From: Bradyrhizobium liaoningense
GTDB lineage: Bacteria; Pseudomonadota; Alphaproteobacteria; Rhizobiales; Xanthobacteraceae
NCBI RefSeq assembly: GCF_018130825.1
Contig: NZ_JAFCJS010000001.1
Location: 186,001-250,000, forward strand
Direction: 5' to 3'
Length of the DNA stretch: 64,000 nucleotides
The translations under genes and the position numbers were made by a program. Below, piece by piece: positions 1-64,000 of this stretch. Below the pieces are notes generated by a model that was not told where the DNA came from, did no database searches, and saw only the letters and a program-made list of their open reading frames with translations. The first letter of the stretch is position 1. Every line of letters begins with the position of its first letter.

Positions 1-310
1 CCTTCTGGTTCATGAAGGCAACCATTCGCTCCGAGCGCTGCGAGATGTAGTAGAACACCTCGCCGTCGAGCGTCGCGACGGTGGAAGGGGTGCCCATCAC
101 GATGAGCACCTGGTCCTGGCTTGCGCCGATCGGAATCTGCTCCAACGCGCCGGGCGGCAGGATGTAGCCCTTCTGGAATTGCTCGCCGGTGCAGCCCGCA
201 AGCGCCACGCCGACCAAGGCAGCCGCGGCCGCCAGGCGCAAGCCGCGCCAGCGTGCATGAAGGCCGCGCCGCTTGTCTGCGCGCAGGCCAGTCTGGTTCG
301 TTATCGTCAT
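1..310 (-). CDS. bamE: Outer membrane protein assembly factor BamE (3' end outside window)
   Basis: Only the N-terminal part is present; the C-terminus lies beyond base 1. The protein has a basic, hydrophobic leader ending in a lipobox (LAGC, Cys about residue 40), so it should be a lipoprotein. After it come GYILPPGALEQIPIGAS and then VLIVMGTPS, the segment typical of the BamE/OmlA fold. BamE is a small lipoprotein of the BAM complex, which inserts beta-barrel proteins into the outer membrane. It is divergent from the ubiquinol-cytochrome c chaperone gene. The ATG at 308-310 is the first in frame; a start slightly downstream is possible because the pre-signal segment is long. Confidence 0.88.
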   Translation of the reverse strand, partial: MTITNQTGLRADKRRGLHARWRGLRLAAAAALVGVALAGCTGEQFQKGYILPPGALEQIPIGASQDQVLIVMGTPSTVATLDGEVFYYISQRSERMVAFMNQK

Positions 311-408
311 AGCGGAACTGATTCCGTCCCCTTGCGTCGCGCGAGGCGCTGAAGTACCGGGCGGAGGCTCTGAATGCAACTCGCGCGCGCCCGCTTGCGG
401 AAACCACA

Positions 409-960
409 ATGCTTTGGCCGTTCAATCACTTCAGGAAACCCCGGCTAACCCCGCCGGGCACCATTGAAGCCATCTATGGCATGATCGTGACGCAGGCGCG
501 AGAACCCATATTTTACCGCGACTTGGGCGTGCCGGATACGGTTAACGGCCGTTTCGACCTGTTGCTGCTGCATCTGTGGCTGTTGCTGCGGCGTCTGCGT
601 ACGGTCCAGAGCGCCACGGAGCTGTCTCAGGCGCTGTTCGATCGCTTCTGCGAGGACATGGACGACAATCTGCGCGAGATGGGCGTGGGCGACCAGACCG
701 TGCCGAAGCGGATGCGGGCCTTCGGCGAGGCCTTCTATGGCCGCGTCCAGGCTTATGACCAGGCCATGGAGGGCGACGGCGAGGCGCTGGCGGCGGCGAT
801 CTGCAAGAATATCTTGAATGGAGCCGGCATGGACCAGGCCCGGCAGCTCGCGGCCTATGCCAGGGCCGCCGAGGCCGATCTCGGCCGGGCCAGCGAGGCT
901 GCGCTGCTCAGTGCGTCCTTCAATTTTCCCCCGGCGTTCAGGGAGGGTGTCACGCCATGA
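409..960 (+). CDS. Ubiquinol-cytochrome c chaperone family protein (CBP3-like)
   Basis: The 183-residue protein matches the CBP3/UPF0174 family: IYGMIVTQAREPIFYRDLGV near the start and a following helix-rich segment ending in the conserved MDDNLREMGVGD stretch. The mitochondrial relative Cbp3 helps cytochrome b enter the bc1 complex, so a membrane-associated role in respiratory-complex assembly is likely by homology. Its stop overlaps the start of the yceD gene by four bases (ATGA), which indicates translational coupling. It reads away from bamE across a short intergenic region. Confidence 0.85.
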   Translation: MLWPFNHFRKPRLTPPGTIEAIYGMIVTQAREPIFYRDLGVPDTVNGRFDLLLLHLWLLLRRLRTVQSATELSQALFDRFCEDMDDNLREMGVGDQTVPKRMRAFGEAFYGRVQAYDQAMEGDGEALAAAICKNILNGAGMDQARQLAAYARAAEADLGRASEAALLSASFNFPPAFREGVTP

Positions 961-1526
961 ACCGACCCAACACCACACCATCGCCCGATCCCTGGCGGGC
1001 GCCCGTCATCGTGGCGCACATCCCCGACACCGGTTTGCATCGCGAGCTCGAGGCATCGGCCGCCGAGCGGCAGGCCATGGCGGAGCTCGCTGGCCTGCGG
1101 GAGGTCCTGTCCGCGCACGCCAGCTTCGACGTCGTGCCGAAGAGTGGCGGCCGGATCCAGGTCACGGGGCAGGTCCGCGCCCGGATCGGCCAGACCTGTG
1201 TGGTCACGCTCGATCCGATCGAGAGCGAGATCGACGAGGAGGTGGACCTGACGTTCGCCCCCGAGGCCGAGGCGCGGCGCTTGGCCGACCTGATCGAGGA
1301 GGGGCGGGACGACGAGGAGCCGCCCGAGGTCGTCGATCCGCCGGAGGCCATTATCAACGGCGTCATCGACCTCGGCCGGCTCGCCACGGATGCCCTGTTC
1401 CTGGCGATCGATCCCTATCCGCGCAAGGAGGGGGCCGTATTCGAGGCGGAGGTGGTCGCCCCTGACCCGGAGGACCATCCGTTCGCGGCGCTGAAGGCGC
1501 TCCAAGACAACAAAAAGAACCGGTAG
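957..1526 (+). CDS. yceD: YceD family protein (DUF177)
   Basis: A 189-residue acidic protein of the YceD/DUF177 family. Visible family features are the central segment GQVRARIGQTCVVTLDPIES, where a conserved Cys lies, the acidic stretch EEGRDDEEPPEVVDPP, and the C-terminal LGRLATDALFLAIDPYPRK. In many bacteria the gene sits beside rpmF (ribosomal protein L32) and plsX, and YceD has been linked to 23S rRNA metabolism. Here plsX follows but no rpmF is found between them. The start overlaps the preceding stop (ATGA), so the pair is probably cotranscribed. Confidence 0.86.
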   Translation: MNRPNTTPSPDPWRAPVIVAHIPDTGLHRELEASAAERQAMAELAGLREVLSAHASFDVVPKSGGRIQVTGQVRARIGQTCVVTLDPIESEIDEEVDLTFAPEAEARRLADLIEEGRDDEEPPEVVDPPEAIINGVIDLGRLATDALFLAIDPYPRKEGAVFEAEVVAPDPEDHPFAALKALQDNKKNR

Positions 1527-1822
1527 CTGCCGATTCCCCGTAAGACCGCTTGCCACGGCATGGGAGGTGTCTGCGGCCGTGGTTTGAAAGTCCGATTTAT
1601 CTATTTGATTTCTATATATTTCCGGTGGATTTTACCGATCCGCCGCCTGGTCGCCCTGAATGCAAAAGGCTGGGGGCAAGAGGTTGTTTCGGGATAACAA
1701 AACGCTATTGTCGCGCCCCGGTCCGGGTGCGGCGTGGCGCTTGGCCGGCCGCCATGTCATGGCGAACCCATTTGCGGCCCCGCTCGTTCAAGACCGCACC
1801 AGACCAGGTTTCCAGGACTTTC
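1527..1822 (+). other. yceD-plsX intergenic region, probable plsX promoter
   Basis: About 296 bases with no convincing gene. An A+T-rich patch around 1590-1640 stands out against the G+C-rich surroundings and is the likely site of a promoter for the plsX-fabH-ihfA-merR cluster. No exact -35/-10 pair could be fixed. The open frame running through here into plsX shows no conserved protein, so the upstream extension is not taken as part of PlsX. The L32 gene often found at this position in other bacteria is absent. Confidence 0.4.
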
Positions 1823-2884
1823 ATGCCCAGCAAGGTTCGCATCGCGCTTGACGCCATGGGGGGCGACGACGGCGCCGCCGTGGTCATTCCAGGCGCCGCC
1901 ATCTCGCTTGGCAGGCATCGCGACACCGAGTTCCTGCTGGTCGGGGACCGGGCCAAGATCGAGCCCGAGCTCGAGAAGCATCCCCAGCTCAAGGCCGCCT
2001 CGAAGGTCATCCATACCGACGTCGCCGTCAGCATGCACGACAAGCCGAGCCAGGCGCTGCGGCGCGGCCGCAAGACCTCCTCGATGTGGCTGGCCATCGA
2101 CGCGGTGAAGAAGGGTGAGGCCGATGTCGCGGTGTCCGCCGGCAATACCGGCGCGCTGATGGCGATGTCGCGCTTCCATCTGCGCACGCTGCCGGGCATC
2201 GACCGCCCGGCGATCACGGGGATATGGCCGACCAGGCGCAGCGAATCCGTCGTGCTCGACCTCGGCGCCACCATCGGCGGCGATGCGCACCATCTGGTGT
2301 CGCTGGCGCTCATGGGCGCAGCGATGGCGAGCGTGCTGTTCGACAAGAAACGCCCCACGGTCGGGCTCCTCAATATCGGAACCGAGGAGATCAAGGGGCA
2401 TGAGGAGATCCGTGAGGCCGGGGAAATCCTGCGTGCCAGAAATCTGCCGGAGCTCGACTATATCGGCTTCGTCGAGGGCGACGGTATAGGCAAGGGGCTG
2501 GCCGACGTCATCGTGACCGAAGGTTTCAGCGGCAACATTGCCCTGAAGGCTGCCGAGGGAACCGCGCGGCAGATGGCGGAATTACTCCGCAACGAGATGC
2601 AGCGGAGCTGGCTGTCCAAGCTCGGCTATCTCTTTGCGCGCAGCGCCTTCCAGGCCCTGCGGGACAAGATGGACCCCAACAAGTCCAATGGTGGCGTGTT
2701 CCTGGGGCTCAACGGACTGGTGGTTAAAAGCCATGGCGGAACCAGCGCCGAAGGCTTTGCCTATGCGATCGATGTTGGCTATGAGATGGCTCACTACGAT
2801 CTCCTGAACAAGATCAATCAGATGCTCAACCGCGAGGGTGGTGCACTCAATTCCGTGCAGGCCGCGCAGGAGGCTGTTTCGTGA
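1823..2884 (+). CDS. plsX: Phosphate acyltransferase PlsX
   Basis: PlsX turns acyl-ACP plus phosphate into acyl-phosphate, the donor used by PlsY for the first acylation of glycerol-3-phosphate. The protein begins [19 protein letters not shown], the hallmark N-terminus of the family, and carries [13 protein letters not shown] and [11 protein letters not shown] later. With the ATG at 1823 it is 353 residues, the usual length; longer in-frame starts upstream add non-conserved sequence. The stop overlaps the GTG start of fabH (GTGA), so lipid precursor and fatty-acid initiation genes are translationally coupled. It is a peripheral membrane enzyme in other bacteria. Confidence 0.97.
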
Positions 2885-3861
2885 CGAAAATCCGTTCGGT
2901 CGTGCTCGGCTGCGGCTCCTACCTGCCGGAGCAGGTGGTGACCAACGCCCAATTGGCGGCGCGTATCGACACCTCCGACGAGTGGATCGTCCAGCGCACC
3001 GGCATTCGCGAGCGGCACATCGCGGCCGAGGGCGAGTTCACCTCGCATCTCGCCATCAAGGCGGCGCAGGCGGCGCTCACCGATGCCGGCGTGGACGCGC
3101 AGTCGATCGAGCTGATCGTGCTGGCGACCTCGACGCCCGACAACACGTTCCCTGCATCGGCGGTCGCCGTGCAGCACGGGCTCGGCATCAACCACGGCGC
3201 GGCCTTCGACCTTCAGGCGGTGTGCTCGGGCTTCGTGTTCGCGCTCGCGACGGCGGACAATTTCCTGCGCACCGGCGCCTACAAGCGCGCGCTGGTGATC
3301 GGCGCCGAGACCTTCTCGCGCATCCTCGACTGGAACGACCGCGGCACCTGCGTGCTGTTCGGCGACGGCGCCGGCGCGGTGGTGCTGGAGGCGCAGGAGC
3401 AGCCGGGCAATGCCGCGACCGACCGCGGCATCGTCACCACGCATCTGCGTTCCGACGGCCGCCACAAGGCAAAACTGTTCGTCGACGGCGGGCCGTCCTC
3501 GACCCAGACCGTCGGGCATCTGCGCATGGAGGGCCGCGAGGTCTTCAAGCATGCAGTCGGCATGATCACCGACGTGATCGTCGACGCTTTCCAGGCGACC
3601 GGGCTCAACGCCGACAGCATCAACTGGTTCGTGCCGCACCAGGCCAACAAGCGAATCATCGACGCGTCCGCCCACAAGCTGCATATCGCGCCGGAGAAGG
3701 TGGTGCTGACGGTGGACCGTCACGGCAACACCTCGGCCGCCTCGATTCCGCTGGCGCTGGCGGTGGCGCGCAAGGACGGCCGCATCAAGAAGGGCGACCT
3801 CGTTCTGCTGGAAGCGATGGGCGGCGGCTTTACCTGGGGTTCAGCGCTGGTGCGCTGGTAG
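2881..3861 (+). CDS. fabH: 3-oxoacyl-[acyl-carrier-protein] synthase III
   Basis: FabH condenses acetyl-CoA with malonyl-ACP to start fatty-acid synthesis. The catalytic triad is visible as Cys115 (LQAVCSGF), His253 (VPHQANKR) and Asn283 (HGNTSAAS), and the C-terminus has the [13 protein letters not shown] motif. Length is 326 residues, normal for the family. It starts with GTG overlapping the plsX stop. It is followed after about 130 bases by ihfA and a MerR gene, an arrangement conserved among alphaproteobacteria. Confidence 0.97.
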
Positions 3862-3995
3862 CGCCACAGTTGATAAAATTTTGCCAGAATCAGCCGCGAT
3901 TATCGATGCGTCTGCATTGATGAGCGCTGTTGACCGCCGTATCGTAACCTCATAATTTCAGACAACAATTGTTCGCCGTGATGTGGGGCAGGGCG

Positions 3996-4337
3996 ATGAC
4001 CGATCAAAGTAAAACCGTAACGCGTGTCGATCTCTGCGAAGCCGTCTACCAGAAGGTGGGCCTGTCGCGGACGGAGTCGTCCGCGTTCGTGGAACTCGTG
4101 CTGAAGGAGATCACCGACTGCCTTGAGAAGGGCGAGACGGTGAAGCTGTCCTCGTTCGGTTCCTTCATGGTGCGCAAGAAGGGCCAGCGTATCGGCCGCA
4201 ATCCGAAGACCGGCACCGAGGTGCCGATCTCGCCGCGCCGCGTCATGGTGTTCAAGCCGTCCGCGATCCTGAAGCAGCGCATCAACGCGCAGCACCGCAC
4301 CAACGGCGACGGCAGCAAGGTTCAACCCGAGGCGTAA
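3996..4337 (+). CDS. ihfA: Integration host factor subunit alpha
   Basis: A small DNA-bending protein of the HU/IHF family. The sequence [19 protein letters not shown], the beta-arm motif [14 protein letters not shown] and [14 protein letters not shown] identify the alpha subunit. IHF-alpha pairs with IHF-beta to bend DNA in transcription, recombination and replication. The ATG at 3996 gives 113 residues and follows a purine-rich stretch. An upstream TTG at 3969 would add nine residues not seen in the family. The tail beyond RIN is longer than in E. coli. Confidence 0.95.
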
Positions 4338-4361
4338 CTGCCTTTCGGAAAGGATGGGCAT

Positions 4362-4937
4362 TTGGACAAGGCGCCGGATGCGTTCCGAACCATCAGCGAA
4401 GTAGCGCAGGAACTCGACATTCCGCAGCATGTGCTGCGGTTCTGGGAGACCCGATTCTCCCAGATCAAGCCGATGAAGCGCAGCGGCGGCCGCCGCTATT
4501 ACCGTCCCGACGACGTCGACCTGCTCAAGGGCATCCGCCGGCTGCTCTACGGAGAGGGCTATACGATCCGCGGGGTGCAGCGCATCCTGAAGGAGCACGG
4601 CGTCAAATCGGTGCAGGGCCTCGCCGACGGCGCGGCCGCGGTCTCGTTCGGGGCCATCGAGGACGCCATCGGCGCGAGCCTGATGGAGCCGGACGACGAG
4701 GGCCCCATCAAGGGCATCGCCGACGCCGACGATGACGACTATCAGGGCGATGAGGAGGAAGGCATCGACTTCCGCTTCACGGAGGTCGACGACGAGGAGA
4801 TCCTCACCACCTTCCGCAAGGGCGGTGCCGCCGTGCCGGCCGGTCCCAGCGCGCTCGACCGGGAGCGCCTCGGGCGGGCGCTCGCCGACCTCGTCGCCTG
4901 CCGGGAGATGCTGGACCAGGCGCTGAAGGACGGCTAG
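4362..4937 (+). CDS. MerR family transcriptional regulator
   Basis: A 191-residue protein with an N-terminal MerR-type winged helix (residues about 10-80: [22 protein letters not shown], then [17 protein letters not shown]). The rest is acidic ([16 protein letters not shown]) and ends in a short helical segment; no metal-binding Cys pattern is visible. The gene follows ihfA by 24 bases and is found there in many Rhizobiales, so the two are probably cotranscribed. Its target is unknown. The start is TTG at 4362; no better start lies upstream. Confidence 0.86.
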
Positions 4938-4939
4938 GG

Positions 4940-4957
4940 GGCCGCCGGCGGCTTTTT
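4940..4957 (+). terminator. Possible terminator after the merR gene
   Basis: A self-complementary GCCGCCGGCGGC immediately after the stop is followed by five T residues. The hairpin can only form with a small loop taken from its centre, so it is a weak candidate. A second inverted repeat (GGCCAG...CTGGCC) lies just downstream at about 4959-4984. Confidence 0.4.
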
Positions 4958-5049
4958 CGGCCAGTTCCGGGAGATCTGGCCGGGGGCACACCAAAATGGT
5001 GTGACCTCGCCTTGCGCAAACCGGCGATCCTAGCTAATGGAACGGCGTT

Positions 5050-5127
5050 CGGAGCGTGGCGCAGCCCGGTTAGCGCACTAGTCTGGGAGACTAGGGGTCG
5101 GAGGTTCAAATCCTCTCGCTCCGACCA
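5050..5127 (+). tRNA. tRNA-Pro (GGG)
   Basis: A complete cloverleaf with acceptor stem CGGAGCG/CGCTCCG, discriminator A and encoded CCA. The D-arm is GCGC...GCGC, and the T-arm has GGAGG-TTCAAAT-CCTCT. The anticodon stem CTAGT/ACTAG encloses the seven-base loop CTGGGAG, giving anticodon GGG. In this alignment position 37 is A, whereas most bacterial proline tRNAs have G there (see findings). Confidence 0.95.
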
Positions 5128-5366
5128 TTTTTCTCAACACATCTGTCGGGTGGATCGACCGTCGGCGTGGAGCCTGCTCCCGCCGGTGACGCATGCGCGA
5201 CGGTCCGTCGCGAATGGCTGCCTCGGTGGTCGGCAAACCAAAATGCCGAAAACAACCCCATGCACAGTAGCGACGCCATTGTCGGAATGATGTTTTTCCG
5301 AAGCGATTTGACGCGTCGGGCAAAACAGGGGCATTATGGCATCGTGCTACTCTGTGGGATGGGGGA

Positions 5367-5735
5367 ATGTATCGGATCGCTCTGCTCTGCCTGTTCGTAT
5401 TGACCGCTTCACCCACGTGGGCCGGCGACGGGCCAAAAGATCGAGAAACTGATCGGCTCATGCAGATCATTCGTGACGAGATCGCGCGCGAAGATTGTCT
5501 GTGGCGGGAGAGCTTGGCACGATTGTCCAACCAGACTCCAGACGAGCAGCAGAAGATTGCTGGAGTCGTCGCCTATTTCTGCAGTCAGAAGAATAAGGAG
5601 CGGATCGTTCAGGGGGCGACGACGGAAGACCTCGTCAGGCATGAGGTCGCTCAATACGACCAACTCTGGGCGCAGGAGAGGGCGATCGCGATCGGACGGC
5701 AGATTCGGCAGCTTAGAGAGCGCGGGCTTCCCTAA
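5367..5735 (+). CDS. Small exported protein of unknown function
   Basis: The 122-residue protein has a clear Sec signal peptide (MYRIALLCLFVLTASPTWAG, cleavage after TWA). The mature part is charged and mostly helical, with two Cys residues (EDCLWRE and YFCSQKN) that could form a disulphide in the periplasm. I do not recognise the family. Base composition is slightly lower in G+C than neighbouring genes. It stands alone between tRNA-Pro and the convergent TetR gene; a position next to a tRNA is a common site for acquired DNA, but nothing else indicates transfer. Confidence 0.65.
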   Translation: MYRIALLCLFVLTASPTWAGDGPKDRETDRLMQIIRDEIAREDCLWRESLARLSNQTPDEQQKIAGVVAYFCSQKNKERIVQGATTEDLVRHEVAQYDQLWAQERAIAIGRQIRQLRERGLP

Positions 5736-5764
5736 AGCGCGCCTACTAACGATTGACCACGCGC

Positions 5765-6388
5765 CTACCTCAAATACCCCACCACCATCCTTGTCGTCTC
5801 ATCCACCAGCACCTTCACCGTCTTCTCCGTCAGCATCTCCGCATGGTTCAGCACCGTGTTGTGCGCGACGGATTCGATCGCGCTGACGCAGATGAAGGTT
5901 GCGACATCGACGTCCACCTTGCGCATCTCCCTGCGGCGGCTTTCGAGATAGGTGCGCACCAAAGTGTGGACCTCGCGGTTGAAGGCTTCGACCTCGGCGA
6001 GCTGGCCGGTGCGGGGGATCTGCTCGGCGAGCACGCGGTGCAGTTTCGGGTTGATGCGGTGGGCGTCGATCGCGACGGTGACGAGCTTTCGCACGGCTTT
6101 GTCGATCGGGAGGTCGGCGACTTCAAGGAGCGCCGTGCGGACGAGGCCCATGATCTCCTCGTTGTGGCGATCGATCACGGCGGCGACCAGCGCTTCCTTG
6201 CTCGGAAAATATTGGTAGAGCGAGCCGACGCTGACGCCGGCGATTTCGGCGATGCGGTTGGTGCTGGCCTTTTCAAAACCTTCCTTGACCAGAATGCGAG
6301 CAGTTGCCTCGACCAATGCGTCGACGGTGGCGCGGGATCGCTGCTGCAGGGCATTTTTTCGAGGTTTTGTGTACGGTTTGCGGGCCAC
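5765..6388 (-). CDS. TetR/AcrR family transcriptional regulator
   Basis: A one-component repressor with the N-terminal TetR helix-turn-helix (ATARILVKEGFEKASTNRIAE, then VSVGSLYQYFPSKEALVAAV) and an all-helical ligand-binding C-terminal domain. I prefer the GTG at 6386-6388 (207 residues, beginning ARKPYTKPRKN). The ATG at 6436 overlaps a perfect TATAAT and an inverted repeat that look like promoter and operator. An ATG at 6619 is further upstream still. It is divergent from an alpha/beta hydrolase, which is the likely target together with its own gene. The ligand cannot be inferred. Confidence 0.86.
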   Translation of the reverse strand: MARKPYTKPRKNALQQRSRATVDALVEATARILVKEGFEKASTNRIAEIAGVSVGSLYQYFPSKEALVAAVIDRHNEEIMGLVRTALLEVADLPIDKAVRKLVTVAIDAHRINPKLHRVLAEQIPRTGQLAEVEAFNREVHTLVRTYLESRRREMRKVDVDVATFICVSAIESVAHNTVLNHAEMLTEKTVKVLVDETTRMVVGYLR

Positions 6389-6402
6389 GGCCTTGTGATC
6401 TG

Positions 6403-6440
6403 AATGCGAGTAGGAAAAGCGAGCGAATGCTCGCATTATA
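6403..6440. promoter_or_regulatory. Predicted TetR operator overlapping a -10 box
   Basis: AATGCGAG at 6403-6410 and its exact complement CTCGCATT at 6430-6437 form an 8-bp inverted repeat. A second perfect 6-bp repeat (GCGAGC...GCTCGC) is nested inside. The right arm overlaps TATAAT read on the minus strand (6435-6440), so a bound dimer would block the tetR promoter and perhaps the divergent hydrolase promoter. The assignment is an inference from symmetry and position. Confidence 0.55.
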
Positions 6441-6509
6441 GCGGCAAGTGGCGGCGGGTCGGCAAGCCTCTTTGTCGCCATGTCGAAAGAGCCAGATGGG
6501 GATGTGGCC

Positions 6510-7484
6510 ATGAGCGTTGCCAGGATCGTGTCGGCCTTGCAGTTTTGCCCGGGCGGTTGCGTGTTCAGTCCGCCGGCCCAGCGCGATCCCGCGCCAAGCC
6601 TGCAAAGCCGCGCCTTCAACCTGCTGCTGCGGCAGCTTCCCTACAAGCAGCAGCTCGCATCAGCCGAAGCCGTGCAGGCGCACGTGCAGAGGCTCGCATT
6701 GGAGCCTGTAACGTTCGAGCCGACGGGGCTTGGCCGCGGCGTCGAGGCGACGCTGACGAAGATGGGCGGCTGGCCGGTCTATTACACCGCGCCGTCGTCG
6801 GGACACGAAGGCTGCAACTACGTCATGTTCCTGCATGGCGGCGGCTACATCAACGAGATCGTGCCGGCGCATTGGCGCTTTGTCGGACAGATCACGCGGC
6901 AGGCGCGCGTGTGCTGCGTCGTGCCGATCTATCCGCTGGCGCCGCGCGCGACCGCGAAGGATGTCGTGCCGGCAACGGCCGAGCTGTTGCGCATGTTGCT
7001 GGAAGACGCAGGGCCGGCCAAGGTCACGGTGGTCGGCAATTCCGCCGGCGCGGGCCTCGCGCTCGCGGCCTGCCAGTGGCTGCGCGATCGCGGCCATCGG
7101 CAGCCAAGCAGGCTGGTGCTGATCTCGCCCGCAGCCGATGCGTCGGTCAGCCGTCCGGAGCAGGTTGCGATCGCTGCGCGCGATCCGATCCAGGACATTC
7201 CGGGGATCGTCGAGGCGGGACGGCTCTATGCCGGCGAGCTCGATGTCGGCCATCCCTTCGTCAGTCCGCTCAACGGCGCGTTTCGTGCGCTGGCGCCGAT
7301 GACGATCTTCGCTGGGACTCGCGATCTGCTCTATCCCGATAGCGTCGATCTCGCGGAGCGGGCGAGGGCGGTGGGCGTGTTGGTCGAGCTGCATCTGTTG
7401 CGTGACCAGCCGCACAATTATGCGCTGATGCCGACGCCGGAGGGACGGCGGGCGCGTGCAATCATCGTGCGCGAGATTGGCTAG
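6510..7484 (+). CDS. Alpha/beta hydrolase, hormone-sensitive-lipase (GDSAG/GNSAG) type esterase
   Basis: Probably hydrolyses an acyl ester. The oxyanion-hole motif HGGGY (residues about 109-113), nucleophile elbow GNSAG (Ser about 178), Asp in GTRDLLYPD (about 271) and His in PHNYALMP (about 301) make a complete catalytic triad of the HSL family. Numbering uses the ATG at 6510, preceded by a G-rich Shine-Dalgarno; an ATG at 6480 adds ten residues. It is divergent from the TetR gene, suggesting substrate- or product-responsive control. The natural substrate is unknown. Confidence 0.88.
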   Translation: MSVARIVSALQFCPGGCVFSPPAQRDPAPSLQSRAFNLLLRQLPYKQQLASAEAVQAHVQRLALEPVTFEPTGLGRGVEATLTKMGGWPVYYTAPSSGHEGCNYVMFLHGGGYINEIVPAHWRFVGQITRQARVCCVVPIYPLAPRATAKDVVPATAELLRMLLEDAGPAKVTVVGNSAGAGLALAACQWLRDRGHRQPSRLVLISPAADASVSRPEQVAIAARDPIQDIPGIVEAGRLYAGELDVGHPFVSPLNGAFRALAPMTIFAGTRDLLYPDSVDLAERARAVGVLVELHLLRDQPHNYALMPTPEGRRARAIIVREIG

Positions 7485-7639
7485 GAATGTGGCGTGATCA
7501 TCGTCACAGAGCGCGCCGCCGCGATCGGTCCGGCGCTGGCGGTGCCCGCACGGAGGGATAAGGCGACCCCCGGGGCGTTTCCTCCTAGATCAGTCGTCCT
7601 GGTATCCGTCGACCCGGTACCAGTAATTTTGCGGGGCCC

Positions 7640-7879
7640 TCAGGCGTGGCCCTTGATCTCGTAGTGACCCGGCACGCATTTGTAGCGCTCGAGGCGCCAG
7701 TTGGCGTGATAGATCGGATGCTCGCCCATCCATTTTGCCAGCGGTGCCTGTGCACCGATCGCACACTGCATCATCGACATTTCGGGCGTCATGTTGCTGT
7801 CGGTCACGATTTCCTCGACGCAAGCGCCCGAGGCAGATGCACCTAGCCGGCAGAGCACGGCAACGACGGTCACGAACAT
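7640..7879 (-). CDS. Small conserved hypothetical protein
   Basis: A 79-residue protein starting MFVTVVAVLCRLGAS, a short hydrophobic segment that may be a signal or anchor. It is followed by IVTDSNMTPEMSMMQCAIG and a tail containing WMGEHPIYHANWRLERYKC. Three Cys residues after the leader suggest an exported, disulphide-stabilised fold. The pattern resembles small secreted proteins that I associate with Bradyrhizobium genomes, but I know no function. In-frame sequence upstream of the ATG at 7879 lacks a leader-like character and was not included. Confidence 0.6.
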   Translation of the reverse strand: MFVTVVAVLCRLGASASGACVEEIVTDSNMTPEMSMMQCAIGAQAPLAKWMGEHPIYHANWRLERYKCVPGHYEIKGHA

Positions 7880-8207
7880 TCCAGTCACCTCATCGGTAGT
7901 TTCAGACCACGAAGAGGATGCAAGCGGAGTGCCAGAGCCTGTGACACAAACAACACGCTGGCCTGGACGACTCGACCTAGCGTCCACCTTCATTTGACGA
8001 TTCGGATTGTAAAAAATTGCCATTAACCCGAAGCCGGACAAATACGGGGAACCCGCAGGAAAACACCCGGGAATGATCGATTGTCAGGGCAGCGCCGCGT
8101 ATGAGCCACTTCACAAGGCCCGCGCGGCCGATACGATTCGTGAAGCTGCGGGCACTCGTCAAAAGAGCGGGGCCGCCGCAGTACCACAGGAAACGCGAGG
8201 GCGGACC
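7880..8207. other. Intergenic region upstream of the dapA-like gene
   Basis: About 328 bases with no convincing coding sequence. It separates the small minus-strand gene from the plus-strand lyase, so promoters for both should lie here. An A+T-rich patch (8003-8028, containing GTAAAAAATTGCC) is the most promoter-like segment. No operator or riboswitch fold is apparent. Confidence 0.35.
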
Positions 8208-9116
8208 ATGAAGGTGAGACCGACCGGCGTGATCCCGCCGATGACGACGCCGTTCCGGAAAGACGGCGAGATCGACTTTGAGCTCGTGGCGCCCCAGGTC
8301 GACTGGATGGTCGGTGCCGGCGTGCACGGCGTCGCGGCCGGCGGTTCCACCGGCGAGGGCCACACGCTCGACCATGAGGAATATCGCGACCTCGTGGCCG
8401 CGACCGTGGTGGCGGTGAAGGGACGCATTCCCGTGATCGCCGGCATCATCGTCGACTCCACGCGCGATGCGATCCGCCGCGGCAAGCTCGTCCGCGACAT
8501 GGATGTCGCAGCGCTCCAGGTCACGCCGGTGCATTACCTGTTCAAGCCGGACGACGAGGCGATGGTCGCGCATTTCCGCGCCATGGCGGACGAGACCGGC
8601 ATGCCCATCATCATCTACAACGTGGTGCCGTGGTCGTATTTGTCACCGGCGCTGTTGACGCGGATCATGACCGAGGTGCCGTTGGTCGTGGGCGTCAAGC
8701 AGAGCGCGGGCGATCTGAAACTGTTCGCGGACCTCATGATGATGGCGCCCGACAAGCTGATCTACAGTGCCGTCGATGCCCTGATGTACCCGTCCTACAC
8801 GCTCGGCGCCCATGGCTCGATCGCCGCGATCCTGACCGCGGCACCGCATGCCTCCGTCGCGTTGTGGGATGCGGTGAAGGCGGGCGACCATCCGCGCGCG
8901 CTCGATCTGCACAAGAAGCTGCTGACGCTGTGGAACGCGGTCATCGCCGACAATCTTCCGGCCTGCACGCGCTACGCACAGACGCTCCAGGGCCTGCCGA
9001 AAACGTATCCGCGCGCCCCGATGCCGGAGGCATCAAGCGCGCAGCAGGCCGCGATCCGCAAGGCGCTGGAGGGCCTCGGCGCGCTACACGGGGCGCGCAT
9101 CGCGGCGGCCGAATAG
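8208..9116 (+). CDS. Dihydrodipicolinate synthase family protein (DapA-like aldolase/lyase)
   Basis: A class I aldolase of the DHDPS/N-acetylneuraminate lyase family. The Schiff-base Lys is Lys164 (VVGVKQSAGD) and the conserved Tyr is Tyr137 (IIIYNVVP); the substrate-carboxylate loop reads GGSTGEGHTL. Length is 302 residues with the ATG at 8208; the open frame extends upstream to 8073 but that part is not conserved. Such paralogues usually act on 2-oxo acids in catabolism rather than in lysine synthesis. No lysine genes lie nearby, so the substrate is open. The SDR gene 144 bases downstream may belong to the same pathway. Confidence 0.86.
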   Translation: MKVRPTGVIPPMTTPFRKDGEIDFELVAPQVDWMVGAGVHGVAAGGSTGEGHTLDHEEYRDLVAATVVAVKGRIPVIAGIIVDSTRDAIRRGKLVRDMDVAALQVTPVHYLFKPDDEAMVAHFRAMADETGMPIIIYNVVPWSYLSPALLTRIMTEVPLVVGVKQSAGDLKLFADLMMMAPDKLIYSAVDALMYPSYTLGAHGSIAAILTAAPHASVALWDAVKAGDHPRALDLHKKLLTLWNAVIADNLPACTRYAQTLQGLPKTYPRAPMPEASSAQQAAIRKALEGLGALHGARIAAAE

Positions 9117-9147
9117 TCCGCCGGCCGAAATAACTGACATCGAACGG

Positions 9148-9186
9148 CAGCGCCGATCCGCTTTTACCTGCGGATGCGGCGCTGCT
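9148..9186. other. Strong intergenic hairpin
   Basis: CAGCGCCGATCCGC and GCGGATGCGGCGCTG can pair over about 14 bp with one mismatch or bulge around an 8-base loop. It lies between the DapA-like and SDR genes and is not followed by a T-run. It may protect the upstream mRNA 3' end or attenuate read-through rather than act as an intrinsic terminator. Confidence 0.45.
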
Positions 9187-9259
9187 ACATTTTGCGCGCG
9201 CGCCGACGAACGGCGCAGTGACGAAGAAACATACCGACAAGGGGAGAGGCGGAAAGCCC

Positions 9260-10231
9260 ATGAAGGATTTTGCTGGAAAGATCGCGGTCATCACCGGCGG
9301 CGGCACGGGAATGGGGCGCGAGCTCGCACGGCAGCTCGTTGCCGAAGGCTGCAATGTCGCGATGTGCGACGTCTCGGAGGCCGCGATGGCCGAGACCAAG
9401 CGGCTGTGCGAGATCGAGAAGCTGCCGCAGGGCCTGCGCGTCACGACGCATGTCGCCGACGTCGCCATCGAGGATCATCTCAAGCGCTTCCGCGACGAGC
9501 TCGCCGAGCAGCAGAAGACCGACAGGATCCATCTCCTGTTCAACAATGCCGGCATCGGCGGTGGCGGCAGCCTGTTCACCAACACGCGCGAGCAGTGGGA
9601 GCGCACCTTCAGCATCTGCTGGGGCGGGGTCTATCTCGGCGTGCGCACCTTCCTGCCGATGCTGGTCGCGGCCGACGAGGCCCACATCGTCAACACCGCC
9701 AGCGTCAACGGCTTCTGGGCCTCGATCGGCATGAACCAGGCGCACACCGCCTACAGCTCGGCCAAGTTCGCGGTGAAGGGATTTACCGAAGCGCTGATCA
9801 ACGACCTGCGCCTGCACGCCCCGCACGTCAAATGCTCGGTGGTGATGCCCGGCCATATCGGCACCTCGATCGTCTCCAATTCGCGCAAGGTGCAAAGCGC
9901 CGACGGCTCGGAGCGGCTCAACGCCGACGAGGTCGCGCTGACCCGCAAACGCATGGTTGCCGCCGGCGTGCCGGATGCCGACAAGATGTCGGACGAGGAC
10001 ATCCAGGCGACGTTCGCCGAGCGCGCCCGCAGCTTCCTGGAGGACGCGCCGACAACGGCCGCGCAGGCCGCGAAGATCATCCTCGACGGGGTCAAGGCGG
10101 AGCGCTGGCGCATCCTCGTGGGCGAGGATGCCAAGCGCCTCGACGAGCGTGTCCGCGCCACGCCGGAGCAGGCCTATGACCGCGCCTTCTACGAAAGCTT
10201 TACCCAGGAGGTCGGCTGGCGACTCGGTTGA
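9260..10231 (+). CDS. Short-chain dehydrogenase/reductase (SDR) family oxidoreductase
   Basis: An NAD(P)-dependent classical SDR: nucleotide-binding TGGGTGMG (residues 12-19), NNAG (95-98), and the catalytic Ser (NTASVNG, about 148), Tyr165 and Lys169 (YSSAK). At 323 residues it is longer than the usual 250 because of a C-terminal extension rich in helices. The ATG at 9260 is preceded by a strong purine-rich ribosome site (GGGGAGAGGCGG); an upstream in-frame start at 9218 is less likely. The substrate is unknown. Confidence 0.88.
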   Translation: MKDFAGKIAVITGGGTGMGRELARQLVAEGCNVAMCDVSEAAMAETKRLCEIEKLPQGLRVTTHVADVAIEDHLKRFRDELAEQQKTDRIHLLFNNAGIGGGGSLFTNTREQWERTFSICWGGVYLGVRTFLPMLVAADEAHIVNTASVNGFWASIGMNQAHTAYSSAKFAVKGFTEALINDLRLHAPHVKCSVVMPGHIGTSIVSNSRKVQSADGSERLNADEVALTRKRMVAAGVPDADKMSDEDIQATFAERARSFLEDAPTTAAQAAKIILDGVKAERWRILVGEDAKRLDERVRATPEQAYDRAFYESFTQEVGWRLG

Positions 10232-10487
10232 GTCTGCCTGGCTGCGCCGGTCAATGAAGGCGCGCGAATATGGGTATGATGATCGTCATGGCAAGAGGTG
10301 CGCAGGTCATTTGATGTGCCACCTCCTGCCATTGTTCACAGCCTCATGACGAATTGGAATGTCACGCATGCGACGTGGCCCGTCGTTCAAGCATCGTTCA
10401 AGCGATGGTGATGTCCAACGGCTCTCATTCGGCGCACGGCAGCTTGGTTGGCGAACCGAAATAGTTTAGTCAATCAAGGGTAACGCG

Positions 10488-10511
10488 ATGATAGAGCGTA
10501 GCTCCCGATGA
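10488..10511 (+). promoter_or_regulatory. Seven-codon upstream ORF overlapping the next start
   Basis: An ATG at 10488 with an AAGG ribosome-site candidate just before it encodes MIERSSR and stops at TGA 10509-10511. That stop overlaps the ATG (10508) of the following hydrolase as ATGA. The hydrolase has no ribosome site of its own, so it may be translated by reinitiation after this short frame. Confidence 0.4.
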
Positions 10512-11620
10512 CGCCCGCATGCCTCTCCGACGACTGGATCCTTTGCCCGGAGAGAGAGGACATCTCCGCTGAGTTCACGCGGCTCCTGACCGCGGCCCAG
10601 GAAGGCGGCGCCACGATCGCGGAATGCCTGATGATCGCGCGGCAGCTCAAGCGCGGCGACGAGCAATCCTGGCATCGCGAGTGGAAGAGGCTCGCGCGGA
10701 CCAATCGCCACCGTGCCGAGGCCGCGTTCGCGGAAGGCCACATGGCGACCGCGCAGCGCAACTGGCTGCGGGCGCTCAACTACTATGGTGCCGCGGCGAT
10801 GCCGCTCGATCCGGCCGACGAGCGCCGCTGGGTTGCGGTGCTGGCGATGCAGGAGTGCGCCCGCCGCTATCTCACGGCGCGCGCGCCGACCGGCGAGGTC
10901 GTGACCATTCCCTGGGTCGAGGATCATGCGTTGCAGGGCTACTTCCTGCCCGCGCCGTCGGCGCGAGGGCGGGCGCCGACCGTGATCTGCATCGGCGAGC
11001 CCGGGCACCGCAAGGAGGAATTCCTGTTCAAGCTCGCGCCGCATGCGCGCGAGCGCGGACTGTCGATGCTGGCGCTGGACCTGCTCGGCGACCAGCGCGA
11101 CGACTACACCGATACGCTTCTGCAGCGCCGCGACCTCGAGAGCTCGATTGCGAGCGTCATGGATTATCTGGAAACGCGCGGCGACGTCGATTTCGACCGC
11201 GTCGCCATCGTGGCGGACGGGTGGGGCTCCTCTTTCGTGGCGCGCGCGGTGCTGCAGGAGCCGCGGCTGGCTGCGGCAGTCTGCGACGGCGGCCTGTGGG
11301 ATCTGCACGAACGATCCTTCTTCGCCAGCCGATTCGCGGTGAGCGACCTCAGCATCGTCCCGGTGCCGCATTCGCCGCTGATGGCCTCCAGCGCCGATTG
11401 TCCGGTGCTGATCACGCTCGGCGAGGATGGCTGGCTCAAGGCCGATCGGGCGCGTCAGATCGTCCAGAAATCCCGCCTCGCCAGCTCCGACATCGCGCTG
11501 AAGGTATTCACCGCGGCGGAGACTGGCGCGGCGCAGGCCCATGCGGACAATCCGAGCCTTGCCAACGAATACATCTTCGACTGGCTGGAGACCCGGCTCG
11601 GTGCCGGGCGGGGCGCCTGA
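10508..11620 (+). CDS. Alpha/beta hydrolase fold protein with altered nucleophile elbow
   Basis: A 370-residue protein resembling the FrsA/2,6-dihydropseudooxynicotine-hydrolase type: an N-terminal helical cap (residues 1-130) and an alpha/beta-hydrolase core (about 155-365). Where the G-x-S-x-G elbow should be, the sequence reads VADGWGSS (235-242), with Gly at the usual Ser position. Candidate Asp (GEDGWLKAD) and His (AQAHADN) residues remain. Either one of the adjacent serines is used or the protein is not a hydrolase. It is convergent with the downstream MarR gene. Confidence 0.75.
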   Translation: MTPACLSDDWILCPEREDISAEFTRLLTAAQEGGATIAECLMIARQLKRGDEQSWHREWKRLARTNRHRAEAAFAEGHMATAQRNWLRALNYYGAAAMPLDPADERRWVAVLAMQECARRYLTARAPTGEVVTIPWVEDHALQGYFLPAPSARGRAPTVICIGEPGHRKEEFLFKLAPHARERGLSMLALDLLGDQRDDYTDTLLQRRDLESSIASVMDYLETRGDVDFDRVAIVADGWGSSFVARAVLQEPRLAAAVCDGGLWDLHERSFFASRFAVSDLSIVPVPHSPLMASSADCPVLITLGEDGWLKADRARQIVQKSRLASSDIALKVFTAAETGAAQAHADNPSLANEYIFDWLETRLGAGRGA

Positions 11621-11632
11621 CTGCAATCTCGC

Positions 11633-12139
11633 TCAGAAATCGAGCGAGATCCTGACGCAGGCCTTTTCCAGCCGGGTCTTCAGTGTTGCGAGCTTTGTGG
11701 TGAATTCCGTCAGCTCGTTCTCGTCGAATTCCTGGAAGACGAATTCGCGAATCGTCTTGTACTGCTCGTTGAGGCTCGCAATGTGCTTCTGGGTCTTGTC
11801 GACCAGGGACAGCCGCACGACCCGCGCGTCGGTCGGCGAGGGGCGTCGGCGCAGCAGGCCCTTCTTCTCCAGCAGCTTGGACTGGGTGGTGACGAAGGAG
11901 GGATCGACGTGGAGCAGCTTGGAGACCACGTTGACCGGAACGCCGTCATCCTTGTCGAGGTCGGAGATCGCCATCAGGATCAACCATTGCGGGCCGCTGA
12001 TGCCGAGCGTCCTCGCCCAGAACTGACGCAGCTCCTCCAGATACATGTTGATCGAGGATATCTCCCAGGTGAAGCGCCTGATGATATCCAGGTTGCCGAC
12101 GGAGCGCAGGCGCGCTCCTTCTTTCCTCGTCGCGGACAC
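11633..12139 (-). CDS. MarR family transcriptional regulator
   Basis: A 168-residue winged-helix regulator with the MarR core: LGISGPQWLILMAI, recognition region VVSKLLHVDPSFVTTQSKLLEKKGLL, and wing RRPSPTDARVVRLSL. A GTG at 12139 with GGGAG eight bases before it is the best start; the ATG at 12229 would add 30 residues without family character. It lies divergent from the porin gene across about 400 bases, so the porin or the regulator itself may be its target. Confidence 0.84.
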   Translation of the reverse strand: MSATRKEGARLRSVGNLDIIRRFTWEISSINMYLEELRQFWARTLGISGPQWLILMAISDLDKDDGVPVNVVSKLLHVDPSFVTTQSKLLEKKGLLRRRPSPTDARVVRLSLVDKTQKHIASLNEQYKTIREFVFQEFDENELTEFTTKLATLKTRLEKACVRISLDF

Positions 12140-12547
12140 AGCATCACTCCCGTGAAATGATTCTTCAGGCCGGTGTTCGTGCGGAGGGCATAGTCCACGC
12201 AAGCCTGCTCTGACGCAAGTGCAGAGCATGCTAATTTTGTCACTAAAACTACAAAGATGAGCCGGTCAGCATATTCGTCCGCCCCAGGTGTTGCGCCCGG
12301 GGCACAGGCTTAGTGAAACCAGAAAGCTGATCAAATAAACTATTTTGATTAGCGGAACGGCGCAGGCATATTGGCCGGTGACGGTGGGGGGTACTCGATC
12401 GTCCCGTTGCAGGTGGTTCGCTCACGTCCCTCGCGTCGAAAGCGGGTGTGTCCGAAAGCGCGAAGCGGCCGGGCGGATTTGAAGAGACGGGGATCTGGGG
12501 GGCCTCACGGTCCAGTCTCCGTAAAATGAGCAACTTGGAGGTTTTAA
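12140..12547. promoter_or_regulatory. marR-porin intergenic region with an A+T-rich palindrome
   Basis: About 408 bases without genes. At 12326-12353 an imperfect palindrome pairs GCTGATCAAATA with TATTTTGATTAGC around a three-base centre, a good candidate operator for the adjacent MarR protein or a porin regulator. The porin has a long leader and an excellent ribosome site (TTGGAGG, 12535-12541) nine bases before its ATG. Confidence 0.45.
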
Positions 12548-14104
12548 ATGAAAATGGTGAAGAGCCTTTTGCTCGGCACTGCGGCGGGTCTGATCGCCGT
12601 CGGCGGAGCTCAGGCAGCCGATCTTCCGGTCAAGGCCAAGGCGGTCGAGTACGTGAAGATCTGCTCGCTCTACGGCGCGGGTTTCTACTACATCCCGGGC
12701 AGCGACACCTGCATCAAGCTCGGCGGCTATCTGCGTGCCGAAGTGGCGCTCAATGCCGGCGGCAACTACAGCGCCCAGTACAACGGCGTCTTCGCGGCCA
12801 ATAACCGGCTCACCAACTACTACTCGATGCGTGCTCGTGAAGATCTCAACATCGACACGCGCACCGCGACCGAGTACGGCGTGGTCCGCACCTATTTCGA
12901 CGCGGTCTTCACCTGGACGACCGGCAACTATGGCGGCACCGGTTCGGCCACGGGCGGCACCCAGTACAGCGGCACGATCGGCCTCAATGCTGCGGGGACC
13001 GGCCTCACGGGCTCGAGCGGTGGTGCCGTCAACGGCACCGACGGCGGCATCTCCGGCGGCGCGCTCGGCGTCTACTACGCCTTCATCCAGTTCGCCGGCT
13101 TCACCCTAGGTAAGGCCGTCTCGCAGTTCGACGCGCCCTGGATCAACTATCCCGGCAACAACTTCGACCAGCTCGTCGGCGGCAGCGGCACCACTAACGG
13201 CGTCGTTCAGGCCACCTACACGGCCGATTTCGGCCAGGGCGTGACGGCTGCGTTCTCGTTGCAGGATCAGACGCAGGTCTTCCAGACCAACATCTGGAAC
13301 ACCGCCGGCATGAGCACCACCGGCGTCCTCGGCGGTGCCTATGGCTCGAACAACCTCGGCGGCAGCCGTGCTCCCGACATCGTCGGCATGGTCCGCGTCG
13401 ACCAGGCCTGGGGCCTGTTCCAGGCGTCGGTCGCCGCGCACGACAACCACGTCGCTTACTACGGCGCGACCGAAGCCACCGGTCATCCGGAAGACAAGTG
13501 GGGCTGGGCCGTCCAGCTCGCCTTGCAGATCAAGAACATCCCGACCGGCGCCGGCGACACGATCAACATCTCGGGCGTCTACACCGACGGTGCGAGCCGC
13601 TACAACTTCCAGGAGCTGGCCGCGACCAGCTACTCGATGTTCGGCAGCTCGAACGCGGCCTATCAGAGCATCGGCTTTGCCGGCGTGTCTGACGCGGTGT
13701 TCGGTCCGGGCGGCGGCCTCGAGCTGACCAAGACCTACGGCTTCCGTGGTGCCTACACCCACAACTGGAGCCCGTACTGGAACACGGCGCTCTATGGCGC
13801 GTGGGCTGCGGTCAACTACAGCGGCACGGCCAAGGGCCTGATCTGCGGCAGCGCCGCGTTCGCGACCCTGACCGGCACCTGCAACCCGGACTTCAACATC
13901 GGCCAGGTGGGCGTCATCACCCGCTGGACGCCGGTGAAGGGTCTGACCTTCTCGGCTGACTTCACCTACAGCCACCTCGACCAGAAGTATTCGGGCGTGA
14001 TCACGACCGGTGCACTGACGGGCGTCGCCAAGCCGGCGGCCACCTACGAGCTGAAGGACCAGGACACCTACAGCCTGCTGCTGCGCGCCCAGCGCAACTG
14101 GTAA
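12548..14104 (+). CDS. Outer membrane porin (Bradyrhizobium-type, alphaproteobacterial porin family)
   Basis: A 518-residue beta-barrel protein that should form passive diffusion channels in the outer membrane. It has a Sec signal peptide (MKMVKSLLLGTAAGLIAVGG, cleavage after AQA), then ADLPVKAKAVEYVKICSLYG and DTCIKLGGYLRAEV, the signature of the rhizobial porin family. Gly, Asn and Tyr are abundant, with alternating hydrophobic strands, and the C-terminus ends in an aromatic residue (RAQRNW), as needed for BAM recognition. It is monocistronic with its own terminator. Strong codon bias suggests high expression. Confidence 0.95.
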   Translation: MKMVKSLLLGTAAGLIAVGGAQAADLPVKAKAVEYVKICSLYGAGFYYIPGSDTCIKLGGYLRAEVALNAGGNYSAQYNGVFAANNRLTNYYSMRAREDLNIDTRTATEYGVVRTYFDAVFTWTTGNYGGTGSATGGTQYSGTIGLNAAGTGLTGSSGGAVNGTDGGISGGALGVYYAFIQFAGFTLGKAVSQFDAPWINYPGNNFDQLVGGSGTTNGVVQATYTADFGQGVTAAFSLQDQTQVFQTNIWNTAGMSTTGVLGGAYGSNNLGGSRAPDIVGMVRVDQAWGLFQASVAAHDNHVAYYGATEATGHPEDKWGWAVQLALQIKNIPTGAGDTINISGVYTDGASRYNFQELAATSYSMFGSSNAAYQSIGFAGVSDAVFGPGGGLELTKTYGFRGAYTHNWSPYWNTALYGAWAAVNYSGTAKGLICGSAAFATLTGTCNPDFNIGQVGVITRWTPVKGLTFSADFTYSHLDQKYSGVITTGALTGVAKPAATYELKDQDTYSLLLRAQRNW

Positions 14105-14126
14105 GGTCGGTCTATCGGACTTGATG

Positions 14127-14158
14127 AAGCCCCGGCGGGAAACCGCCGGGGCTTTTTC
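14127..14158 (+). terminator. Intrinsic terminator of the porin gene
   Basis: A 12-bp stem (AAGCCCCGGCGG with CCGCCGGGGCTT) closed by a GAAA tetraloop and followed by TTTTT, 23 bases after the porin stop. Confidence 0.93.
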
Positions 14159-14277
14159 TCGAAGGGAGGGGCTTTCGGAAAATCCGGCGGGCCTCTGCCG
14201 GGGACGAAGACGAGCTATGCGAGTCGATCGTCTTCAAACTTATTTACTTACCTGAGTTAATCAGCTATATAGCTCTC

Positions 14278-14363
14278 AGCCAAATACGAAAGTTGCGGCT
14301 CTTAGCTTCACGCTAAGCCTCCAGGAACCTCCGGTGATGCCCCGCCGGAGGTTTTTCTTTTTT
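14278..14363 (+). ncRNA. Candidate small RNA downstream of the porin
   Basis: A free-standing plus-strand terminator (AACCTCCGG / CCGGAGGTT at 14326-14353, followed by T-runs) lies after the porin's own terminator. It is preceded by a 6-bp hairpin (CTTAGC/GCTAAG, 14301-14317) and a weaker stem at 14278-14300. TATATA at 14266-14271, with TTTACT 17 bases upstream (14243-14248), gives a plausible promoter and an RNA of about 80 nt. The linker carries CCTCC, complementary to ribosome sites. No protein frame fits. Not matched to a known family from memory. Confidence 0.5.
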
Positions 14364-14376
14364 GAAAGAACAGGGC

Positions 14377-14856
14377 TCAACCGCGCATCATGCGGGCGCG
14401 CGAGTTCGGCCGGTAGGCGAGGCGGCTGTGGCCGGCGCAATAGGGCTGGCCGTCGGGCGAAGTATTGCCGCAGAAGCAGAAATCGTCTTCACCCGGGCTG
14501 GAGATCGGCCAGCGGCAGCGGTTCTCGGACAATTCCAGCAGCGAGCAGCGATTGGCGTCGTCGATGGGGCCGGCGACGACAGGCGCATCGGTCTCGCCGT
14601 AGATCGTCGCGAGCATCTCGTATTGCAGCCGCGGTACGGCGCGGGTCGCGCGCGCCGGCGGCGCGAGGCTTCGCTCGAGCCTGCGGTCTTCGACCGCGCG
14701 GCTGCGGGTCAGATTGAGCCGGGACAGCTTGCCGATGACCGCGTTGCGGCTGACGCCGATGTCGGCGGCGATCTCGCGGCAGGAGAGGCCGGCCTCGAAG
14801 TGCTGCTTCAGAAGTTCAATTCGTTCGTCGGTCCAGGTCGGTGAGAGAATAGGCAT
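14377..14856 (-). CDS. gcrA: Cell cycle regulator GcrA
   Basis: GcrA is an alphaproteobacterial regulator that works with RNA polymerase sigma-70 at promoters containing CcrM-methylated GANTC sites. The N-terminal helix-turn-helix reads SPTWTDERIELLKQHFEAG then SCREIAADIGVSRNAVIGKL. A C-terminal segment has NRCSLLELSENRCRWPI and FCFCGN...YCAGHSRLAY. With the ATG at 14856 the protein is 159 residues, starting MPILSPTW as in relatives. An in-frame ATG at 14889 adds a non-conserved stretch. Confidence 0.95.
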   Translation of the reverse strand: MPILSPTWTDERIELLKQHFEAGLSCREIAADIGVSRNAVIGKLSRLNLTRSRAVEDRRLERSLAPPARATRAVPRLQYEMLATIYGETDAPVVAGPIDDANRCSLLELSENRCRWPISSPGEDDFCFCGNTSPDGQPYCAGHSRLAYRPNSRARMMRG

Positions 14857-14930
14857 TGGTAACGGTCCCAGGTTGCAGATGCCGGCCATCCGCCTTCTCG
14901 AGATCCGTCCGCCTCACGTCCGGCGCGCGC

Positions 14931-15128
14931 TCACGTCCTGCCATTGTCGCGAATCGACAGGAGCCCGTCCTTGATGGCGAGACGGATGCCTTCCTCGATC
15001 AAGGTTCGTGCGACGCCGGGAACGCTGGTGCCGTGGGTGCCCTGTCTCACCAGTTTCTCCAGATAGGTGATGGTCGAGAGCGCCAAGGTTACGGGAATGC
15101 GGTCAGTCTCGGCTTTTTCGGTGGCCAT
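14931..15128 (-). CDS. Small ribbon-helix-helix-like protein
   Basis: A 65-residue protein whose pattern (IPVTLALSTITYLEKLVRQG, then SVPGVARTLIEEGIRLAI) fits a beta-strand followed by two helices, as in CopG/MetJ/Arc-type ribbon-helix-helix DNA-binding proteins. No toxin gene is adjacent, so it is unlikely to be an antitoxin. It precedes gcrA on the same strand by about 75 bases and may be cotranscribed with it. A perfect palindrome lies just upstream. Function is unknown. Confidence 0.65.
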   Translation of the reverse strand: MATEKAETDRIPVTLALSTITYLEKLVRQGTHGTSVPGVARTLIEEGIRLAIKDGLLSIRDNGRT

Positions 15129-15147
15129 GGCCCGAACGCTAGCCTCT

Positions 15148-15180
15148 TACCCGGGTACATAAAAGTAACGATTAAGACTC
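15148..15180 (-). promoter_or_regulatory. Palindrome and GANTC site upstream of the ribbon-helix-helix gene
   Basis: The perfect 10-bp palindrome TACCCGGGTA (15148-15157) lies 20 bases upstream of the small gene's start. An A+T-rich stretch ending in GACTC (15176-15180), a CcrM/GcrA-type GANTC site, follows; another GANTC is at 15238-15242. The palindrome could be an autoregulatory operator. Inference only. Confidence 0.4.
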
Positions 15181-15328
15181 TATTTAGGTTCGGGGGTGGA
15201 AGTCAAATGCGGTCACAGGCCGCAGCTCAGCGCATTGGAATCACTGGAGAAATCTGGCACGCGGCGGCGCACCGCGCGGAAACCCGCGCGGCGGCGTGGC
15301 GTCGACAGGGCAGAAGGTGCGGGCCGGC

Positions 15329-16270
15329 TCAGCCGTGCACGATGGCTTTTTCGATCATGCAATGGATGCCCTTGGAGCCGTTGACGGTCTGGGTCACCCG
15401 CAGATCGGCCGCCAGGCTGCACAGGGTGTAGGCGTCCTCGCGCGACAGGTTTCGCCTCTCGCCGAGCAGGGCGATCATGTCGCGGAGCGCGCGCACCGCG
15501 CACTGGTCGAGGTCGGGGTCCATGGCCATGGTCATGTAGTGCGTTGCCGTTTCGGCGCGGGGATAGTCGAGCTTCAGGTCCTTGCGCAGCGTCAGGCGGA
15601 AGCGGCCCTGCAGCGCGGTCTCGATCGCGGTGACGCAGACCTCGCCGTCGCCCTGCACGCCATGGCCGTCGCCGCAGGAGAACATCGCGCCCGGAACGAA
15701 CACCGGCAGATAGAGCGTCGCCCCAGTGCCGAGCTCCTTGTTGTCGAGATTGCCGCCCATGGCGCGCGGGACCAGCGAGGAGATGCGGCCCCAGCTAGGT
15801 GGCGGCGACACGCCCATCACGCCGAAGAACGGTTTGAGCGGCAGATCGAGGCCCCAGGGCAGACGTCCCACCATCCGCGTCCGGTCGAGCGGGATGTTGA
15901 GGATGCGTGTCTCGTGGAAATCGTCGGGCAGGGTGCCGGACAGCGGCTTGATCATGTTCCAGCCCCAGTCCTGCCGGAGCTGGACGTCGAGGATCTCGAC
16001 CGCGAGCACGTCGCCGGGCTCGGCGCCCTCGATCGCGATCGGGCCGGTGAGGATGTGGCCGGGCAGCATGCGCTCGCTTTTGGCATGGACCTCGTACATC
16101 TCCGGCGGAATGTGAAACTTGTCGCGGTCGGGCAGCATGTCGGGGCCGCCGCTGATGGTGTCGACGGTCACCTCGTCACCGCTTTTGATCGTCAGCACCG
16201 GCTTGAGCTTGGCTTCGAAGAAGCCCCAATGACAGGTCTCGGGGCTGGAATGCAGGTGGTGATGGGTCAT
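15329..16270 (-). CDS. Acetamidase/formamidase family protein
   Basis: Hydrolyses short-chain amides such as formamide or acetamide to the acid and ammonia, by family assignment. Features are the N-terminal MTHHHLHSSPETCHWGFFEA, DTISGGPDMLP, the AIEGAEPGDVLAVEILD motif, and SCGDGHGVQGDGEVCVTAIE in the C-terminal half. Length is 313 residues with the ATG at 16270, normal for the family. The open frame continues far upstream but reads through the neighbouring gene and is spurious. It is divergent from the ElyC-like gene. Confidence 0.9.
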   Translation of the reverse strand: MTHHHLHSSPETCHWGFFEAKLKPVLTIKSGDEVTVDTISGGPDMLPDRDKFHIPPEMYEVHAKSERMLPGHILTGPIAIEGAEPGDVLAVEILDVQLRQDWGWNMIKPLSGTLPDDFHETRILNIPLDRTRMVGRLPWGLDLPLKPFFGVMGVSPPPSWGRISSLVPRAMGGNLDNKELGTGATLYLPVFVPGAMFSCGDGHGVQGDGEVCVTAIETALQGRFRLTLRKDLKLDYPRAETATHYMTMAMDPDLDQCAVRALRDMIALLGERRNLSREDAYTLCSLAADLRVTQTVNGSKGIHCMIEKAIVHG

Positions 16271-16294
16271 TTGCGGCCGTCCAATCGGTTTGCT

Positions 16295-16330
16295 TGTCAT
16301 GCCCGGGCTTGACCCGGCGAGCGATCCTCT
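16295..16330. repeat. Half copy of a GTCATGCCCGGGCTTGACC-type intergenic repeat
   Basis: Begins GTCATGCCCGGG and continues CTTGACCCGGCGAG, resembling one arm of the full inverted element at 22425-22525. The partner arm is missing or degraded here. Confidence 0.5.
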
Positions 16331-16402
16331 TTCAAGAAGATTTCCGATCATGGGCGGGGCGGTCAAGCCCGCGCATGGCACGGTCATTCGAGTGAGGCTC
16401 TC

Positions 16403-17206
16403 CTGTATTTCGTTCTTTCCAAGACGCTCGGCACGGCGCTGCTGCCGATCAATCTCCTGGTCGAGCTCGGCATCCTGTCGCTGGTGCTGATGCTGACGCG
16501 CTTTGCCGCGCTCGGCCGCAAGCTTGCGGTGACCACGCTGATCCTGCTGGCGCTGGCTGCGTTCTCGCCGCTCGGCAATTTGCTGCTTTATCCGCTGGAG
16601 TCGCGCTTTCCGAAATGGGACCCGTCGCGGGGCGCGCCCGACGGCATCATCGTGCTCGGCGGCTCCGTCGACACCGATCTGTCGGCGGCGCATCGCACGC
16701 CGGTGGTCTCGGCCGCGGCCGATCGCATGCTGGCACCGGCCGAGCTCGCGCGCCGCTATCCGAATGCGCGCATCGTTTTCACCGGCGGCTCGGCGAACCT
16801 GGTCTCCACCGATGCCAGGGAAGCCGACTACTCCGCGCCGATCCTGGAAAACCTCGGCATCCCGAAGGAACGCCTGATCGTCGAACGGGACTCGCGCAAC
16901 ACCTGGGAGAATGCGGTCTTCACCCGGCAATTGGTGGCGCCGAAGCCGGGTGAGCGCTGGCTGCTGGTGACGTCGGCCTTCCACATGCCGCGCGCGATGG
17001 GGATCTTTCGCAAGGCCGGATTTGACGTCGAGGCCTATCCGGTCGACTGGCGCATGGGCGGGCGTGACGATCTCTTCGCGTTCACCCATCTCGGCAAGGA
17101 GGGTCTCGGCAGGACCGACGTCGCCATGCGCGAATGGATCGGTCTTTTGGCGTACCGCGTGATGGGCCGGACCGGCAAGTTGCTACCGGGGCCGGCCAAG
17201 GACTAG
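16403..17206 (+). CDS. YdcF/ElyC family envelope protein, probable CTG start
   Basis: A DUF218-family membrane protein related to E. coli ElyC, which affects envelope carbon-lipid (undecaprenyl) metabolism. The periplasmic-type domain carries DGIIVLGGSV, IVFTGGSANL, ERDSRNTWENA and LLVTSAFHMPRA. The first in-frame ATG/GTG/TTG is the GTG at 16484, but that cuts off an upstream hydrophobic segment (YFVLSKTLGTALLPINLL) that aligns with the ElyC N-terminus. A CTG at 16403, five bases after GAGTGAGG, restores the full two-helix N-terminus and gives 267 residues. Confidence 0.8.
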   Translation: MYFVLSKTLGTALLPINLLVELGILSLVLMLTRFAALGRKLAVTTLILLALAAFSPLGNLLLYPLESRFPKWDPSRGAPDGIIVLGGSVDTDLSAAHRTPVVSAAADRMLAPAELARRYPNARIVFTGGSANLVSTDAREADYSAPILENLGIPKERLIVERDSRNTWENAVFTRQLVAPKPGERWLLVTSAFHMPRAMGIFRKAGFDVEAYPVDWRMGGRDDLFAFTHLGKEGLGRTDVAMREWIGLLAYRVMGRTGKLLPGPAKD

Positions 17207-17266
17207 AACGGGGGTCGCAAAACAAGAACACAGCACCGGCGCGCGACCGCCGGTCGGGAGGACGCG

Positions 17267-18049
17267 ATGCAGCAACAGAGTGCAGAGAGGATCGACCTTG
17301 CCGGCCTCGTCGCCGATCTCAACAGCCTGTTGCGGCTGAAGACGACGGTGATCGGCATGAAGCTGTTCGCGCACGCTGCTGAGATGGAAGCGATCCCGAA
17401 AATACGGCGGCCGAATGCGATCCACACCACCGACCAGATCGTCAGCATGGCGGCGCGTCTGGGCTGGACCGTCGGCATCACCGCCGACGATCTGGTAGGC
17501 AGCCAGTGCCGCGCGGTGATTGGGCTCAGCCCCCAGGACGACAAATGGCTCGCCGGCGAGAACTATGTCGGGGTCTGGCACGGCACCGCGGAGGACGCGC
17601 GCAAGCGTCAGGAGGCGCTGGACGTGGTTCCGTTCGGGCACTATCAGGCGCTCGCGGTCAGCCCGCTCGCCAGCGGCCGGCTCGATCCGCCCGACATCTG
17701 CCTCGTCTACGCGACGCCGGGGCAAATGATCATCCTGATCAACGGGCTGCAATATACCGGCTACAGGAAATTCGAATGGGGCGTGGTCGGCGAGACCGCT
17801 TGCGCGGATTCCTGGGGCCGGGCGCTCAAGACCGGGGAGCCCAGCCTGTCCTTGCCATGTTATGCCGAACGGCGCTATGGCGGCGTGCCGGACGAGGAGA
17901 TGCTGATGGCCCTGAAACCTTCGCATCTCGCCAAGGCAATCGAGGGCATGAAGGCGCTGGCGAAGAACGGCCTGCGCTATCCGATCCCGCCCTATGGTAT
18001 TCAAAGCGACGTCCGTGCCGGCATGGGCGTGAGCTACGCGAAGAAGTAA
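17267..18049 (+). CDS. DUF169 domain-containing protein
   Basis: A 260-residue protein of the DUF169 family, whose biochemical role is unknown to me. Conserved-looking stretches are LKTTVIGMKLFA, SQCRAVIGL, VSPLASGRLDPPDICLVYATPGQ and CADSWGRALKTGEPSLSLPCYAERRYG, including several Cys residues that could bind metal. No signal peptide or membrane segment is visible, so it should be cytoplasmic. It precedes a saccharopine-dehydrogenase-like gene by nine bases, so the two are almost certainly an operon. Confidence 0.83.
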   Translation: MQQQSAERIDLAGLVADLNSLLRLKTTVIGMKLFAHAAEMEAIPKIRRPNAIHTTDQIVSMAARLGWTVGITADDLVGSQCRAVIGLSPQDDKWLAGENYVGVWHGTAEDARKRQEALDVVPFGHYQALAVSPLASGRLDPPDICLVYATPGQMIILINGLQYTGYRKFEWGVVGETACADSWGRALKTGEPSLSLPCYAERRYGGVPDEEMLMALKPSHLAKAIEGMKALAKNGLRYPIPPYGIQSDVRAGMGVSYAKK

Positions 18050-18058
18050 AGGCCAGTC

Positions 18059-19237
18059 ATGAGCTCTGCGAAATTCGACATCGTCGTCTACGGCGCGACC
18101 GGTTTCACCGGCCAGCTCGTCGCCGAATATCTGGCGGCGCATTACAAGGACGACAAGGCGCTCAAATGGGCGATGGCGGGCCGCAGCCTCGACAAGCTGA
18201 AAGCGGTGCGTGATGCCATCGGCGCACCCGCCGATACGCCGCTGATCGTGGCGGACGCGTCGGACGCGGCCTCGCTGAAGGCGATGGTGGCGCAGACGAA
18301 GTCGGTGATCACGACGGTCGGCCCGTATCAATTCTATGGCGAGGACCTGTTAGCTGCCTGCGTCGCTGCGGGTGCGGATTATTTCGATCTCTGCGGCGAG
18401 CCGGTCTGGATGCGGCAGATGATCGACAAGTACGGTGCGGCGGCCAAGGCGAGCGGCGCGCGCATCGTGTTCTCCTGCGGCTACGATTCCGTGCCGTTCG
18501 AGCTCGGCACGTTCTTCGTGCAGGAAGAGGCGAAGCGTGTGTTCGGCGCGCCGGCGGCCCGCGTGAAGGGACGCGTGCGCGACATGCGCGGCACGCTGTC
18601 GGGCGGCACCGCAGCCAGTGCGAAAGCGACTTTCGACGCCGTCGCCAAGGACCTCAGCCTCGTCGCCATCCTCAACGATCACTTCGCGCTGACGCCCGGC
18701 TTCACCGGCCCGAAGCAGCCCAAGGGCAACAGAGCCGTTTACGAAGAGGACCTGCAGTCCTGGGCCGCACCGTTCATGATGGCGCTGATCAACACCCGCA
18801 ACGTCCATCGTTCCAACATGCTGATGGGCTTTCCCTACGGCCAGGACTTCGTCTACGACGAGATGGTCCTGACCGGTCCCGGCGAGAAGGGCGAGGCCAA
18901 CGCCAAGCGCGTGATGGCGGCCAATGCCGAGAAGACCGGCCCGAATGCACCGAAGCCGGGCGAGGGGCCGTCGAAGGAGGAGCGTGAGAACGGCCTCTTC
19001 AACCTGCTCTATGTCGCGATCGCGCCCGACGGCCGCATGGTCCGCGCCGGCGTCACCGGTGACCGCGATCCCGGCTACGGCTCGACCTCCAAGATGATCT
19101 CCGAATGCGCGATCTGCCTGCTGCGTGACGCGAGCGATGTTGCCGCCGGATTCTGGACGCCGGGCGCAGCGATGCAGCACAAGCTGATCAAGCGGCTGCA
19201 GGACAATGCGGGGCTGACGTTTGGGGTGGAGAGCTAG
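18059..19237 (+). CDS. Saccharopine dehydrogenase-like oxidoreductase
   Basis: A 392-residue protein with an N-terminal Rossmann fold (DIVVYGATGFTGQLVAEYLA, residues about 7-26), followed by VITTVGPYQFYGEDLLAACV and DYFDLCGEPVWMR. These are typical of the family that includes mycobacterial trans-acting enoyl reductase and human SCCPDH. Lipid or polyketide reduction is a possible role, but no lipid synthase is adjacent. It sits nine bases behind the DUF169 gene. The ATG at 18059 is the only plausible start. Confidence 0.85.
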   Translation: MSSAKFDIVVYGATGFTGQLVAEYLAAHYKDDKALKWAMAGRSLDKLKAVRDAIGAPADTPLIVADASDAASLKAMVAQTKSVITTVGPYQFYGEDLLAACVAAGADYFDLCGEPVWMRQMIDKYGAAAKASGARIVFSCGYDSVPFELGTFFVQEEAKRVFGAPAARVKGRVRDMRGTLSGGTAASAKATFDAVAKDLSLVAILNDHFALTPGFTGPKQPKGNRAVYEEDLQSWAAPFMMALINTRNVHRSNMLMGFPYGQDFVYDEMVLTGPGEKGEANAKRVMAANAEKTGPNAPKPGEGPSKEERENGLFNLLYVAIAPDGRMVRAGVTGDRDPGYGSTSKMISECAICLLRDASDVAAGFWTPGAAMQHKLIKRLQDNAGLTFGVES

Positions 19238-19245
19238 CTCGGTAT

Positions 19246-19323
19246 CGTAGGGTGGGCAAAGGCGCAACGCGCCGTGCCCACGATCTCTCAGTGGTGGGCA
19301 CGCTGCGCTTTGCCCACCCTACG
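19246..19323. repeat. Palindromic GTAGGGTGGGCAAAG element, copy 1
   Basis: A 78-bp imperfect palindrome starting CGTAGGGTGGGCAAAG and ending CTTTGCCCACCCTACG, between two convergent genes. It is related to the elements at 27964, 46507 and 50948. It could fold into one long hairpin and may act as a bidirectional transcription end. Confidence 0.85.
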
Positions 19324-19339
19324 GCAGTTGAGATTGCCG

Positions 19340-20536
19340 CTACGCCGCCCGCGCGTCGTACGCGTACATGAACTCCATGCTCTTCGAGCCCAGCGGCAAT
19401 AGCCATTTCAGCATCTGATTGCGCATCCACGCGCCGGTAGCGCTGAACTCGCGCTTGCTGTTGCCGTTGCGGCGGGCCATCGCGACGATCTTCTCGGTGC
19501 GCGGACGCCGTTCGGCCTCGAAGGCCTGGAAGGTGGCGCCGAGCTCCTGTCCCTCCTGCATCAGGCGGGCGAGCCGCATCGCATCCTCCAACGCGAGCGA
19601 GGCGCCCTGACCGGCATGGGGGCTGGTGGCATGCGCGGCATCGCCGATCAGCAGCGAGCGCTTGCGCGACCAGGTCGGCAGCGTCGCGACGTCGAGCGTG
19701 TCGGTGACCACGATGTTCTCGGCCGCCGCGATGATATCAGGGATCGGATCGTGCCAGCCGCGGTGGAAGCCGCGCAGATGCTGCTTCAGCGTCGCGTGGT
19801 CGAGCGCGCGGAACATCGCCGCGTCCATGCCGTGCGCGGGCTGCGTGCTCCACCACATCACGCCGTCGTTCGGGTCCGGGCTGCAATGGCCGTAGCCGAA
19901 GAAGCCGCTCTGGCCGAAGGTGGTCTCGACATGCCGGCCGATCGGCCTGCCGTCGAGGACGGCGTGCGGCACGAAGCCGCCGAAGCCGATCAGGCCGGTG
20001 TCGAAGGGTTGCGGTCCGTCCGGCACGACCTGGCGACGCACCACCGAGTGCACGCCGTCGGCGCCGATCAGGAAGTCGCCTTCGGCGGTGGTGCCGTCAG
20101 AGAAATAGGCGATGATCGGCTGGTCGCCGCGATCCTCGATCTTGATCAGGCGCTTTTCGAAATAGAGCGAGACGCAGGCGCACCAGGCCTTGTCGATCAG
20201 GATCTCGTTCAGTGTCGCGCGGGAGATATTGACGGCCGGCTGGCCGAACCGCCGCGCCATGTCGCGGTTGATCGAGCCGAGCTTCTCGCCGCCCTGCGAA
20301 TAGAAGTCGAAGGCCTCCGCGACCGAGCCGCGGCTGATCAGCTCGTTCGCAAGGCCGATCTCGTCCATCACATGCATGCCGTTCGGCGCGATCTGGAGGC
20401 CGCCGCCGATGCCCTTCGAATAGGGCCACGCCTCGTAGATCGCGGACTCGATCCCGGCGCGGCGCAGCAGGATCGCGGCGACGGGCCCGGCGATGCCGGC
20501 GCCGATGATGAGGGCCTTGCGGGGACGGCTGGACAT
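19340..20536 (-). CDS. FAD-dependent monooxygenase
   Basis: A single-component class A flavoprotein hydroxylase (398 residues). The FAD fingerprint GAGIAGPVAAILLRR (12-26), the mid-sequence GADGVHSVVR, and GDAAHATSPHAGQGASLALEDA in the C-terminal part are all present. These enzymes use NAD(P)H and O2 to hydroxylate aromatic or related compounds. It is divergent from a MarR gene across a short region with a symmetric operator, so aromatic-ligand control is likely. Substrate unknown. Confidence 0.9.
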   Translation of the reverse strand: MSSRPRKALIIGAGIAGPVAAILLRRAGIESAIYEAWPYSKGIGGGLQIAPNGMHVMDEIGLANELISRGSVAEAFDFYSQGGEKLGSINRDMARRFGQPAVNISRATLNEILIDKAWCACVSLYFEKRLIKIEDRGDQPIIAYFSDGTTAEGDFLIGADGVHSVVRRQVVPDGPQPFDTGLIGFGGFVPHAVLDGRPIGRHVETTFGQSGFFGYGHCSPDPNDGVMWWSTQPAHGMDAAMFRALDHATLKQHLRGFHRGWHDPIPDIIAAAENIVVTDTLDVATLPTWSRKRSLLIGDAAHATSPHAGQGASLALEDAMRLARLMQEGQELGATFQAFEAERRPRTEKIVAMARRNGNSKREFSATGAWMRNQMLKWLLPLGSKSMEFMYAYDARAA

Positions 20537-20588
20537 GGCTTGCTCCCGACGTTTCCGTGGTGCTAGGAGAAATTACGGTCGCTAAATC

Positions 20589-20603
20589 TCTTAGTGGCTA
20601 AGA
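20589..20603. promoter_or_regulatory. Predicted MarR operator
   Basis: TCTTAG and CTAAGA form a perfect 6-bp inverted repeat around TGG, in the 96-bp region between the divergent monooxygenase and MarR genes. The surrounding sequence is A+T-rich (AAGATATATATCG), so the operator probably overlaps one or both promoters. Confidence 0.55.
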
Positions 20604-20632
20604 TATATATCGAGTAAGATAAGAGGCCGACC

Positions 20633-21154
20633 TTGTCAAGGACGAAGGCGCGCGTTGCGCTGTTGCAGGAGCTCGAGGCGGCGATGCGCAGGTCGTCCGC
20701 GCAGGGCGTGCTCTATGGCCAGACCGTTGCGAATGTTGCCGGAATCGCCAATTCCGACCTCGAATGCATGGACATCCTCTATCTCGAGGGCCGCGTCACC
20801 GCCGGCCGGCTCGCCGAAGTCACCGGATTGACGACGGGCGCGATCACCGGCGTGATCGACCGGCTCGAGAAGGCCGGCCTCGTGCGCCGCGAGCGGGACG
20901 AGAAGGACCGCCGCAAGGTCTTCATTTCGGTCGTGCCGGAGACGGCCATGAAGATCGGCCAGCTCTACGTGCCGATGCAGCAGGCGATGGAGAAAGTGTT
21001 CGGCGCCTATTCCGACGAGGAGCTGCGCCTGCTGCTGCGTTTCGCCAATGAGGGCTACAAGGGCGTGCTCGCGGCAACCGAAGCGCTGAAAAGCCTTCTC
21101 GACACGCCGCCGGAGAAGCGTCCCGATCTCAAGCTGAAGAAGCTTCGTCGCTAA
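20633..21154 (+). CDS. MarR family transcriptional regulator
   Basis: A 173-residue regulator with the MarR winged helix: ECMDILYLEGRVTAGRLAEVTGL, TTGAITGVIDRLEKAGLVRR and wing ERDEKDRRKVFISV. It starts with TTG at 20633. It is divergent from the FAD monooxygenase, which it probably controls through the operator at 20589-20603. Its last 26 bases overlap the 3' end of the convergent O-antigen-ligase-like gene. Confidence 0.87.
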   Translation: MSRTKARVALLQELEAAMRRSSAQGVLYGQTVANVAGIANSDLECMDILYLEGRVTAGRLAEVTGLTTGAITGVIDRLEKAGLVRRERDEKDRRKVFISVVPETAMKIGQLYVPMQQAMEKVFGAYSDEELRLLLRFANEGYKGVLAATEALKSLLDTPPEKRPDLKLKKLRR

Positions 21155-22382
21155 CCTTATAGGCCTGCGCGGCGGCGATCATGCCCCACATCGCGCCCAG
21201 CATCATCCAGAAGTGGCGCCAGTGGTCGGTGTCGATCACGAAGCTTTCGCCGACGGTCCCGACGAAAGCGGAGAAGATCGCGAGATAAGCGCGCGGCCAG
21301 GGCACGCGGACGAAGATGTGCCTGAAACCCATGATGACGGTGGTGAAGACCAGCGCGGGATAGCACACGCCCGAGAGCCAGCCGCCCGACATGAAAGCGT
21401 TGAGGTAGGAGTTGTGGGTGTCCTCGGGGAAGTAGCGGTGGAATTGCAGCGGGCCAATGCCGAACGGCAGCTCGAGCGCCATCTCCGCACCCAGGATGTG
21501 CCGGCCGAAGCGTCCGAAGCGGCCTTCGTCATAGCTCTGGTCGAAGCTGGCGCGCTGCTTGAACATCTCGGCGGTGGCATCGAATGACAGCAGCACCGCG
21601 ATCAGCGCAAGGCCCAGCACCGCGGCGACGATCGCCATGATGACGATGCGCGAGCGCTGCGCGTTGGTGCGGCTGGTCAGCACCATCAGCGCCAGCATGA
21701 AGGCGGAGGTCAGCACGAGGCCGCCCCAGGCGGCGCGCGAGAACGCGAGCAGGATCGCCAGCGACATGATGCCGAAGGCGATGACGTTGCGGATCGCCTT
21801 GCCGAGCTTGTCCGAGACCACGCTCTGGAGCGCGAACAGCGCCGGCAGGATCAGAAAGGCGCCGAGCACGTTCGGATCCTTGAACGTGCCGCGCGCACGG
21901 CCGTACAGCGTCAGCAGGTCGTTGCTGCCCGGCACCAGGTGGAAGTAGCCGGCGACCGCCAGGAGTGAGGCGACCATCGCACCGACCACGAGACCGCGGC
22001 GGAGCATGTCGAGCCGGGCCTCGGTGTCCTCGGAGATGACCATGGCGAAGAACACCACGGTCACAGCCATGTACCAGGAGGTCGCGATCCAGCTCACCAC
22101 CTCGGACTGCTCGAACAGCGGGATCGCGCTGATGGTGTAGCCGACATTGAGCAGGACCAGCATCAGCACCAGCGGCATTAGCACGAGCCGCAGGCGCAGG
22201 CCGGTGGCGAAGAAGGTGACGGTCGCGAGCAGCGTCACGATCTCGTAGGGGCTCGGCTCGATGAAGACGATGGCGCCGGAGGCGCCGACCAGCCACACCA
22301 GCGCGCGCTGGAGCGCCAGCACGCCGGGCGCAGCCGGTGCGGCCAATTTCACTCCACCGGCTGTCGCCGCATACGCCATCAC
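21129..22382 (-). CDS. O-antigen ligase / Wzy polymerase-like membrane protein
   Basis: A 417-residue protein with about ten or more hydrophobic helices (for example ALVWLVGASGAIVFI, LVLMPLVLMLVLLNVGY, LAILLAFSRAAWGGLVL). The C-terminal periplasmic region carries EDTHNSYLNAFMSGGW, matching the H-x-x-x-L type motif of the O-antigen ligase/Wzy superfamily (Wzy_C domain). It should polymerise or transfer a polysaccharide at the periplasmic side of the inner membrane. The downstream position in the polysaccharide cluster, with the sugar transferase on the same strand, supports a polymerase role. Confidence 0.85.
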   Translation of the reverse strand: MMAYAATAGGVKLAAPAAPGVLALQRALVWLVGASGAIVFIEPSPYEIVTLLATVTFFATGLRLRLVLMPLVLMLVLLNVGYTISAIPLFEQSEVVSWIATSWYMAVTVVFFAMVISEDTEARLDMLRRGLVVGAMVASLLAVAGYFHLVPGSNDLLTLYGRARGTFKDPNVLGAFLILPALFALQSVVSDKLGKAIRNVIAFGIMSLAILLAFSRAAWGGLVLTSAFMLALMVLTSRTNAQRSRIVIMAIVAAVLGLALIAVLLSFDATAEMFKQRASFDQSYDEGRFGRFGRHILGAEMALELPFGIGPLQFHRYFPEDTHNSYLNAFMSGGWLSGVCYPALVFTTVIMGFRHIFVRVPWPRAYLAIFSAFVGTVGESFVIDTDHWRHFWMMLGAMWGMIAAAQAYKVSDEASSA

Positions 22383-22424
22383 ACGCTCATACGCTTACGC
22401 AACTCGCACGCCACAAACACAGCT

Positions 22425-22525
22425 GTCATCGCCCGGCTTGACCGGGCGATCCAGTACTCCGCGGCAGCGAGGTTCGGCCTCGGCGTCTCGGCGTACTGGA
22501 TGCCCAGGTCGAGCCGGGGCATGAC
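22425..22525. repeat. Inverted intergenic repeat (GTCATCGCCCGG type)
   Basis: About 100 bp whose left arm begins GTCATCGCCCGGCTTGACC and whose right arm ends GAGCCGGGGCATGAC, with internal arms CCAGTAC/GTACTGG. It fills the gap between the polymerase-like and sugar-transferase genes. The same type of element appears as a half copy at 16295. Confidence 0.8.
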
Positions 22526-22532
22526 GGAAAAC

Positions 22533-24083
22533 TCAATACGCGTTCTCGTTCTTGGTCAGCAGCGAGATCGGCGTTTTCAGGAGAATGACGAGGTCGAACA
22601 GCACCGACCAGTTCTCGATGTAATAGAGGTCGAACTCGACGCGCTTCTGGATCTTCTCTTCGTTGTCGATCTCGCCGCGCCAGCCGTTGATCTGGGCCCA
22701 GCCGCTGATGCCGGGCTTGACGCGATGGCGGGCGAAATAACCGTCGACGGCTTCGTCGAACAGCCGGCTCTGGAGCTTGCCCTGCACCGCATGCGGGCGC
22801 GGGCCGACCAAAGAGAGATTGCCGGAGAATACCACGTTGAAGAGCTGCGGCAGCTCGTCCAGGCTGGTCTTGCGGATGAAGCGGCCGACGCGGGTGACGC
22901 GCGGATCGTTCTTGGTCACCACTTTCGATGCCGTCGGGTCGGCCTGGTGGTGGTACATCGAGCGGAACTTGTAGACGTCGATGCGCTCGTTGTTGAAGCC
23001 GAAGCGCTTCTGGCGGAACAGCACCGGACCGGGGCTGTCGAGCTTTACGGCCAACGCCACCAGTCCCATGATCGGCAGCGCTGCGAGCAGCGCGAGGCCG
23101 CCGACGATGCGGTCGAACAGCCATTTCATCACCAGATCCCAGTCGGTGATCGGCGCCTCGAACACGTCGAGCGTCGGCACCTCGCCGAGATAGGAATAGG
23201 AGCGGGGACGGAAGCGCAGCTTGTTGGTGTGCGCGGAGAGACGGATGTCGACCGGCAGCACCCAGAGCTTCTTCAGCATCTCCAGGATGCGCGTCTCGGC
23301 GGAGATCGGCAGCGCGAACAGCACCAGGTCGACGCGGGTGCGGCGGGCAAACTCGACGATGTCGTCGACCTTGCCGAGCTTGCGCGCGCCGGCGCAGGTG
23401 TCGAGCGCGCGGCTGTCGTTGCGGTCGTCGAACACGCCGAGCACGTGGATGTCGGAATCCTCCTGCGCGTTCAGTGCCTCGACAAGCTCCTCGCCGTTGC
23501 GGTCGGCGCCGACGATGATGGTGCGGCGGTCGAGCCGGCCCTGCCGCGCCCAGGCGCGCACCAGCGAGCGCAGCACCAGGCGCTCCGCGATCAGTGCGGC
23601 GAGCCCGAGGAAGTAGAAGGCGGCGAGCCACAGCCGCGACATTTCGCTGCCGAACTTGGCAAAGAAGGAGACGCCGATGAACAGCAGGAAGACGAACGAC
23701 CAGGACGAGATCATTCGCGTCATCTGCCGGAGCTGTCCGCGGAACAGCTGCACCTGGTAGATGTCGGCGGCCTGGAAGCAGACCACGGCGGCGATCGCGA
23801 CGGCCACGATCTCCGCAGGATAGGTCCAGCTGAAGCCGCCGGCGAGCGGCATGACATAACCGATATAGACCCCGAGGCCGACGAGGCTCAGCAGCGCGAA
23901 GTCAATGAGGCGGACGAAGCCGGCGATCACGATCGGCGAATAGGCGCGGGCGACCTTCTGGTTGACGACCTCGAGCGCGGCGGGCGAGAGCCGGCGGCGG
24001 CGTTCCACAAAGGGCTGATCAGCGGGCCTCGCCGCAGCGCTGGCCGCGGCATCGAGCATCGAGCGTGCGTTGAGCGGTTCCAC
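22533..24083 (-). CDS. Polyprenyl-phosphate glycosyl-1-phosphate transferase (exopolysaccharide initiation)
   Basis: Starts polysaccharide repeat-unit synthesis by transferring a sugar-1-phosphate to undecaprenyl phosphate. The N-terminal half has four to five membrane helices and a CoA-binding-like domain ([18 protein letters not shown]). The C-terminal catalytic domain has [48 protein letters not shown] and [12 protein letters not shown]. This is the WcaJ-type polyisoprenyl sugar transferase. The GTG at 24083 gives 516 residues; ATGs at 24059 and 24143 are alternatives. Confidence 0.93.
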
Positions 24084-24202
24084 GGGCGTCCACGTCCATT
24101 CCAAGAACCCGTGGGTCGCGACTTTGCGGCCCCGGGCAAGCATCCCCTGGCACTCGATTACCGGACAAATCGGAAGATTTTCTAAAGCGGCCTTAAGGAT
24201 GG

Positions 24203-25336
24203 TTAATGATTGGCAAATGCGTCGCGATAGCCCGCGAGCACGCCGTCGACCATGGCCTGCTGGGAGAAATGCGCGGAGATGCGCTCGCGCAAGGAGGTCG
24301 CGCGTTGCGCGGTCGCTTGCGGATCGTCCAGCGCCGCTGCGATCGCCTCGGCCATGGCCTCGGGGTTGCTCGGCGCGAACAAAGCGGGGCTGTTGGTGCC
24401 AAAGATTTCGGGGATGCCGCCGATCTTCGAGGCGATCATGGGAATGCCGGCGGCTCCCGCCTCGATCACGACATAGGGCATGGAATCGCCGCGCGAGGGA
24501 ACGACCAGCAGTCGCCCCTTGGAGAAGCCGTAGCGCGCCTTGACGTGGCCGATGAAACGGATGGTGCTGGTGAGGCCGAGCTTCTCGACCTGCGCCTTCA
24601 GCGCCGCCGTCTCCTCACCGTCGCCGCCGAGGGTGAGCGTGACGTTCTTGCCGCCTTCGCGCAGGCGCGCCACGGCATCGACCAGCAGGTCTGCGCCCTT
24701 GATGTGCCTGAACTCGCCGACATAGCAGAGGTCGGTGGCATCCTCGGCGGTGATGACGGGTTCGAATTCCTCAGGCGTCACGCCATTGAAGACGCAATGC
24801 ACCACGCCCTTGGGCGTGCCGACGATGCGCTGATAGGTGTCGCGGGCAAAGGCGCTCTCGAACAGGAACAGGTCGGTCGCGCCCATCAAGGAGCGTTCGA
24901 GCCGCGCGTAGAACTCGCCCTTCAAGGTGTTGAGCGGATAGTGCAGCGAGCCGCCATGCGGCGTGTAGATGCGGATGGTGTCGTCGGTGCGCCGTCGCAT
25001 GCGGATGAAGGCGCCGGCCTTGGCGCCGTGGCCGTGCATGACGTGAGGCTTGAGCTTCGAGATCAGGCGCCGCATCCGCATCCACACCATGACATCGTCG
25101 GGCGACGGCTCGCGGCGAATCGCCATGCGGTACACGCCGAGCCTCAAGCGCGGCGCGAGCTCCGTCAGCGCCTTGTCGGCGCGTTCGCCGCCGGTGAGGC
25201 TGTCGGCAAGGATCCCGACGTGGTGGCCGCGGTCGACCTGGCCGTTGGCGACGTCGAGGATGTGGCGAAAGATGCCGCCGACCGGAGCGCGCACGGCGTG
25301 CAGGATTCGAAGCGGCTGGTCGGGTGAGGGGGGCAT
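24203..25336 (-). CDS. Glycosyltransferase family 4 protein
   Basis: A 377-residue GT-B fold glycosyltransferase. The N-terminal domain has LRILHAVRAPVGGIFRHI and HVMHGHGAKAGA. The C-terminal GT4 region has LCYVGEFRHIKGADLLVDA, TLGGDGEE, and the nucleotide-sugar motif VPSRGDSMPYVVIEAGAAG with the usual E-x7-E spacing. It probably adds a sugar to the lipid-linked repeat unit made by the adjacent transferase. The ATG at 25336 is preferred; the frame runs further upstream without conservation. It is divergent from the Wzc-like gene. Confidence 0.9.
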   Translation of the reverse strand: MPPSPDQPLRILHAVRAPVGGIFRHILDVANGQVDRGHHVGILADSLTGGERADKALTELAPRLRLGVYRMAIRREPSPDDVMVWMRMRRLISKLKPHVMHGHGAKAGAFIRMRRRTDDTIRIYTPHGGSLHYPLNTLKGEFYARLERSLMGATDLFLFESAFARDTYQRIVGTPKGVVHCVFNGVTPEEFEPVITAEDATDLCYVGEFRHIKGADLLVDAVARLREGGKNVTLTLGGDGEETAALKAQVEKLGLTSTIRFIGHVKARYGFSKGRLLVVPSRGDSMPYVVIEAGAAGIPMIASKIGGIPEIFGTNSPALFAPSNPEAMAEAIAAALDDPQATAQRATSLRERISAHFSQQAMVDGVLAGYRDAFANH

Positions 25337-25538
25337 GATCAAAACCAGCGCTCGACGGCGAGTACCGAACAATTCCAGGAAATATCGAGAGGGATTAAGA
25401 GCCTTCGTGGTTAACAAACGGTGAGGAACGCGCGGGCGCGAGGCGCTGGATGGCACGATTAACCCAGCGGCAACCTTAATGGAGTGTAATCGCTGCGGTT
25501 GAGGTAGCTTGGTGGCGTTGCCCCTGCGGGAGTGTTCG

Positions 25539-27878
25539 ATGCGTTTAGCGTTCTGGCGTGCCGGCAAGGACAAGGCGGTGATCGAGCGGGCTGTTTCGAA
25601 GTCCAAAGCCGAAGCCAAGGCGACCGAAGCCAGGATGGTCGAAGCCGCGCCCAAGGTCGAAGCCGCCAAGGTTGAAGCAAAGCCTGCGCCGGTCATCGCG
25701 AAGCAGGCCGCGGTCGAATCCGGTGACATCGATCTGCACGCGCTCGGCGCAGCACTGGCCCGCAAGCGCAGCTGGATCGTCGTGCCTACGGTGCTGGCGC
25801 TCGTCGCGTCGATTGCCGCCGTCAACCTGGTCACGCCGCGCTACAAGTCGGAAACCCGCATCCTGATCGACGGCCGCGAGAACGTGTTCCTGCGCCCGAA
25901 CAGCGACCGCACCGAGGAGCGGCAGGCGCTCGACGCCGAGGCCGTCACCAGCCAGGTGCAGCTCGTGCTGTCGCGCGATCTCGCGCGCGAGATCATCAAG
26001 AAGAACAAGCTTGCCGAGCGGCCCGAATTCGATCCGGTGCTGCAAGGCATCTCGCCGCTGAAGTCGCTGGCGGCCCTCGTCGGCATCGGCCGCGATCCGT
26101 TCTCGATGACGCCGGAAGAGCGCGTGCTGGATGCCTATTACGAGCGCTTGCAGGCCTACGCCGTCGACAAGTCGCGCGTCATCGTGGTCGAATTCCAGTC
26201 CGCCGATCCGGACCTTGCCGCACGCGTCGCCAACTCGATCGCCGACGGCTACCTCGTGCTGCAGCAGAATGCCCGCCAGGACCAGGCCAAGAACGCGAGC
26301 CAGTGGCTCGCGGGCGAGATCGAGAATCTGCGCAAGAAGGTGTCCGACGCCGAGGCCAGGGTCGAGGATTTCCGCTCGAAGTCGAGCCTGTTCGTCGGCA
26401 CCAACAACACCACGCTGTCGAACCAGCAGATGGGCGAGGTCAACACCCAGCTCAACAATGCGCGCTCGATGAAGGCGGATGCGGAATCCAAGGCGCGGCT
26501 GATCAAGGAGATGCTCCAGAGCGGCAAGCCGATCGAGGCATCCGAAGTGGTGAACTCCGAGCTGATGCGTCGATTGTCGGAGCAGCGGGTGACATTGCGG
26601 GCGCAGCTCGCCGAACAATCGTCCACGCTGCTCGGCAACCACCCGCGCATCAAGGAGCTGAAGGCCCAGCTCGGCGACCTCGACAACCAGATCCGGGACG
26701 AGGCGGCCAAGATCTCCCGCTCGCTCGAAAACGACGCCCGCATCGCCAGTGGCCGGGTCGACGGCCTGACGGCGAGCCTCGAGCAGCTCAAGAAGCAGGC
26801 GACCTCGACCAACGGGCAGGACGTGCAACTGCGCGCGCTCGAGCGCGAGGCCAAGGCGCAGCGCGACCTGCTCGAGACCTATCTCGCGAAGTATCGCGAG
26901 GCCAATACCCGCGAGACCATCGACACCGCGCCGACCGATGGCCGCATCATCTCGCGCGCCATCGTCTCCAATACGCCGGCCTATCCGAAGAAGCTGCCGA
27001 TCGTGCTGATCGCGACGATCGCGACGCTGCTGCTCTCGTCAGGCGTCGTCGTCACCAGCGAGCTGCTCCGCCAGACCGCGCCGCGCGCGGTGGCCGCCTT
27101 CACGCCGGCGCCGGCGCAACCGCAGGCGGCGGTCCGCCAGGAACCAGTCGTCCAGCCGCCCGTCCAGCCGCCCGTCCAGCCGCCCGTCCAGCCGCCCGTC
27201 GAGCCGTTCGTCGAGCCGGTCATCGAAGAGCCGGCGCCGCTTCAGCCGGAGATGACGGCCGGTGCCGGTGTCGCCGAATTCGCCGAGATCGAGCATCTGG
27301 CGGGCAGCCTGCGCGCTGCAGGCGCCGCGGCGAAGAAGGTCACGGTGCTCGGCACCGCGTCCGGCGAAGCCGTGACGCTATCGGCCTTGACGCTGGCCCG
27401 GCATCTGGCGCGCGACGCGCGTGTCGTCGTGGTCGATCTCGCCGCGTCCTCGCCGACCATCGCCGCCGTGTCGGTCGACGCCTCCGCGCCCGGCCTTGCC
27501 GAGCTGATGCAGGGCGAAGCCTCGTTCGCCCAGGTCATCACCCGCGACAAGCTCTCGCGGCTGCATCTGGTCATGGCCGGCCGTCCCGGCTTCGACCGCA
27601 GCCTGCTGCAATCGCCGCGCGTGGGCCTCGCGATCGACGCGTTGCTGCGCGCCTATGACCATGTGCTGCTCGATGCCGGCGGTGCTTCCGACCTTCCGGC
27701 CGAGCTGCTGACGACCAGCGCCCGCGCCGTCGTGGTGCCCGATGCCTCGATGGCACAGGACGCGCGCACGCTGATGTGCGAGCAGCTGAAGGCCGTCGGC
27801 TTCAGCGAGGTGACGATGCTGAGCAAGCCCGTGCAGCCGTCGGATGCCGTGGAGACGCCGCGCGTGGTCGCGGCGTAG
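25539..27878 (+). CDS. Wzc/GumC-like polysaccharide co-polymerase with degenerate kinase domain
   Basis: A 779-residue inner-membrane protein that should control chain length and export of the exopolysaccharide. After a charged cytoplasmic N-terminus come a first membrane helix (SWIVVPTVLALVASIAAVNL), a Wzz domain (about 65-160), long periplasmic coiled-coils (to about 460), a second helix (LPIVLIATIATLLLSSGVVV) and a Pro-rich linker. The cytoplasmic ATPase-like domain (about 595-770) has GTASGEAVT where the Walker A GEGKS/T should be, so the P-loop Lys is missing. No C-terminal Tyr cluster is seen. Start ATG 25539 follows GGGAG. Confidence 0.88.
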   Translation: MRLAFWRAGKDKAVIERAVSKSKAEAKATEARMVEAAPKVEAAKVEAKPAPVIAKQAAVESGDIDLHALGAALARKRSWIVVPTVLALVASIAAVNLVTPRYKSETRILIDGRENVFLRPNSDRTEERQALDAEAVTSQVQLVLSRDLAREIIKKNKLAERPEFDPVLQGISPLKSLAALVGIGRDPFSMTPEERVLDAYYERLQAYAVDKSRVIVVEFQSADPDLAARVANSIADGYLVLQQNARQDQAKNASQWLAGEIENLRKKVSDAEARVEDFRSKSSLFVGTNNTTLSNQQMGEVNTQLNNARSMKADAESKARLIKEMLQSGKPIEASEVVNSELMRRLSEQRVTLRAQLAEQSSTLLGNHPRIKELKAQLGDLDNQIRDEAAKISRSLENDARIASGRVDGLTASLEQLKKQATSTNGQDVQLRALEREAKAQRDLLETYLAKYREANTRETIDTAPTDGRIISRAIVSNTPAYPKKLPIVLIATIATLLLSSGVVVTSELLRQTAPRAVAAFTPAPAQPQAAVRQEPVVQPPVQPPVQPPVQPPVEPFVEPVIEEPAPLQPEMTAGAGVAEFAEIEHLAGSLRAAGAAAKKVTVLGTASGEAVTLSALTLARHLARDARVVVVDLAASSPTIAAVSVDASAPGLAELMQGEASFAQVITRDKLSRLHLVMAGRPGFDRSLLQSPRVGLAIDALLRAYDHVLLDAGGASDLPAELLTTSARAVVVPDASMAQDARTLMCEQLKAVGFSEVTMLSKPVQPSDAVETPRVVAA
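27153..27200 (+). repeat. Four perfect 12-bp tandem repeats inside the Wzc-like gene
   Basis: CAGCCGCCCGTC is repeated four times in frame, encoding QPPV four times, in the Pro-rich linker between the second membrane helix and the ATPase-like domain. A fifth, diverged unit follows. Slippage would change linker length in steps of four residues without breaking the frame. Confidence 0.95.
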
Positions 27879-27885
27879 TAGATAT

Positions 27886-27945
27886 TACCCTCTCCCATTG
27901 TGGAAGAGGGTGGCCTCGCGAAAGCGAAGCCGGGTGAGGGGTCTC
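27886..27945. repeat. Intergenic repeat (ACCCTCTCCC...GGGTGAGGGG type)
   Basis: Begins ACCCTCTCCCATTGTGGAAG and ends AAGCCGGGTGAGGGGT. It is an imperfectly symmetrical element of a kind scattered in Rhizobiales chromosomes, immediately downstream of the Wzc-like gene. Confidence 0.65.
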
Positions 27946-27963
27946 TCTCCGCGAGTCCGGAAT

Positions 27964-28054
27964 CGTAGGGTGGGCAAAGGCGCACTTGCGCCGTGCCCAC
28001 CACCTTTCAACGATTGCGGCAGACGTGGGCACGCTTCGCTTTGCCCACCCTACG
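27964..28054. repeat. Palindromic GTAGGGTGGGCAAAG element, copy 2
   Basis: A 91-bp imperfect palindrome with the same termini as copy 1 (CGTAGGGTGGGCAAAG ... CTTTGCCCACCCTACG), placed between the convergent Wzc-like and GNAT/CelD-like genes. The centre differs from copy 1. Confidence 0.87.
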
Positions 28055-28066
28055 ACACTGCGAAGT

Positions 28067-29248
28067 TTACCCGAACGCCTGGCGCAGTCGTCGGGCCAGG
28101 TCGAACAGCACCTGGTTCTGCTTCACAAGCCGCTTGCCGTGGCTGAGCGATGACATCGCCATCGCCGCGAGCTTGCCGCGCGAAGTCAGCGGAACAAAAC
28201 TGTCGAAGATGTCCTCGTCGTCCTTGCAGAACATCCGCTTGTACTCGTCCGAGCCGATGCCGAGGTCGAGCGAGCGGTAGCCGCGCTCGCCGTAGCGGTC
28301 GATGATGTAGCGCATCAGGATCAGGCCCGGGCTGTAGCGGGCGTGCTCCGACATCGTGTAGGTGTTGAACATCATCGAGAAGCGCTGGCCGTCGGCGACG
28401 CCGGCGAAGATCGCGATCACCTCGTCGTCGCATTCGAGCGCGTGGATGTCGATGACGCGTCCTTCGCCACGCGGCGACAGGCAGGCGCTGCGGACGAACT
28501 GCTCGACACCGGGCTCGGCGAAAACGTTCGGCAGTTTCTGTTCGGCCATCCGCGCCGGCTTGACGCGGAAGAACCAGTCGAGCAGGCGGGTGACGTCCGC
28601 GTCCGTCGTGGCGAGGTGATAGCGGTAGCCGGCGAGCGACTGGAGCTTCTTCTCCTTGCTCTTGAGGCGGCGGCGGAAGGAGTTGCTGATCCGCGATGTG
28701 GGCGGGCCGCCCGGCTCCATCGTCAGCAGCGGACAGCCGTTGATCGCGCTCTGTCGCGGCAAGGCCGCGAACGGGTTGTGCTGGTCGCACCAGCGCAGCG
28801 GCTGCTGCGTCAGCGCGAGCACGTCGATATGCGCGCGCAGCGGTGCAAGCAGCGCGTCGAGATCGGCGGTGCCGGCTTCGCCTGCGAACTCGGCGTTCCA
28901 CAATCCCATGTTGAAGGTCGTGTGCTTGCCGCCCATGAAGCAGGCCGTGCGCACGCCGTGGTTCTGGCGCAGCGCGAGCGGCAGCAGCAGCAGCGGCTGG
29001 CGGTCGGCGTCGCGGGCGATGACGATGAAGGGACCGGCGCCTTCGTGAGCGCCGACCTGCCGCTGCCAGGGGCCGAGCAGGTCAAAGCGCTGATAGGGCG
29101 TGAAGAGATGGCCGGGCTCCTCGAAGGCGCGCCAGATCGCTTCGGCCTCGCCGAGGTCGCCGAGGATATCGACATGCGCGATACGGCTCGCTTTCGACCG
29201 CGCTGGCGCTTCTGCCGTCCGGCTTTGCATCGCCGCAGCCATGGTCAT
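28067..29248 (-). CDS. GNAT/CelD-like acyltransferase of the polysaccharide locus
   Basis: A 393-residue protein of the CelD/BioF2-type GNAT superfamily, often found with cellulose or exopolysaccharide genes. Core features are EAEAIWRAFEEPGHLFTPYQ near the N-terminus, SNSFRRRLKSKEKKLQ in the middle, and the C-terminal acetyltransferase half with LECDDEVIAIFAG, YSPGLILMRYIID and SLDLGIGSDEYKRMF. An acyl decoration of sugar or a similar modification is an inference. ATG at 29248 preferred, with 29242 close behind. It points toward the Wzc-like gene. Confidence 0.82.
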   Translation of the reverse strand: MTMAAAMQSRTAEAPARSKASRIAHVDILGDLGEAEAIWRAFEEPGHLFTPYQRFDLLGPWQRQVGAHEGAGPFIVIARDADRQPLLLLPLALRQNHGVRTACFMGGKHTTFNMGLWNAEFAGEAGTADLDALLAPLRAHIDVLALTQQPLRWCDQHNPFAALPRQSAINGCPLLTMEPGGPPTSRISNSFRRRLKSKEKKLQSLAGYRYHLATTDADVTRLLDWFFRVKPARMAEQKLPNVFAEPGVEQFVRSACLSPRGEGRVIDIHALECDDEVIAIFAGVADGQRFSMMFNTYTMSEHARYSPGLILMRYIIDRYGERGYRSLDLGIGSDEYKRMFCKDDEDIFDSFVPLTSRGKLAAMAMSSLSHGKRLVKQNQVLFDLARRLRQAFG

Positions 29249-29389
29249 TCGCGAAACCTGTCGAGAAAACGAAAAATGCGTAATTCGGCCTGTGGCCGAC
29301 CTTTGCAAACAAATGTCAACAAAGGGTAATGAGGAGGGGCCAGGACCTGAGCAAGCGAACGGGCCGCCGGCGAGCGCGAAGGTGGGATA

Positions 29390-30439
29390 TTGGCATCCGA
29401 CGACAGATGGCTGCAACGGCTGCGCCTCGAGCTGACCTGGTTCACCGGTCAGGCTGCGCTGCGCAGCCGTGGTGCCGGCGCCATCCTGCGCTTTGCGCAT
29501 GTGCGGCCGCGGCGGCGCGGTGGGTTTCAGCCGCTGCGCCAGCACGAGATCACTCCGCAATTCCTCGACCGCGCCATTCGCGCGCTGAAGCGGTGGAAGT
29601 ACGATTTCCTCGGCATGGACGAGGTCTGCCGGCGTGCGGTGACGCTGCCGGAGAAGCGGCGCTTCGTGGCGCTCACCTTCGACGGCGCGCCGAAGGATCT
29701 CATCAAGTTTGCCTATCCGGTGCTGGCACGCCACGGCGTGCCTTTCACGATCTATGTGCCCACCGCGTTTCCCGATGGCGTCGGTGAAGCCTGGTGGCTC
29801 GGGCTGGAGCAGGTGATCGCGCGCGAGAGCCGCATCAGCCTGATGATGGGCGACAGGGAGCAGCGCTTCACGGTCACAGGCAATGCCGAGAAGCAGGCGT
29901 TGTTCGCTTATCTCGAAGGCTGGCTGCGCTCGCTGCCGCCGGTGGAGCTGTCGGCTGCAATCGCCGATCTCTGCACGCGCTACCGGGTCGACCTCGCCGC
30001 GCTATCGCGCGAAGCGTCGATGGATTGGGAGGACCTCGCGAAGCTCGCTGCCGACCCACTGGTCACGATCGGCAACGCGACCGTGAACTATCCCGTTCTC
30101 GCCAACATGAAGGACGCAGGCGCGCTGCGCGAGATGACGATGGGCAAGGCGGTCGCGGAATCCGCGTTCGATCGCGAGATCAGGCATCTGGCGTTTCCGT
30201 TCGGCGACCGCGCCGCGTTCCGGCGCAGCCACGTCGTGATGGCGGAGGAGGCCGGGTTTGCCAGCGCGGTCTCGACGATCCCGGGCATCGTGGAGGCGGA
30301 GGGGCGCACCAATCTGCGCGCGCTGCCGCGGATTTCCTGGGACGGGCGCGTGCGCTCGCTGCGGATGCTGCGCGTGCTGGTATCAGGCGTGGCCTTTGCG
30401 CCGGTGAGGCCGACCGGCAGCGCTACGGGCCAGACTTGA
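29390..30439 (+). CDS. NodB-fold (polysaccharide deacetylase-like) protein lacking metal-binding His
   Basis: A 349-residue protein with the NodB-type layout, but two key motifs are altered. Motif 1, normally TFDD, reads LTFDGAP (95-101), so the second Asp is Gly. Motif 2, normally H-[ST]-x-x-H, reads IGNATVNYP (227-235), with Ala and Asn at the His positions. Later motifs (LAFPFGD) persist. By family it would deacetylate N-acetyl sugars, but it is probably inactive or works differently. Start is TTG at 29390. No signal peptide is evident. Confidence 0.8.
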   Translation: MASDDRWLQRLRLELTWFTGQAALRSRGAGAILRFAHVRPRRRGGFQPLRQHEITPQFLDRAIRALKRWKYDFLGMDEVCRRAVTLPEKRRFVALTFDGAPKDLIKFAYPVLARHGVPFTIYVPTAFPDGVGEAWWLGLEQVIARESRISLMMGDREQRFTVTGNAEKQALFAYLEGWLRSLPPVELSAAIADLCTRYRVDLAALSREASMDWEDLAKLAADPLVTIGNATVNYPVLANMKDAGALREMTMGKAVAESAFDREIRHLAFPFGDRAAFRRSHVVMAEEAGFASAVSTIPGIVEAEGRTNLRALPRISWDGRVRSLRMLRVLVSGVAFAPVRPTGSATGQT

Positions 30440-30644
30440 CGCGATCGGGCCGCTGCATCCAGCTCACGATCGGCATCGCCGGCAGCACCCAGCCCATGCC
30501 GACCACGACGTAATAGATCGCCTGCCGCCAGCCGGATTCGGCGATCCACGGCATCTGCGCCGCCGCCATGCCGAGCAGGGCCCAGACGGTGGCCAGCACC
30601 AGCAGCAGGATGGCGCCGAGGAACTTGCGGGTGCGGATCGTCAT
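30423..30644 (-). CDS. DUF2842 small membrane protein
   Basis: A 73-residue protein with two predicted membrane helices ([19 protein letters not shown] and [19 protein letters not shown]) in the DUF2842 pattern (RTRKFLGAI at the start, WMQRPD at the end). It is found in alphaproteobacteria; function unknown. Its 3' end overlaps the end of the convergent NodB-like gene by 17 bases, and it is divergent from ctaA, with which it may share a promoter region. Confidence 0.85.
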
Positions 30645-30753
30645 GGCGGACTGTTGCGGCTTTCGCGTAACTTGCGCTGCGGGAGCGGGGGACTATAAGG
30701 GGCACGCAGTCCGGTTCAAGTCTCTTAGGCACAGGCTTGGTTTTGTCCTTGAA

Positions 30754-31836
30754 ATGACGATGATTTCCACCCCGTCCGAGCCGCACCGCGCCGTGCGCTG
30801 GTGGCTGATCTCCGTGGCCGCTCTGATCGCGCTGATGGTGCTGGTCGGCGGGGCGACGCGGCTGACGGAATCCGGCCTGTCGATCGTCGAATGGAAGCCG
30901 GTCACGGGCAGCGTTCCGCCGCTTTCGGAGACGCAGTGGACCGAGGCGTTCGAGGCCTACAAGAAGATCCCGCAATATCGTGAGCTCAACGCGGGCATGA
31001 GCCTGTCCGAGTTCAAGGAGATCTTCTGGTGGGAATGGAGCCACCGGCTGCTCGGCCGCTTCATCGGCGTCGCCTATCTGCTGCCGTTCCTGTTCTTCCT
31101 CTGGCGCGGCGGCCTGTCGGGTGAGCTGAAGCGGCGCCTGTGGCTGCTGTTCGCGCTCGGCGGGCTGCAGGGTGCGGTCGGCTGGTGGATGGTGGCCTCG
31201 GGCCTGACGGAGCGGGTCGAGGTCTCGCAATACCGGCTGGCGACGCATCTGGTGCTGGCGCTGCTGATCTTCGCCGGCATCGTCTGGACGGTGCGGCGGC
31301 TCAAGGAGCGGCGGCAGATCGCCGCGCCCGCGCGGCTGCGGTTCACCAGCGCGCTGCTCCTCGTCGTGACCTTCGTGCAGATCTATTTCGGTGCGCTGGT
31401 CGCGGGCCTGCGCGCCGGGCGCGCCTACAATACCTGGCCGCAGATCGACGGTGCGTTCATTCCCTCGGCCGAGCGGCTGTGGTTCGAGACGCCGTGGTGG
31501 CGCAACATGTTCGACAACGTGCTGACCGTGCAGTTCGAGCATCGCATGACGGCCTATTTGCTGTTCGTGCTGGCGGCGTTGCATGCGTTCGATGCGGTGC
31601 GTTCGCGCGCGGGTGCCGCGGCTGGCGGCGCGCTCTGGCTGTTCGCGGCGGTCAGCGTGCAGGCCGTGCTCGGCATCCTCACGCTGCTCAACCAGGTGCC
31701 GATCGACCTTGCGCTTTCGCACCAGGCGATGGCGATCGTGGTGCTCACGCTCGCGGTGATGCAGGTCGAGCGGCTGGCCTCGCGACAGTCTGCGCAAGCG
31801 CAGCCGCGCGCGGTTCCTGTCAGCCAGCCCGGCTGA
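30754..31836 (+). CDS. ctaA: Heme A synthase
   Basis: CtaA (COX15 family) oxidises heme O to heme A for cytochrome aa3 oxidase. The 360-residue protein has about eight membrane helices with the conserved heme-liganding histidines in [26 protein letters not shown] and ALSHQAMA, and the [14 protein letters not shown] motif near the N-terminus. It starts at ATG 30754; upstream in-frame sequence lacks hydrophobic character. The stop lies in TGATCA, shared with the stop of the convergent gene. Confidence 0.96.
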
Positions 31837-32181
31837 TCAGCAATAACCGTAGACGCCGCACGCGTAGGGCAGGCGCCAGAAATAATCGACCTGCTTCCCC
31901 CCGTAATACGGGCCCTGATAATCGTAGCTCCAGGGCCGGCCGTAATAGCCCGGCAAGGTGCTGGAGCCGGGCAGGAGCGGCGTGCCCGGCAGGTTGCGGA
32001 TGTAGCTGCCGATGCCATAGGCCGGCGAGATCAGCGCATCCGGATCGGTCTCGACATAGACCTGTGGCGGGTCCTGCGGCGGCACGGCAGCGCGCCGCAT
32101 TGCCGTCGCCGGCAGATCGGCGGCGAGCGCGCCTGAAACCGTCAGCATCGCCGCAAGGGCAGGTACCATCCAGCGCAGCAT
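31837..32181 (-). CDS. Small exported Tyr/Pro-rich protein
   Basis: A 114-residue protein with a Sec signal peptide (MLRWMVPALAAMLTVSGALAA, cleavage after ALA). The mature part is rich in Pro, Tyr and Gly (RAAVPPQDPPQVYVETDP, then GYYGRPWSYDYQGPYYGG) and ends CGVYGYC. Probably periplasmic or outer-membrane associated. Similar small proteins occur in Bradyrhizobium; function unknown. The TTAA-N6-TTAAC motif at about 32236 lies upstream and could be a CtrA-like site. ATG 32181 preferred over 32211. Confidence 0.7.
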   Translation of the reverse strand: MLRWMVPALAAMLTVSGALAADLPATAMRRAAVPPQDPPQVYVETDPDALISPAYGIGSYIRNLPGTPLLPGSSTLPGYYGRPWSYDYQGPYYGGKQVDYFWRLPYACGVYGYC

Positions 32182-32251
32182 CGTCGGCTCCGAATCAAAG
32201 GGGCGATCCAAGGACGATGTATGCGGCAGATATGGTTAATGACTGTTAACT

Positions 32252-32372
32252 GACGGCGGCCGAAACGGCCGCCGTCATTCCGGGGCGGTGCGCAGCACCG
32301 AACCCGGATCTAGAGATGACCAGACAATCTTGAGGTTCCGGATTCGCGCTTTGCGCGCCCCGGAACGACCGG
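32252..32372. repeat. Hairpin and intergenic repeat after metY
   Basis: An 11-bp perfect hairpin (GACGGCGGCCG / CGGCCGCCGTC, 32252-32276) leads into a repeat beginning GTCATTCCGGGGCGG and ending GCGCCCCGGAACGACC. The type is common between genes in Bradyrhizobium. It may end transcription from both directions; no long T-run follows. Confidence 0.6.
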
Positions 32373-32375
32373 AAG

Positions 32376-33656
32376 CTAAGCCCCCAGCGCCTGCTCCAGG
32401 TCGGCGATCAGATCTTCCTTGTCCTCGATGCCGATCGAAAGCCGCACCACGTCGGGGCCCGCGCCGGACTTCACCTTCGCGGCGTCGTCGAGCTGGCTGT
32501 GGGTGGTCGAGGCCGGATGGATCACCAGCGAGCGGGTGTCGCCGACATTGGCGAGGTGCGAGAACAGCTGCAACTTCGACACCAGGCTGACGCCGGCGTC
32601 ATAGCCGCCCTTCAGGCTGAAGGTGAACACCGCGCCCGCGCCCTTTGGCGCATATTTGCGCGCGAGCTGGTTGTACTTGTCGCTCGGCAGGCCCGCATAG
32701 CTCACCGAGGCCACCGCCGGATGGCCGGCGAGGAATTCGGCGACCGCCTTGGCGTTGTCGCAGTGCTTCTGCATGCGCAGCGGCAACGTCTCGATGCCGG
32801 TCAGGATCATGAAGGCGTTGAACGGCGAGAGCGCCGGTCCAAGGTCGCGCAGGCCGAGCACGCGGCAGGCGATCGCGAAGGCGAAATTGCCAAAGGTCTC
32901 CTGCAGGCGGATGCCGTGATATTCCGGCCGCGGCTCCGACAGCATCGGGTATTTGCCCCCCGTCGACCAGTCGAAGGTGCCGGCATCGACGATGATGCCG
33001 CCGAGCGAATTGCCGTGGCCGCCCAAAAATTTCGTCAGCGAGTGCACGACGATGTCGGCGCCGTGGTCGATCGGGCGAATGAGGTAGGGCGAAGCGAGCG
33101 TGTTGTCGACGATCAGCGGCACGCCCGCCTTGCGCGCGACCGTCGAGATCGCCTCGATGTCGGTGATGCTGCCGGCGGGGTTGGCGATGGACTCGATGAA
33201 GATCGCCTTGGTGCGCGGCGTCACCGCGCGCTCGAAGCTTGCGATGTCATCAGGGTCGGCCCACACCACGTTCCAGCCAAAGCTCTTGAACGCGTGCGTG
33301 AACTGGTTGATCGAGCCGCCATAGAGCTTTCGCGCGGCGATGAACTCGTCGCCGGGCTGCAGCAATTGCTGCAACACCACGACCTGCGCGGCATGGCCCG
33401 AGGCCACCGCCAGCGCAGCCGTGCCGCCTTCGAGCGCGGCGACGCGCTCTTCCAGCACGGCGTTGGTCGGGTTGCCGATGCGGGTGTAGATGTTGCCGAA
33501 CGCCTGCAGGCCGAACAGCGAGGCGGCGTGATCGGCGTCGTTGAAGACAAATGATGTCGTTTGATAAATCGGAGTCGCGCGCGCGCCGGTGGTCGGATCG
33601 GGCTGTGCACCGGCATGCACGGCGAGGGTTGAAAATCCCGGAAGGCGATCGCTCAT
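32376..33656 (-). CDS. metY: O-acetylhomoserine aminocarboxypropyltransferase (MetY-type)
   Basis: A PLP enzyme of the Cys/Met metabolism family that makes homocysteine from O-acetylhomoserine and sulfide. The PLP lysine is Lys209 (VVHSLTKFLGGHGNSLGG); other motifs are TPIYQTTSFVF, YTRIGNPTN, ALASGHAA-like ALAVASGHAA, and LVIHPASTTHSQLDD near the C-terminus. The 426-residue length is that of MetY rather than the shorter MetB/MetC. A CoA-binding protein gene lies 129 bases upstream on the same strand. I looked for a SAM-II riboswitch in that gap and did not find it. Confidence 0.93.
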   Translation of the reverse strand: MSDRLPGFSTLAVHAGAQPDPTTGARATPIYQTTSFVFNDADHAASLFGLQAFGNIYTRIGNPTNAVLEERVAALEGGTAALAVASGHAAQVVVLQQLLQPGDEFIAARKLYGGSINQFTHAFKSFGWNVVWADPDDIASFERAVTPRTKAIFIESIANPAGSITDIEAISTVARKAGVPLIVDNTLASPYLIRPIDHGADIVVHSLTKFLGGHGNSLGGIIVDAGTFDWSTGGKYPMLSEPRPEYHGIRLQETFGNFAFAIACRVLGLRDLGPALSPFNAFMILTGIETLPLRMQKHCDNAKAVAEFLAGHPAVASVSYAGLPSDKYNQLARKYAPKGAGAVFTFSLKGGYDAGVSLVSKLQLFSHLANVGDTRSLVIHPASTTHSQLDDAAKVKSGAGPDVVRLSIGIEDKEDLIADLEQALGA

Positions 33657-33785
33657 TGAGGGCGTCCTGTTCTTGTGGTCTGAAATCGCGCGGCATGCTG
33701 ATCGGCGCCGCGGCTGTCGTCAAGCCGCCGCTTCACAGCTCGACGCTACGCATTGTCACGTTCGCAGAGGCGGAAATTTATTGCG

Positions 33786-34370
33786 TCAGCTTTGCTCGGT
33801 CTTGTTTTTCGCCGCGCGATCCGATGCTGCGGTATCGCCGCCGCCGACGCTCATCCGATTGAGGGATAGCCGCATGCCCTGTGTCGGTGCCGGCGCACGC
33901 TTGGAGCTGAGCGTGCGCGAATTCACGCCCATCCAGGAGATTTCAGAGGACAGGCGGCCATATTCGATCTTGGGGCAGCGGTTCATGACCACCTTGATAC
34001 CAACCGATTCCGCTTTCGCCGCCGCAGCATCGTCGCGTGCGCCGAGCTGCATCCAGATCACCTTCGGCAGCGGATCGAGCGTGAGGGCTTCCTCTACGAC
34101 AGGCATGATGTGGCTGGAGTTGCGAAAAATGTCGATCATGTCGACGGGACGGCCGATGTCCGACAGCGAGGCGACGAACGGCTTGCCGAGCAGATCCTTG
34201 CCGACATGGCCCGGATTGATCGGGATCATGTCGTAGCCGCGCTGTGCCAGATATTTGAACGCGAAATAGCTCGGCCGCACGTTGACCGGCGAGGCGCCGA
34301 CCATCGCGATCGACTTCACGCTGTTGAGGATGCCGCGGATGTAATTGTCGGGATAGGCGTCGTGGTTCAT
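33786..34370 (-). CDS. CoA-binding domain protein (YccU-like)
   Basis: A 194-residue protein with a Rossmann-like CoA-binding domain (SIAMVGASPVNVRPSYFAFKYL, then IPINPGHVGKDLLG and MIDIFRNSSHIMPVVEEAL). KVIWMQLGARDDAAA and VVMNRCPKIEYGRL complete the fold. The biochemical role is unknown; a link to sulfur-amino-acid metabolism is suggested only by its position upstream of metY. The C-terminal tail beyond about residue 155 is basic and probably disordered. Confidence 0.86.
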   Translation of the reverse strand: MNHDAYPDNYIRGILNSVKSIAMVGASPVNVRPSYFAFKYLAQRGYDMIPINPGHVGKDLLGKPFVASLSDIGRPVDMIDIFRNSSHIMPVVEEALTLDPLPKVIWMQLGARDDAAAAKAESVGIKVVMNRCPKIEYGRLSSEISWMGVNSRTLSSKRAPAPTQGMRLSLNRMSVGGGDTAASDRAAKNKTEQS

Positions 34371-34383
34371 CTTTTTCTTTCTC

Positions 34384-34493
34384 TGACCCTCATGGTGAGG
34401 AGCGCGGCACGCGCGTCTCGAACCATGAAGCCGCAGTCGGGCCTCTATCCTTCGAGACGCCGCGTTCCGCGGCTCCTCAGGATGAGGAGTTGA
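34384..34493. repeat. Intergenic repeat (CCTCATGGTGAGGAGCGCG type)
   Basis: The whole gap between the CoA-binding and enoyl-CoA hydratase genes is one element with arms CCTCATGGTGAGGAGC and GCTCCTCAGGATGAGG and an inner pair CGTCTCGAA / TTCGAGACG. Elements of this type are widespread in Bradyrhizobium. It can fold into a long branched hairpin. Confidence 0.75.
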
Positions 34494-35318
34494 CTACTCA
34501 TCCCGCCATGTCGGCGTGCGCTTCTCGATGAAGGCGCCGATGCCTTCCTCGGCGTCGCGCGCCATCATGTTCTCGGTCATCACCTCTGCGGCATAGCGAT
34601 AGGCGTCCGCAAGGCTCATTTCGGCCTGGCGGTAGAAGGCCTCCTTGCCGAGCTTGACGGTATAGGCGGATTTGAGCGCGACCTGTTGCGCGAGCTCGAT
34701 CGCGGCGCCGAGTTCGGTGCCGGCAGGCACGACGCGATTGACGAGCCCGATCTCGCGGGCGCGGTCGGCCGTGACAGGCTCGCCCGTCAGCAGCATCTCC
34801 ATCGCCTGCTTGCGCGGCACGTTGCGCGACAGCGCCACCATCGGCGTCGAGCAGAACAGGCCGATATCGACACCGGGCGTCGCGAACTTCGCGTCCTCCG
34901 ATGCGATCGCGAGATCGCAGCTCGCAACCAGCTGGCAGCCGGCCGCGGTCGCGATGCCCTGGACGGCGGCGACCACGGGCTTGGGCAGATGCACGACCGC
35001 CTGCATCATCGCGCTACAGGCATTCATCATCTCGGCGAAGAAGGCGCGGCCACGGTCCGGGTCAGCGCGGCGCGCGGTCAGTTCCTTCATGTCGTGGCCG
35101 GCGGAGAAGGCGGGACCGTTGGCCGCGATCACCACGCCGCGGACGGCCTTGTCGTCGCGGATCTCGTTGAGCTCGGCATGCAGGGCCGCGATCATCGCCG
35201 CCGACAGGCTGTTGCGCGCAGCCGGGCGGTTGAGCGTCAGGACCGCGATGGGGCCAATGGTCTCACGCAGCAGGATCTGCGGTTGCGGGGAGGGGGCGCG
35301 GGCGGCCTGGACGGACAT
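34494..35318 (-). CDS. Enoyl-CoA hydratase/isomerase family protein
   Basis: A 274-residue crotonase-fold protein. The oxyanion-hole residues lie in FSAGHDMKEL and GIATAAGCQLVASCDLA. Where hydratases carry a catalytic Glu, this protein shows GIATAAGCQL and TPGVDIGLF, the pattern of the ECHDC3-like subgroup with uncertain reaction. A role in CoA-ester metabolism is likely. The ATG at 35318 is chosen; an upstream ATG at 35381 adds residues without family match. It is divergent from a PaaI-type thioesterase, a sensible partner. Confidence 0.87.
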   Translation of the reverse strand: MSVQAARAPSPQPQILLRETIGPIAVLTLNRPAARNSLSAAMIAALHAELNEIRDDKAVRGVVIAANGPAFSAGHDMKELTARRADPDRGRAFFAEMMNACSAMMQAVVHLPKPVVAAVQGIATAAGCQLVASCDLAIASEDAKFATPGVDIGLFCSTPMVALSRNVPRKQAMEMLLTGEPVTADRAREIGLVNRVVPAGTELGAAIELAQQVALKSAYTVKLGKEAFYRQAEMSLADAYRYAAEVMTENMMARDAEEGIGAFIEKRTPTWRDE

Positions 35319-35404
35319 TGACGCGACTTCCGTGGAATGATTGCAATTGGATGACACCAATAACTTAATGTACCAGGGCAAGCGAAGCGAGGGTGGGGAA
35401 CGGC

Positions 35405-35833
35405 ATGGCGTTAGCGAAAATGAGCGTGGCGGAGCTCGAGCAGTTTCTCCGTGACGAGTTTCCCCAGGCCTTCAGCGGCGACGACATCACGATCGAGAGC
35501 GCGGACGGCCAGACCAGCCTTTTGCGCCAGCGCTACAGCGAAAGGATGCTGCGGCCGGGTGGAACCGTGTCGGGCCCGACGCTGATGGCGCTGGCCGATT
35601 TCGCGATGTACGTGGTGCTGCTGTCCGCGATCGGGCCGATCGGGCTCGCGGTCACCACCAATCTCAACATCAATTTCCTGCGCAAGGGCCAGCCCGGGCA
35701 GGATGTGCTGGCCGAGGCCCGGCTGCTCAAGCTCGGCAAGCGCCTGGCGGTCGGGGAGGTGAACCTGTTGTCCGGGACCTCACCCGATCCGATCGCCCAT
35801 GTCACCTCGACCTATTCCATTCCAAATGTTTGA
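35405..35833 (+). CDS. PaaI family hot-dog thioesterase
   Basis: A 142-residue hot-dog fold protein. The central helix motif GGTVSGPTLMALADFAMYV has the catalytic Asp, and VTTNLNINFLRKGQPGQDV is the following strand pair typical of PaaI-type acyl-CoA thioesterases. It probably hydrolyses aryl- or acyl-CoA esters. The ATG at 35405 follows GGGGAAC; an upstream GTG at 35393 is possible. The gene is divergent from the enoyl-CoA hydratase gene. Confidence 0.88.
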   Translation: MALAKMSVAELEQFLRDEFPQAFSGDDITIESADGQTSLLRQRYSERMLRPGGTVSGPTLMALADFAMYVVLLSAIGPIGLAVTTNLNINFLRKGQPGQDVLAEARLLKLGKRLAVGEVNLLSGTSPDPIAHVTSTYSIPNV

Positions 35834-35905
35834 GCTTTTTGCAGGTAATATAGCACCATATTTTTAAATTGTTGATTTTGCTTAAGTAATTTCCGTCGTG
35901 TAGCA

Positions 35906-35934
35906 TTGACCGTTGCGCGTCTCTTCTCTAGAAA
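35906..35934 (+). promoter_or_regulatory. Predicted sigma-70 promoter of rplM-rpsI
   Basis: TTGACC and TAGAAA separated by 17 bases, located about 58 bases before the rplM start and downstream of an A+T-rich stretch. The match to the housekeeping consensus is good (5 of 6 and about 4 of 6). Confidence 0.55.
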
Positions 35935-35991
35935 CCCGCGCAGTCCGGCGCGGTGTTCGCGCCGATGCTCCCCGTCCACGGAAACTCTGAC

Positions 35992-36456
35992 ATGAAAACC
36001 TTTTCGGCAAAGCCGGCCGAGGTGACGAAGAAGTGGGTGCTGATCGACGCCAAGGGTCTGGTCGTCGGCCGTCTCGCCACCATCGTCGCCATGCGCCTGC
36101 GCGGCAAGCACCTCCCGACCTACACCCCGCACGTTGATTGCGGCGACAACGTCATCATCATCAACGCGCAGCATGCGGTCCTCACCGGTCGCAAGCGCGA
36201 GCAGAAGACCTACTACAAGCACACCGGCTATGTCGGCCACGTCAAGGAGCGCACCGCGCGCCAGATCCTCGAGGGTCGTCATCCCGAGCGCGTGCTCGAG
36301 AAGGCCGTCGAGCGCATGATCCCGCGTGGTCCGCTCGGTCGCGTGCAGATGGGCAACCTCCGTGTTTACGGCGGCGCCGATCATCCGCACGAGGCGCAGC
36401 AGCCCGAGAAGATCGATATCGCCAAGTTGAACCGCAAGAACACGAGGGCCGCATAA
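35992..36456 (+). CDS. rplM: 50S ribosomal protein L13
   Basis: A 154-residue ribosomal protein with the L13 signatures [42 protein letters not shown] and [18 protein letters not shown]. It binds 23S rRNA early in large-subunit assembly. The start [11 protein letters not shown] at 35992 is the family start; the upstream extension is not conserved. It is followed one base later by rpsI, the normal bacterial order. Confidence 0.98.
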
Positions 36457-36457
36457 C

Positions 36458-36937
36458 ATGGCCGAATCCATCCAGTCGCTCGACCAGCTCTCGCAGCTCA
36501 AGACGGCGGCGGCGCCCGAGGCGCCCAAGCACGAGAAGAAGGTCGACAAGTTCAACCGCGCCTATGCCACCGGCAAGCGCAAGGACGCGGTCGCTCGCGT
36601 GTGGATCAAGCCGGGCGCCGGCAAGGTCACCGTCAACTCGCGCGAGGTCGAGGTCTATTTCGCCCGTCCCGTGCTGCGCATGATGATCGAGCAGCCGTTC
36701 TCGGTGGCCCAGCGTTCGGGCCAGTACGACGTGATCTGCACCGTCGCCGGCGGCGGTCTGTCCGGCCAGGCCGGCGCGGTCCGTCACGGCATCTCCAAGG
36801 CGCTCACCTATTTCGAGCCGGAGCTGCGCTCCGTGCTCAAGAAGGGCGGCTTCCTCACCCGCGACTCGCGCGTGGTCGAGCGTAAGAAGTACGGCAAGGC
36901 CAAGGCCCGCCGGTCCTTCCAGTTCTCGAAGCGTTAA
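36458..36937 (+). CDS. rpsI: 30S ribosomal protein S9
   Basis: A 159-residue ribosomal protein with an N-terminal extension (about 30 residues, Ala/Lys-rich) usual in Rhizobiales, then [31 protein letters not shown] and the basic C-terminus [17 protein letters not shown], whose last residues reach the P-site tRNA. It forms an operon with rplM, ending at the terminator at 36982. Confidence 0.98.
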
Positions 36938-36981
36938 TCGCTTCGGTCGCATTCGCCGCGAAAGCGGCTTCAATGAGATGC

Positions 36982-37012
36982 AAAAGGGCGCTGATTTTCA
37001 GCGCCCTTTTTA
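36982..37012 (+). terminator. Intrinsic terminator of rplM-rpsI
   Basis: GGGCGCTGA and TCAGCGCCC form a 9-bp stem around TTT, preceded by AAAA and followed by TTTTT. The A-tract on the left lets it act in both directions. Confidence 0.93.
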
Positions 37013-37167
37013 TTGTTCGTTTGTATGCAAATTGACGACGAGTTTCCGGAAAACTTGCGGACGCGCGAAAACCTGAATGGAACCCGCGGGCCATAGCGTC
37101 GCATTCGGAAGGGCGCGCAAATCGGATGTGCCGATCGCGTAACTGCTATGTTTTCAAGGGGGCCGAC

Positions 37168-38388
37168 ATGATGTCGCTCGATAGCATCACGCTCTATTTG
37201 GTTGCCACCATGGTTGCCGCACTGCTCGGCGCCATGATGGTGTTCTTCGGCAAGCAGGAGAACAGTCCTGCGCTGAAATGGTGGGGCACCGCCTATCTGC
37301 TCGGCGCCGCCTCCGTCGCACTGTGGACGGCGGCCGGCGAGAGGCTGGGGCCGCATCTCTATCTGGCGTTAAATGCCGTCGGCTTCGTGGCCTGCGGCAT
37401 GGTGTGGAATGCTGCGCGCGTCTTCCACGGGCGCAAGCCGAACTGGCCCGGCCTCGTGCTCGGCGCGCTCGCCTGGGTCGCCGCCGTGACGCTGCTCGAT
37501 CCCACGGCGTCCATGCTGCGCATGATCATCGGCGCCGGCATCGTCTCGGTGTACGCGGCGGTGACGGCGAGCGAGCTCTGGGTCGAGCGGCGCAAGAGCC
37601 TGCAGCGGCGCTGGCCGGCCTTCGTCGTGCCTGTCATGCACGGCTGCGTGCTGATGCTGCCGATCCTGATCGGCAGCTTCCTGCGCCCGCACGATGCCGG
37701 CTTCTCGTCGAGCATCTGGGTCACCGTGTTCGCGGTCGAGCTCGTGCTCTACGCCGTCGGCACCGTCTTCGTGATCTTCATGCTGGTCTCGGAGCGCACC
37801 GTCACCGCGCACCGGACCGCGGCGTCGACCGATCCGCTCACCGGCATGCTCAATCGCCGCGGCTTCTCCGAAGCCTGCGGCCGCGTGATCGATCGGGAGG
37901 CCAAGGCCGGACGGCCCGTCACCGTGATGATCTTCGACATCGACCACTTCAAGTCGATCAACGACCGCTTCGGCCATCCCGCCGGCGACGAGATGCTGAG
38001 ACTGTTCTCGACCGTCGTCGTCAACAATCTGCGCATCTCCGACCTCTCGGGCCGCATCGGCGGCGAGGAGTTCGCCGCGCTCCTGCCGTGTGCGCTGGAG
38101 GAGGGCGTGCTCGTGGCCGAGCGCGTGCGCGAGGCGTTCGAGACCTCCGGCGTCGTGGTCGATGAAGGCCCGGTCGACACCACCGTCAGCATCGGCGTTG
38201 CCGGCGGTCCGGCCGGCACCGAGCTCGAGGTGCTCTTGGCCTCGGCCGACACCGCGCTCTACCAGGCCAAGCGCGGCGGCCGTAACCGCGTCGAGGCGGC
38301 GGAGGAGCTGCCGCTGTCGCTGGAGAACTGGCGCCGCCAGAGCGCCGCGCGGGTCGGTGCGCCGCAGGCGCGTCCGGTCACGGCGTAA
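37168..38388 (+). CDS. Membrane-bound diguanylate cyclase (GGDEF)
   Basis: Makes cyclic di-GMP from two GTP. The N-terminal half (about 1-205) has six or so membrane helices; the C-terminal GGDEF domain carries FDIDHFKSINDRFGHPAGD and the active-site loop GGEEF (298-302). The inhibitory site RxxD (RISD, 289-292) is present at the normal spacing before it, so product inhibition is expected. The ATG at 37168 follows AAGGGGG. Cyclic di-GMP often controls polysaccharide synthesis, but no direct link to the locus at 21-30 kb is visible. Confidence 0.94.
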   Translation: MMSLDSITLYLVATMVAALLGAMMVFFGKQENSPALKWWGTAYLLGAASVALWTAAGERLGPHLYLALNAVGFVACGMVWNAARVFHGRKPNWPGLVLGALAWVAAVTLLDPTASMLRMIIGAGIVSVYAAVTASELWVERRKSLQRRWPAFVVPVMHGCVLMLPILIGSFLRPHDAGFSSSIWVTVFAVELVLYAVGTVFVIFMLVSERTVTAHRTAASTDPLTGMLNRRGFSEACGRVIDREAKAGRPVTVMIFDIDHFKSINDRFGHPAGDEMLRLFSTVVVNNLRISDLSGRIGGEEFAALLPCALEEGVLVAERVREAFETSGVVVDEGPVDTTVSIGVAGGPAGTELEVLLASADTALYQAKRGGRNRVEAAEELPLSLENWRRQSAARVGAPQARPVTA

Positions 38389-38447
38389 GCTCGAGGGCGG
38401 CCCTGCGGTAATCCGCTGTTTACCAATCGATCCCTACCATTGCGGTC

Positions 38448-38684
38448 ATGGAATCGATCCGTCGACAGAACCCGCAGGCCGCCCTGATGTCGCTCGAAGC
38501 GCAAGCAGCCTCGGCACGCGGCGGCTTCGCCTGCCTGTTCTCGACCGCGGACGAATACGAGACCGCGCTGATCACCGCGCGCCGTGCGCAGGGGCGCTAT
38601 ACGCAAGGCCGCAGCTACTGGCCGCTGGCTCTTTTCATCGGTTGCGCGCTGATCGTGGCGGGCACGGTTCTGCTGTTCGCCTGA
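38448..38684 (+). CDS. Small membrane protein of unknown function
   Basis: A 78-residue protein: a soluble N-terminal part (QNPQAALMSLEAQAASARGG, then TADEYETALITARRAQGRY) followed by one C-terminal membrane helix (YWPLALFIGCALIVAGTVLL). The layout suggests a tail-anchored inner-membrane protein. I do not recognise the family. It is followed by its own terminator. Confidence 0.65.
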   Translation: MESIRRQNPQAALMSLEAQAASARGGFACLFSTADEYETALITARRAQGRYTQGRSYWPLALFIGCALIVAGTVLLFA

Positions 38685-38710
38685 CAGCGCCCGCATTTTT
38701 GCTCCACCAG

Positions 38711-38732
38711 GGCGCCGTTTCGGCGCCTTTTT
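38711..38732 (+). terminator. Intrinsic terminator after the small membrane protein
   Basis: GGCGCCG and CGGCGCC form a 7-bp stem with a TTT loop, followed by TTTTTC, 27 bases after the stop. Confidence 0.88.
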
Positions 38733-38784
38733 CTTTGCGGCGGTCTGCGGTAGACACGGCCATCAAACAAAAGGGTGGAAACCG

Positions 38785-39081
38785 ATGATCACCGAGATCG
38801 CGCAAATCGACGTCAAGCCGGGCAGCGAGAAGGATTTTGAGGCCGCCGTCGCCAAGGCCAAGGCCGCCTTCGGCCGCTCCAAGGGTTTTCACGGCTTCGA
38901 GCTGCACAAGTCGATCGAGAAGCCGCAGCGTTACCGGCTGATGGTGAAGTGGGCGACGCTGGAAAACCACACCGTCGATTTCCGCGGCTCGGAGAATTTC
39001 ACCGAATGGCGCGGCCTCGTCGGCCAGTATTTTGCAGCGCCGCCGGAGGTCGAGCACACCGAGACCGTGCTGACCACGTAA
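38785..39081 (+). CDS. Antibiotic biosynthesis monooxygenase (ABM) family protein
   Basis: A 98-residue ferredoxin-like alpha/beta-barrel protein of the ABM superfamily (ITEIAQIDVKPGSEKDFEAAV, GFHGFELHKSIEKPQRYRLMVKW, FTEWRGLVGQYF). Members include quinol monooxygenases and heme-degrading enzymes, but many have no known reaction. It is probably a cytoplasmic dimer. The ATG at 38785 follows GGGTGGAA. Confidence 0.87.
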   Translation: MITEIAQIDVKPGSEKDFEAAVAKAKAAFGRSKGFHGFELHKSIEKPQRYRLMVKWATLENHTVDFRGSENFTEWRGLVGQYFAAPPEVEHTETVLTT

Positions 39082-39098
39082 GGCAGGCTCTATTTCTG

Positions 39099-39147
39099 GA
39101 GCATGATCTTTTCGGAAAACCGCTGCGCACTTTTCCGGACCATGCTC
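39099..39147. repeat. Rhizobial palindromic element (GAGCATGATC...CATGCTC)
   Basis: A 49-bp element with arms GAGCATGATCTTTTCGGAAA and TTTTCCGGACCATGCTC. The consensus is familiar from many Rhizobiales intergenic regions. Its right end touches the stop of the AI-2E-type transporter gene. Confidence 0.8.
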
Positions 39148-40280
39148 TACGCCGCCTCCGCCAGAGGAGGCGCCTCATACGTCTTGAAATGGTCGATCAT
39201 GACCTTGGCGATGGCGACCAGCGGGAGCGCCAGCGCGAGGCCCCAGATTCCGAACACGACGCCGAGCAGGATCTGGAACGCGAACAGCGTGGCTGGCGGG
39301 ATGTCGAGCGCCTGCCGCTGCAGCAGCGGCGTCAGCACGTAACTCTCCATGGCGTGCACGCCCATGAAGAGCAGAAAGGCCGACAGCGCCGGGATCCAGC
39401 CCGAGGCGAGGCTCGCCAGCACCACGACGACGCCGGCGATGATGGCGCCGACGGTCGGGATGAAAGCGAGCAGGCCGGCCTGAATCCCCAGGATGAACGA
39501 GCCGGGAATGCCGATGATGGCGAGCCCGATCCAGGTTACGACGCCAACCGCGATCATGACGATGATCTGTGCGATCAGCCAGCGCTCAAGCGTCTCCGCC
39601 GTCCGATCGATGATGAGCGCGACGCGGGTGCGATACTTCGCAGGCGCGAGGAACAGCAGGCCGTCGTGATAGACGGCGGGCTGGGCGGCGAAGGCGAGCC
39701 CCAGAAACAGCACGATGAAGATGTTGCCGACGGCGCTGATCGCGCCGAACAGCAGCTTGAAGGTCTGGCTTACGATCGCCCCGCCGCTGGAGGCAAGCGC
39801 GCCCGCGCCCGGTAGGCCGCCGTGGGAACTGGGGCTCGGGGCGGGCGCCGACGTCTCGTCGGTTGAGGCCGCAGGCGCGGCATTGCCGAGATCGAACACG
39901 CTGGTGTCGATGCCGTGGTTCTCCAGGAAGGACCGGACGTTGGTGATCTGCGACTTGATGGTCTTGCTGAGCAGGGAGGCCTGCTCGGCGATGGTGGCGC
40001 CGCCGAGATAGGCAACGCCGGCGAGCAGCACCGCAAGGACGAGGCAGACGATCGCGAGCCGCATCGTATGTGGCAGGTGAACGCGCCGTCCGAGCGCATT
40101 GGTCAGGGCGTTGAGGCCGACGCCGAGCAGCATGCCGGTGAAGATCAGGAGCAGGGTGGCCGCAAAGTGCCAGGTGAAGACCAAGAGCGCGGTGAACAGA
40201 ACGACGCCGATGCCGCCGACCGAGATCGCCCAGGCCTGATCGGTGCGGGTCCGGGGCCGTTCTTCTCTGGAAATGGTCAC
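39147..40280 (-). CDS. AI-2E family transporter
   Basis: A 377-residue inner-membrane protein of the AI-2E/PerM family with eight predicted helices. Helices include ISVGGIGVVLFTALLVF and LLIFTGMLLGVGLNALT at the start and LLGVVFGIWGLALALPLVAI at the end. The conserved loop GIPGSFILGIQAGLLAFIPTVG and SYVLTPLLQRQ are present. A Pro/Ser-rich periplasmic loop (TDETSAPAPSPSSHGG) is inserted about residue 140. Substrate unknown; the family name does not prove AI-2 export. Start is GTG at 40280 after AAGGAC. Confidence 0.86.
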   Translation of the reverse strand: MTISREERPRTRTDQAWAISVGGIGVVLFTALLVFTWHFAATLLLIFTGMLLGVGLNALTNALGRRVHLPHTMRLAIVCLVLAVLLAGVAYLGGATIAEQASLLSKTIKSQITNVRSFLENHGIDTSVFDLGNAAPAASTDETSAPAPSPSSHGGLPGAGALASSGGAIVSQTFKLLFGAISAVGNIFIVLFLGLAFAAQPAVYHDGLLFLAPAKYRTRVALIIDRTAETLERWLIAQIIVMIAVGVVTWIGLAIIGIPGSFILGIQAGLLAFIPTVGAIIAGVVVVLASLASGWIPALSAFLLFMGVHAMESYVLTPLLQRQALDIPPATLFAFQILLGVVFGIWGLALALPLVAIAKVMIDHFKTYEAPPLAEAA

Positions 40281-40563
40281 ATCGGGTCCTTTTCGGGAAC
40301 GCTGCAGGCGGCCACTCTTTCGCGAAATTCCAGCGGGGATCAAGCCGGGTCCAAGTGTGGGCTTGGTGCCGGCCTGGTGCCGATTTGACGCGTCCGGCCT
40401 GAAAGCATCAACGCCCCGGGCACCAAAAGGGGCCATATCCGCGCATTGGGCCCGCCATTTGCGCGAAAATAGCATTGCCGTCCCGCGATCCCTTCGGTTG
40501 AATTTGTTCCATGCCAGGGGCATGTTTGGAGAATCTTCTTAACGCGGGAGGTCGGAAGGACAG

Positions 40564-41337
40564 ATGAGAAAGCCGGTCGTCGGCGTGATCGGGAATGCCC
40601 ATCGCGTCGAGAATCGATTTCAGGTCCAGATGGTCGGCGAGCGCAATTTGCGCGCCGTGGCCGAGGTCTCCGGCGGCTTGCCGGTGATGTTCGCGGGCTC
40701 CCCCGATATCACGGACATCGGGGCGCTGCTCGATACCGTCGACGGCATCATCCTCACGGGCGCCCGGGCCAACGTGCATCCGACCCGTTTCAACGTCGAT
40801 CCCTGCGAGAAGCACGAACCCTACGACATCCATCGCGACGAGGTGGCGCTGGCGCTCTCGGTCGCCTGCGTTGCCCGGGGCGTGCCGCTGTTCGGCATCT
40901 GTCGCGGCCTCCAGGAGATGAATGTCGCCTTCGGCGGCTCGCTGCATCCCGAAATCCGCGAGATCCCGGGCCGCATGAACCACCGCATGCCCCGGCTCGA
41001 GAACGGCGAGATCCATCCCGATCCGACCGTGGTGTTCGCCGACCGCCACGACGTCGACCTGACGCCGGGAGGCGCCTTCGCAAAGATTCTCGGCTGCGAG
41101 AAGATCAGGGTCAATTCGCTGCACGGCCAGGGCATCCTGGACCCCGGCAAGCGGGTGCTGATCGAGGGTATCGCCGAGGACGGCACCATCGAGGCGATCC
41201 GCATCGCGGAGGCCCCGACCTTTGCGCTCGGCGTGCAATGGCATGCCGAATACGACCCGCAGCACAATCCCATCAACCGCAAGCTGTTCGAGGCTTTCGG
41301 CGAAGCACTGGTGGCGCGGCAGAAGGCGGCGGCGTAG
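40564..41337 (+). CDS. Gamma-glutamyl-gamma-aminobutyrate hydrolase family protein (class I glutamine amidotransferase-like)
   Basis: A 257-residue peptidase C26/PuuD-type protein. The nucleophile Cys is in LFGICRGLQEMN and the His/Glu pair in GVQWHAEYDP; GIILTGARANVHP marks the oxyanion region. By family it may cleave gamma-glutamyl amides in putrescine or glutamine-like catabolism. No puu genes are adjacent. The ATG at 40564 is preceded by GGAAGGACAG, a strong ribosome site. Confidence 0.88.
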   Translation: MRKPVVGVIGNAHRVENRFQVQMVGERNLRAVAEVSGGLPVMFAGSPDITDIGALLDTVDGIILTGARANVHPTRFNVDPCEKHEPYDIHRDEVALALSVACVARGVPLFGICRGLQEMNVAFGGSLHPEIREIPGRMNHRMPRLENGEIHPDPTVVFADRHDVDLTPGGAFAKILGCEKIRVNSLHGQGILDPGKRVLIEGIAEDGTIEAIRIAEAPTFALGVQWHAEYDPQHNPINRKLFEAFGEALVARQKAAA

Positions 41338-41354
41338 GCAAACTCTCATCCCGC

Positions 41355-41381
41355 CGTCATTGCGAGCGGAGCGAAGCAATC
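41355..41381. repeat. Short GTCATTGCGAGCGGAGCGAAG repeat
   Basis: Sequence CGTCATTGCGAGCGGAGCG leading to AAGCAATC. It is a fragment of a repeat type found between genes in many alphaproteobacteria; only one arm is clear here. Confidence 0.45.
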
Positions 41382-41515
41382 GCGCGCTCGAAATTCGGAC
41401 GAGATAAACCAATCAGTAGGAATTGGTCCGCGCTGATTTTCGCGGCTCTGATTTGTTCTTTGAGAACGAAGTGGAGTCAGATGCAGAACGAAGGCTGACG
41501 GCGCGAAGGCGAACA

Positions 41516-42496
41516 CTAACTCGTCGTCGCCGGTATCCGCCGCGCGCGATACGCCTGCGGCGACATCAGGGTCAGCTTGCGGAACGCCTTGCGAAAGCTG
41601 CTCTCGTCCTCGTAGCCGGCCGCGCGGGCGATGGTCTTGACCGGCTGCGTCGTCGTCTCCAGGAGCGTGCGCGCATGCTCGACGCGGCGGCGCATGATGA
41701 AGGCCTGCGGCGGCTCGTGCGTCAGCTCCTGAAACTTGCGGTTCAGCGTGCGCTCGCTGAGGCCGAGCGCATTCGCGAGGCGCTTGACCGTCATCGGGCT
41801 TTTGCCGGTGCGGCGAACCAGAAGGTCGGCCCGGGTCAGCAGCGGGTCCTGCGACAGCAGATAGCCGACGGGCATGAAGATCGACTGGGTGCGCTGCGCG
41901 GTGTCGATCACGACATAGTCCGCGCAGAGTTTGGCAATTTCTTTCCCATCCACCATCTCGATCAGCCTGAGCAGCAGATCGACCCACGACATTGGTCCGG
42001 CCGCACAGACGATGCGGTCGGTCGCGGTGATGACGGCGTCGGCAGCGAGGTCGATCGAGGGATGCCGCTGCCGCAGCTCGCCTTGCAGCCACCAGGTGAT
42101 GGTGGCGCGGCGGTTATCGAGCAGGCCGGCGCCTGCGAGCAGGAAGACGCCGCTGCAAAAGGCGCCGATCAGGCGGCCGTTTGCATGCTGTTGCCGCAGC
42201 CAGGCGCCGGCACGGGCATATTGCGGCTTTAGCCGCGCGGCCGTGACGTGATCGACGAGGTTGCCGGGGACGAGGATCGCATCGAAGCTGCCGCGTTTGC
42301 CGATCGCGCCGTCGACCGCGACCATCTGGCCGCCGCCGGCGCGCACGGCCCGGCCGTCGAGCGACAGCGTCTGCCAGGTGAAGCGCGATTTTGCGCCGCC
42401 TTGCTGCATCACATGATTGGCGAGCGACAGCACGTCGGCGACGCCGGCGATCGCCGAATGCATGCAACCTTCCAGCGCGAGAATTGCGAGCTTCAT
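41516..42496 (-). CDS. GlxA family AraC-type transcriptional regulator
   Basis: A 326-residue regulator with an N-terminal DJ-1/PfpI-like domain (residues 1-185, with IGAFCSGVFLLAGAGLL including the conserved Cys) and a C-terminal AraC HTH (VKRLANALGLSERTLNRKFQEL, then IARAAGYEDESSFRKAFRKL). GlxA regulators often control amine or related catabolism in Pseudomonas; the ligand here is unknown. It is divergent from a tautomerase-family gene 150 bases away, the most obvious target. Confidence 0.9.
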   Translation of the reverse strand: MKLAILALEGCMHSAIAGVADVLSLANHVMQQGGAKSRFTWQTLSLDGRAVRAGGGQMVAVDGAIGKRGSFDAILVPGNLVDHVTAARLKPQYARAGAWLRQQHANGRLIGAFCSGVFLLAGAGLLDNRRATITWWLQGELRQRHPSIDLAADAVITATDRIVCAAGPMSWVDLLLRLIEMVDGKEIAKLCADYVVIDTAQRTQSIFMPVGYLLSQDPLLTRADLLVRRTGKSPMTVKRLANALGLSERTLNRKFQELTHEPPQAFIMRRRVEHARTLLETTTQPVKTIARAAGYEDESSFRKAFRKLTLMSPQAYRARRIPATTS

Positions 42497-42646
42497 GGGA
42501 CCTCCAGCAGGATGCGGCGATCCTAGCCGATCGCCGCGCCCGCGCGTGGCGGAAATTGCCCGATCTCTGGCTTATCCGCCACTGCCTTGCCGGGCCTGCC
42601 GGGTCCAAATTCGCCGCGTCGTCACCCGACATGATTGGAGAGAGAC

Positions 42647-42901
42647 ATGCCTTACATCACCATTTCCACCGTCCGCGGCATCCTGGACGCCGCACAGAAG
42701 AAGACGCTGCTCGAGCGGATCACCGACCTGATGGTCGAGGTCGAAGGGCAGGGCAGTGCGGATTTCCGCCGCAACGTCTGGGTCCGGATCGAGGAGCAGG
42801 AGCCCTCGCACTGGTCGCTCGGCGGCATGCAGCCGACGAGCGAGATCATCGCAAGCACGTTCGGCGCGATCGGAGCCGATGGCGTGAGGGTGGCACGGTA
42901 G
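42647..42901 (+). CDS. 4-oxalocrotonate tautomerase-like protein
   Basis: An 84-residue protein starting MPYITIS, so that Pro2 becomes the N-terminal catalytic base of the tautomerase superfamily after Met removal. ILDAAQKKTLLERITDLMVEV and NVWVRIEEQEPSHWSLGG follow the small tautomerase fold. The ATG at 42647 is fixed by the need for Pro2 and has AGAGAGAC before it; the ATG at 42635 is upstream. It is divergent from the GlxA regulator, which probably controls it. Confidence 0.85.
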   Translation: MPYITISTVRGILDAAQKKTLLERITDLMVEVEGQGSADFRRNVWVRIEEQEPSHWSLGGMQPTSEIIASTFGAIGADGVRVAR

Positions 42902-43097
42902 CAGCGCCTGGCGCGGGGCGGATCAGCCCAAGGCCTGTCCCCAAGGCATGGTCCGCCACTGCCGCCGCTCAACGGATCACATCGCCATCCTGCATGGCCA
43001 TTCCCCATTGCGTCGCACAATCGCGACGTTGGGTCTCCGCGCGCAGCATTGAGGTTCTCGAGAGGAACACCATATCCTCTGCAAGGGAGCCCTTGCC

Positions 43098-44519
43098 GTG
43101 CAGACCATGAAGGCGGCCCTCGTTGCGGCGATCACCGTCGTGGCTTTGACCTGCTGCCTCCTTCCCAGCTCAGCGGAGGAGAGCGGGCGTGTTGCACTGA
43201 TCGTTTCGATCGACGGGGCCATTGGCCCGGCGTCGGCCAGCTACGTGAAGGAGGCTTTGGCCAAGGCGAGTGAACGGCGCGCCGAGGTCGTGCTTCTGAG
43301 AATGAACACGCCCGGCGGCCTCAATTCCAGCATGCGCGAGATCATCGCGGATGTGCTCGCCTCGCCCATCCCTGTTATCGGCTATGTCGCTCCTTCCGGC
43401 GCCCACGCGGCGAGTGCGGGGACCTATATCCTTTATGCGACCCACATCGCGGCGATGGCGCCAGGTACCAATATTGGTGCGGCGACGCCGGTGCAGATTG
43501 GCGGGCCGCTGCCGGGGCTGCCGAGCGGTGCGCCGGACAAGGGCGGAAAGGACAAGAAGGACGGTGACCAGCAGAGCGAGCCCAAGGATCATTCCAAGGA
43601 TCAGCTCAAGGATCCTATGACGGCGAAGGCGACCAATGATGCGGTTGCTTTCATCCGCAGCCTTGCGGAGCTGCGCGGCCGCAATGCGGACTGGGGGGAG
43701 AAGGCGGTCCGAGAGGCTGCCACACTCTCTGCCAACGGCGCGCTGGAAGCTCATGCCATCGATCTCGTCGCGCGCGATCAGGCTGAATTGCTGAGGCAGC
43801 TCGACGGCCGTGTGGTGGAGGTTGCAGGCGGCAAGACGCAACGCCTCGCGACCAGGGATGCCGTCGTTGAAGCCGTCGACCCCGGACGGATATCGCGCTT
43901 CCTGGCGGTCATCACCGATCCGAACGTGGCGTTCATTCTCCTGATGATCGGCATCTACGGCCTGATCTTCGAATTCATGTCTCCCGGTGCCGTCGCCCCG
44001 GGAGTCGTCGGCGCGATCTGTCTGTTGATCGGCCTCTATGCGCTTAATCTGCTGCCGGTCAACTATGCCGGCTTCGCGCTGATGCTGGTCGGGCTCGTGC
44101 TTCTCACGATCGAAGCCTTCAACCCGACCGTGGTCGTCGGTCTCGGAGGAATCATCGCTTTCGTGCTGGGAGCCTTGATGCTTGTCAGGGGCGAGGCGCC
44201 CGGCTACCAGCTGTCGTGGTGGGTGATCGGCATCACTGCGGCCGTGTTCACCGGCTTCGCGCTCGTCGTGCTCGGTTCACTTCGGCGCGTCCGCTCGGCT
44301 CCTGCACTGGTCGGCGCGAAGGCCATGCGAGGCTTGCCTGCGGAGGTTCTCGACTGGAACGGGAACGAGGGTCATGTGTTCGCCCATGGTGAGCGCTGGC
44401 AGGCGCGCGGTGCCGAAACGTTCAAGCCCGGAGAGATGGCCGAAGTCGCGAGCGTCATCGACCTGACGCTGCTGATACGGCGCGCACCAGCCCGAACCGG
44501 CGAGGGAGGTCCATCATGA
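43098..44519 (+). CDS. NfeD family membrane-bound serine protease (ClpP-class)
   Basis: A 473-residue protein: signal peptide ([20 protein letters not shown]), a ClpP/SDH-like protease domain (about 28-230), four to five membrane helices, and a C-terminal OB-fold NfeD domain ([22 protein letters not shown]). The putative nucleophile is the Ser in [13 protein letters not shown], paired with a Lys as in the archaeal 1510-N protease. A hydrophilic insert ([20 protein letters not shown]) interrupts the protease domain. It overlaps the slipin start by four bases; the pair is a known partnership in which the protease cleaves the stomatin. Confidence 0.92.
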
Positions 44520-45277
44520 TGCTGGAATATCTGACTTATGCGGCGCTTGCGCTGCTTGTCATCATGTTTCTATCCCAGGCCATTCGAATCCTGCGCGAAT
44601 ACGAGCGTGGCGTCATCTTTACACTCGGCCGCTTCACCGGCGTGAAAGGACCGGGCCTCATCCTCCTCATTCCGGTCGTGCAGCAACTCGTCAAGGTCGA
44701 TCTCCGGGTGATGGTGCAGGTCGTGCCGCCGCAGGACGTGATTTCCCGGGACAACGTCTCCGTCAAGGTCAACGCCGTTCTGTACTTCCGCATCGTCGAC
44801 CCCGAACGTGCCATCATCAAGGTCGGCGACTACATGGCCGCCACCAGCCAGCTCGCCCAGACCACGTTGCGCTCGGTCCTCGGCAAGCACGAGCTCGACG
44901 AGATGCTTGCCGAGCGCGACAGGTTGAACGCCGACATCCAGGAGATCCTCGACAAGCAGACCGACGTCTGGGGCATCAAGGTCACCGGCATAGAGATCAA
45001 GGACGTCGATATCAACGAAACCATGGTTCGCGCCATTGCCAAACAGGCTGAGGCGGAGCGCTTGCGGCGGGCCAAGGTGATCAATGCGATGGGCGAGCAG
45101 CAGGCTGCTGAAAAATTGGTCGAAGCCGGCCGGATTCTTGCGCAGGAGCCCCAGGCGATGCAGCTGCGCTATTTTGCGGCTCTGCACGACATCGCGGGCG
45201 AACGGTCCTCGACCGTCGTCTTTCCTCTGCCGACAGGACTGCTCGACCATTTCATGCCGCGGCGGGACAACCCGTAG
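44516..45277 (+). CDS. Slipin (stomatin/prohibitin family) membrane protein
   Basis: A 253-residue SPFH protein. An N-terminal membrane segment ([19 protein letters not shown]) is followed by [48 protein letters not shown] and a C-terminal coiled-coil ([21 protein letters not shown]). Slipins scaffold membrane microdomains. The start overlaps the NfeD stop (ATGA), so the two are translated together. The C-terminal segment after the coiled-coil is the probable protease target. Confidence 0.95.
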
Positions 45278-45358
45278 CGATTGGCAACGAGCTGACCCAT
45301 CTTCGGCCTTAATGGGCGTATCGAATGTCGATCCCTACTTAAACGGGAGGACAATTCG

Positions 45359-46498
45359 ATGACGAAGCCTACCGCCGGCCGAGCCAGCCGTCGCCAACGT
45401 CGAACATTCATGCTCGCCATTCCGCTGATCTCATTCGCACTCTGGTCCGGCGGCATCGGCGCAGCGGCGTACGCCGCAGAGCCGGGCAAGGACGCTGCGG
45501 CCGGCAGCCTGCCGCGCATTCTCGTGCTTGCGACGGGGGGCACCATCGCGGGCCAGGCCGACCCGCGTGCGACCGGCGCGTACAAATCCGGCCAGATCAC
45601 CGGCGAACAGCTGATGGCGTCGGTGCCGGGGCTGGACAAGCTGGCGAAGCTGAACGCCGAACAGATTTCGTCGATCGGGTCCCAGGACATGAACGACAAG
45701 GTCTGGTTTGCGCTGGCCCGCCGCATCCAGGAGGCCTTCGACAAGAACGAAGCCGACGGCATCCTCATTACCCACGGCACCGATACGCTCGAGGAGACCG
45801 CGTTCTTTCTCGACAATGTTGTGCGCGGCGACAAGCCGGTGGTGATCGTCGGCTCGATGCGGCCGGCGACGGCCGTCAGCGCGGACGGCCCCGGCAATCT
45901 CTACGAGGCGGTGCAGGTGGCGGCCGATCCGCGCTCGCGCGGCCGCGGCGTGATGGCCGTGCTGAACGACAAGATTCAGGGCGCGCGCTCGGTCACCAAG
46001 ACCAATACGACGAGCATCGAGACCTTCAGCTCCCCCAATGACGGCCCGATCGGCTATGTCGACACCGCCGGCGGCATCCGTTTCATGACCCAGGCCGCCG
46101 GCTTCAAGCGCGCGACCTATCAGCTTCCCACGGGCGAGCAGTTGCCGCGCGTCGAGATCGTCTACTCGCATGCCAACATGGATGCCGTTCCGATCGAGGA
46201 CGCTATTTCCCATGGTGCCAAGGGCATCGTGCTGGCCGGCGTCGGCGACGGCAACACGTCCAAGTCCGCCCTCGATGCGCTCGAAGCGGCCGCCAAGAAG
46301 GGCATCATCGTCGTCCGCTCGACGCGGGTTCGCTCCGGCTTCGTCACCCGGAACGTCGAGGTCGACGACGACAAGAACGGGTTCGTGGTGTCGGAGGATC
46401 TCAATCCCCAGAAGGCGCGCGTGCTCACGCAATTGCTGATCGCGAGCGGCGTGACGGCGCCGGCCGACCTGCAGAAGGCCTTTACGGCGACGTGGTGA
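45359..46498 (+). CDS. Type II (periplasmic) L-asparaginase
   Basis: Hydrolyses asparagine to aspartate and ammonia, probably in the periplasm. After a basic N-terminus and a hydrophobic signal (LAIPLISFALWSGGIGAAAY, cleavage near AYA) it has the two catalytic signatures LATGGTIAGQAD (first Thr) and ILITHGTDTLEETAFF (second Thr with Asp), then SMRPATAVSADGPGNLYEA. Length 379 residues. The ATG at 45359 is kept; ATG 45410 would also leave a signal peptide. Confidence 0.92.
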   Translation: MTKPTAGRASRRQRRTFMLAIPLISFALWSGGIGAAAYAAEPGKDAAAGSLPRILVLATGGTIAGQADPRATGAYKSGQITGEQLMASVPGLDKLAKLNAEQISSIGSQDMNDKVWFALARRIQEAFDKNEADGILITHGTDTLEETAFFLDNVVRGDKPVVIVGSMRPATAVSADGPGNLYEAVQVAADPRSRGRGVMAVLNDKIQGARSVTKTNTTSIETFSSPNDGPIGYVDTAGGIRFMTQAAGFKRATYQLPTGEQLPRVEIVYSHANMDAVPIEDAISHGAKGIVLAGVGDGNTSKSALDALEAAAKKGIIVVRSTRVRSGFVTRNVEVDDDKNGFVVSEDLNPQKARVLTQLLIASGVTAPADLQKAFTATW

Positions 46499-46506
46499 TA
46501 TATCTT

Positions 46507-46647
46507 GTAGGGTGGGTTAGCCGTGCGGATTGTGCGAAGCGCAATCCGTACGGCGTAACCCACCTCTTCTGCTCGCTCGGGTAGAGACAGTGGTGGGTTA
46601 CACATTGCAAATGCGCTTCGCACATCTGCAATGCCAACCCACCCTAC
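46507..46647. repeat. Palindromic GTAGGGTGGGTTAG element, copy 3 (nested)
   Basis: A 141-bp element with outer arms GTAGGGTGGGTT and AACCCACCCTAC. Inside are GCGGATTGTGCGAAGCGCAA and its near complement, GGCGTAACCCACC and GGTGGGTTACAC. It is longer and more nested than copies 1, 2 and 4, as if two palindromes were joined, and lies between convergent asparaginase and glnA genes. Confidence 0.85.
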
Positions 46648-46666
46648 GGACCCTACGTCCCAAACG

Positions 46667-46694
46667 AAAAGGCGCCCCTTTCGGAGCGCCTTTT
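46667..46694 (-). terminator. Intrinsic terminator of glnA (bidirectional)
   Basis: AAAAGGCGC and GCGCCTTTT form a 9-bp stem around a CCCTTTCGGA loop that can pair further. Read on the minus strand it ends with a T-run, 25 bases after the glnA stop. The T-run on the plus side lets it stop asparaginase transcripts too. Confidence 0.85.
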
Positions 46695-46719
46695 GCTTGT
46701 TGCAGAGAGTTCGGGCCGA

Positions 46720-48129
46720 TTAGCCCGAATAGTACATGTCGAACTCGACCGGGTGCGGGGTCATCTCGAAGCGTTCGACCTCGGTCATCTTCAGCTCGAT
46801 ATAAGCGTCGATGAAGTCGTCGTCGAACACGCCGCCGTTCTTGAGGAAGCCGCGGTCCTTGTCGAGGTTTTCCAGCGCCTCGCGCAAGCTGCCGCAGACG
46901 GTCGGGATCTGCTTCAGCTCTTCCTTCGGCAGGTCGTAGAGGTCCTTGTCCATCGCCGGACCCGGATCGATCTTGTTCTTGATGCCGTCGAGGCCGGCCA
47001 TCAGCATCGCGGCGAAGCCGAGATAGGGATTGGCAAGCGGATCGGGGAAGCGCACCTCGACACGCTTGGCCTTCGGCGAAGCGGTGTAGGGGATGCGGCA
47101 GGAGGCCGAGCGGTTGCGCGCGGAGTAGGCGAGCAGCACGGGAGCCTCATAGCCCGGGACCAGACGCTTGTAGGAGTTGGTCGACGGGTTGGTGAAGGCG
47201 TTGATCGCCTTGGCGTGCTTGATGATGCCGCCGATGTAGTGCAGGCAGGTCTCCGACAGGTCGGCATACTTGTTGCCGGCGAACACCGGCTTGCCGTCCT
47301 TCCAGATCGACTGGTGCACGTGCATGCCCGAGCCGTTGTCGCCATAGACCGGCTTCGGCATGAAGGTGGCGGTCTTACCGTAGATATGCGCGACCTGATG
47401 GATGCAGTACTTGTAGATCTGCAGGTGGTCGGCCATCAGCGTCAGCGTGTCGAACTTCATACCGAGCTCGTGCTGGGCGGAAGCGACCTCGTGGTGATGC
47501 TTCTCGACCTTGACGCCCATCTTGGCCATGGCGCCGAGCATCTCGGAGCGCATGTCTTGCACCGAGTCCTGCGGCGGGACCGGGAAGTAGCCGGCCTTGG
47601 TGCGGATGCGGTGGCCGAGGTTGCCGCCCTCATATTCCGTGTCGGTGTTGGTCGGCAGCTCCGAGGAGTCGAGGCGGAAACCGGTGTTGTAGGGGGAGGA
47701 GGAGAAGCGCACGTCGTCGAACACGAAGAACTCGGCTTCGGGGCCGACGAACACGCTGTCGCCCACGCCCATCGACTTCACCATGGCTTCGGCCTTCTTG
47801 GCGATGCCGCGGGGGTCGCGGTTGTAGGGCTCGCCGGTGGTCGGCTCGAGCACGTCGCAGGTGATGACCATCGTGGTCTCGGCGAAGAACGGATCGATCG
47901 TCGCGGTCACCGGATCGGGCATCAGACACATGTCGGACTCGTTGATCGCCTTCCAGCCGGCGATCGAGGAGCCGTCGAACATCGTTCCTTCGGCGAAAAT
48001 GTCCTCATCGATCATGCTGACGTCGAACGTGACGTGCTGCCACTTGCCGCGCGGATCGGTGAAGCGCAGGTCGACGTATTTGACGTCGTTGTCCTTGATC
48101 GATTTCAGGACGTCTTTGGCGGTCTTCAT
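46720..48129 (-). CDS. glnA: Type I glutamine synthetase (GSI)
   Basis: Makes glutamine from glutamate and ammonia with ATP. The 469-residue protein has the type I signatures [48 protein letters not shown], and [20 protein letters not shown]. The adenylylation tyrosine is in the loop [11 protein letters not shown] (about residue 398), so activity should be under GlnE/PII control. It follows glnB on the same strand after about 150 bases, the usual glnBA arrangement, and has its own leader in that gap. Confidence 0.98.
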
Positions 48130-48280
48130 GCATACCCCTTTTGGCTCTGCGGGTCGGTTTCCAGATGAGCAAAATTATTCTCGCTTGGGCGAGTTTTGCG
48201 CGACCGCACAAACGAAATCAGGCCGCCGAAGCAGCCTTATTTCTTGTCAGAGTGTCGCAAAATGCGGGATAGCACCCGGC

Positions 48281-48676
<396 letters not shown>

Positions 48677-48790
48677 TTAAAGCACGATGTTGTCTTCGCT
48701 ATGCCGGGATCCCTGACCAGTCCGGCAACAACGGCCGGCCACACCCTGATAAATGCCAGTGAGCACGACGAACCGAAGCAGCTTCCTCGA

Positions 48791-48807
48791 AAGCAGGGTC
48801 TATGCCA
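48791..48807 (-). promoter_or_regulatory. Predicted sigma-54 promoter of glnB
   Basis: Read on the minus strand, TGGCATAGACCCTGCTT matches the -24/-12 consensus (TGGCAC-N5-TTGCA) with the invariant GG and GC exactly 12 bases apart. It lies about 170 bases before the glnB start. In Bradyrhizobium japonicum, glnB is known to be transcribed from tandem promoters, one of them NtrC-dependent. A TGGTGC half-site at 48868-48873 is a possible but weak NtrC element. Confidence 0.72.
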
Positions 48808-48999
48808 AGTTGCAAATGCCCTGATTATTGGAGCGTTATCAGCCTTTTAACGAGCATCTCTGATAGGTGGTGCCGACGGGCCAAAATACCGAAGACTACG
48901 AAATAGGCAAACAGTTCAGTATCTGTGCAAATCTGTGTTCCGGGCGCCGGATCGGCACAAAAGATGCCTGTTGAAGAGGCGTTGTACCAGGGAAGTGGC

Positions 49000-50499
49000 A
49001 TGGAAGTTCTGACCAACGCCGAAATGCAGCGCGCCGACCAGCTCGCGATCGCGGCCGGGACACCCGGCTTCAAGCTGATGCTGAGCGCCGGCCAGGCGGT
49101 TGCGGCGGCCGCCAACGTACTGGTGGAGGAGGGGCCGATCCTGATCGTGGCCGGCCCCGGCAACAATGGCGGTGACGGTTTTGTCGCAGCCGCCGAGCTC
49201 GCCGCGCAAGGCCGCGAGGTCTCGGTGATCCTGATGTGCGAGCGCGACCAGCTCCAGGGCGATGCGGCCTCCGCCGCGCGCGGCTGGAAGCACCCGGTGC
49301 TCCCGTTCAATCCGCAGGCGATCGGAAGGCCCGCGCTGATCATCGACGCGCTGTTCGGCGCCGGCCTCAGCCGCTCCGTCGAGGGCGAGGCGCGGGAGAT
49401 GATCGAGGCGATCAACGCCAACGGCGCGCCTGTGCTGGCGGTCGACCTGCCGAGTGGCATCAACGGCACCAGCGCGGCGGTGCTGGGCGTGGCGGTGAAC
49501 GCCACCGAGACCGTCACCTTCTTCCGCAAGAAGCCGGCTCACCTGCTGCTGCCGGGACGGATGCATTGCGGCCGGGTGCGGGTTGCCGACATCGGTATCG
49601 ACGCACAGGTGCTGGACGAGATCGGGCCGCAGATTTTCGAGAACGACCCGGATTTCTGGGGCGCGGCGTTTCCGGTGCCGCGCATCGACGGCCACAAATA
49701 TGCGCGAGGGCACGTGCTCGCGGTCTCCGGCGACGCTGCCGCGACCGGCGCAGCGCGGCTCGCGGCGCGCGCGGCGCTGCGGTCCGGTGCTGGCCTCGTG
49801 ACGCTTGCGAGCCCACGCGATGCGCTCGGCATCAATGCGGCCGCGCTCACCGCGGTGATGGTGCGCCCCGTCGATAGCGTGGTCGAGTTCGGCGAGCTGC
49901 TGGGCGACAAGCGCTACAGCACCTGCATCATCGGCCCCGGCACCGGCATCGGTGAGCGCACCTGCGACATGGTGCATACCGCGCTCACGGCGCAACGGCA
50001 TCTGGTGCTGGACGCCGATGCGCTGACGAGCTTTGCCGCAAACCCCGAGCGCCTGTTTGAATCGATCAAGTCCTCGCACGACAGTGCGGTGGTGCTGACG
50101 CCGCACGAGGGCGAGTTTCCGCGCCTGTTCTCCGACCTCAGCAACAAGCATCCGGGCCGCTCCAAGCTCGAGCGCGTCCGGGCCGCCGCCGAGCGCTCCG
50201 GCGCGGTGGTGCTGCTGAAGGGGCCCGATACCACCATCGCCGCGCCCGACGGCCGCGCCACCATCGCCGCCAACGCGCCGCCCTGGCTCGCCACCGCGGG
50301 CGCCGGTGACGTGCTCTCCGGCATCATCGCCGGTCTTCTGGCGCAGGGCGTGCCCGCCTTCGAAGCCGCCAGCATCGGCGTCTGGATGCATGGCGAGGCG
50401 GCAAGCGAGGCCGGGCCGGGACTGATTGCGGAGGACCTGACCGAGACGCTGCCGGCCGTGCACCGGCGTATCTATGATGCGCTGGGAGTGGAGTACTAG
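49000..50499 (+). CDS. nnr: Bifunctional NAD(P)H-hydrate epimerase / ADP-dependent dehydratase
   Basis: Repairs damaged NAD(P)H hydrates. The N-terminal YjeF_N epimerase domain (about 1-215) has MEVLTNAEMQRADQLAI and the binding loop GPGNNGGDGFVAA. The C-terminal ribokinase-like dehydratase domain (about 225-495) has VLTPHEGEFPRLF, VVLLKGPDTTIAAPDG and the catalytic WLATAGAGDVLSGIIAG. At 499 residues it is a full-length fusion. ATG 49000, preceded by GGGAAGTGGC, is preferred over starts at 48925 and 48964. Confidence 0.95.
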   Translation: MEVLTNAEMQRADQLAIAAGTPGFKLMLSAGQAVAAAANVLVEEGPILIVAGPGNNGGDGFVAAAELAAQGREVSVILMCERDQLQGDAASAARGWKHPVLPFNPQAIGRPALIIDALFGAGLSRSVEGEAREMIEAINANGAPVLAVDLPSGINGTSAAVLGVAVNATETVTFFRKKPAHLLLPGRMHCGRVRVADIGIDAQVLDEIGPQIFENDPDFWGAAFPVPRIDGHKYARGHVLAVSGDAAATGAARLAARAALRSGAGLVTLASPRDALGINAAALTAVMVRPVDSVVEFGELLGDKRYSTCIIGPGTGIGERTCDMVHTALTAQRHLVLDADALTSFAANPERLFESIKSSHDSAVVLTPHEGEFPRLFSDLSNKHPGRSKLERVRAAAERSGAVVLLKGPDTTIAAPDGRATIAANAPPWLATAGAGDVLSGIIAGLLAQGVPAFEAASIGVWMHGEAASEAGPGLIAEDLTETLPAVHRRIYDALGVEY

Positions 50500-50933
50500 T
50501 GCTGAGGCAGCTCGCGCTCGCCGACATGGGCGCGGTGGCGCAGATCCACCGGATCGCGTTCGACCAGGCGATGCCGTGGCTCGCCGGGTTGCACACGCCG
50601 GAGGAGGACCGCTGGTTCTATTGCGAGCGTGTCTTTCCGACATGCCAGGTTTGGGGCCGCTTCGATGGTGGCGAACTGAGCGGGATCATCGCCTTCAGCG
50701 ATGGCTGGGTCGAGCAGCTCTACGTGCGCCCCGCAGCCCATGGCCTCGGCATCGGCACCGAGCTTCTCAACGTCGCCAAAAGCGCTTGCGACCGGCTGGA
50801 GCTTTGGACCTTCCAGCGCAACGCGCCGGCGCGACGCTTTTATGAGGCGCGCGGGTTCAGGCTGGTCGAGCAGACCGACGGGACGCGGAACGAGGAGAGG
50901 GAGCCGGACGCGCGGTACGTCTGGACGCGCTAA
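50499..50933 (+). CDS. GNAT family N-acetyltransferase
   Basis: A 144-residue acetyltransferase. The acetyl-CoA binding motif is VEQLYVRPAAHGLGIGTELL (Q/R-x-x-G-x-G/A type) and the C-terminal part has TFQRNAPARRFYEARGFRLVE. The substrate is unknown. The GTG start overlaps the last base of the nnr stop, so translational coupling is likely. A palindromic element follows. Confidence 0.87.
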   Translation: MLRQLALADMGAVAQIHRIAFDQAMPWLAGLHTPEEDRWFYCERVFPTCQVWGRFDGGELSGIIAFSDGWVEQLYVRPAAHGLGIGTELLNVAKSACDRLELWTFQRNAPARRFYEARGFRLVEQTDGTRNEEREPDARYVWTR

Positions 50934-50947
50934 CACCGATGGGGCGG

Positions 50948-51032
50948 GTAGGATGGGTAGAGCGCAGCGAAACCCATCATCTCAAACCTCGGCGCGATGG
51001 CGATGGGTTTCGCTGCGCTCTACCCATCCTAC
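50948..51032. repeat. Palindromic GTAGGATGGGTAGAG element, copy 4
   Basis: An 85-bp palindrome with arms GTAGGATGGGTAGAGCGCAG and its near complement CTGCGCTCTACCCATCCTAC. The inner arms include CGAAACCCATC / GATGGGTTTCG. It fills the gap between the convergent GNAT and multicopper-oxidase genes. Confidence 0.87.
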
Positions 51033-51038
51033 AAGGCC

Positions 51039-52343
51039 TCACTCCACCCCATACCAGCGCACCAGGCGTGGCGCGGCCCAGTCCGTCACAACCGACTCGA
51101 TCAGCCATCGTCCGGGTGAGGTCGCCGCGAACGCGATGCGCTGGGTCTGGCCGGGCTCGATCGCGAGCGTGTCGAGCCAGTAGGGCTTCCAGCCGTCGTC
51201 GAGCTTGTCGAGCAGGCGGAACGGGTGGCCGTGCAGGTGGAAGACGGTGGTGGCGGGGGCGGGGTTCTTCAGGGCCAGAACGACGGTGCGGCCGGTCTTG
51301 GCGCGGAAGGCGGGGGCGGACGCCGTGGAGAAGCTTGCGGGCCGTGCCCAGCCGGCATCGGCCGCGCCGAGCGCGACATCGAACCGCAGGGCGCCTTTCA
51401 GATCGAGCTTCTCGGGGAGATCATTCGACGGCAGCGGCTGTGACGGCAACAGCGGCACGCGCCGCTCCGATTGGCCCGATACTTTGAGGCTGCCCACCCG
51501 GCGCGCCTCCTTGCCGTCATGCAGCAGGAATGCGGCCGATGTGGCCGTATCCACAAACGCGTCGGCCCGTCCGCCGGGCGCCAGCACCAGGGCGCCGTTG
51601 CGGGCCGGGAACGGCTCGGCGGGCTGCCCGTCCATGGCCATCACGCGAACCTCATGGCTTTCCAATTTGATCGCAAGAACAGTACGTTGGGAGCCATTGA
51701 TAAAGCGCAGCCGCAGCCGTTCATTGGCCGCGGCTGAGAGTTCGAATGAGGTCTGTCCGTTGACCGTGTAGAGCGGTGTCGTGTCCGTCGGGTCCTGGCC
51801 TGGGAGAAGCGCGCTTCCGTCCGGCCGCAGGCGCCATTCCTCGATCAGCAGGATCTGGTCGCGATCGACGGCGACCGGGCTGGTCTCGACCGCGATGATC
51901 GGAAGCGGCCGCGCGGGCTGCTTCAGGCCGTCCTCGAAGAGACGGAAGTCGGCCAGCAGGGTTCCTGCATTAGCTATTGAAATAATTGATGTTTCTGTCG
52001 TGCTCGGAGCCGCCGGCGCGCGCCCCCGGAGCGGATCGGAAGCGGCCGGCGCATTGAGGCCGTACCAGACTGGTGCAAGCGGCACAGGCAGGTCGTTCCG
52101 GAACACCACCTCGCAGCGGTCAAAACGCTTGAGACGGACGTCCCTGAGGTGGCTTACGGCGGCCAGCTCCCAGATCGGTGTAGCCGGCTGATCTGGCCTC
52201 AGAGCCAGCGTTGAGGGCCTTGCCTGAAGCGCGAGCTGGGCGGTCACGGAGGGGCCGGCGCCGCCGGCGATCAACCCGGCCGCCGAGGCTCCGAGGCCTG
52301 CCAAAACCTGGCGTCTGTTCAGGTCAAAGATCCGCGGTTTCAT
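51039..52343 (-). CDS. Tat-exported multicopper-oxidase-fold protein lacking copper ligands
   Basis: A 434-residue protein with a twin-arginine signal (NRRQVLAGLGASAAGLIAGG). The three cupredoxin-like domains are recognisable, but copper motifs are altered. The usual HWHGL reads VWYGL (92-96), only FHLHGH (368-373) keeps part of the C-terminal site, and where HCHIxxH should be the sequence is LIESVVTDW (414-422) with no Cys. It resembles the copper-free SufI/FtsP relatives of the family. ATG at 52343 starts the Tat signal. Confidence 0.85.
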   Translation of the reverse strand: MKPRIFDLNRRQVLAGLGASAAGLIAGGAGPSVTAQLALQARPSTLALRPDQPATPIWELAAVSHLRDVRLKRFDRCEVVFRNDLPVPLAPVWYGLNAPAASDPLRGRAPAAPSTTETSIISIANAGTLLADFRLFEDGLKQPARPLPIIAVETSPVAVDRDQILLIEEWRLRPDGSALLPGQDPTDTTPLYTVNGQTSFELSAAANERLRLRFINGSQRTVLAIKLESHEVRVMAMDGQPAEPFPARNGALVLAPGGRADAFVDTATSAAFLLHDGKEARRVGSLKVSGQSERRVPLLPSQPLPSNDLPEKLDLKGALRFDVALGAADAGWARPASFSTASAPAFRAKTGRTVVLALKNPAPATTVFHLHGHPFRLLDKLDDGWKPYWLDTLAIEPGQTQRIAFAATSPGRWLIESVVTDWAAPRLVRWYGVE

Positions 52344-52497
52344 GTCGCGATCCGGACCACGCCGCGCTGGATAAGTCCAGTCGTCATGCCTACTTGAAGC
52401 CTGCCGCCATCGGGCCATTTTTTTGCTGCGAACAGTCAGGCACATGTTATAAGCCCGGCCGCCCGCGGCATCGCGGCCGGTTTGGATGCAAATTCAC

Positions 52498-52582
52498 GCG
52501 GGCGTGGCGGAACTGGTAGACGCGCCGGATTTAGGTTCCGGTGACGAAAGTTGTGGGGGTTCGAGTCCCTCCGCCCGCACCA
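52498..52582 (+). tRNA. tRNA-Leu (TAG)
   Basis: Acceptor stem GCGGGCG/CGCCCGC, discriminator A and encoded CCA. The anticodon stem CCGGA/TCCGG holds the loop TTTAGGT with anticodon TAG. The variable arm is long, as in leucine tRNAs, and the T-arm is GGGGG-TTCGAGT-CCCTC. Confidence 0.97.
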
Positions 52583-52752
52583 AGCGCTTATCGCGTTTGC
52601 ACGGATTACGGGGCCTGCTGCCGGCGGATGTTGTCCGCCTGAAGCCGGTCCGATGAACACCGGCGGTGAGGCGTTTGCCTCGCGCCGGATCGATTAATGA
52701 CAGCGTCCCGACGCATGCGCGCCGGGGCCGAACGAAAAGAAGATTGGACGCC

Positions 52753-54114
52753 ATGCAGGTCACAGAGACCCTCTCGGAAGGTTTGAAGCACGAGTTCAAG
52801 ATCAGCGTTCCGGCGTCTGATCTCGACGCCAAGGCCGGCGCCAAGCTCGTCGATCTCAAGGACAAGGTCCGCATCAACGGCTTCCGTCCCGGCAAGGTGC
52901 CGGTGACGCACCTGAAGAAGGTCTATGGCCGCTCGGTGATGGCCGAGACCATCGACCAGACCATCCGCGATACCAACACGCAGCTGTTCTCCGAGCGCGG
53001 CTTCCGTCTCGCGACCGAGCCGAAGATCACGATGCCGACCGAGCAGGCCGAGGTCGAGGAGCTGCTGAACGGCAAGACCGATCTGACCTACACGGTCGCG
53101 ATCGAGGTGGTGCCGTCGATTGCGCTCGCCGATTTCAAGACCTTCCAGGTCGAGAAGCCCGTTGCTGACGTGACCGATTCCGACGTCGACGAGGCGATCA
53201 AGCGCATCGCGGACAGCAACCGCGGTTATGCCGCGAAGGGCGAGGGCGACAAGGCCGCCTCCGGCGACCGCGTCACCATCAACTTCAAGGGCAGCATCAA
53301 CGGCGAGGCCTTCGAGGGCGGTGCCGGCGAAGGCATCCAGGTCGTGATCGGCTCCAACACCTTCATCCCGGGCTTCGAGGAGCAGCTCATCGGCATCGGT
53401 GCGAACGAGACGCGCACGCTGAAGGTGACGTTCCCCAAGAACTACATGAGCGAGAAGCTCGCCGGCCAGCCGGCCGAGTTCGAGACCACCGCGACGACGA
53501 TCGAGGCGCCGCAGGACGTCGCGATCGACGACGAGTTCGCCAAGACGCTCGGTCTGGAATCGCTGAACAAGCTGAAGGAAGCCGCGCGCGAGCGTCTGGT
53601 CGCCGAATTCGCCACCGCGACGCGCCAGCGCGTCAAGCGCGCGCTGCTCGACCGTCTCGACGAAGCGCATCGCTTCGAGGCGCCGCCCTCGCTGGTCGAC
53701 GAGGAGTTCAATCTGATGTGGAACTCGGTCAAGGCCGAGATGGACTCCGCCGGCAAGACCTTTGCCGACGAGGACACCACTGAGGACAAGGCGAAGGAAG
53801 AGTACCGCAAGATCGCCGACCGCCGCGTGCGGCTCGGCCTCGTGCTCTCCGAGATCGGCGAGAAGAACAAGATCACCGTGACCGACGACGAGGTCGGCCG
53901 TGCCGTGATCGAGCGCGCCCGGCAGATGCCCGGTCGCGAGAAGGAGGTCTGGGACTATTACCGCAGCAACGCCCAGGCGCTGGCCCAGCTTCGTGCACCG
54001 ATCTACGAGGACAAGGTCGTCGACTTCATCCTCGAGCTCGCCAACGTGACCGAGAAGAAGGTCTCGCGCGAGGATCTCTACAAGGACGACGAGGCGGAAA
54101 AGACCGCCGCCTGA
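52753..54114 (+). CDS. tig: Trigger factor
   Basis: A ribosome-associated chaperone and peptidyl-prolyl isomerase. The N-terminal ribosome-binding domain contains [19 protein letters not shown] (the usual GFRxGK loop). The FKBP-like PPIase domain (about 150-245) has [20 protein letters not shown], and a helical C-terminal domain follows. 453 residues from the ATG at 52753; the upstream extension to 52666 is not conserved. It precedes clpP-clpX, as in most bacteria. Confidence 0.96.
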
Positions 54115-54118
54115 AGAC

Positions 54119-54235
54119 TCTAGAGCGTTTTCGAGCGAAGTGGATACCGGTTCGCGCGAAGAAGACGCGTCAAAAATAGAAGCTGGCGCCCCTTTCCGAT
54201 TCCATCGGAACGGGGCTCTGGGACAGTCTTCTATT
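54119..54235. repeat. Intergenic repeat (TAGAGCGTTTTCGAGCGAAG type)
   Basis: Starts CTAGAGCGTTTTCGAGCG and continues into an inner hairpin at CCGATTCCATCGG, ending GGGGCTCTGGG. The type is familiar from Bradyrhizobium chromosomes. It occupies the region just after tig. Confidence 0.6.
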
Positions 54236-54250
54236 AAGGATGATCAGCGA

Positions 54251-54288
54251 AGGGGCCCAGCTAGCCAGATGGTCGGCTGGGCCTCTTT
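54251..54288 (+). terminator. Probable terminator of tig
   Basis: AGGGGCCCAGC and GCTGGGCCTCT pair over 11 bp with one mismatch around a 14-base loop, followed by CTTTG. The T-run is short, so efficiency may be moderate. Confidence 0.6.
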
Positions 54289-54339
54289 GTGCGAATCAGC
54301 TTCAACTGCCCCGCGGATTAAGCCTTAATGCGCTCCGCA

Positions 54340-54366
54340 CTTGTCAGGCGCGAATTGGGCTATATC
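54340..54366 (+). promoter_or_regulatory. Possible heat-shock (RpoH-type) promoter of clpP
   Basis: CTTG and CTATAT separated by 16 bases, about 115 bases before clpP. It resembles the sigma-32 pattern (CTTGAA, about 13-15 bases, CCCATNT), though only in part. clpP is a known RpoH target in alphaproteobacteria, which supports but does not prove the call. Confidence 0.35.
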
Positions 54367-54480
54367 TGTCGCTACATCCTACAAGTCCTGCATCACGGGA
54401 CGTCCATCGGCCTTCCGGCACATCCAGCCCAACTGGCAGCCAAGACTGGCGATGTCCGCCTCTCAAAACCTAGGTGACTC

Positions 54481-55116
54481 ATGCGCGATCCGGTTGAAAC
54501 CTACATGAACCTCGTGCCCATGGTGGTCGAGCAGACCAACCGTGGCGAGCGCGCCTACGACATTTTCTCGCGCCTCCTGAAGGAGCGCATCATCTTCGTG
54601 ACCGGTCCGGTCGAGGACGGCATGTCGACGCTGATCGTCGCGCAGCTGTTGTTCCTTGAGGCGGAAAATCCGAAGAAGGAAATCTCGATGTATATCAACT
54701 CGCCGGGCGGCGTGGTGACGTCGGGCCTTGCGATCTACGACACCATGCAGTTCATCCGCCCGCCGGTCTCGACGCTCTGCACCGGCCAGGCCGCCTCGAT
54801 GGGCTCGCTGCTGCTCGCCGCCGGCGAGAAGGACATGCGCTTCTCGCTGCCGAACGCGCGCATCATGGTCCACCAGCCCTCCGGCGGCTTCCAGGGTCAG
54901 GCCACCGACATCATGCTGCACGCCCAGGAAATCCTGAACCTGAAGAAGCGGCTCAACGAGATCTACGTGAAGCACACCGGCCAGACCTACAAGACGATCG
55001 AGGACGCGTTGGAACGCGATAAGTTCCTGACCGCCAACGACGCCAAGGAGTTCGGCCTGGTCGACAAGGTCATCGACAAGCGCGCCGAGGAGCCGGCGCC
55101 GGCGAAGGCCCAGTAG
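54481..55116 (+). CDS. clpP: ATP-dependent Clp protease proteolytic subunit
   Basis: The 211-residue serine peptidase forms the tetradecameric chamber that degrades substrates fed by ClpX or ClpA. The catalytic triad is Ser106 ([11 protein letters not shown]), His131 (MVHQPSGG) and Asp180 (ALERDKF). [17 protein letters not shown] and PNARIMVHQ are conserved. It is followed by clpX and lon in order, but gaps of 450 and 325 bases suggest separate promoters. Confidence 0.98.
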
Positions 55117-55567
55117 CACTACCGGACCGTAACGGCGATCCCTGGGATCGCCGGGGTCCCATCAGGGTGGCGTTCACGCTAGGTGCGCGTGAGCGCATTG
55201 CAAAACGTCGTTTTGCGCCCTGCGACAGGCAGAAAGTTCCGCTTTCGTGCTTGTTATTTCGTGGTAATCCAGCAACGCCGGGGTGATTTCGGTCACTTCG
55301 CCCGTGCCAAGACCGGAAATCACGGTATTGTCACGGGTAGCGCGCGACCCCCGATTAGCGAATTCTTGATAGTCGGGTGACAGCATGGTTGGCTACGATT
55401 GATCGGCTATGATCGCGGGAGAATCGAGTGACCGTGATTCGCACGGGATGTAGTAACGCGTAGGTCTTTTTTGGTACGGAATTTGCTCTATTTGAACTTC
55501 ATCCCGGCCATCGTGTCGGAATGGAGCGATCGAGCGGAACGGGATCGAACCGCGGACGGAGACATGA
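55117..55567. other. clpP-clpX intergenic region
   Basis: About 450 bases without a convincing gene. A hairpin (GGCGATCCC / GGGATCGCC, 55135-55153) follows clpP but lacks a T-run. Short open frames on both strands show no conserved pattern. A run of T residues in A+T-rich sequence around 55460-55495 is the likely clpX promoter area. Unusually long for this pair of genes. Confidence 0.4.
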
Positions 55568-56839
<1,272 letters not shown>

Positions 56840-57164
56840 TCTGCGGCGCTGGGAACGCTCCAATCGTCTCATCGAGTTGGGCTGCGGACGTGTATCTCCG
56901 CAGCCGGTGTTGCGTCGCATATCTGCGTGCGTAAGCGCCTGATGGCGCGCGTATTTCAATGACTTGACACCCCCCGGGTCGATAGCCACCTAATGTCGGC
57001 GGCGAGCGAGAATTCTCTTCAAGATTCGCCTCAGTTCCGATCCGGCAAGCCCGGTCCAACCTGGAAATGGTAGACCGGTTTTGTGGATCACCTCGGCACC
57101 TTGTGGCGGTTGCGCATGAGCATGGCGGGCTGCGTGCAAGGGGGCAAAGCAAAAGGAAAAGGCC
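56840..57164. promoter_or_regulatory. clpX-lon intergenic region with candidate lon promoter
   Basis: About 325 bases, no gene. GACTTGACA at 56961-56969 followed by CCACCTAATG at 56986-56995 is a candidate RpoH- or sigma-70-like promoter, but spacing and -10 match are imperfect. The lon start is preceded by AAAGGAAAAGG, a very strong ribosome site. Confidence 0.35.
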
Positions 57165-59588
<2,424 letters not shown>

Positions 59589-59607
59589 CCTCAAGCGAAA
59601 GATGATA

Positions 59608-59634
59608 AAACGGCGCCTTCGGGCGCCGTTTTTG
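59608..59634 (+). terminator. Intrinsic terminator of lon
   Basis: AAACGGCGCC and GGCGCCGTTT form a 10-bp stem, with a further G-C pair inside, closed by a TTCG tetraloop and followed by TTTTGTTT. Confidence 0.95.
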
Positions 59635-59655
59635 TTTCCTGACGGGAAGAGAGCC

Positions 59656-60060
59656 ATGCAGGTCGACGGGCAATGCCATTGCGGCAAGATCACCTTCGAG
59701 GCCGAGATCGACCCCGAGGCGGTCTCGGTGTGCCACTGCACCGACTGCCAGACGCTGACCGGCTCGCCGTTCCGGGTGACTGCGATTTGCACAGGCGCCG
59801 ACGTCAGGCTGACCGCCGGCACGCCCAAGGTTTACGGCAAGCGTGGCGACAACGGCCGCATGCGCTTCCAGCATTTCTGCGCCGACTGCGGTTCCCCGCT
59901 GTTCACCAGCGGGGAGGGCGACCAGGCCGACGATTGGGGCATCCGCTGGGGCAGCATCCGCCAGCGCGACGCCCTGCGGCCTGGCAGGCAGATCTGGTGC
60001 CAGTCGGCGGCCGTGTGGATCGACGCCGTGCCGCTGCTGCCGGGACGGCCCGGGGATTGA
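59656..60060 (+). CDS. GFA family (glutathione-dependent formaldehyde-activating enzyme-like) protein
   Basis: A 134-residue zinc-binding protein of the GFA/Mss4-like fold. Zinc ligands are visible as GQCHCGKI, VCHCTDCQ and HFCADCGSPL. The founding member helps form S-hydroxymethylglutathione, but most paralogues have no proven role. ATG at 59656 follows GGGAAGAGAG and gives the family start; the frame upstream includes the lon terminator and is not coding. Confidence 0.9.
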   Translation: MQVDGQCHCGKITFEAEIDPEAVSVCHCTDCQTLTGSPFRVTAICTGADVRLTAGTPKVYGKRGDNGRMRFQHFCADCGSPLFTSGEGDQADDWGIRWGSIRQRDALRPGRQIWCQSAAVWIDAVPLLPGRPGD

Positions 60061-60126
60061 GGGCTGAGATTGCCGGGCCGAAGTTCGCCGCGAAAGTCCT
60101 CCTTCGCCCGTTGGGCTTCGGCGCGG

Positions 60127-60203
60127 CAGCCTTCGCTCGCTTCGCGCTCATGACCTGCTGCGCTGGCCTGCCGAGCCGTAGCTCGCGAAGCGAGCGAAGG
60201 CTG
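60127..60203. repeat. 20-bp inverted repeat touching the tRNA-Val 3' end
   Basis: CAGCCTTCGCTCGCTTCGCG (60127-60146) recurs as its perfect complement at 60184-60203, separated by 37 bases. The right arm runs into the encoded CCA of tRNA-Val. On the minus strand it lies directly after the tRNA and may end its transcription or help its 3' processing. Confidence 0.85.
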
Positions 60204-60278
60204 GTGGGCGGTCACGGATTCGAACCGCGGACCCTCTCGGTGTAAACGAGATGCTCTAACCAGCTGAGCTAACCGCCC
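60202..60278 (-). tRNA. tRNA-Val (TAC)
   Basis: Acceptor stem GGGCGGT/ACCGCCC, discriminator A and encoded CCA. The anticodon stem TCTCG/CGAGA holds the loop TTTACAC with anticodon TAC. D-arm GCTC...GAGC and T-arm CGCGG-TTCGAAT-CCGTG (one mismatch) are normal. Confidence 0.97.
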
Positions 60279-60506
60279 CACGGCGCCTCTTTAGCGCTCC
60301 GGCGGGGGGAGGAGCAAGGGGCGAGCGCGCCGCGAGCTGGCCCCAATTTGCGGCTCGGTCAGGGTTTTCAGACCGGACACGAGCAGCCCTGCGACGAGCC
60401 TGCTGCAGGGGGAATCCATTTTCGTAGCGCGAATCGCGTCATCCGACCGAGCAGGCGGCGATCGTGCTCGCCGCCGCTGTGCAGTGCCTCGGCCTGGAGT
60501 TCCACG

Positions 60507-60869
60507 TCAGGCCGTCTTGGTGAACATCGTCAGGACTCCGTCGGCGATGTTGATCGCGACGACTTGTGACGAGCTCAAGCCCTTGGCCTTGAGCACGGAG
60601 GCGGCCTGCGGCGTGGCGTCGATGGACTGCCGGAGCGACTGGATGTCTTGGTCGCTTGTATGCGCCACGAGTTCATCGACTTTCGCGCGCACCGCCGGCT
60701 GCAATTCCTTGACGTCCACAACCTGTATGCTCCGGATCACCGTGCTGGACTGTGTGGACGGCTGTTCCGTACCGGGTTGCGACGATGCGCCCTGTGCCTG
60801 CACCAGAGCAGGTGTTCCGAGGGAGAGAGCTGCAACGATGACGGATGCCGTGAAGTTGCGCATGGTCAT
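60507..60869 (-). CDS. Small exported protein of unknown function
   Basis: A 120-residue protein with a signal peptide (MRNFTASVIVAALSLGTPAL, cleavage after VQA). A Gln/Ser/Thr-rich linker (GASSQPGTEQPSTQSST) follows, then a compact helical domain (VDVKELQPAVRAKVDELVAH, then DIQSLRQSIDATPQAASVLKA) ending VVAINIADGVLTMFTKTA. I do not recognise the family. Start is ATG 60869 or 60863. It is isolated between tRNA-Val and the caspase-like gene. Confidence 0.62.
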   Translation of the reverse strand: MTMRNFTASVIVAALSLGTPALVQAQGASSQPGTEQPSTQSSTVIRSIQVVDVKELQPAVRAKVDELVAHTSDQDIQSLRQSIDATPQAASVLKAKGLSSSQVVAINIADGVLTMFTKTA

Positions 60870-61270
60870 GCCTATCCAGTTTGAGGAACGGCGAAACCTA
60901 TCGACGAAATCTGGTTGGCGTCTGATTCTGATGCGGCGGTTCGGTGAAACCAATGCGGCCGTAATGTGCATAGGTGAGACGCGCTGCGCGGGCTCCGGTG
61001 ATGTAACTCGCCTTCGCCGCGCTGCGCCCGCGGCGTTCACTTCGACAGCCACGATGCGACCGGGAGCGACGTGCACCGCAGGCACATCCACCTGCGCAAC
61101 AGGCGGTGGCCCAATGAAATGCACGCGGGGGGCGGCCTTGAGCGAGATCGGCAACGATTAGAGAGGGAGCGGAATGCTGGCACTATGGAAGGTGAAGAAC
61201 AGCCAACTCTGGGGCCGAACGGGCCGGCACCAAAATTCGACCCGGCTAAACTCCTGAAGCTGCCGAAGAG
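60870..61270. other. Intergenic region without a convincing gene
   Basis: About 400 bases. A 29-codon plus-strand frame (61185-61274, MEGEEQPTLGPNGPAPKFDP...) has a plausible composition but no clear ribosome site or known relatives. Long frames on either strand lack conserved patterns. The upstream signals of the small minus-strand exported protein must lie in the left part. Confidence 0.35.
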
Positions 61271-63115
61271 TTAGGGACACACTTCCCTGTATCCGACCGA
61301 TCCCGCACCCGATGAGCTCCCACTCTCGACCCGGCATCCCGATTTGACCGGACGACAGCCTGCGTTGCCGCATATAAGCTGCCCGCTTGCCTGAGGCTTG
61401 GATGGTTTGGCTTCCGTTTGCTTGCGCTCAGTATCCCGCTTCTTGGCGTCCTCGCGCGTCGCGACCGGCTTCTTGTCCTGCACCTTCTCGCATTCATTGT
61501 CGTCACTGACGCGGTAGCCGGCGCGGCAGGTGATTTTCACGCAAGCGTCGCCATCGGCTCTGAAGCCGTGGTCGCAGACCAGCGGGCAGACGCGGCCCGG
61601 CCTGGCCTTGATCGCATCCAGCGCATCGAAGGTGGCGAGCTTGGCGTCGAACCTGGTGCCGGCGTACTTGTTGAACAGCGTCAGCGAGCGCTGTGACGCA
61701 AGGTTCCAATCGCCGTCTGCCGAGGCGGTCAAACAGCCGACGCGGCGCAGCTCGGACTGCACCAGTTTGGTGGTTTCCTGCGGCGACATGGCCGGAGGGG
61801 TCGAGGAAGATGTCACAGCCGCGATCTTCTGCTCGACAGCAGCGGCGGCGGCTTGTTTCTCAGCCGCCTGCTTCGCGGCGAGTTCGGCGGCGGCCTTGTC
61901 GCTGGCGAGTTTCTCGGCGAGCGCCTTCTCGGCCAATTGCTTATCAGCCAGGGCCTTCGCGACCGCGGCTTCGGCGTCCTTGCGCCGCTGCTCGGCTGCA
62001 GCGGCTTTGGCTTCCTCGATCTGCTTGGCCTTCTCGGCGGCAAGACGCTTGTCCTCGGCCGCCTTGGCCGCGGCGGCCGCCTTGTCCTGCTCGGCCTTGT
62101 TGGCGCGCTCGGCGGCAAGGTGGGCCTTCTCCTCTTCCGCCTGGCGAGCCTTGTCTGCCGTGATCGCGCGGGTCTCTTCGGCGGCGATCTTGTTCAGCTG
62201 GCCCTTGGCGAGATCGGCATAGAAGCCGCTCGGAAAGCGGTTGAGGAACGCTGTCCATCCGTCGCGCGTCCCGAGCTGAAGCGCCAGTTCGTAGTCGCGC
62301 CGGAGCTCGCTGTCGGGGTTGGCCTGGGGGCCGGCCGCGATCGGCTTTGCCGTAACCAGCGGCACGTCATCGCCGCCGAGCGAGCCATAAACATAAGGTT
62401 CCTGCTTGTAACCGGTGGTCTTGAGAACGTCGTCGCGGACGAAGCCGAACGCCTTGCGCAGGTCGAGCCCGGGCGTAGGGAGGCGTTCGACCAGCGCTGA
62501 GGCAAACGGGCTGTTCCTGGAGTCGCCGTCCGAGGCGGTGGAGCCGGCCTTCGCCGCGAAGGCGATCATGGTGTTCGGGCTGGTTGGCTCGACCTTGGCA
62601 AGGCCGCGGCCGATGGCGCGCGCGGCGATGGTCCGCTTCATCGTCTTGGCGAACGGGTTGTCGCGGCAGGCATCGAGGATGACGAGGCGGAGCTGCCTGG
62701 CCGGCTCGACCGCGAACAGGGCGCGCTCCAGCGGCAGTGTCTCGTCGAGGACATCGCTGTCCGTTTCGAGGCTGGCATCCGTCGGGATCAGGTAATTGGT
62801 GCCGTCGAGCTCGATGCCATGACCGGCATAATAGACGATGGCGACATCGGCCTCGCGCGTCCTGCCGCCGAAGTCACGCAGCGCCCGGCGCATTTCCGCA
62901 GCATTGAGGTCGAGCTTGATGTCGACCAGGTCGAACCCGGCTTTCTTCAGCATGCCGCCGACGAGCGAGGCGTCGTTCACGGGATTGGCAAGCCTCGGCG
63001 CGCTTTTGTAGGCGGAATTGCCGATCACGAGCGCCACGCGCTTTTCCGCCTGCGCGCCGCCGCAGCTGAAACAGAAGACGGTCAATAAAAGCAGAAAAAT
63101 CCGAATCGCGCCCAT
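61271..63115 (-). CDS. Secreted caspase-fold (peptidase C14) protein with coiled-coil
   Basis: A 614-residue protein: signal peptide (IRIFLLLLTVFCFSCGGAQA), caspase p20-like domain (about 25-245) beginning RVALVIGNSAYKSAPRLANP, with the catalytic dyad His99 (YYAGHGIEL) and Cys150 (LVILDACRDNPF). A spacer and a long Ala/Lys/Glu coiled-coil follow (about 320-430), then a peptidoglycan-binding-like segment (VQSELRRVGCLTASADGDW) and a Cys-rich tail. Orthocaspases cleave after basic residues. The exported location and the coiled-coil suggest an envelope scaffold or protease. Divergent from an acyltransferase gene. Confidence 0.9.
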   Translation of the reverse strand: MGAIRIFLLLLTVFCFSCGGAQAEKRVALVIGNSAYKSAPRLANPVNDASLVGGMLKKAGFDLVDIKLDLNAAEMRRALRDFGGRTREADVAIVYYAGHGIELDGTNYLIPTDASLETDSDVLDETLPLERALFAVEPARQLRLVILDACRDNPFAKTMKRTIAARAIGRGLAKVEPTSPNTMIAFAAKAGSTASDGDSRNSPFASALVERLPTPGLDLRKAFGFVRDDVLKTTGYKQEPYVYGSLGGDDVPLVTAKPIAAGPQANPDSELRRDYELALQLGTRDGWTAFLNRFPSGFYADLAKGQLNKIAAEETRAITADKARQAEEEKAHLAAERANKAEQDKAAAAAKAAEDKRLAAEKAKQIEEAKAAAAEQRRKDAEAAVAKALADKQLAEKALAEKLASDKAAAELAAKQAAEKQAAAAAVEQKIAAVTSSSTPPAMSPQETTKLVQSELRRVGCLTASADGDWNLASQRSLTLFNKYAGTRFDAKLATFDALDAIKARPGRVCPLVCDHGFRADGDACVKITCRAGYRVSDDNECEKVQDKKPVATREDAKKRDTERKQTEAKPSKPQASGQLICGNAGCRPVKSGCRVESGSSSGAGSVGYREVCP

Positions 63116-63375
63116 TGCAGTCCCAAATCGCAATGTGACCAGAGTAGTCGCAGAGTGCCACCAAGGCAAAAGCCCCTATGTGACGAACGTCACAGGCGGC
63201 GGTCTCATCTATCGCCTGTCGGGCTTGCCTTGCGGGAAGCGCGACGCACCAGCAATCGTCCGGTTCCCGCAGCATCTTGCGCTTGCGGCGTGTCTCCACG
63301 TCGGGCATATCGGCCCGAATCGGGACGCGTAGAGCGGCTGCCCACCAAGCATCATCTGGATTCGACGCCGGCCAC

Positions 63376-64000
63376 ATGCCGACCAAGCTGCCCTACCGAC
63401 CGGAGATCGATGGCTTGCGAGCCATTGCGGTCCTGCCTGTGATCCTCTTTCACGCGGGGATACCCGGGTTCTCGGGAGGCTTCGTTGGGGTCGACGTCTT
63501 CTTCGTGATCAGCGGCTATCTGATCACCTCGATCATCCTCGATGAGCATGAAAACGGAGGCTTCAGTTTCGTCGGATTCTACGAGCGGCGCGCCCGGCGC
63601 ATTTTGCCGCCGCTCTTCTTCGTGTGTCTCGTTTGCGTTCCGGTCGCCGTCTGGTGCCTCGGTCCGCGCGATCTGGCGGACTTCTCGAAGAGTCTGCTGT
63701 CGGTATGCGCCTTCGTTTCGAATTTCTTCTTCTGGGCGCAAAGCGGATATTTCGATACCGCGAGCGAGCTCAAGCCGCTGCTTCACACCTGGAGCCTGGC
63801 GGTCGAAGAACAGTTCTATCTCTTGTTTCCGATTTTGCTGTTCTGGTTGCTGAGGCTAGGTCGGACCAGGGCCACGGCCTGCTTCGTCGTCATCGCAGCA
63901 GCGAGCTTTGCCTATGCGGAGTGGGGCTCGCATCACGCGGAGGCGGCAGCGTTTTATCTGCTCCCTGCACGGTTCTGGGAGCTCCTGCTCGGTGCGCTCC
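63376..64000 (+). CDS. Acyltransferase 3 (OafA/YrhL-type) family protein, truncated by window end
   Basis: The first 208 residues of a membrane O-acyltransferase, cut by the window edge. It begins MPTKLPYRPEIDGLRAIAVL, with the catalytic-type His in ILFHAG, then GFVGVDVFFVISGYLITSII, FYERRARRILPP and LHTWSLAVEEQFYLLFPILL, a near-complete family signature. Related long members carry a C-terminal SGNH domain. By family it O-acetylates a cell-surface glycan. It is divergent from the caspase gene; the 260 bases between hold no gene. Confidence 0.93.
   Translation, partial: MPTKLPYRPEIDGLRAIAVLPVILFHAGIPGFSGGFVGVDVFFVISGYLITSIILDEHENGGFSFVGFYERRARRILPPLFFVCLVCVPVAVWCLGPRDLADFSKSLLSVCAFVSNFFFWAQSGYFDTASELKPLLHTWSLAVEEQFYLLFPILLFWLLRLGRTRATACFVVIAAASFAYAEWGSHHAEAAAFYLLPARFWELLLGAL

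Follow-up and report, generated by a model that had tools for sequence, protein, structure and literature searches.

What occupies the interval between a porin gene and a convergent gcrA-like gene in Bradyrhizobium liaoningense, where an AT-rich block separates the porin terminator from a folded stretch of about 80 nt? The DNA analyzed here, referred to as the window, is 64,000 nucleotides long, and positions without another label are those of the window. A sequence-only reading had proposed a small RNA gene at 14228-14363 with a promoter and a terminator of its own, and all of the features that it listed there can be located in the sequence. The anatomy, conservation, porin linkage, and complementarity of this element are established here, and the balance tips modestly toward 14240-14363 encoding a trans-acting small RNA, about 80 nt long, that would pair with the porin ribosome-binding site and block translation. 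The features of the locus are as follows.

12534-12544, plus strand: ribosome-site stretch of the porin leader, CTTGGAGGTTT, the proposed target (sequence)
12537-12543, plus strand: GGAGGTT in the porin leader (sequence)
12548-14104, plus strand: porin gene (Pfam Porin_2, E 7e-101)
14127-14158, plus strand: terminator of the porin gene, between the porin and the small RNA gene (sequence)
14240-14271, plus strand: promoter block with conserved spacer (−35 TTTACT, 14243-14248; −10 CTATAT, 14265-14270)
14278-14358, plus strand: predicted small RNA, about 80 nt long (start placed from the −10; fold z −3.36; model matches)
14278-14300, plus strand: hairpin 1 (pairs retained in 96.6-98.3% of cells)
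14301-14317, plus strand: hairpin 2 (97.1% of cells paired; both-sided change in three of six pairs)
14315-14325, plus strand: antisense stretch AAGCCUCCAGG (sequence, fold, pairing tests)
14318-14322, plus strand: open linker CCTCC (sequence, fold)
14323-14363, plus strand: terminator hairpin and U tail (stem 14323-14356, T-run to 14363)
14377-14889, minus strand: gcrA-like gene, the convergent neighbor outside the element (Pfam GcrA, E 6e-56)

The predicted RNA at 14278-14358 has a folding energy of −32.9 kcal/mol (z −3.36), and none of 200 shuffled sequences folded equally low. Between 13000 and 15500, we find four terminator-like sites compared with a shuffle mean of 1.4, and the hairpin at 14323-14356 has the most pairs (14) among the four. 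The gcrA-like gene scores under the NCBIfam equivalog cut-off (96.5 versus 280 bits). On the other side of the locus, a MarR-family gene lies beside the window porin (11633-12229, minus strand; Pfam), and two Bradyrhizobium plasmids likewise have an annotated MarR-family gene adjoining a porin (L277, 21686-22165; L279, 19045-19527).

A candidate promoter, conserved among the copies, lies upstream of the predicted RNA. Its elements had been given as TTTACT, 17 bases, and TATATA (14266-14271); the better −10 is CTATAT at 14265-14270, with a spacer of 16. CTATAT stands as the −10 in 61 of 69 aligned copies, and the extended form GCTATA is present in 48 of the 69. The pattern of TTnACT followed by a −10 hexamer fits 67 of the 69, and in every one of these the two hexamers are 16 bases apart. 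GCTATA is described as a tested, extended −10 feature of Bradyrhizobium japonicum promoters (PMC4842269). A simple promoter scan of 13000-15500 reported two sites and missed the one at 14240-14271 because TTTACT is a weak −35, and support for the predicted promoter comes from conservation. In a set of 20 copies, the one in the window and 19 divergent ones, mean pairwise identity is 92% within the promoter block (−38 to −7) versus 64% upstream, 37% in the six-base stretch that follows the −10, and 34% downstream of the element.

The spacer between the −35 and −10 hexamers (TTACCTGAGTTACTAAG-like) is conserved as strongly as the hexamers themselves, both at 14240-14271 and in homologous blocks such as those of L077, L079, and L139, and the conserved spacer suggests a possible binding site for a DNA-binding regulator. 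Loosely similar TTTACTnA or GAGTAAAT words precede distant copies of the element. No second copy of the promoter block occurs in this genome within three mismatches, and a control search with the pattern reversed likewise produced a single match; the idea of a promoter-block regulon was therefore dropped. Nor do we retain the palindrome AGCTATATAGCT at 14263-14274 as a putative operator, since it is intact in only 19 of 69 aligned copies. EcfG-dependent promoters have the form GGAAC-N16-19-GTT. There is no EcfG motif in 14101-14400, and the neighbors are a porin gene and gcrA, which sets aside an EcfG-controlled stress RNA such as GsrN, for which the criteria include proximity to the phyR-ecfG locus (PMC5869019).

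The element is widely conserved within the genus. BLAST with 14220-14370 finds matches in 153 of 195 same-genus genomes, some through the core alone, and a 46-nt core model is present in 100 of 117 same-genus genomes, or 99 of the 109 of good quality. In the genome of the window, the element is single-copy, with one match to the covariance and core models, which rules out a repeat or mobile element. RNA lengths range from 73 to 81 nt among 59 distinct copies and do not change in steps of three, which argues against a small open reading frame. The terminator (14328-14356) is the best conserved part, with 98% mean pairwise identity over 20 copies, and the hairpins and linker follow with 76 to 82%. 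Over the 59 copies, the named helices are 98.8% paired, with five pairs changed on both sides, and none of 500 shuffles reached as high a value, although kinship among sequences can by itself exceed shuffles without any structure. Further pair types in the same test are no higher than in shuffles (261 of 500). The two small hairpins were named from the fold of the window RNA and then counted across copies; RNAalifold by itself retained just the terminator helix. The conserved promoter block, its spacing, the RNA core, and the named helices thus support well a predicted small RNA gene with its own promoter and terminator.

Beyond the genus, 248 genomes of the GTDB family were scanned with the covariance model of the RNA, and 75 of them, from 13 of 47 genera, gave matches. 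A pattern scan of named genomes returned 73 stretches that are labeled as Bradyrhizobium (66), Rhodopseudomonas (5), Bradyrhizobiaceae bacterium (1), and Frankia (1). The last of these is a contig labeled Frankia sp. RB7 (L257), which aligns at 82 to 86% with a Bradyrhizobium vignae contig and is probably mislabeled or contaminated. Outside the GTDB family, 16 genomes gave weak matches (E 4e-6 to 8e-4) with no porin in their 3-kb loci, and we dropped these as occurrences of the element.

What the copies share is a porin. We fetched 169 loci, a subset of all matches, and excluded L164, L287, and L314, which are plain terminators, as well as L163, which is cut by a contig end. All of the remaining 165 elements lie downstream of a porin gene on the same strand, 152 of them at 17 to 633 nt and 13 at 1.0 to 2.4 kb; because the loci are related, these numbers lack independence (L007 and L052 represent one place, and L002 is the window). 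The porins upstream of the elements fall to about 36% identity with the window porin, and in genome G286 all six element matches, each of them fetched, stand behind porins. Three of the 13 distant loci were inspected (L133, L139, and L155, all of one genus), and in these a gene of about 650 to 720 codons, TPR-like by eye, lies between the porin and the RNA, so that the RNA no longer adjoins the porin there. The genome of the window encodes two further porins with 72% and 70% identity to the window porin, and no element was found in the 600 nt downstream of one of the two (L093).

Two architectures are found among the 152 near copies. Separate units make up 120 of them, and in 115 of the 120 a terminator-like hairpin stands between the porin and the element. 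The other 32 lie 17 to 86 nt past the porin stop codon with no intervening terminator-like hairpin found, that is, in the apparent 3′ UTR of the porin. The window copy sits behind the terminator of its porin and hence outside the 3′ UTR. All 70 long-match loci (L002-L071) are likewise separate units, 194 to 312 nt behind the porin, with an intervening terminator-like hairpin in 67. In many distant copies (L128, L130, L136, L139, and L147 among others), an AAGGAG-like word occurs some 15 to 35 nt upstream of the CCUCC linker; this word, degenerate in the window copy, looks like a ribosome site or like a partner of the linker.

The sequence-only reading had noted CCTCC or AACCTCC in both linker and stem and had suggested that they pair with the porin ribosome site. 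The CCTCC at 14318-14322 is indeed unpaired, whereas AACCTCC sits in the terminator stem. In the window, AAGCCUCCAGG can pair with CUUGGAGGUUU at 12534-12544 through 11 base pairs, including two G-U pairs; CCUCC (14318-14322) is the only part of this antisense stretch that is unpaired in the fold of the small RNA, and the flanks need unwinding. From 64 distinct linkers comes the consensus UAAACCUCCAR, which is similar to the complement of CUUGGAGGUUUA, the common porin leader; many porin leaders have GCAACUUGGAGGUUUAA ahead of the ATG. Within the pairing set, CTTGGAGG occurs in 58 of 89 porin leaders versus none of 15 GGAGG-bearing control leaders. The linker retains CCUCC or UCUCC where the terminator arm has turned to CCACC, CCUCU, CCCCC, or CCUUC, and linker and terminator are therefore conserved separately from each other. 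L054 and L160 have changes in the linker.

We tested 89 distinct linker-leader pairs against the leaders of 79 annotated plasmid genes, excluding loci where the porin match does not start at residue 1, together with L054, L088, and L160, whose linker core the script failed to detect. On median, 3 of the 79 controls pair as well as the cognate porin; none does so in 30 pairs, and 12 of the 89 pairs rank at 20 or worse among the 79. When the bases that flank CCUCC were shuffled, the natural flanks outscored more than half of the shuffled versions in 76 of 89 pairs and for 62 of 71 distinct linkers; only 12 of the 89 pairs reached p ≤ 0.05. When only the GGAGG-bearing controls are considered, the mean fraction that pairs as strongly is 16% (77 pairs, 15 controls). 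A two-block duplex in which AAGUUGC of the RNA would also pair with GCAACUU of the leader was rejected, as the blocks are in the wrong order for one antiparallel duplex and are not conserved. Pairing past the Shine-Dalgarno core is thus moderately supported by these comparisons.

The same tests qualify the proposed partner. For the window RNA, 6 of the 79 controls are as strong as its own porin, and 2 of the 79 are as strong as the second porin. In that comparison, the plasmid porin L278 scored badly, its leader having been cut at the match start rather than at the annotated start. Cognate leaders are favored over those of other porins in only 49 of 89 pairs (mean difference, +0.15 kcal), which amounts to no preference. 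Before an ATG, TTGGAGGTT occurs at eight places in this genome. Two of these are porins, six stand before frames of other kinds or of doubtful status, and the third porin of this genome is absent from the eight. Because the cognate leader is not preferred and the motif is found in other leaders, the data agree with a target that is the common porin leader and not the neighbor alone. The earlier pairing suggestion thus gains partial support, from a linker that complements a shared porin leader past GGAGG and from a module that follows porins through the bacterial family.

Other GGAGG-led targets may also be compatible with the pairing data, and these can be carried further, to a general, AbcR-like anti-Shine-Dalgarno small RNA that acts chiefly on other GGAGG-led mRNAs, has inherited its place beside the porin, and exerts no porin control. 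CCUCC complements any GGAGG, 3 of the 15 GGAGG-bearing control leaders pair with the window RNA as well as its own porin does, and both the six non-porin places and the indifference to cognate porins would be expected of such an RNA. We nevertheless regard it as rather unlikely, given that the linker flanks track the porin leader past GGAGG and that the porin linkage extends over 165 elements and to porins of about 36% identity, with even the 13 distant cases remaining within 2.4 kb. Less probable still is a conserved terminator module of the porin tail that ends transcripts and stabilizes their 3′ ends but has no antisense function, in which case the separate copies would be relics or decoys. 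The 32 near copies in the apparent 3′ UTR, with no other terminator found, and the 98% conservation of the terminator speak for such a module; the separate copies, however, keep a promoter block with fixed spacing, 115 of 120 of them have another terminator ahead of the element, and the linker persists where the terminator arm has changed. An internal switch, in which the linker CCUCC and the terminator arm would compete for GGAGG in an attenuator or self-masking RNA, is very improbable: CCUCC at 14318-14322 could pair with GGAGG of the terminator 3′ arm in the window, but L139, L151, and L313 have arms of CCACC..GGTGG or CCTTCGG..CCGAAGG and yet a CCUCC or UCUCC linker, such that full pairing is impossible, and an attenuator in the window would lack a target, since the gene that follows it directly, gcrA, is on the other strand.

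The porin-directed small RNA that we favor was compared with known systems. A search of the whole window against Rfam 15 gave only three tRNAs at gathering score, and 15 matches to 14100-14500 at E up to 5 were all far under their gathering scores, which excludes a known Rfam RNA. MicF and MicC are porin-repressing small RNAs, and the MicF gene also adjoins a porin gene. The tail of icaR is long and comes from a Gram-positive organism, which distinguishes it from the element, and we know of no free small RNA gene form of it. Like MicF, MicC, and VrrA, a further RNA of the porin-repressing type (PMC2628432), the element has its own promoter and terminator, seen here through sequence and conservation only, and would cover the start region of an outer membrane protein mRNA. 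It differs in that we find no sequence relation to them, it would use a short CCUCC linker between hairpins as its antisense part, it is limited to one lineage and has a sister form within the 3′ UTRs of porins, and its repression is a prediction. OppZ and CarZ are autoregulating small RNAs derived from 3′ UTRs (PMC7398697), and the sister form of the element in the 3′ UTR could similarly repress its own mRNA; the window copy, in contrast, is a separate unit behind the porin terminator and is known from sequence alone. The 3′ UTR of icaR mRNA pairs with its own Shine-Dalgarno sequence (PMC3868564), and the 3′ UTR form of the element likewise has a C-rich anti-Shine-Dalgarno motif that could pair with the ribosome site of the same mRNA. 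AbcR and other α-rhizobial small RNAs have CU-rich anti-Shine-Dalgarno motifs in unpaired regions, and in Sinorhizobium meliloti the AbcR genes form a tandem pair near lsrB with two such motifs (PMC7143759). The element shares the alphaproteobacterial origin and an unpaired, CU-rich anti-Shine-Dalgarno motif; it is, however, a single copy beside a porin gene and gcrA with no Rfam match, and AbcR membership is ruled out by the lack of a tandem pair and of proximity to lsrB.

The B. japonicum small RNAs individually compared were BjrC174 and BjsR1-10, the latter through the coordinates of relative G187, which we take to be USDA 110. BjrC174 (RF02355) is located elsewhere in this genome. The predicted start of the element in G187, at about 5,527,086 on the minus strand, equals no coordinate in Table 1 of the BjsR1-10 report (PMC5082802), which separates the element from BjsR1-10 by coordinates only. 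According to that report, these are orphan small RNAs, most with predicted promoters (PMC5082802), and the element resembles them as an orphan with a predicted promoter in the same genus.

If the element is a porin-directed small RNA, it would be transcribed from its own σ70-type promoter and stop at the U-tailed terminator. The exposed CCUCC and its flanking bases would then pair with the ribosome-binding site CUUGGAGGUUU that is common to several porin mRNAs, and coverage of this site would block translation and lower porin synthesis. Hfq would probably be involved, as judged from the U tail only. Transcription, the start site, the role of Hfq, repression, and the physiological role are what we infer. 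As for the 3′ UTR form of the module, it could work in cis on the mRNA that carries it or as an RNA derived from the tail. More tentatively, the two architectures might represent one regulator in two states, an anti-ribosome-site tail in the porin 3′ UTR that silences its own mRNA or those of other porins and a released, independent small RNA gene; such a portable, porin-borne repressor, through which paralogs would repress one another, is a possibility that we hold with less conviction.

Little seems to have been described of how Porin_2 proteins are controlled post-transcriptionally in the Bradyrhizobium/Rhodopseudomonas group, and we found no report of such control among the matches listed for the open-access literature, as far as their available text goes. 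The element may be a conserved short-RNA gene beside an outer membrane channel gene that putatively dampens translation of the channel protein. If this is true, the family would provide a test case for how nitrogen-fixing symbionts balance their sets of porins. A single bacterial family would also contain one RNA both as a 3′ UTR form and as a free gene, and the origin of small RNA genes from mRNA tails, or the reverse, could be studied there directly.
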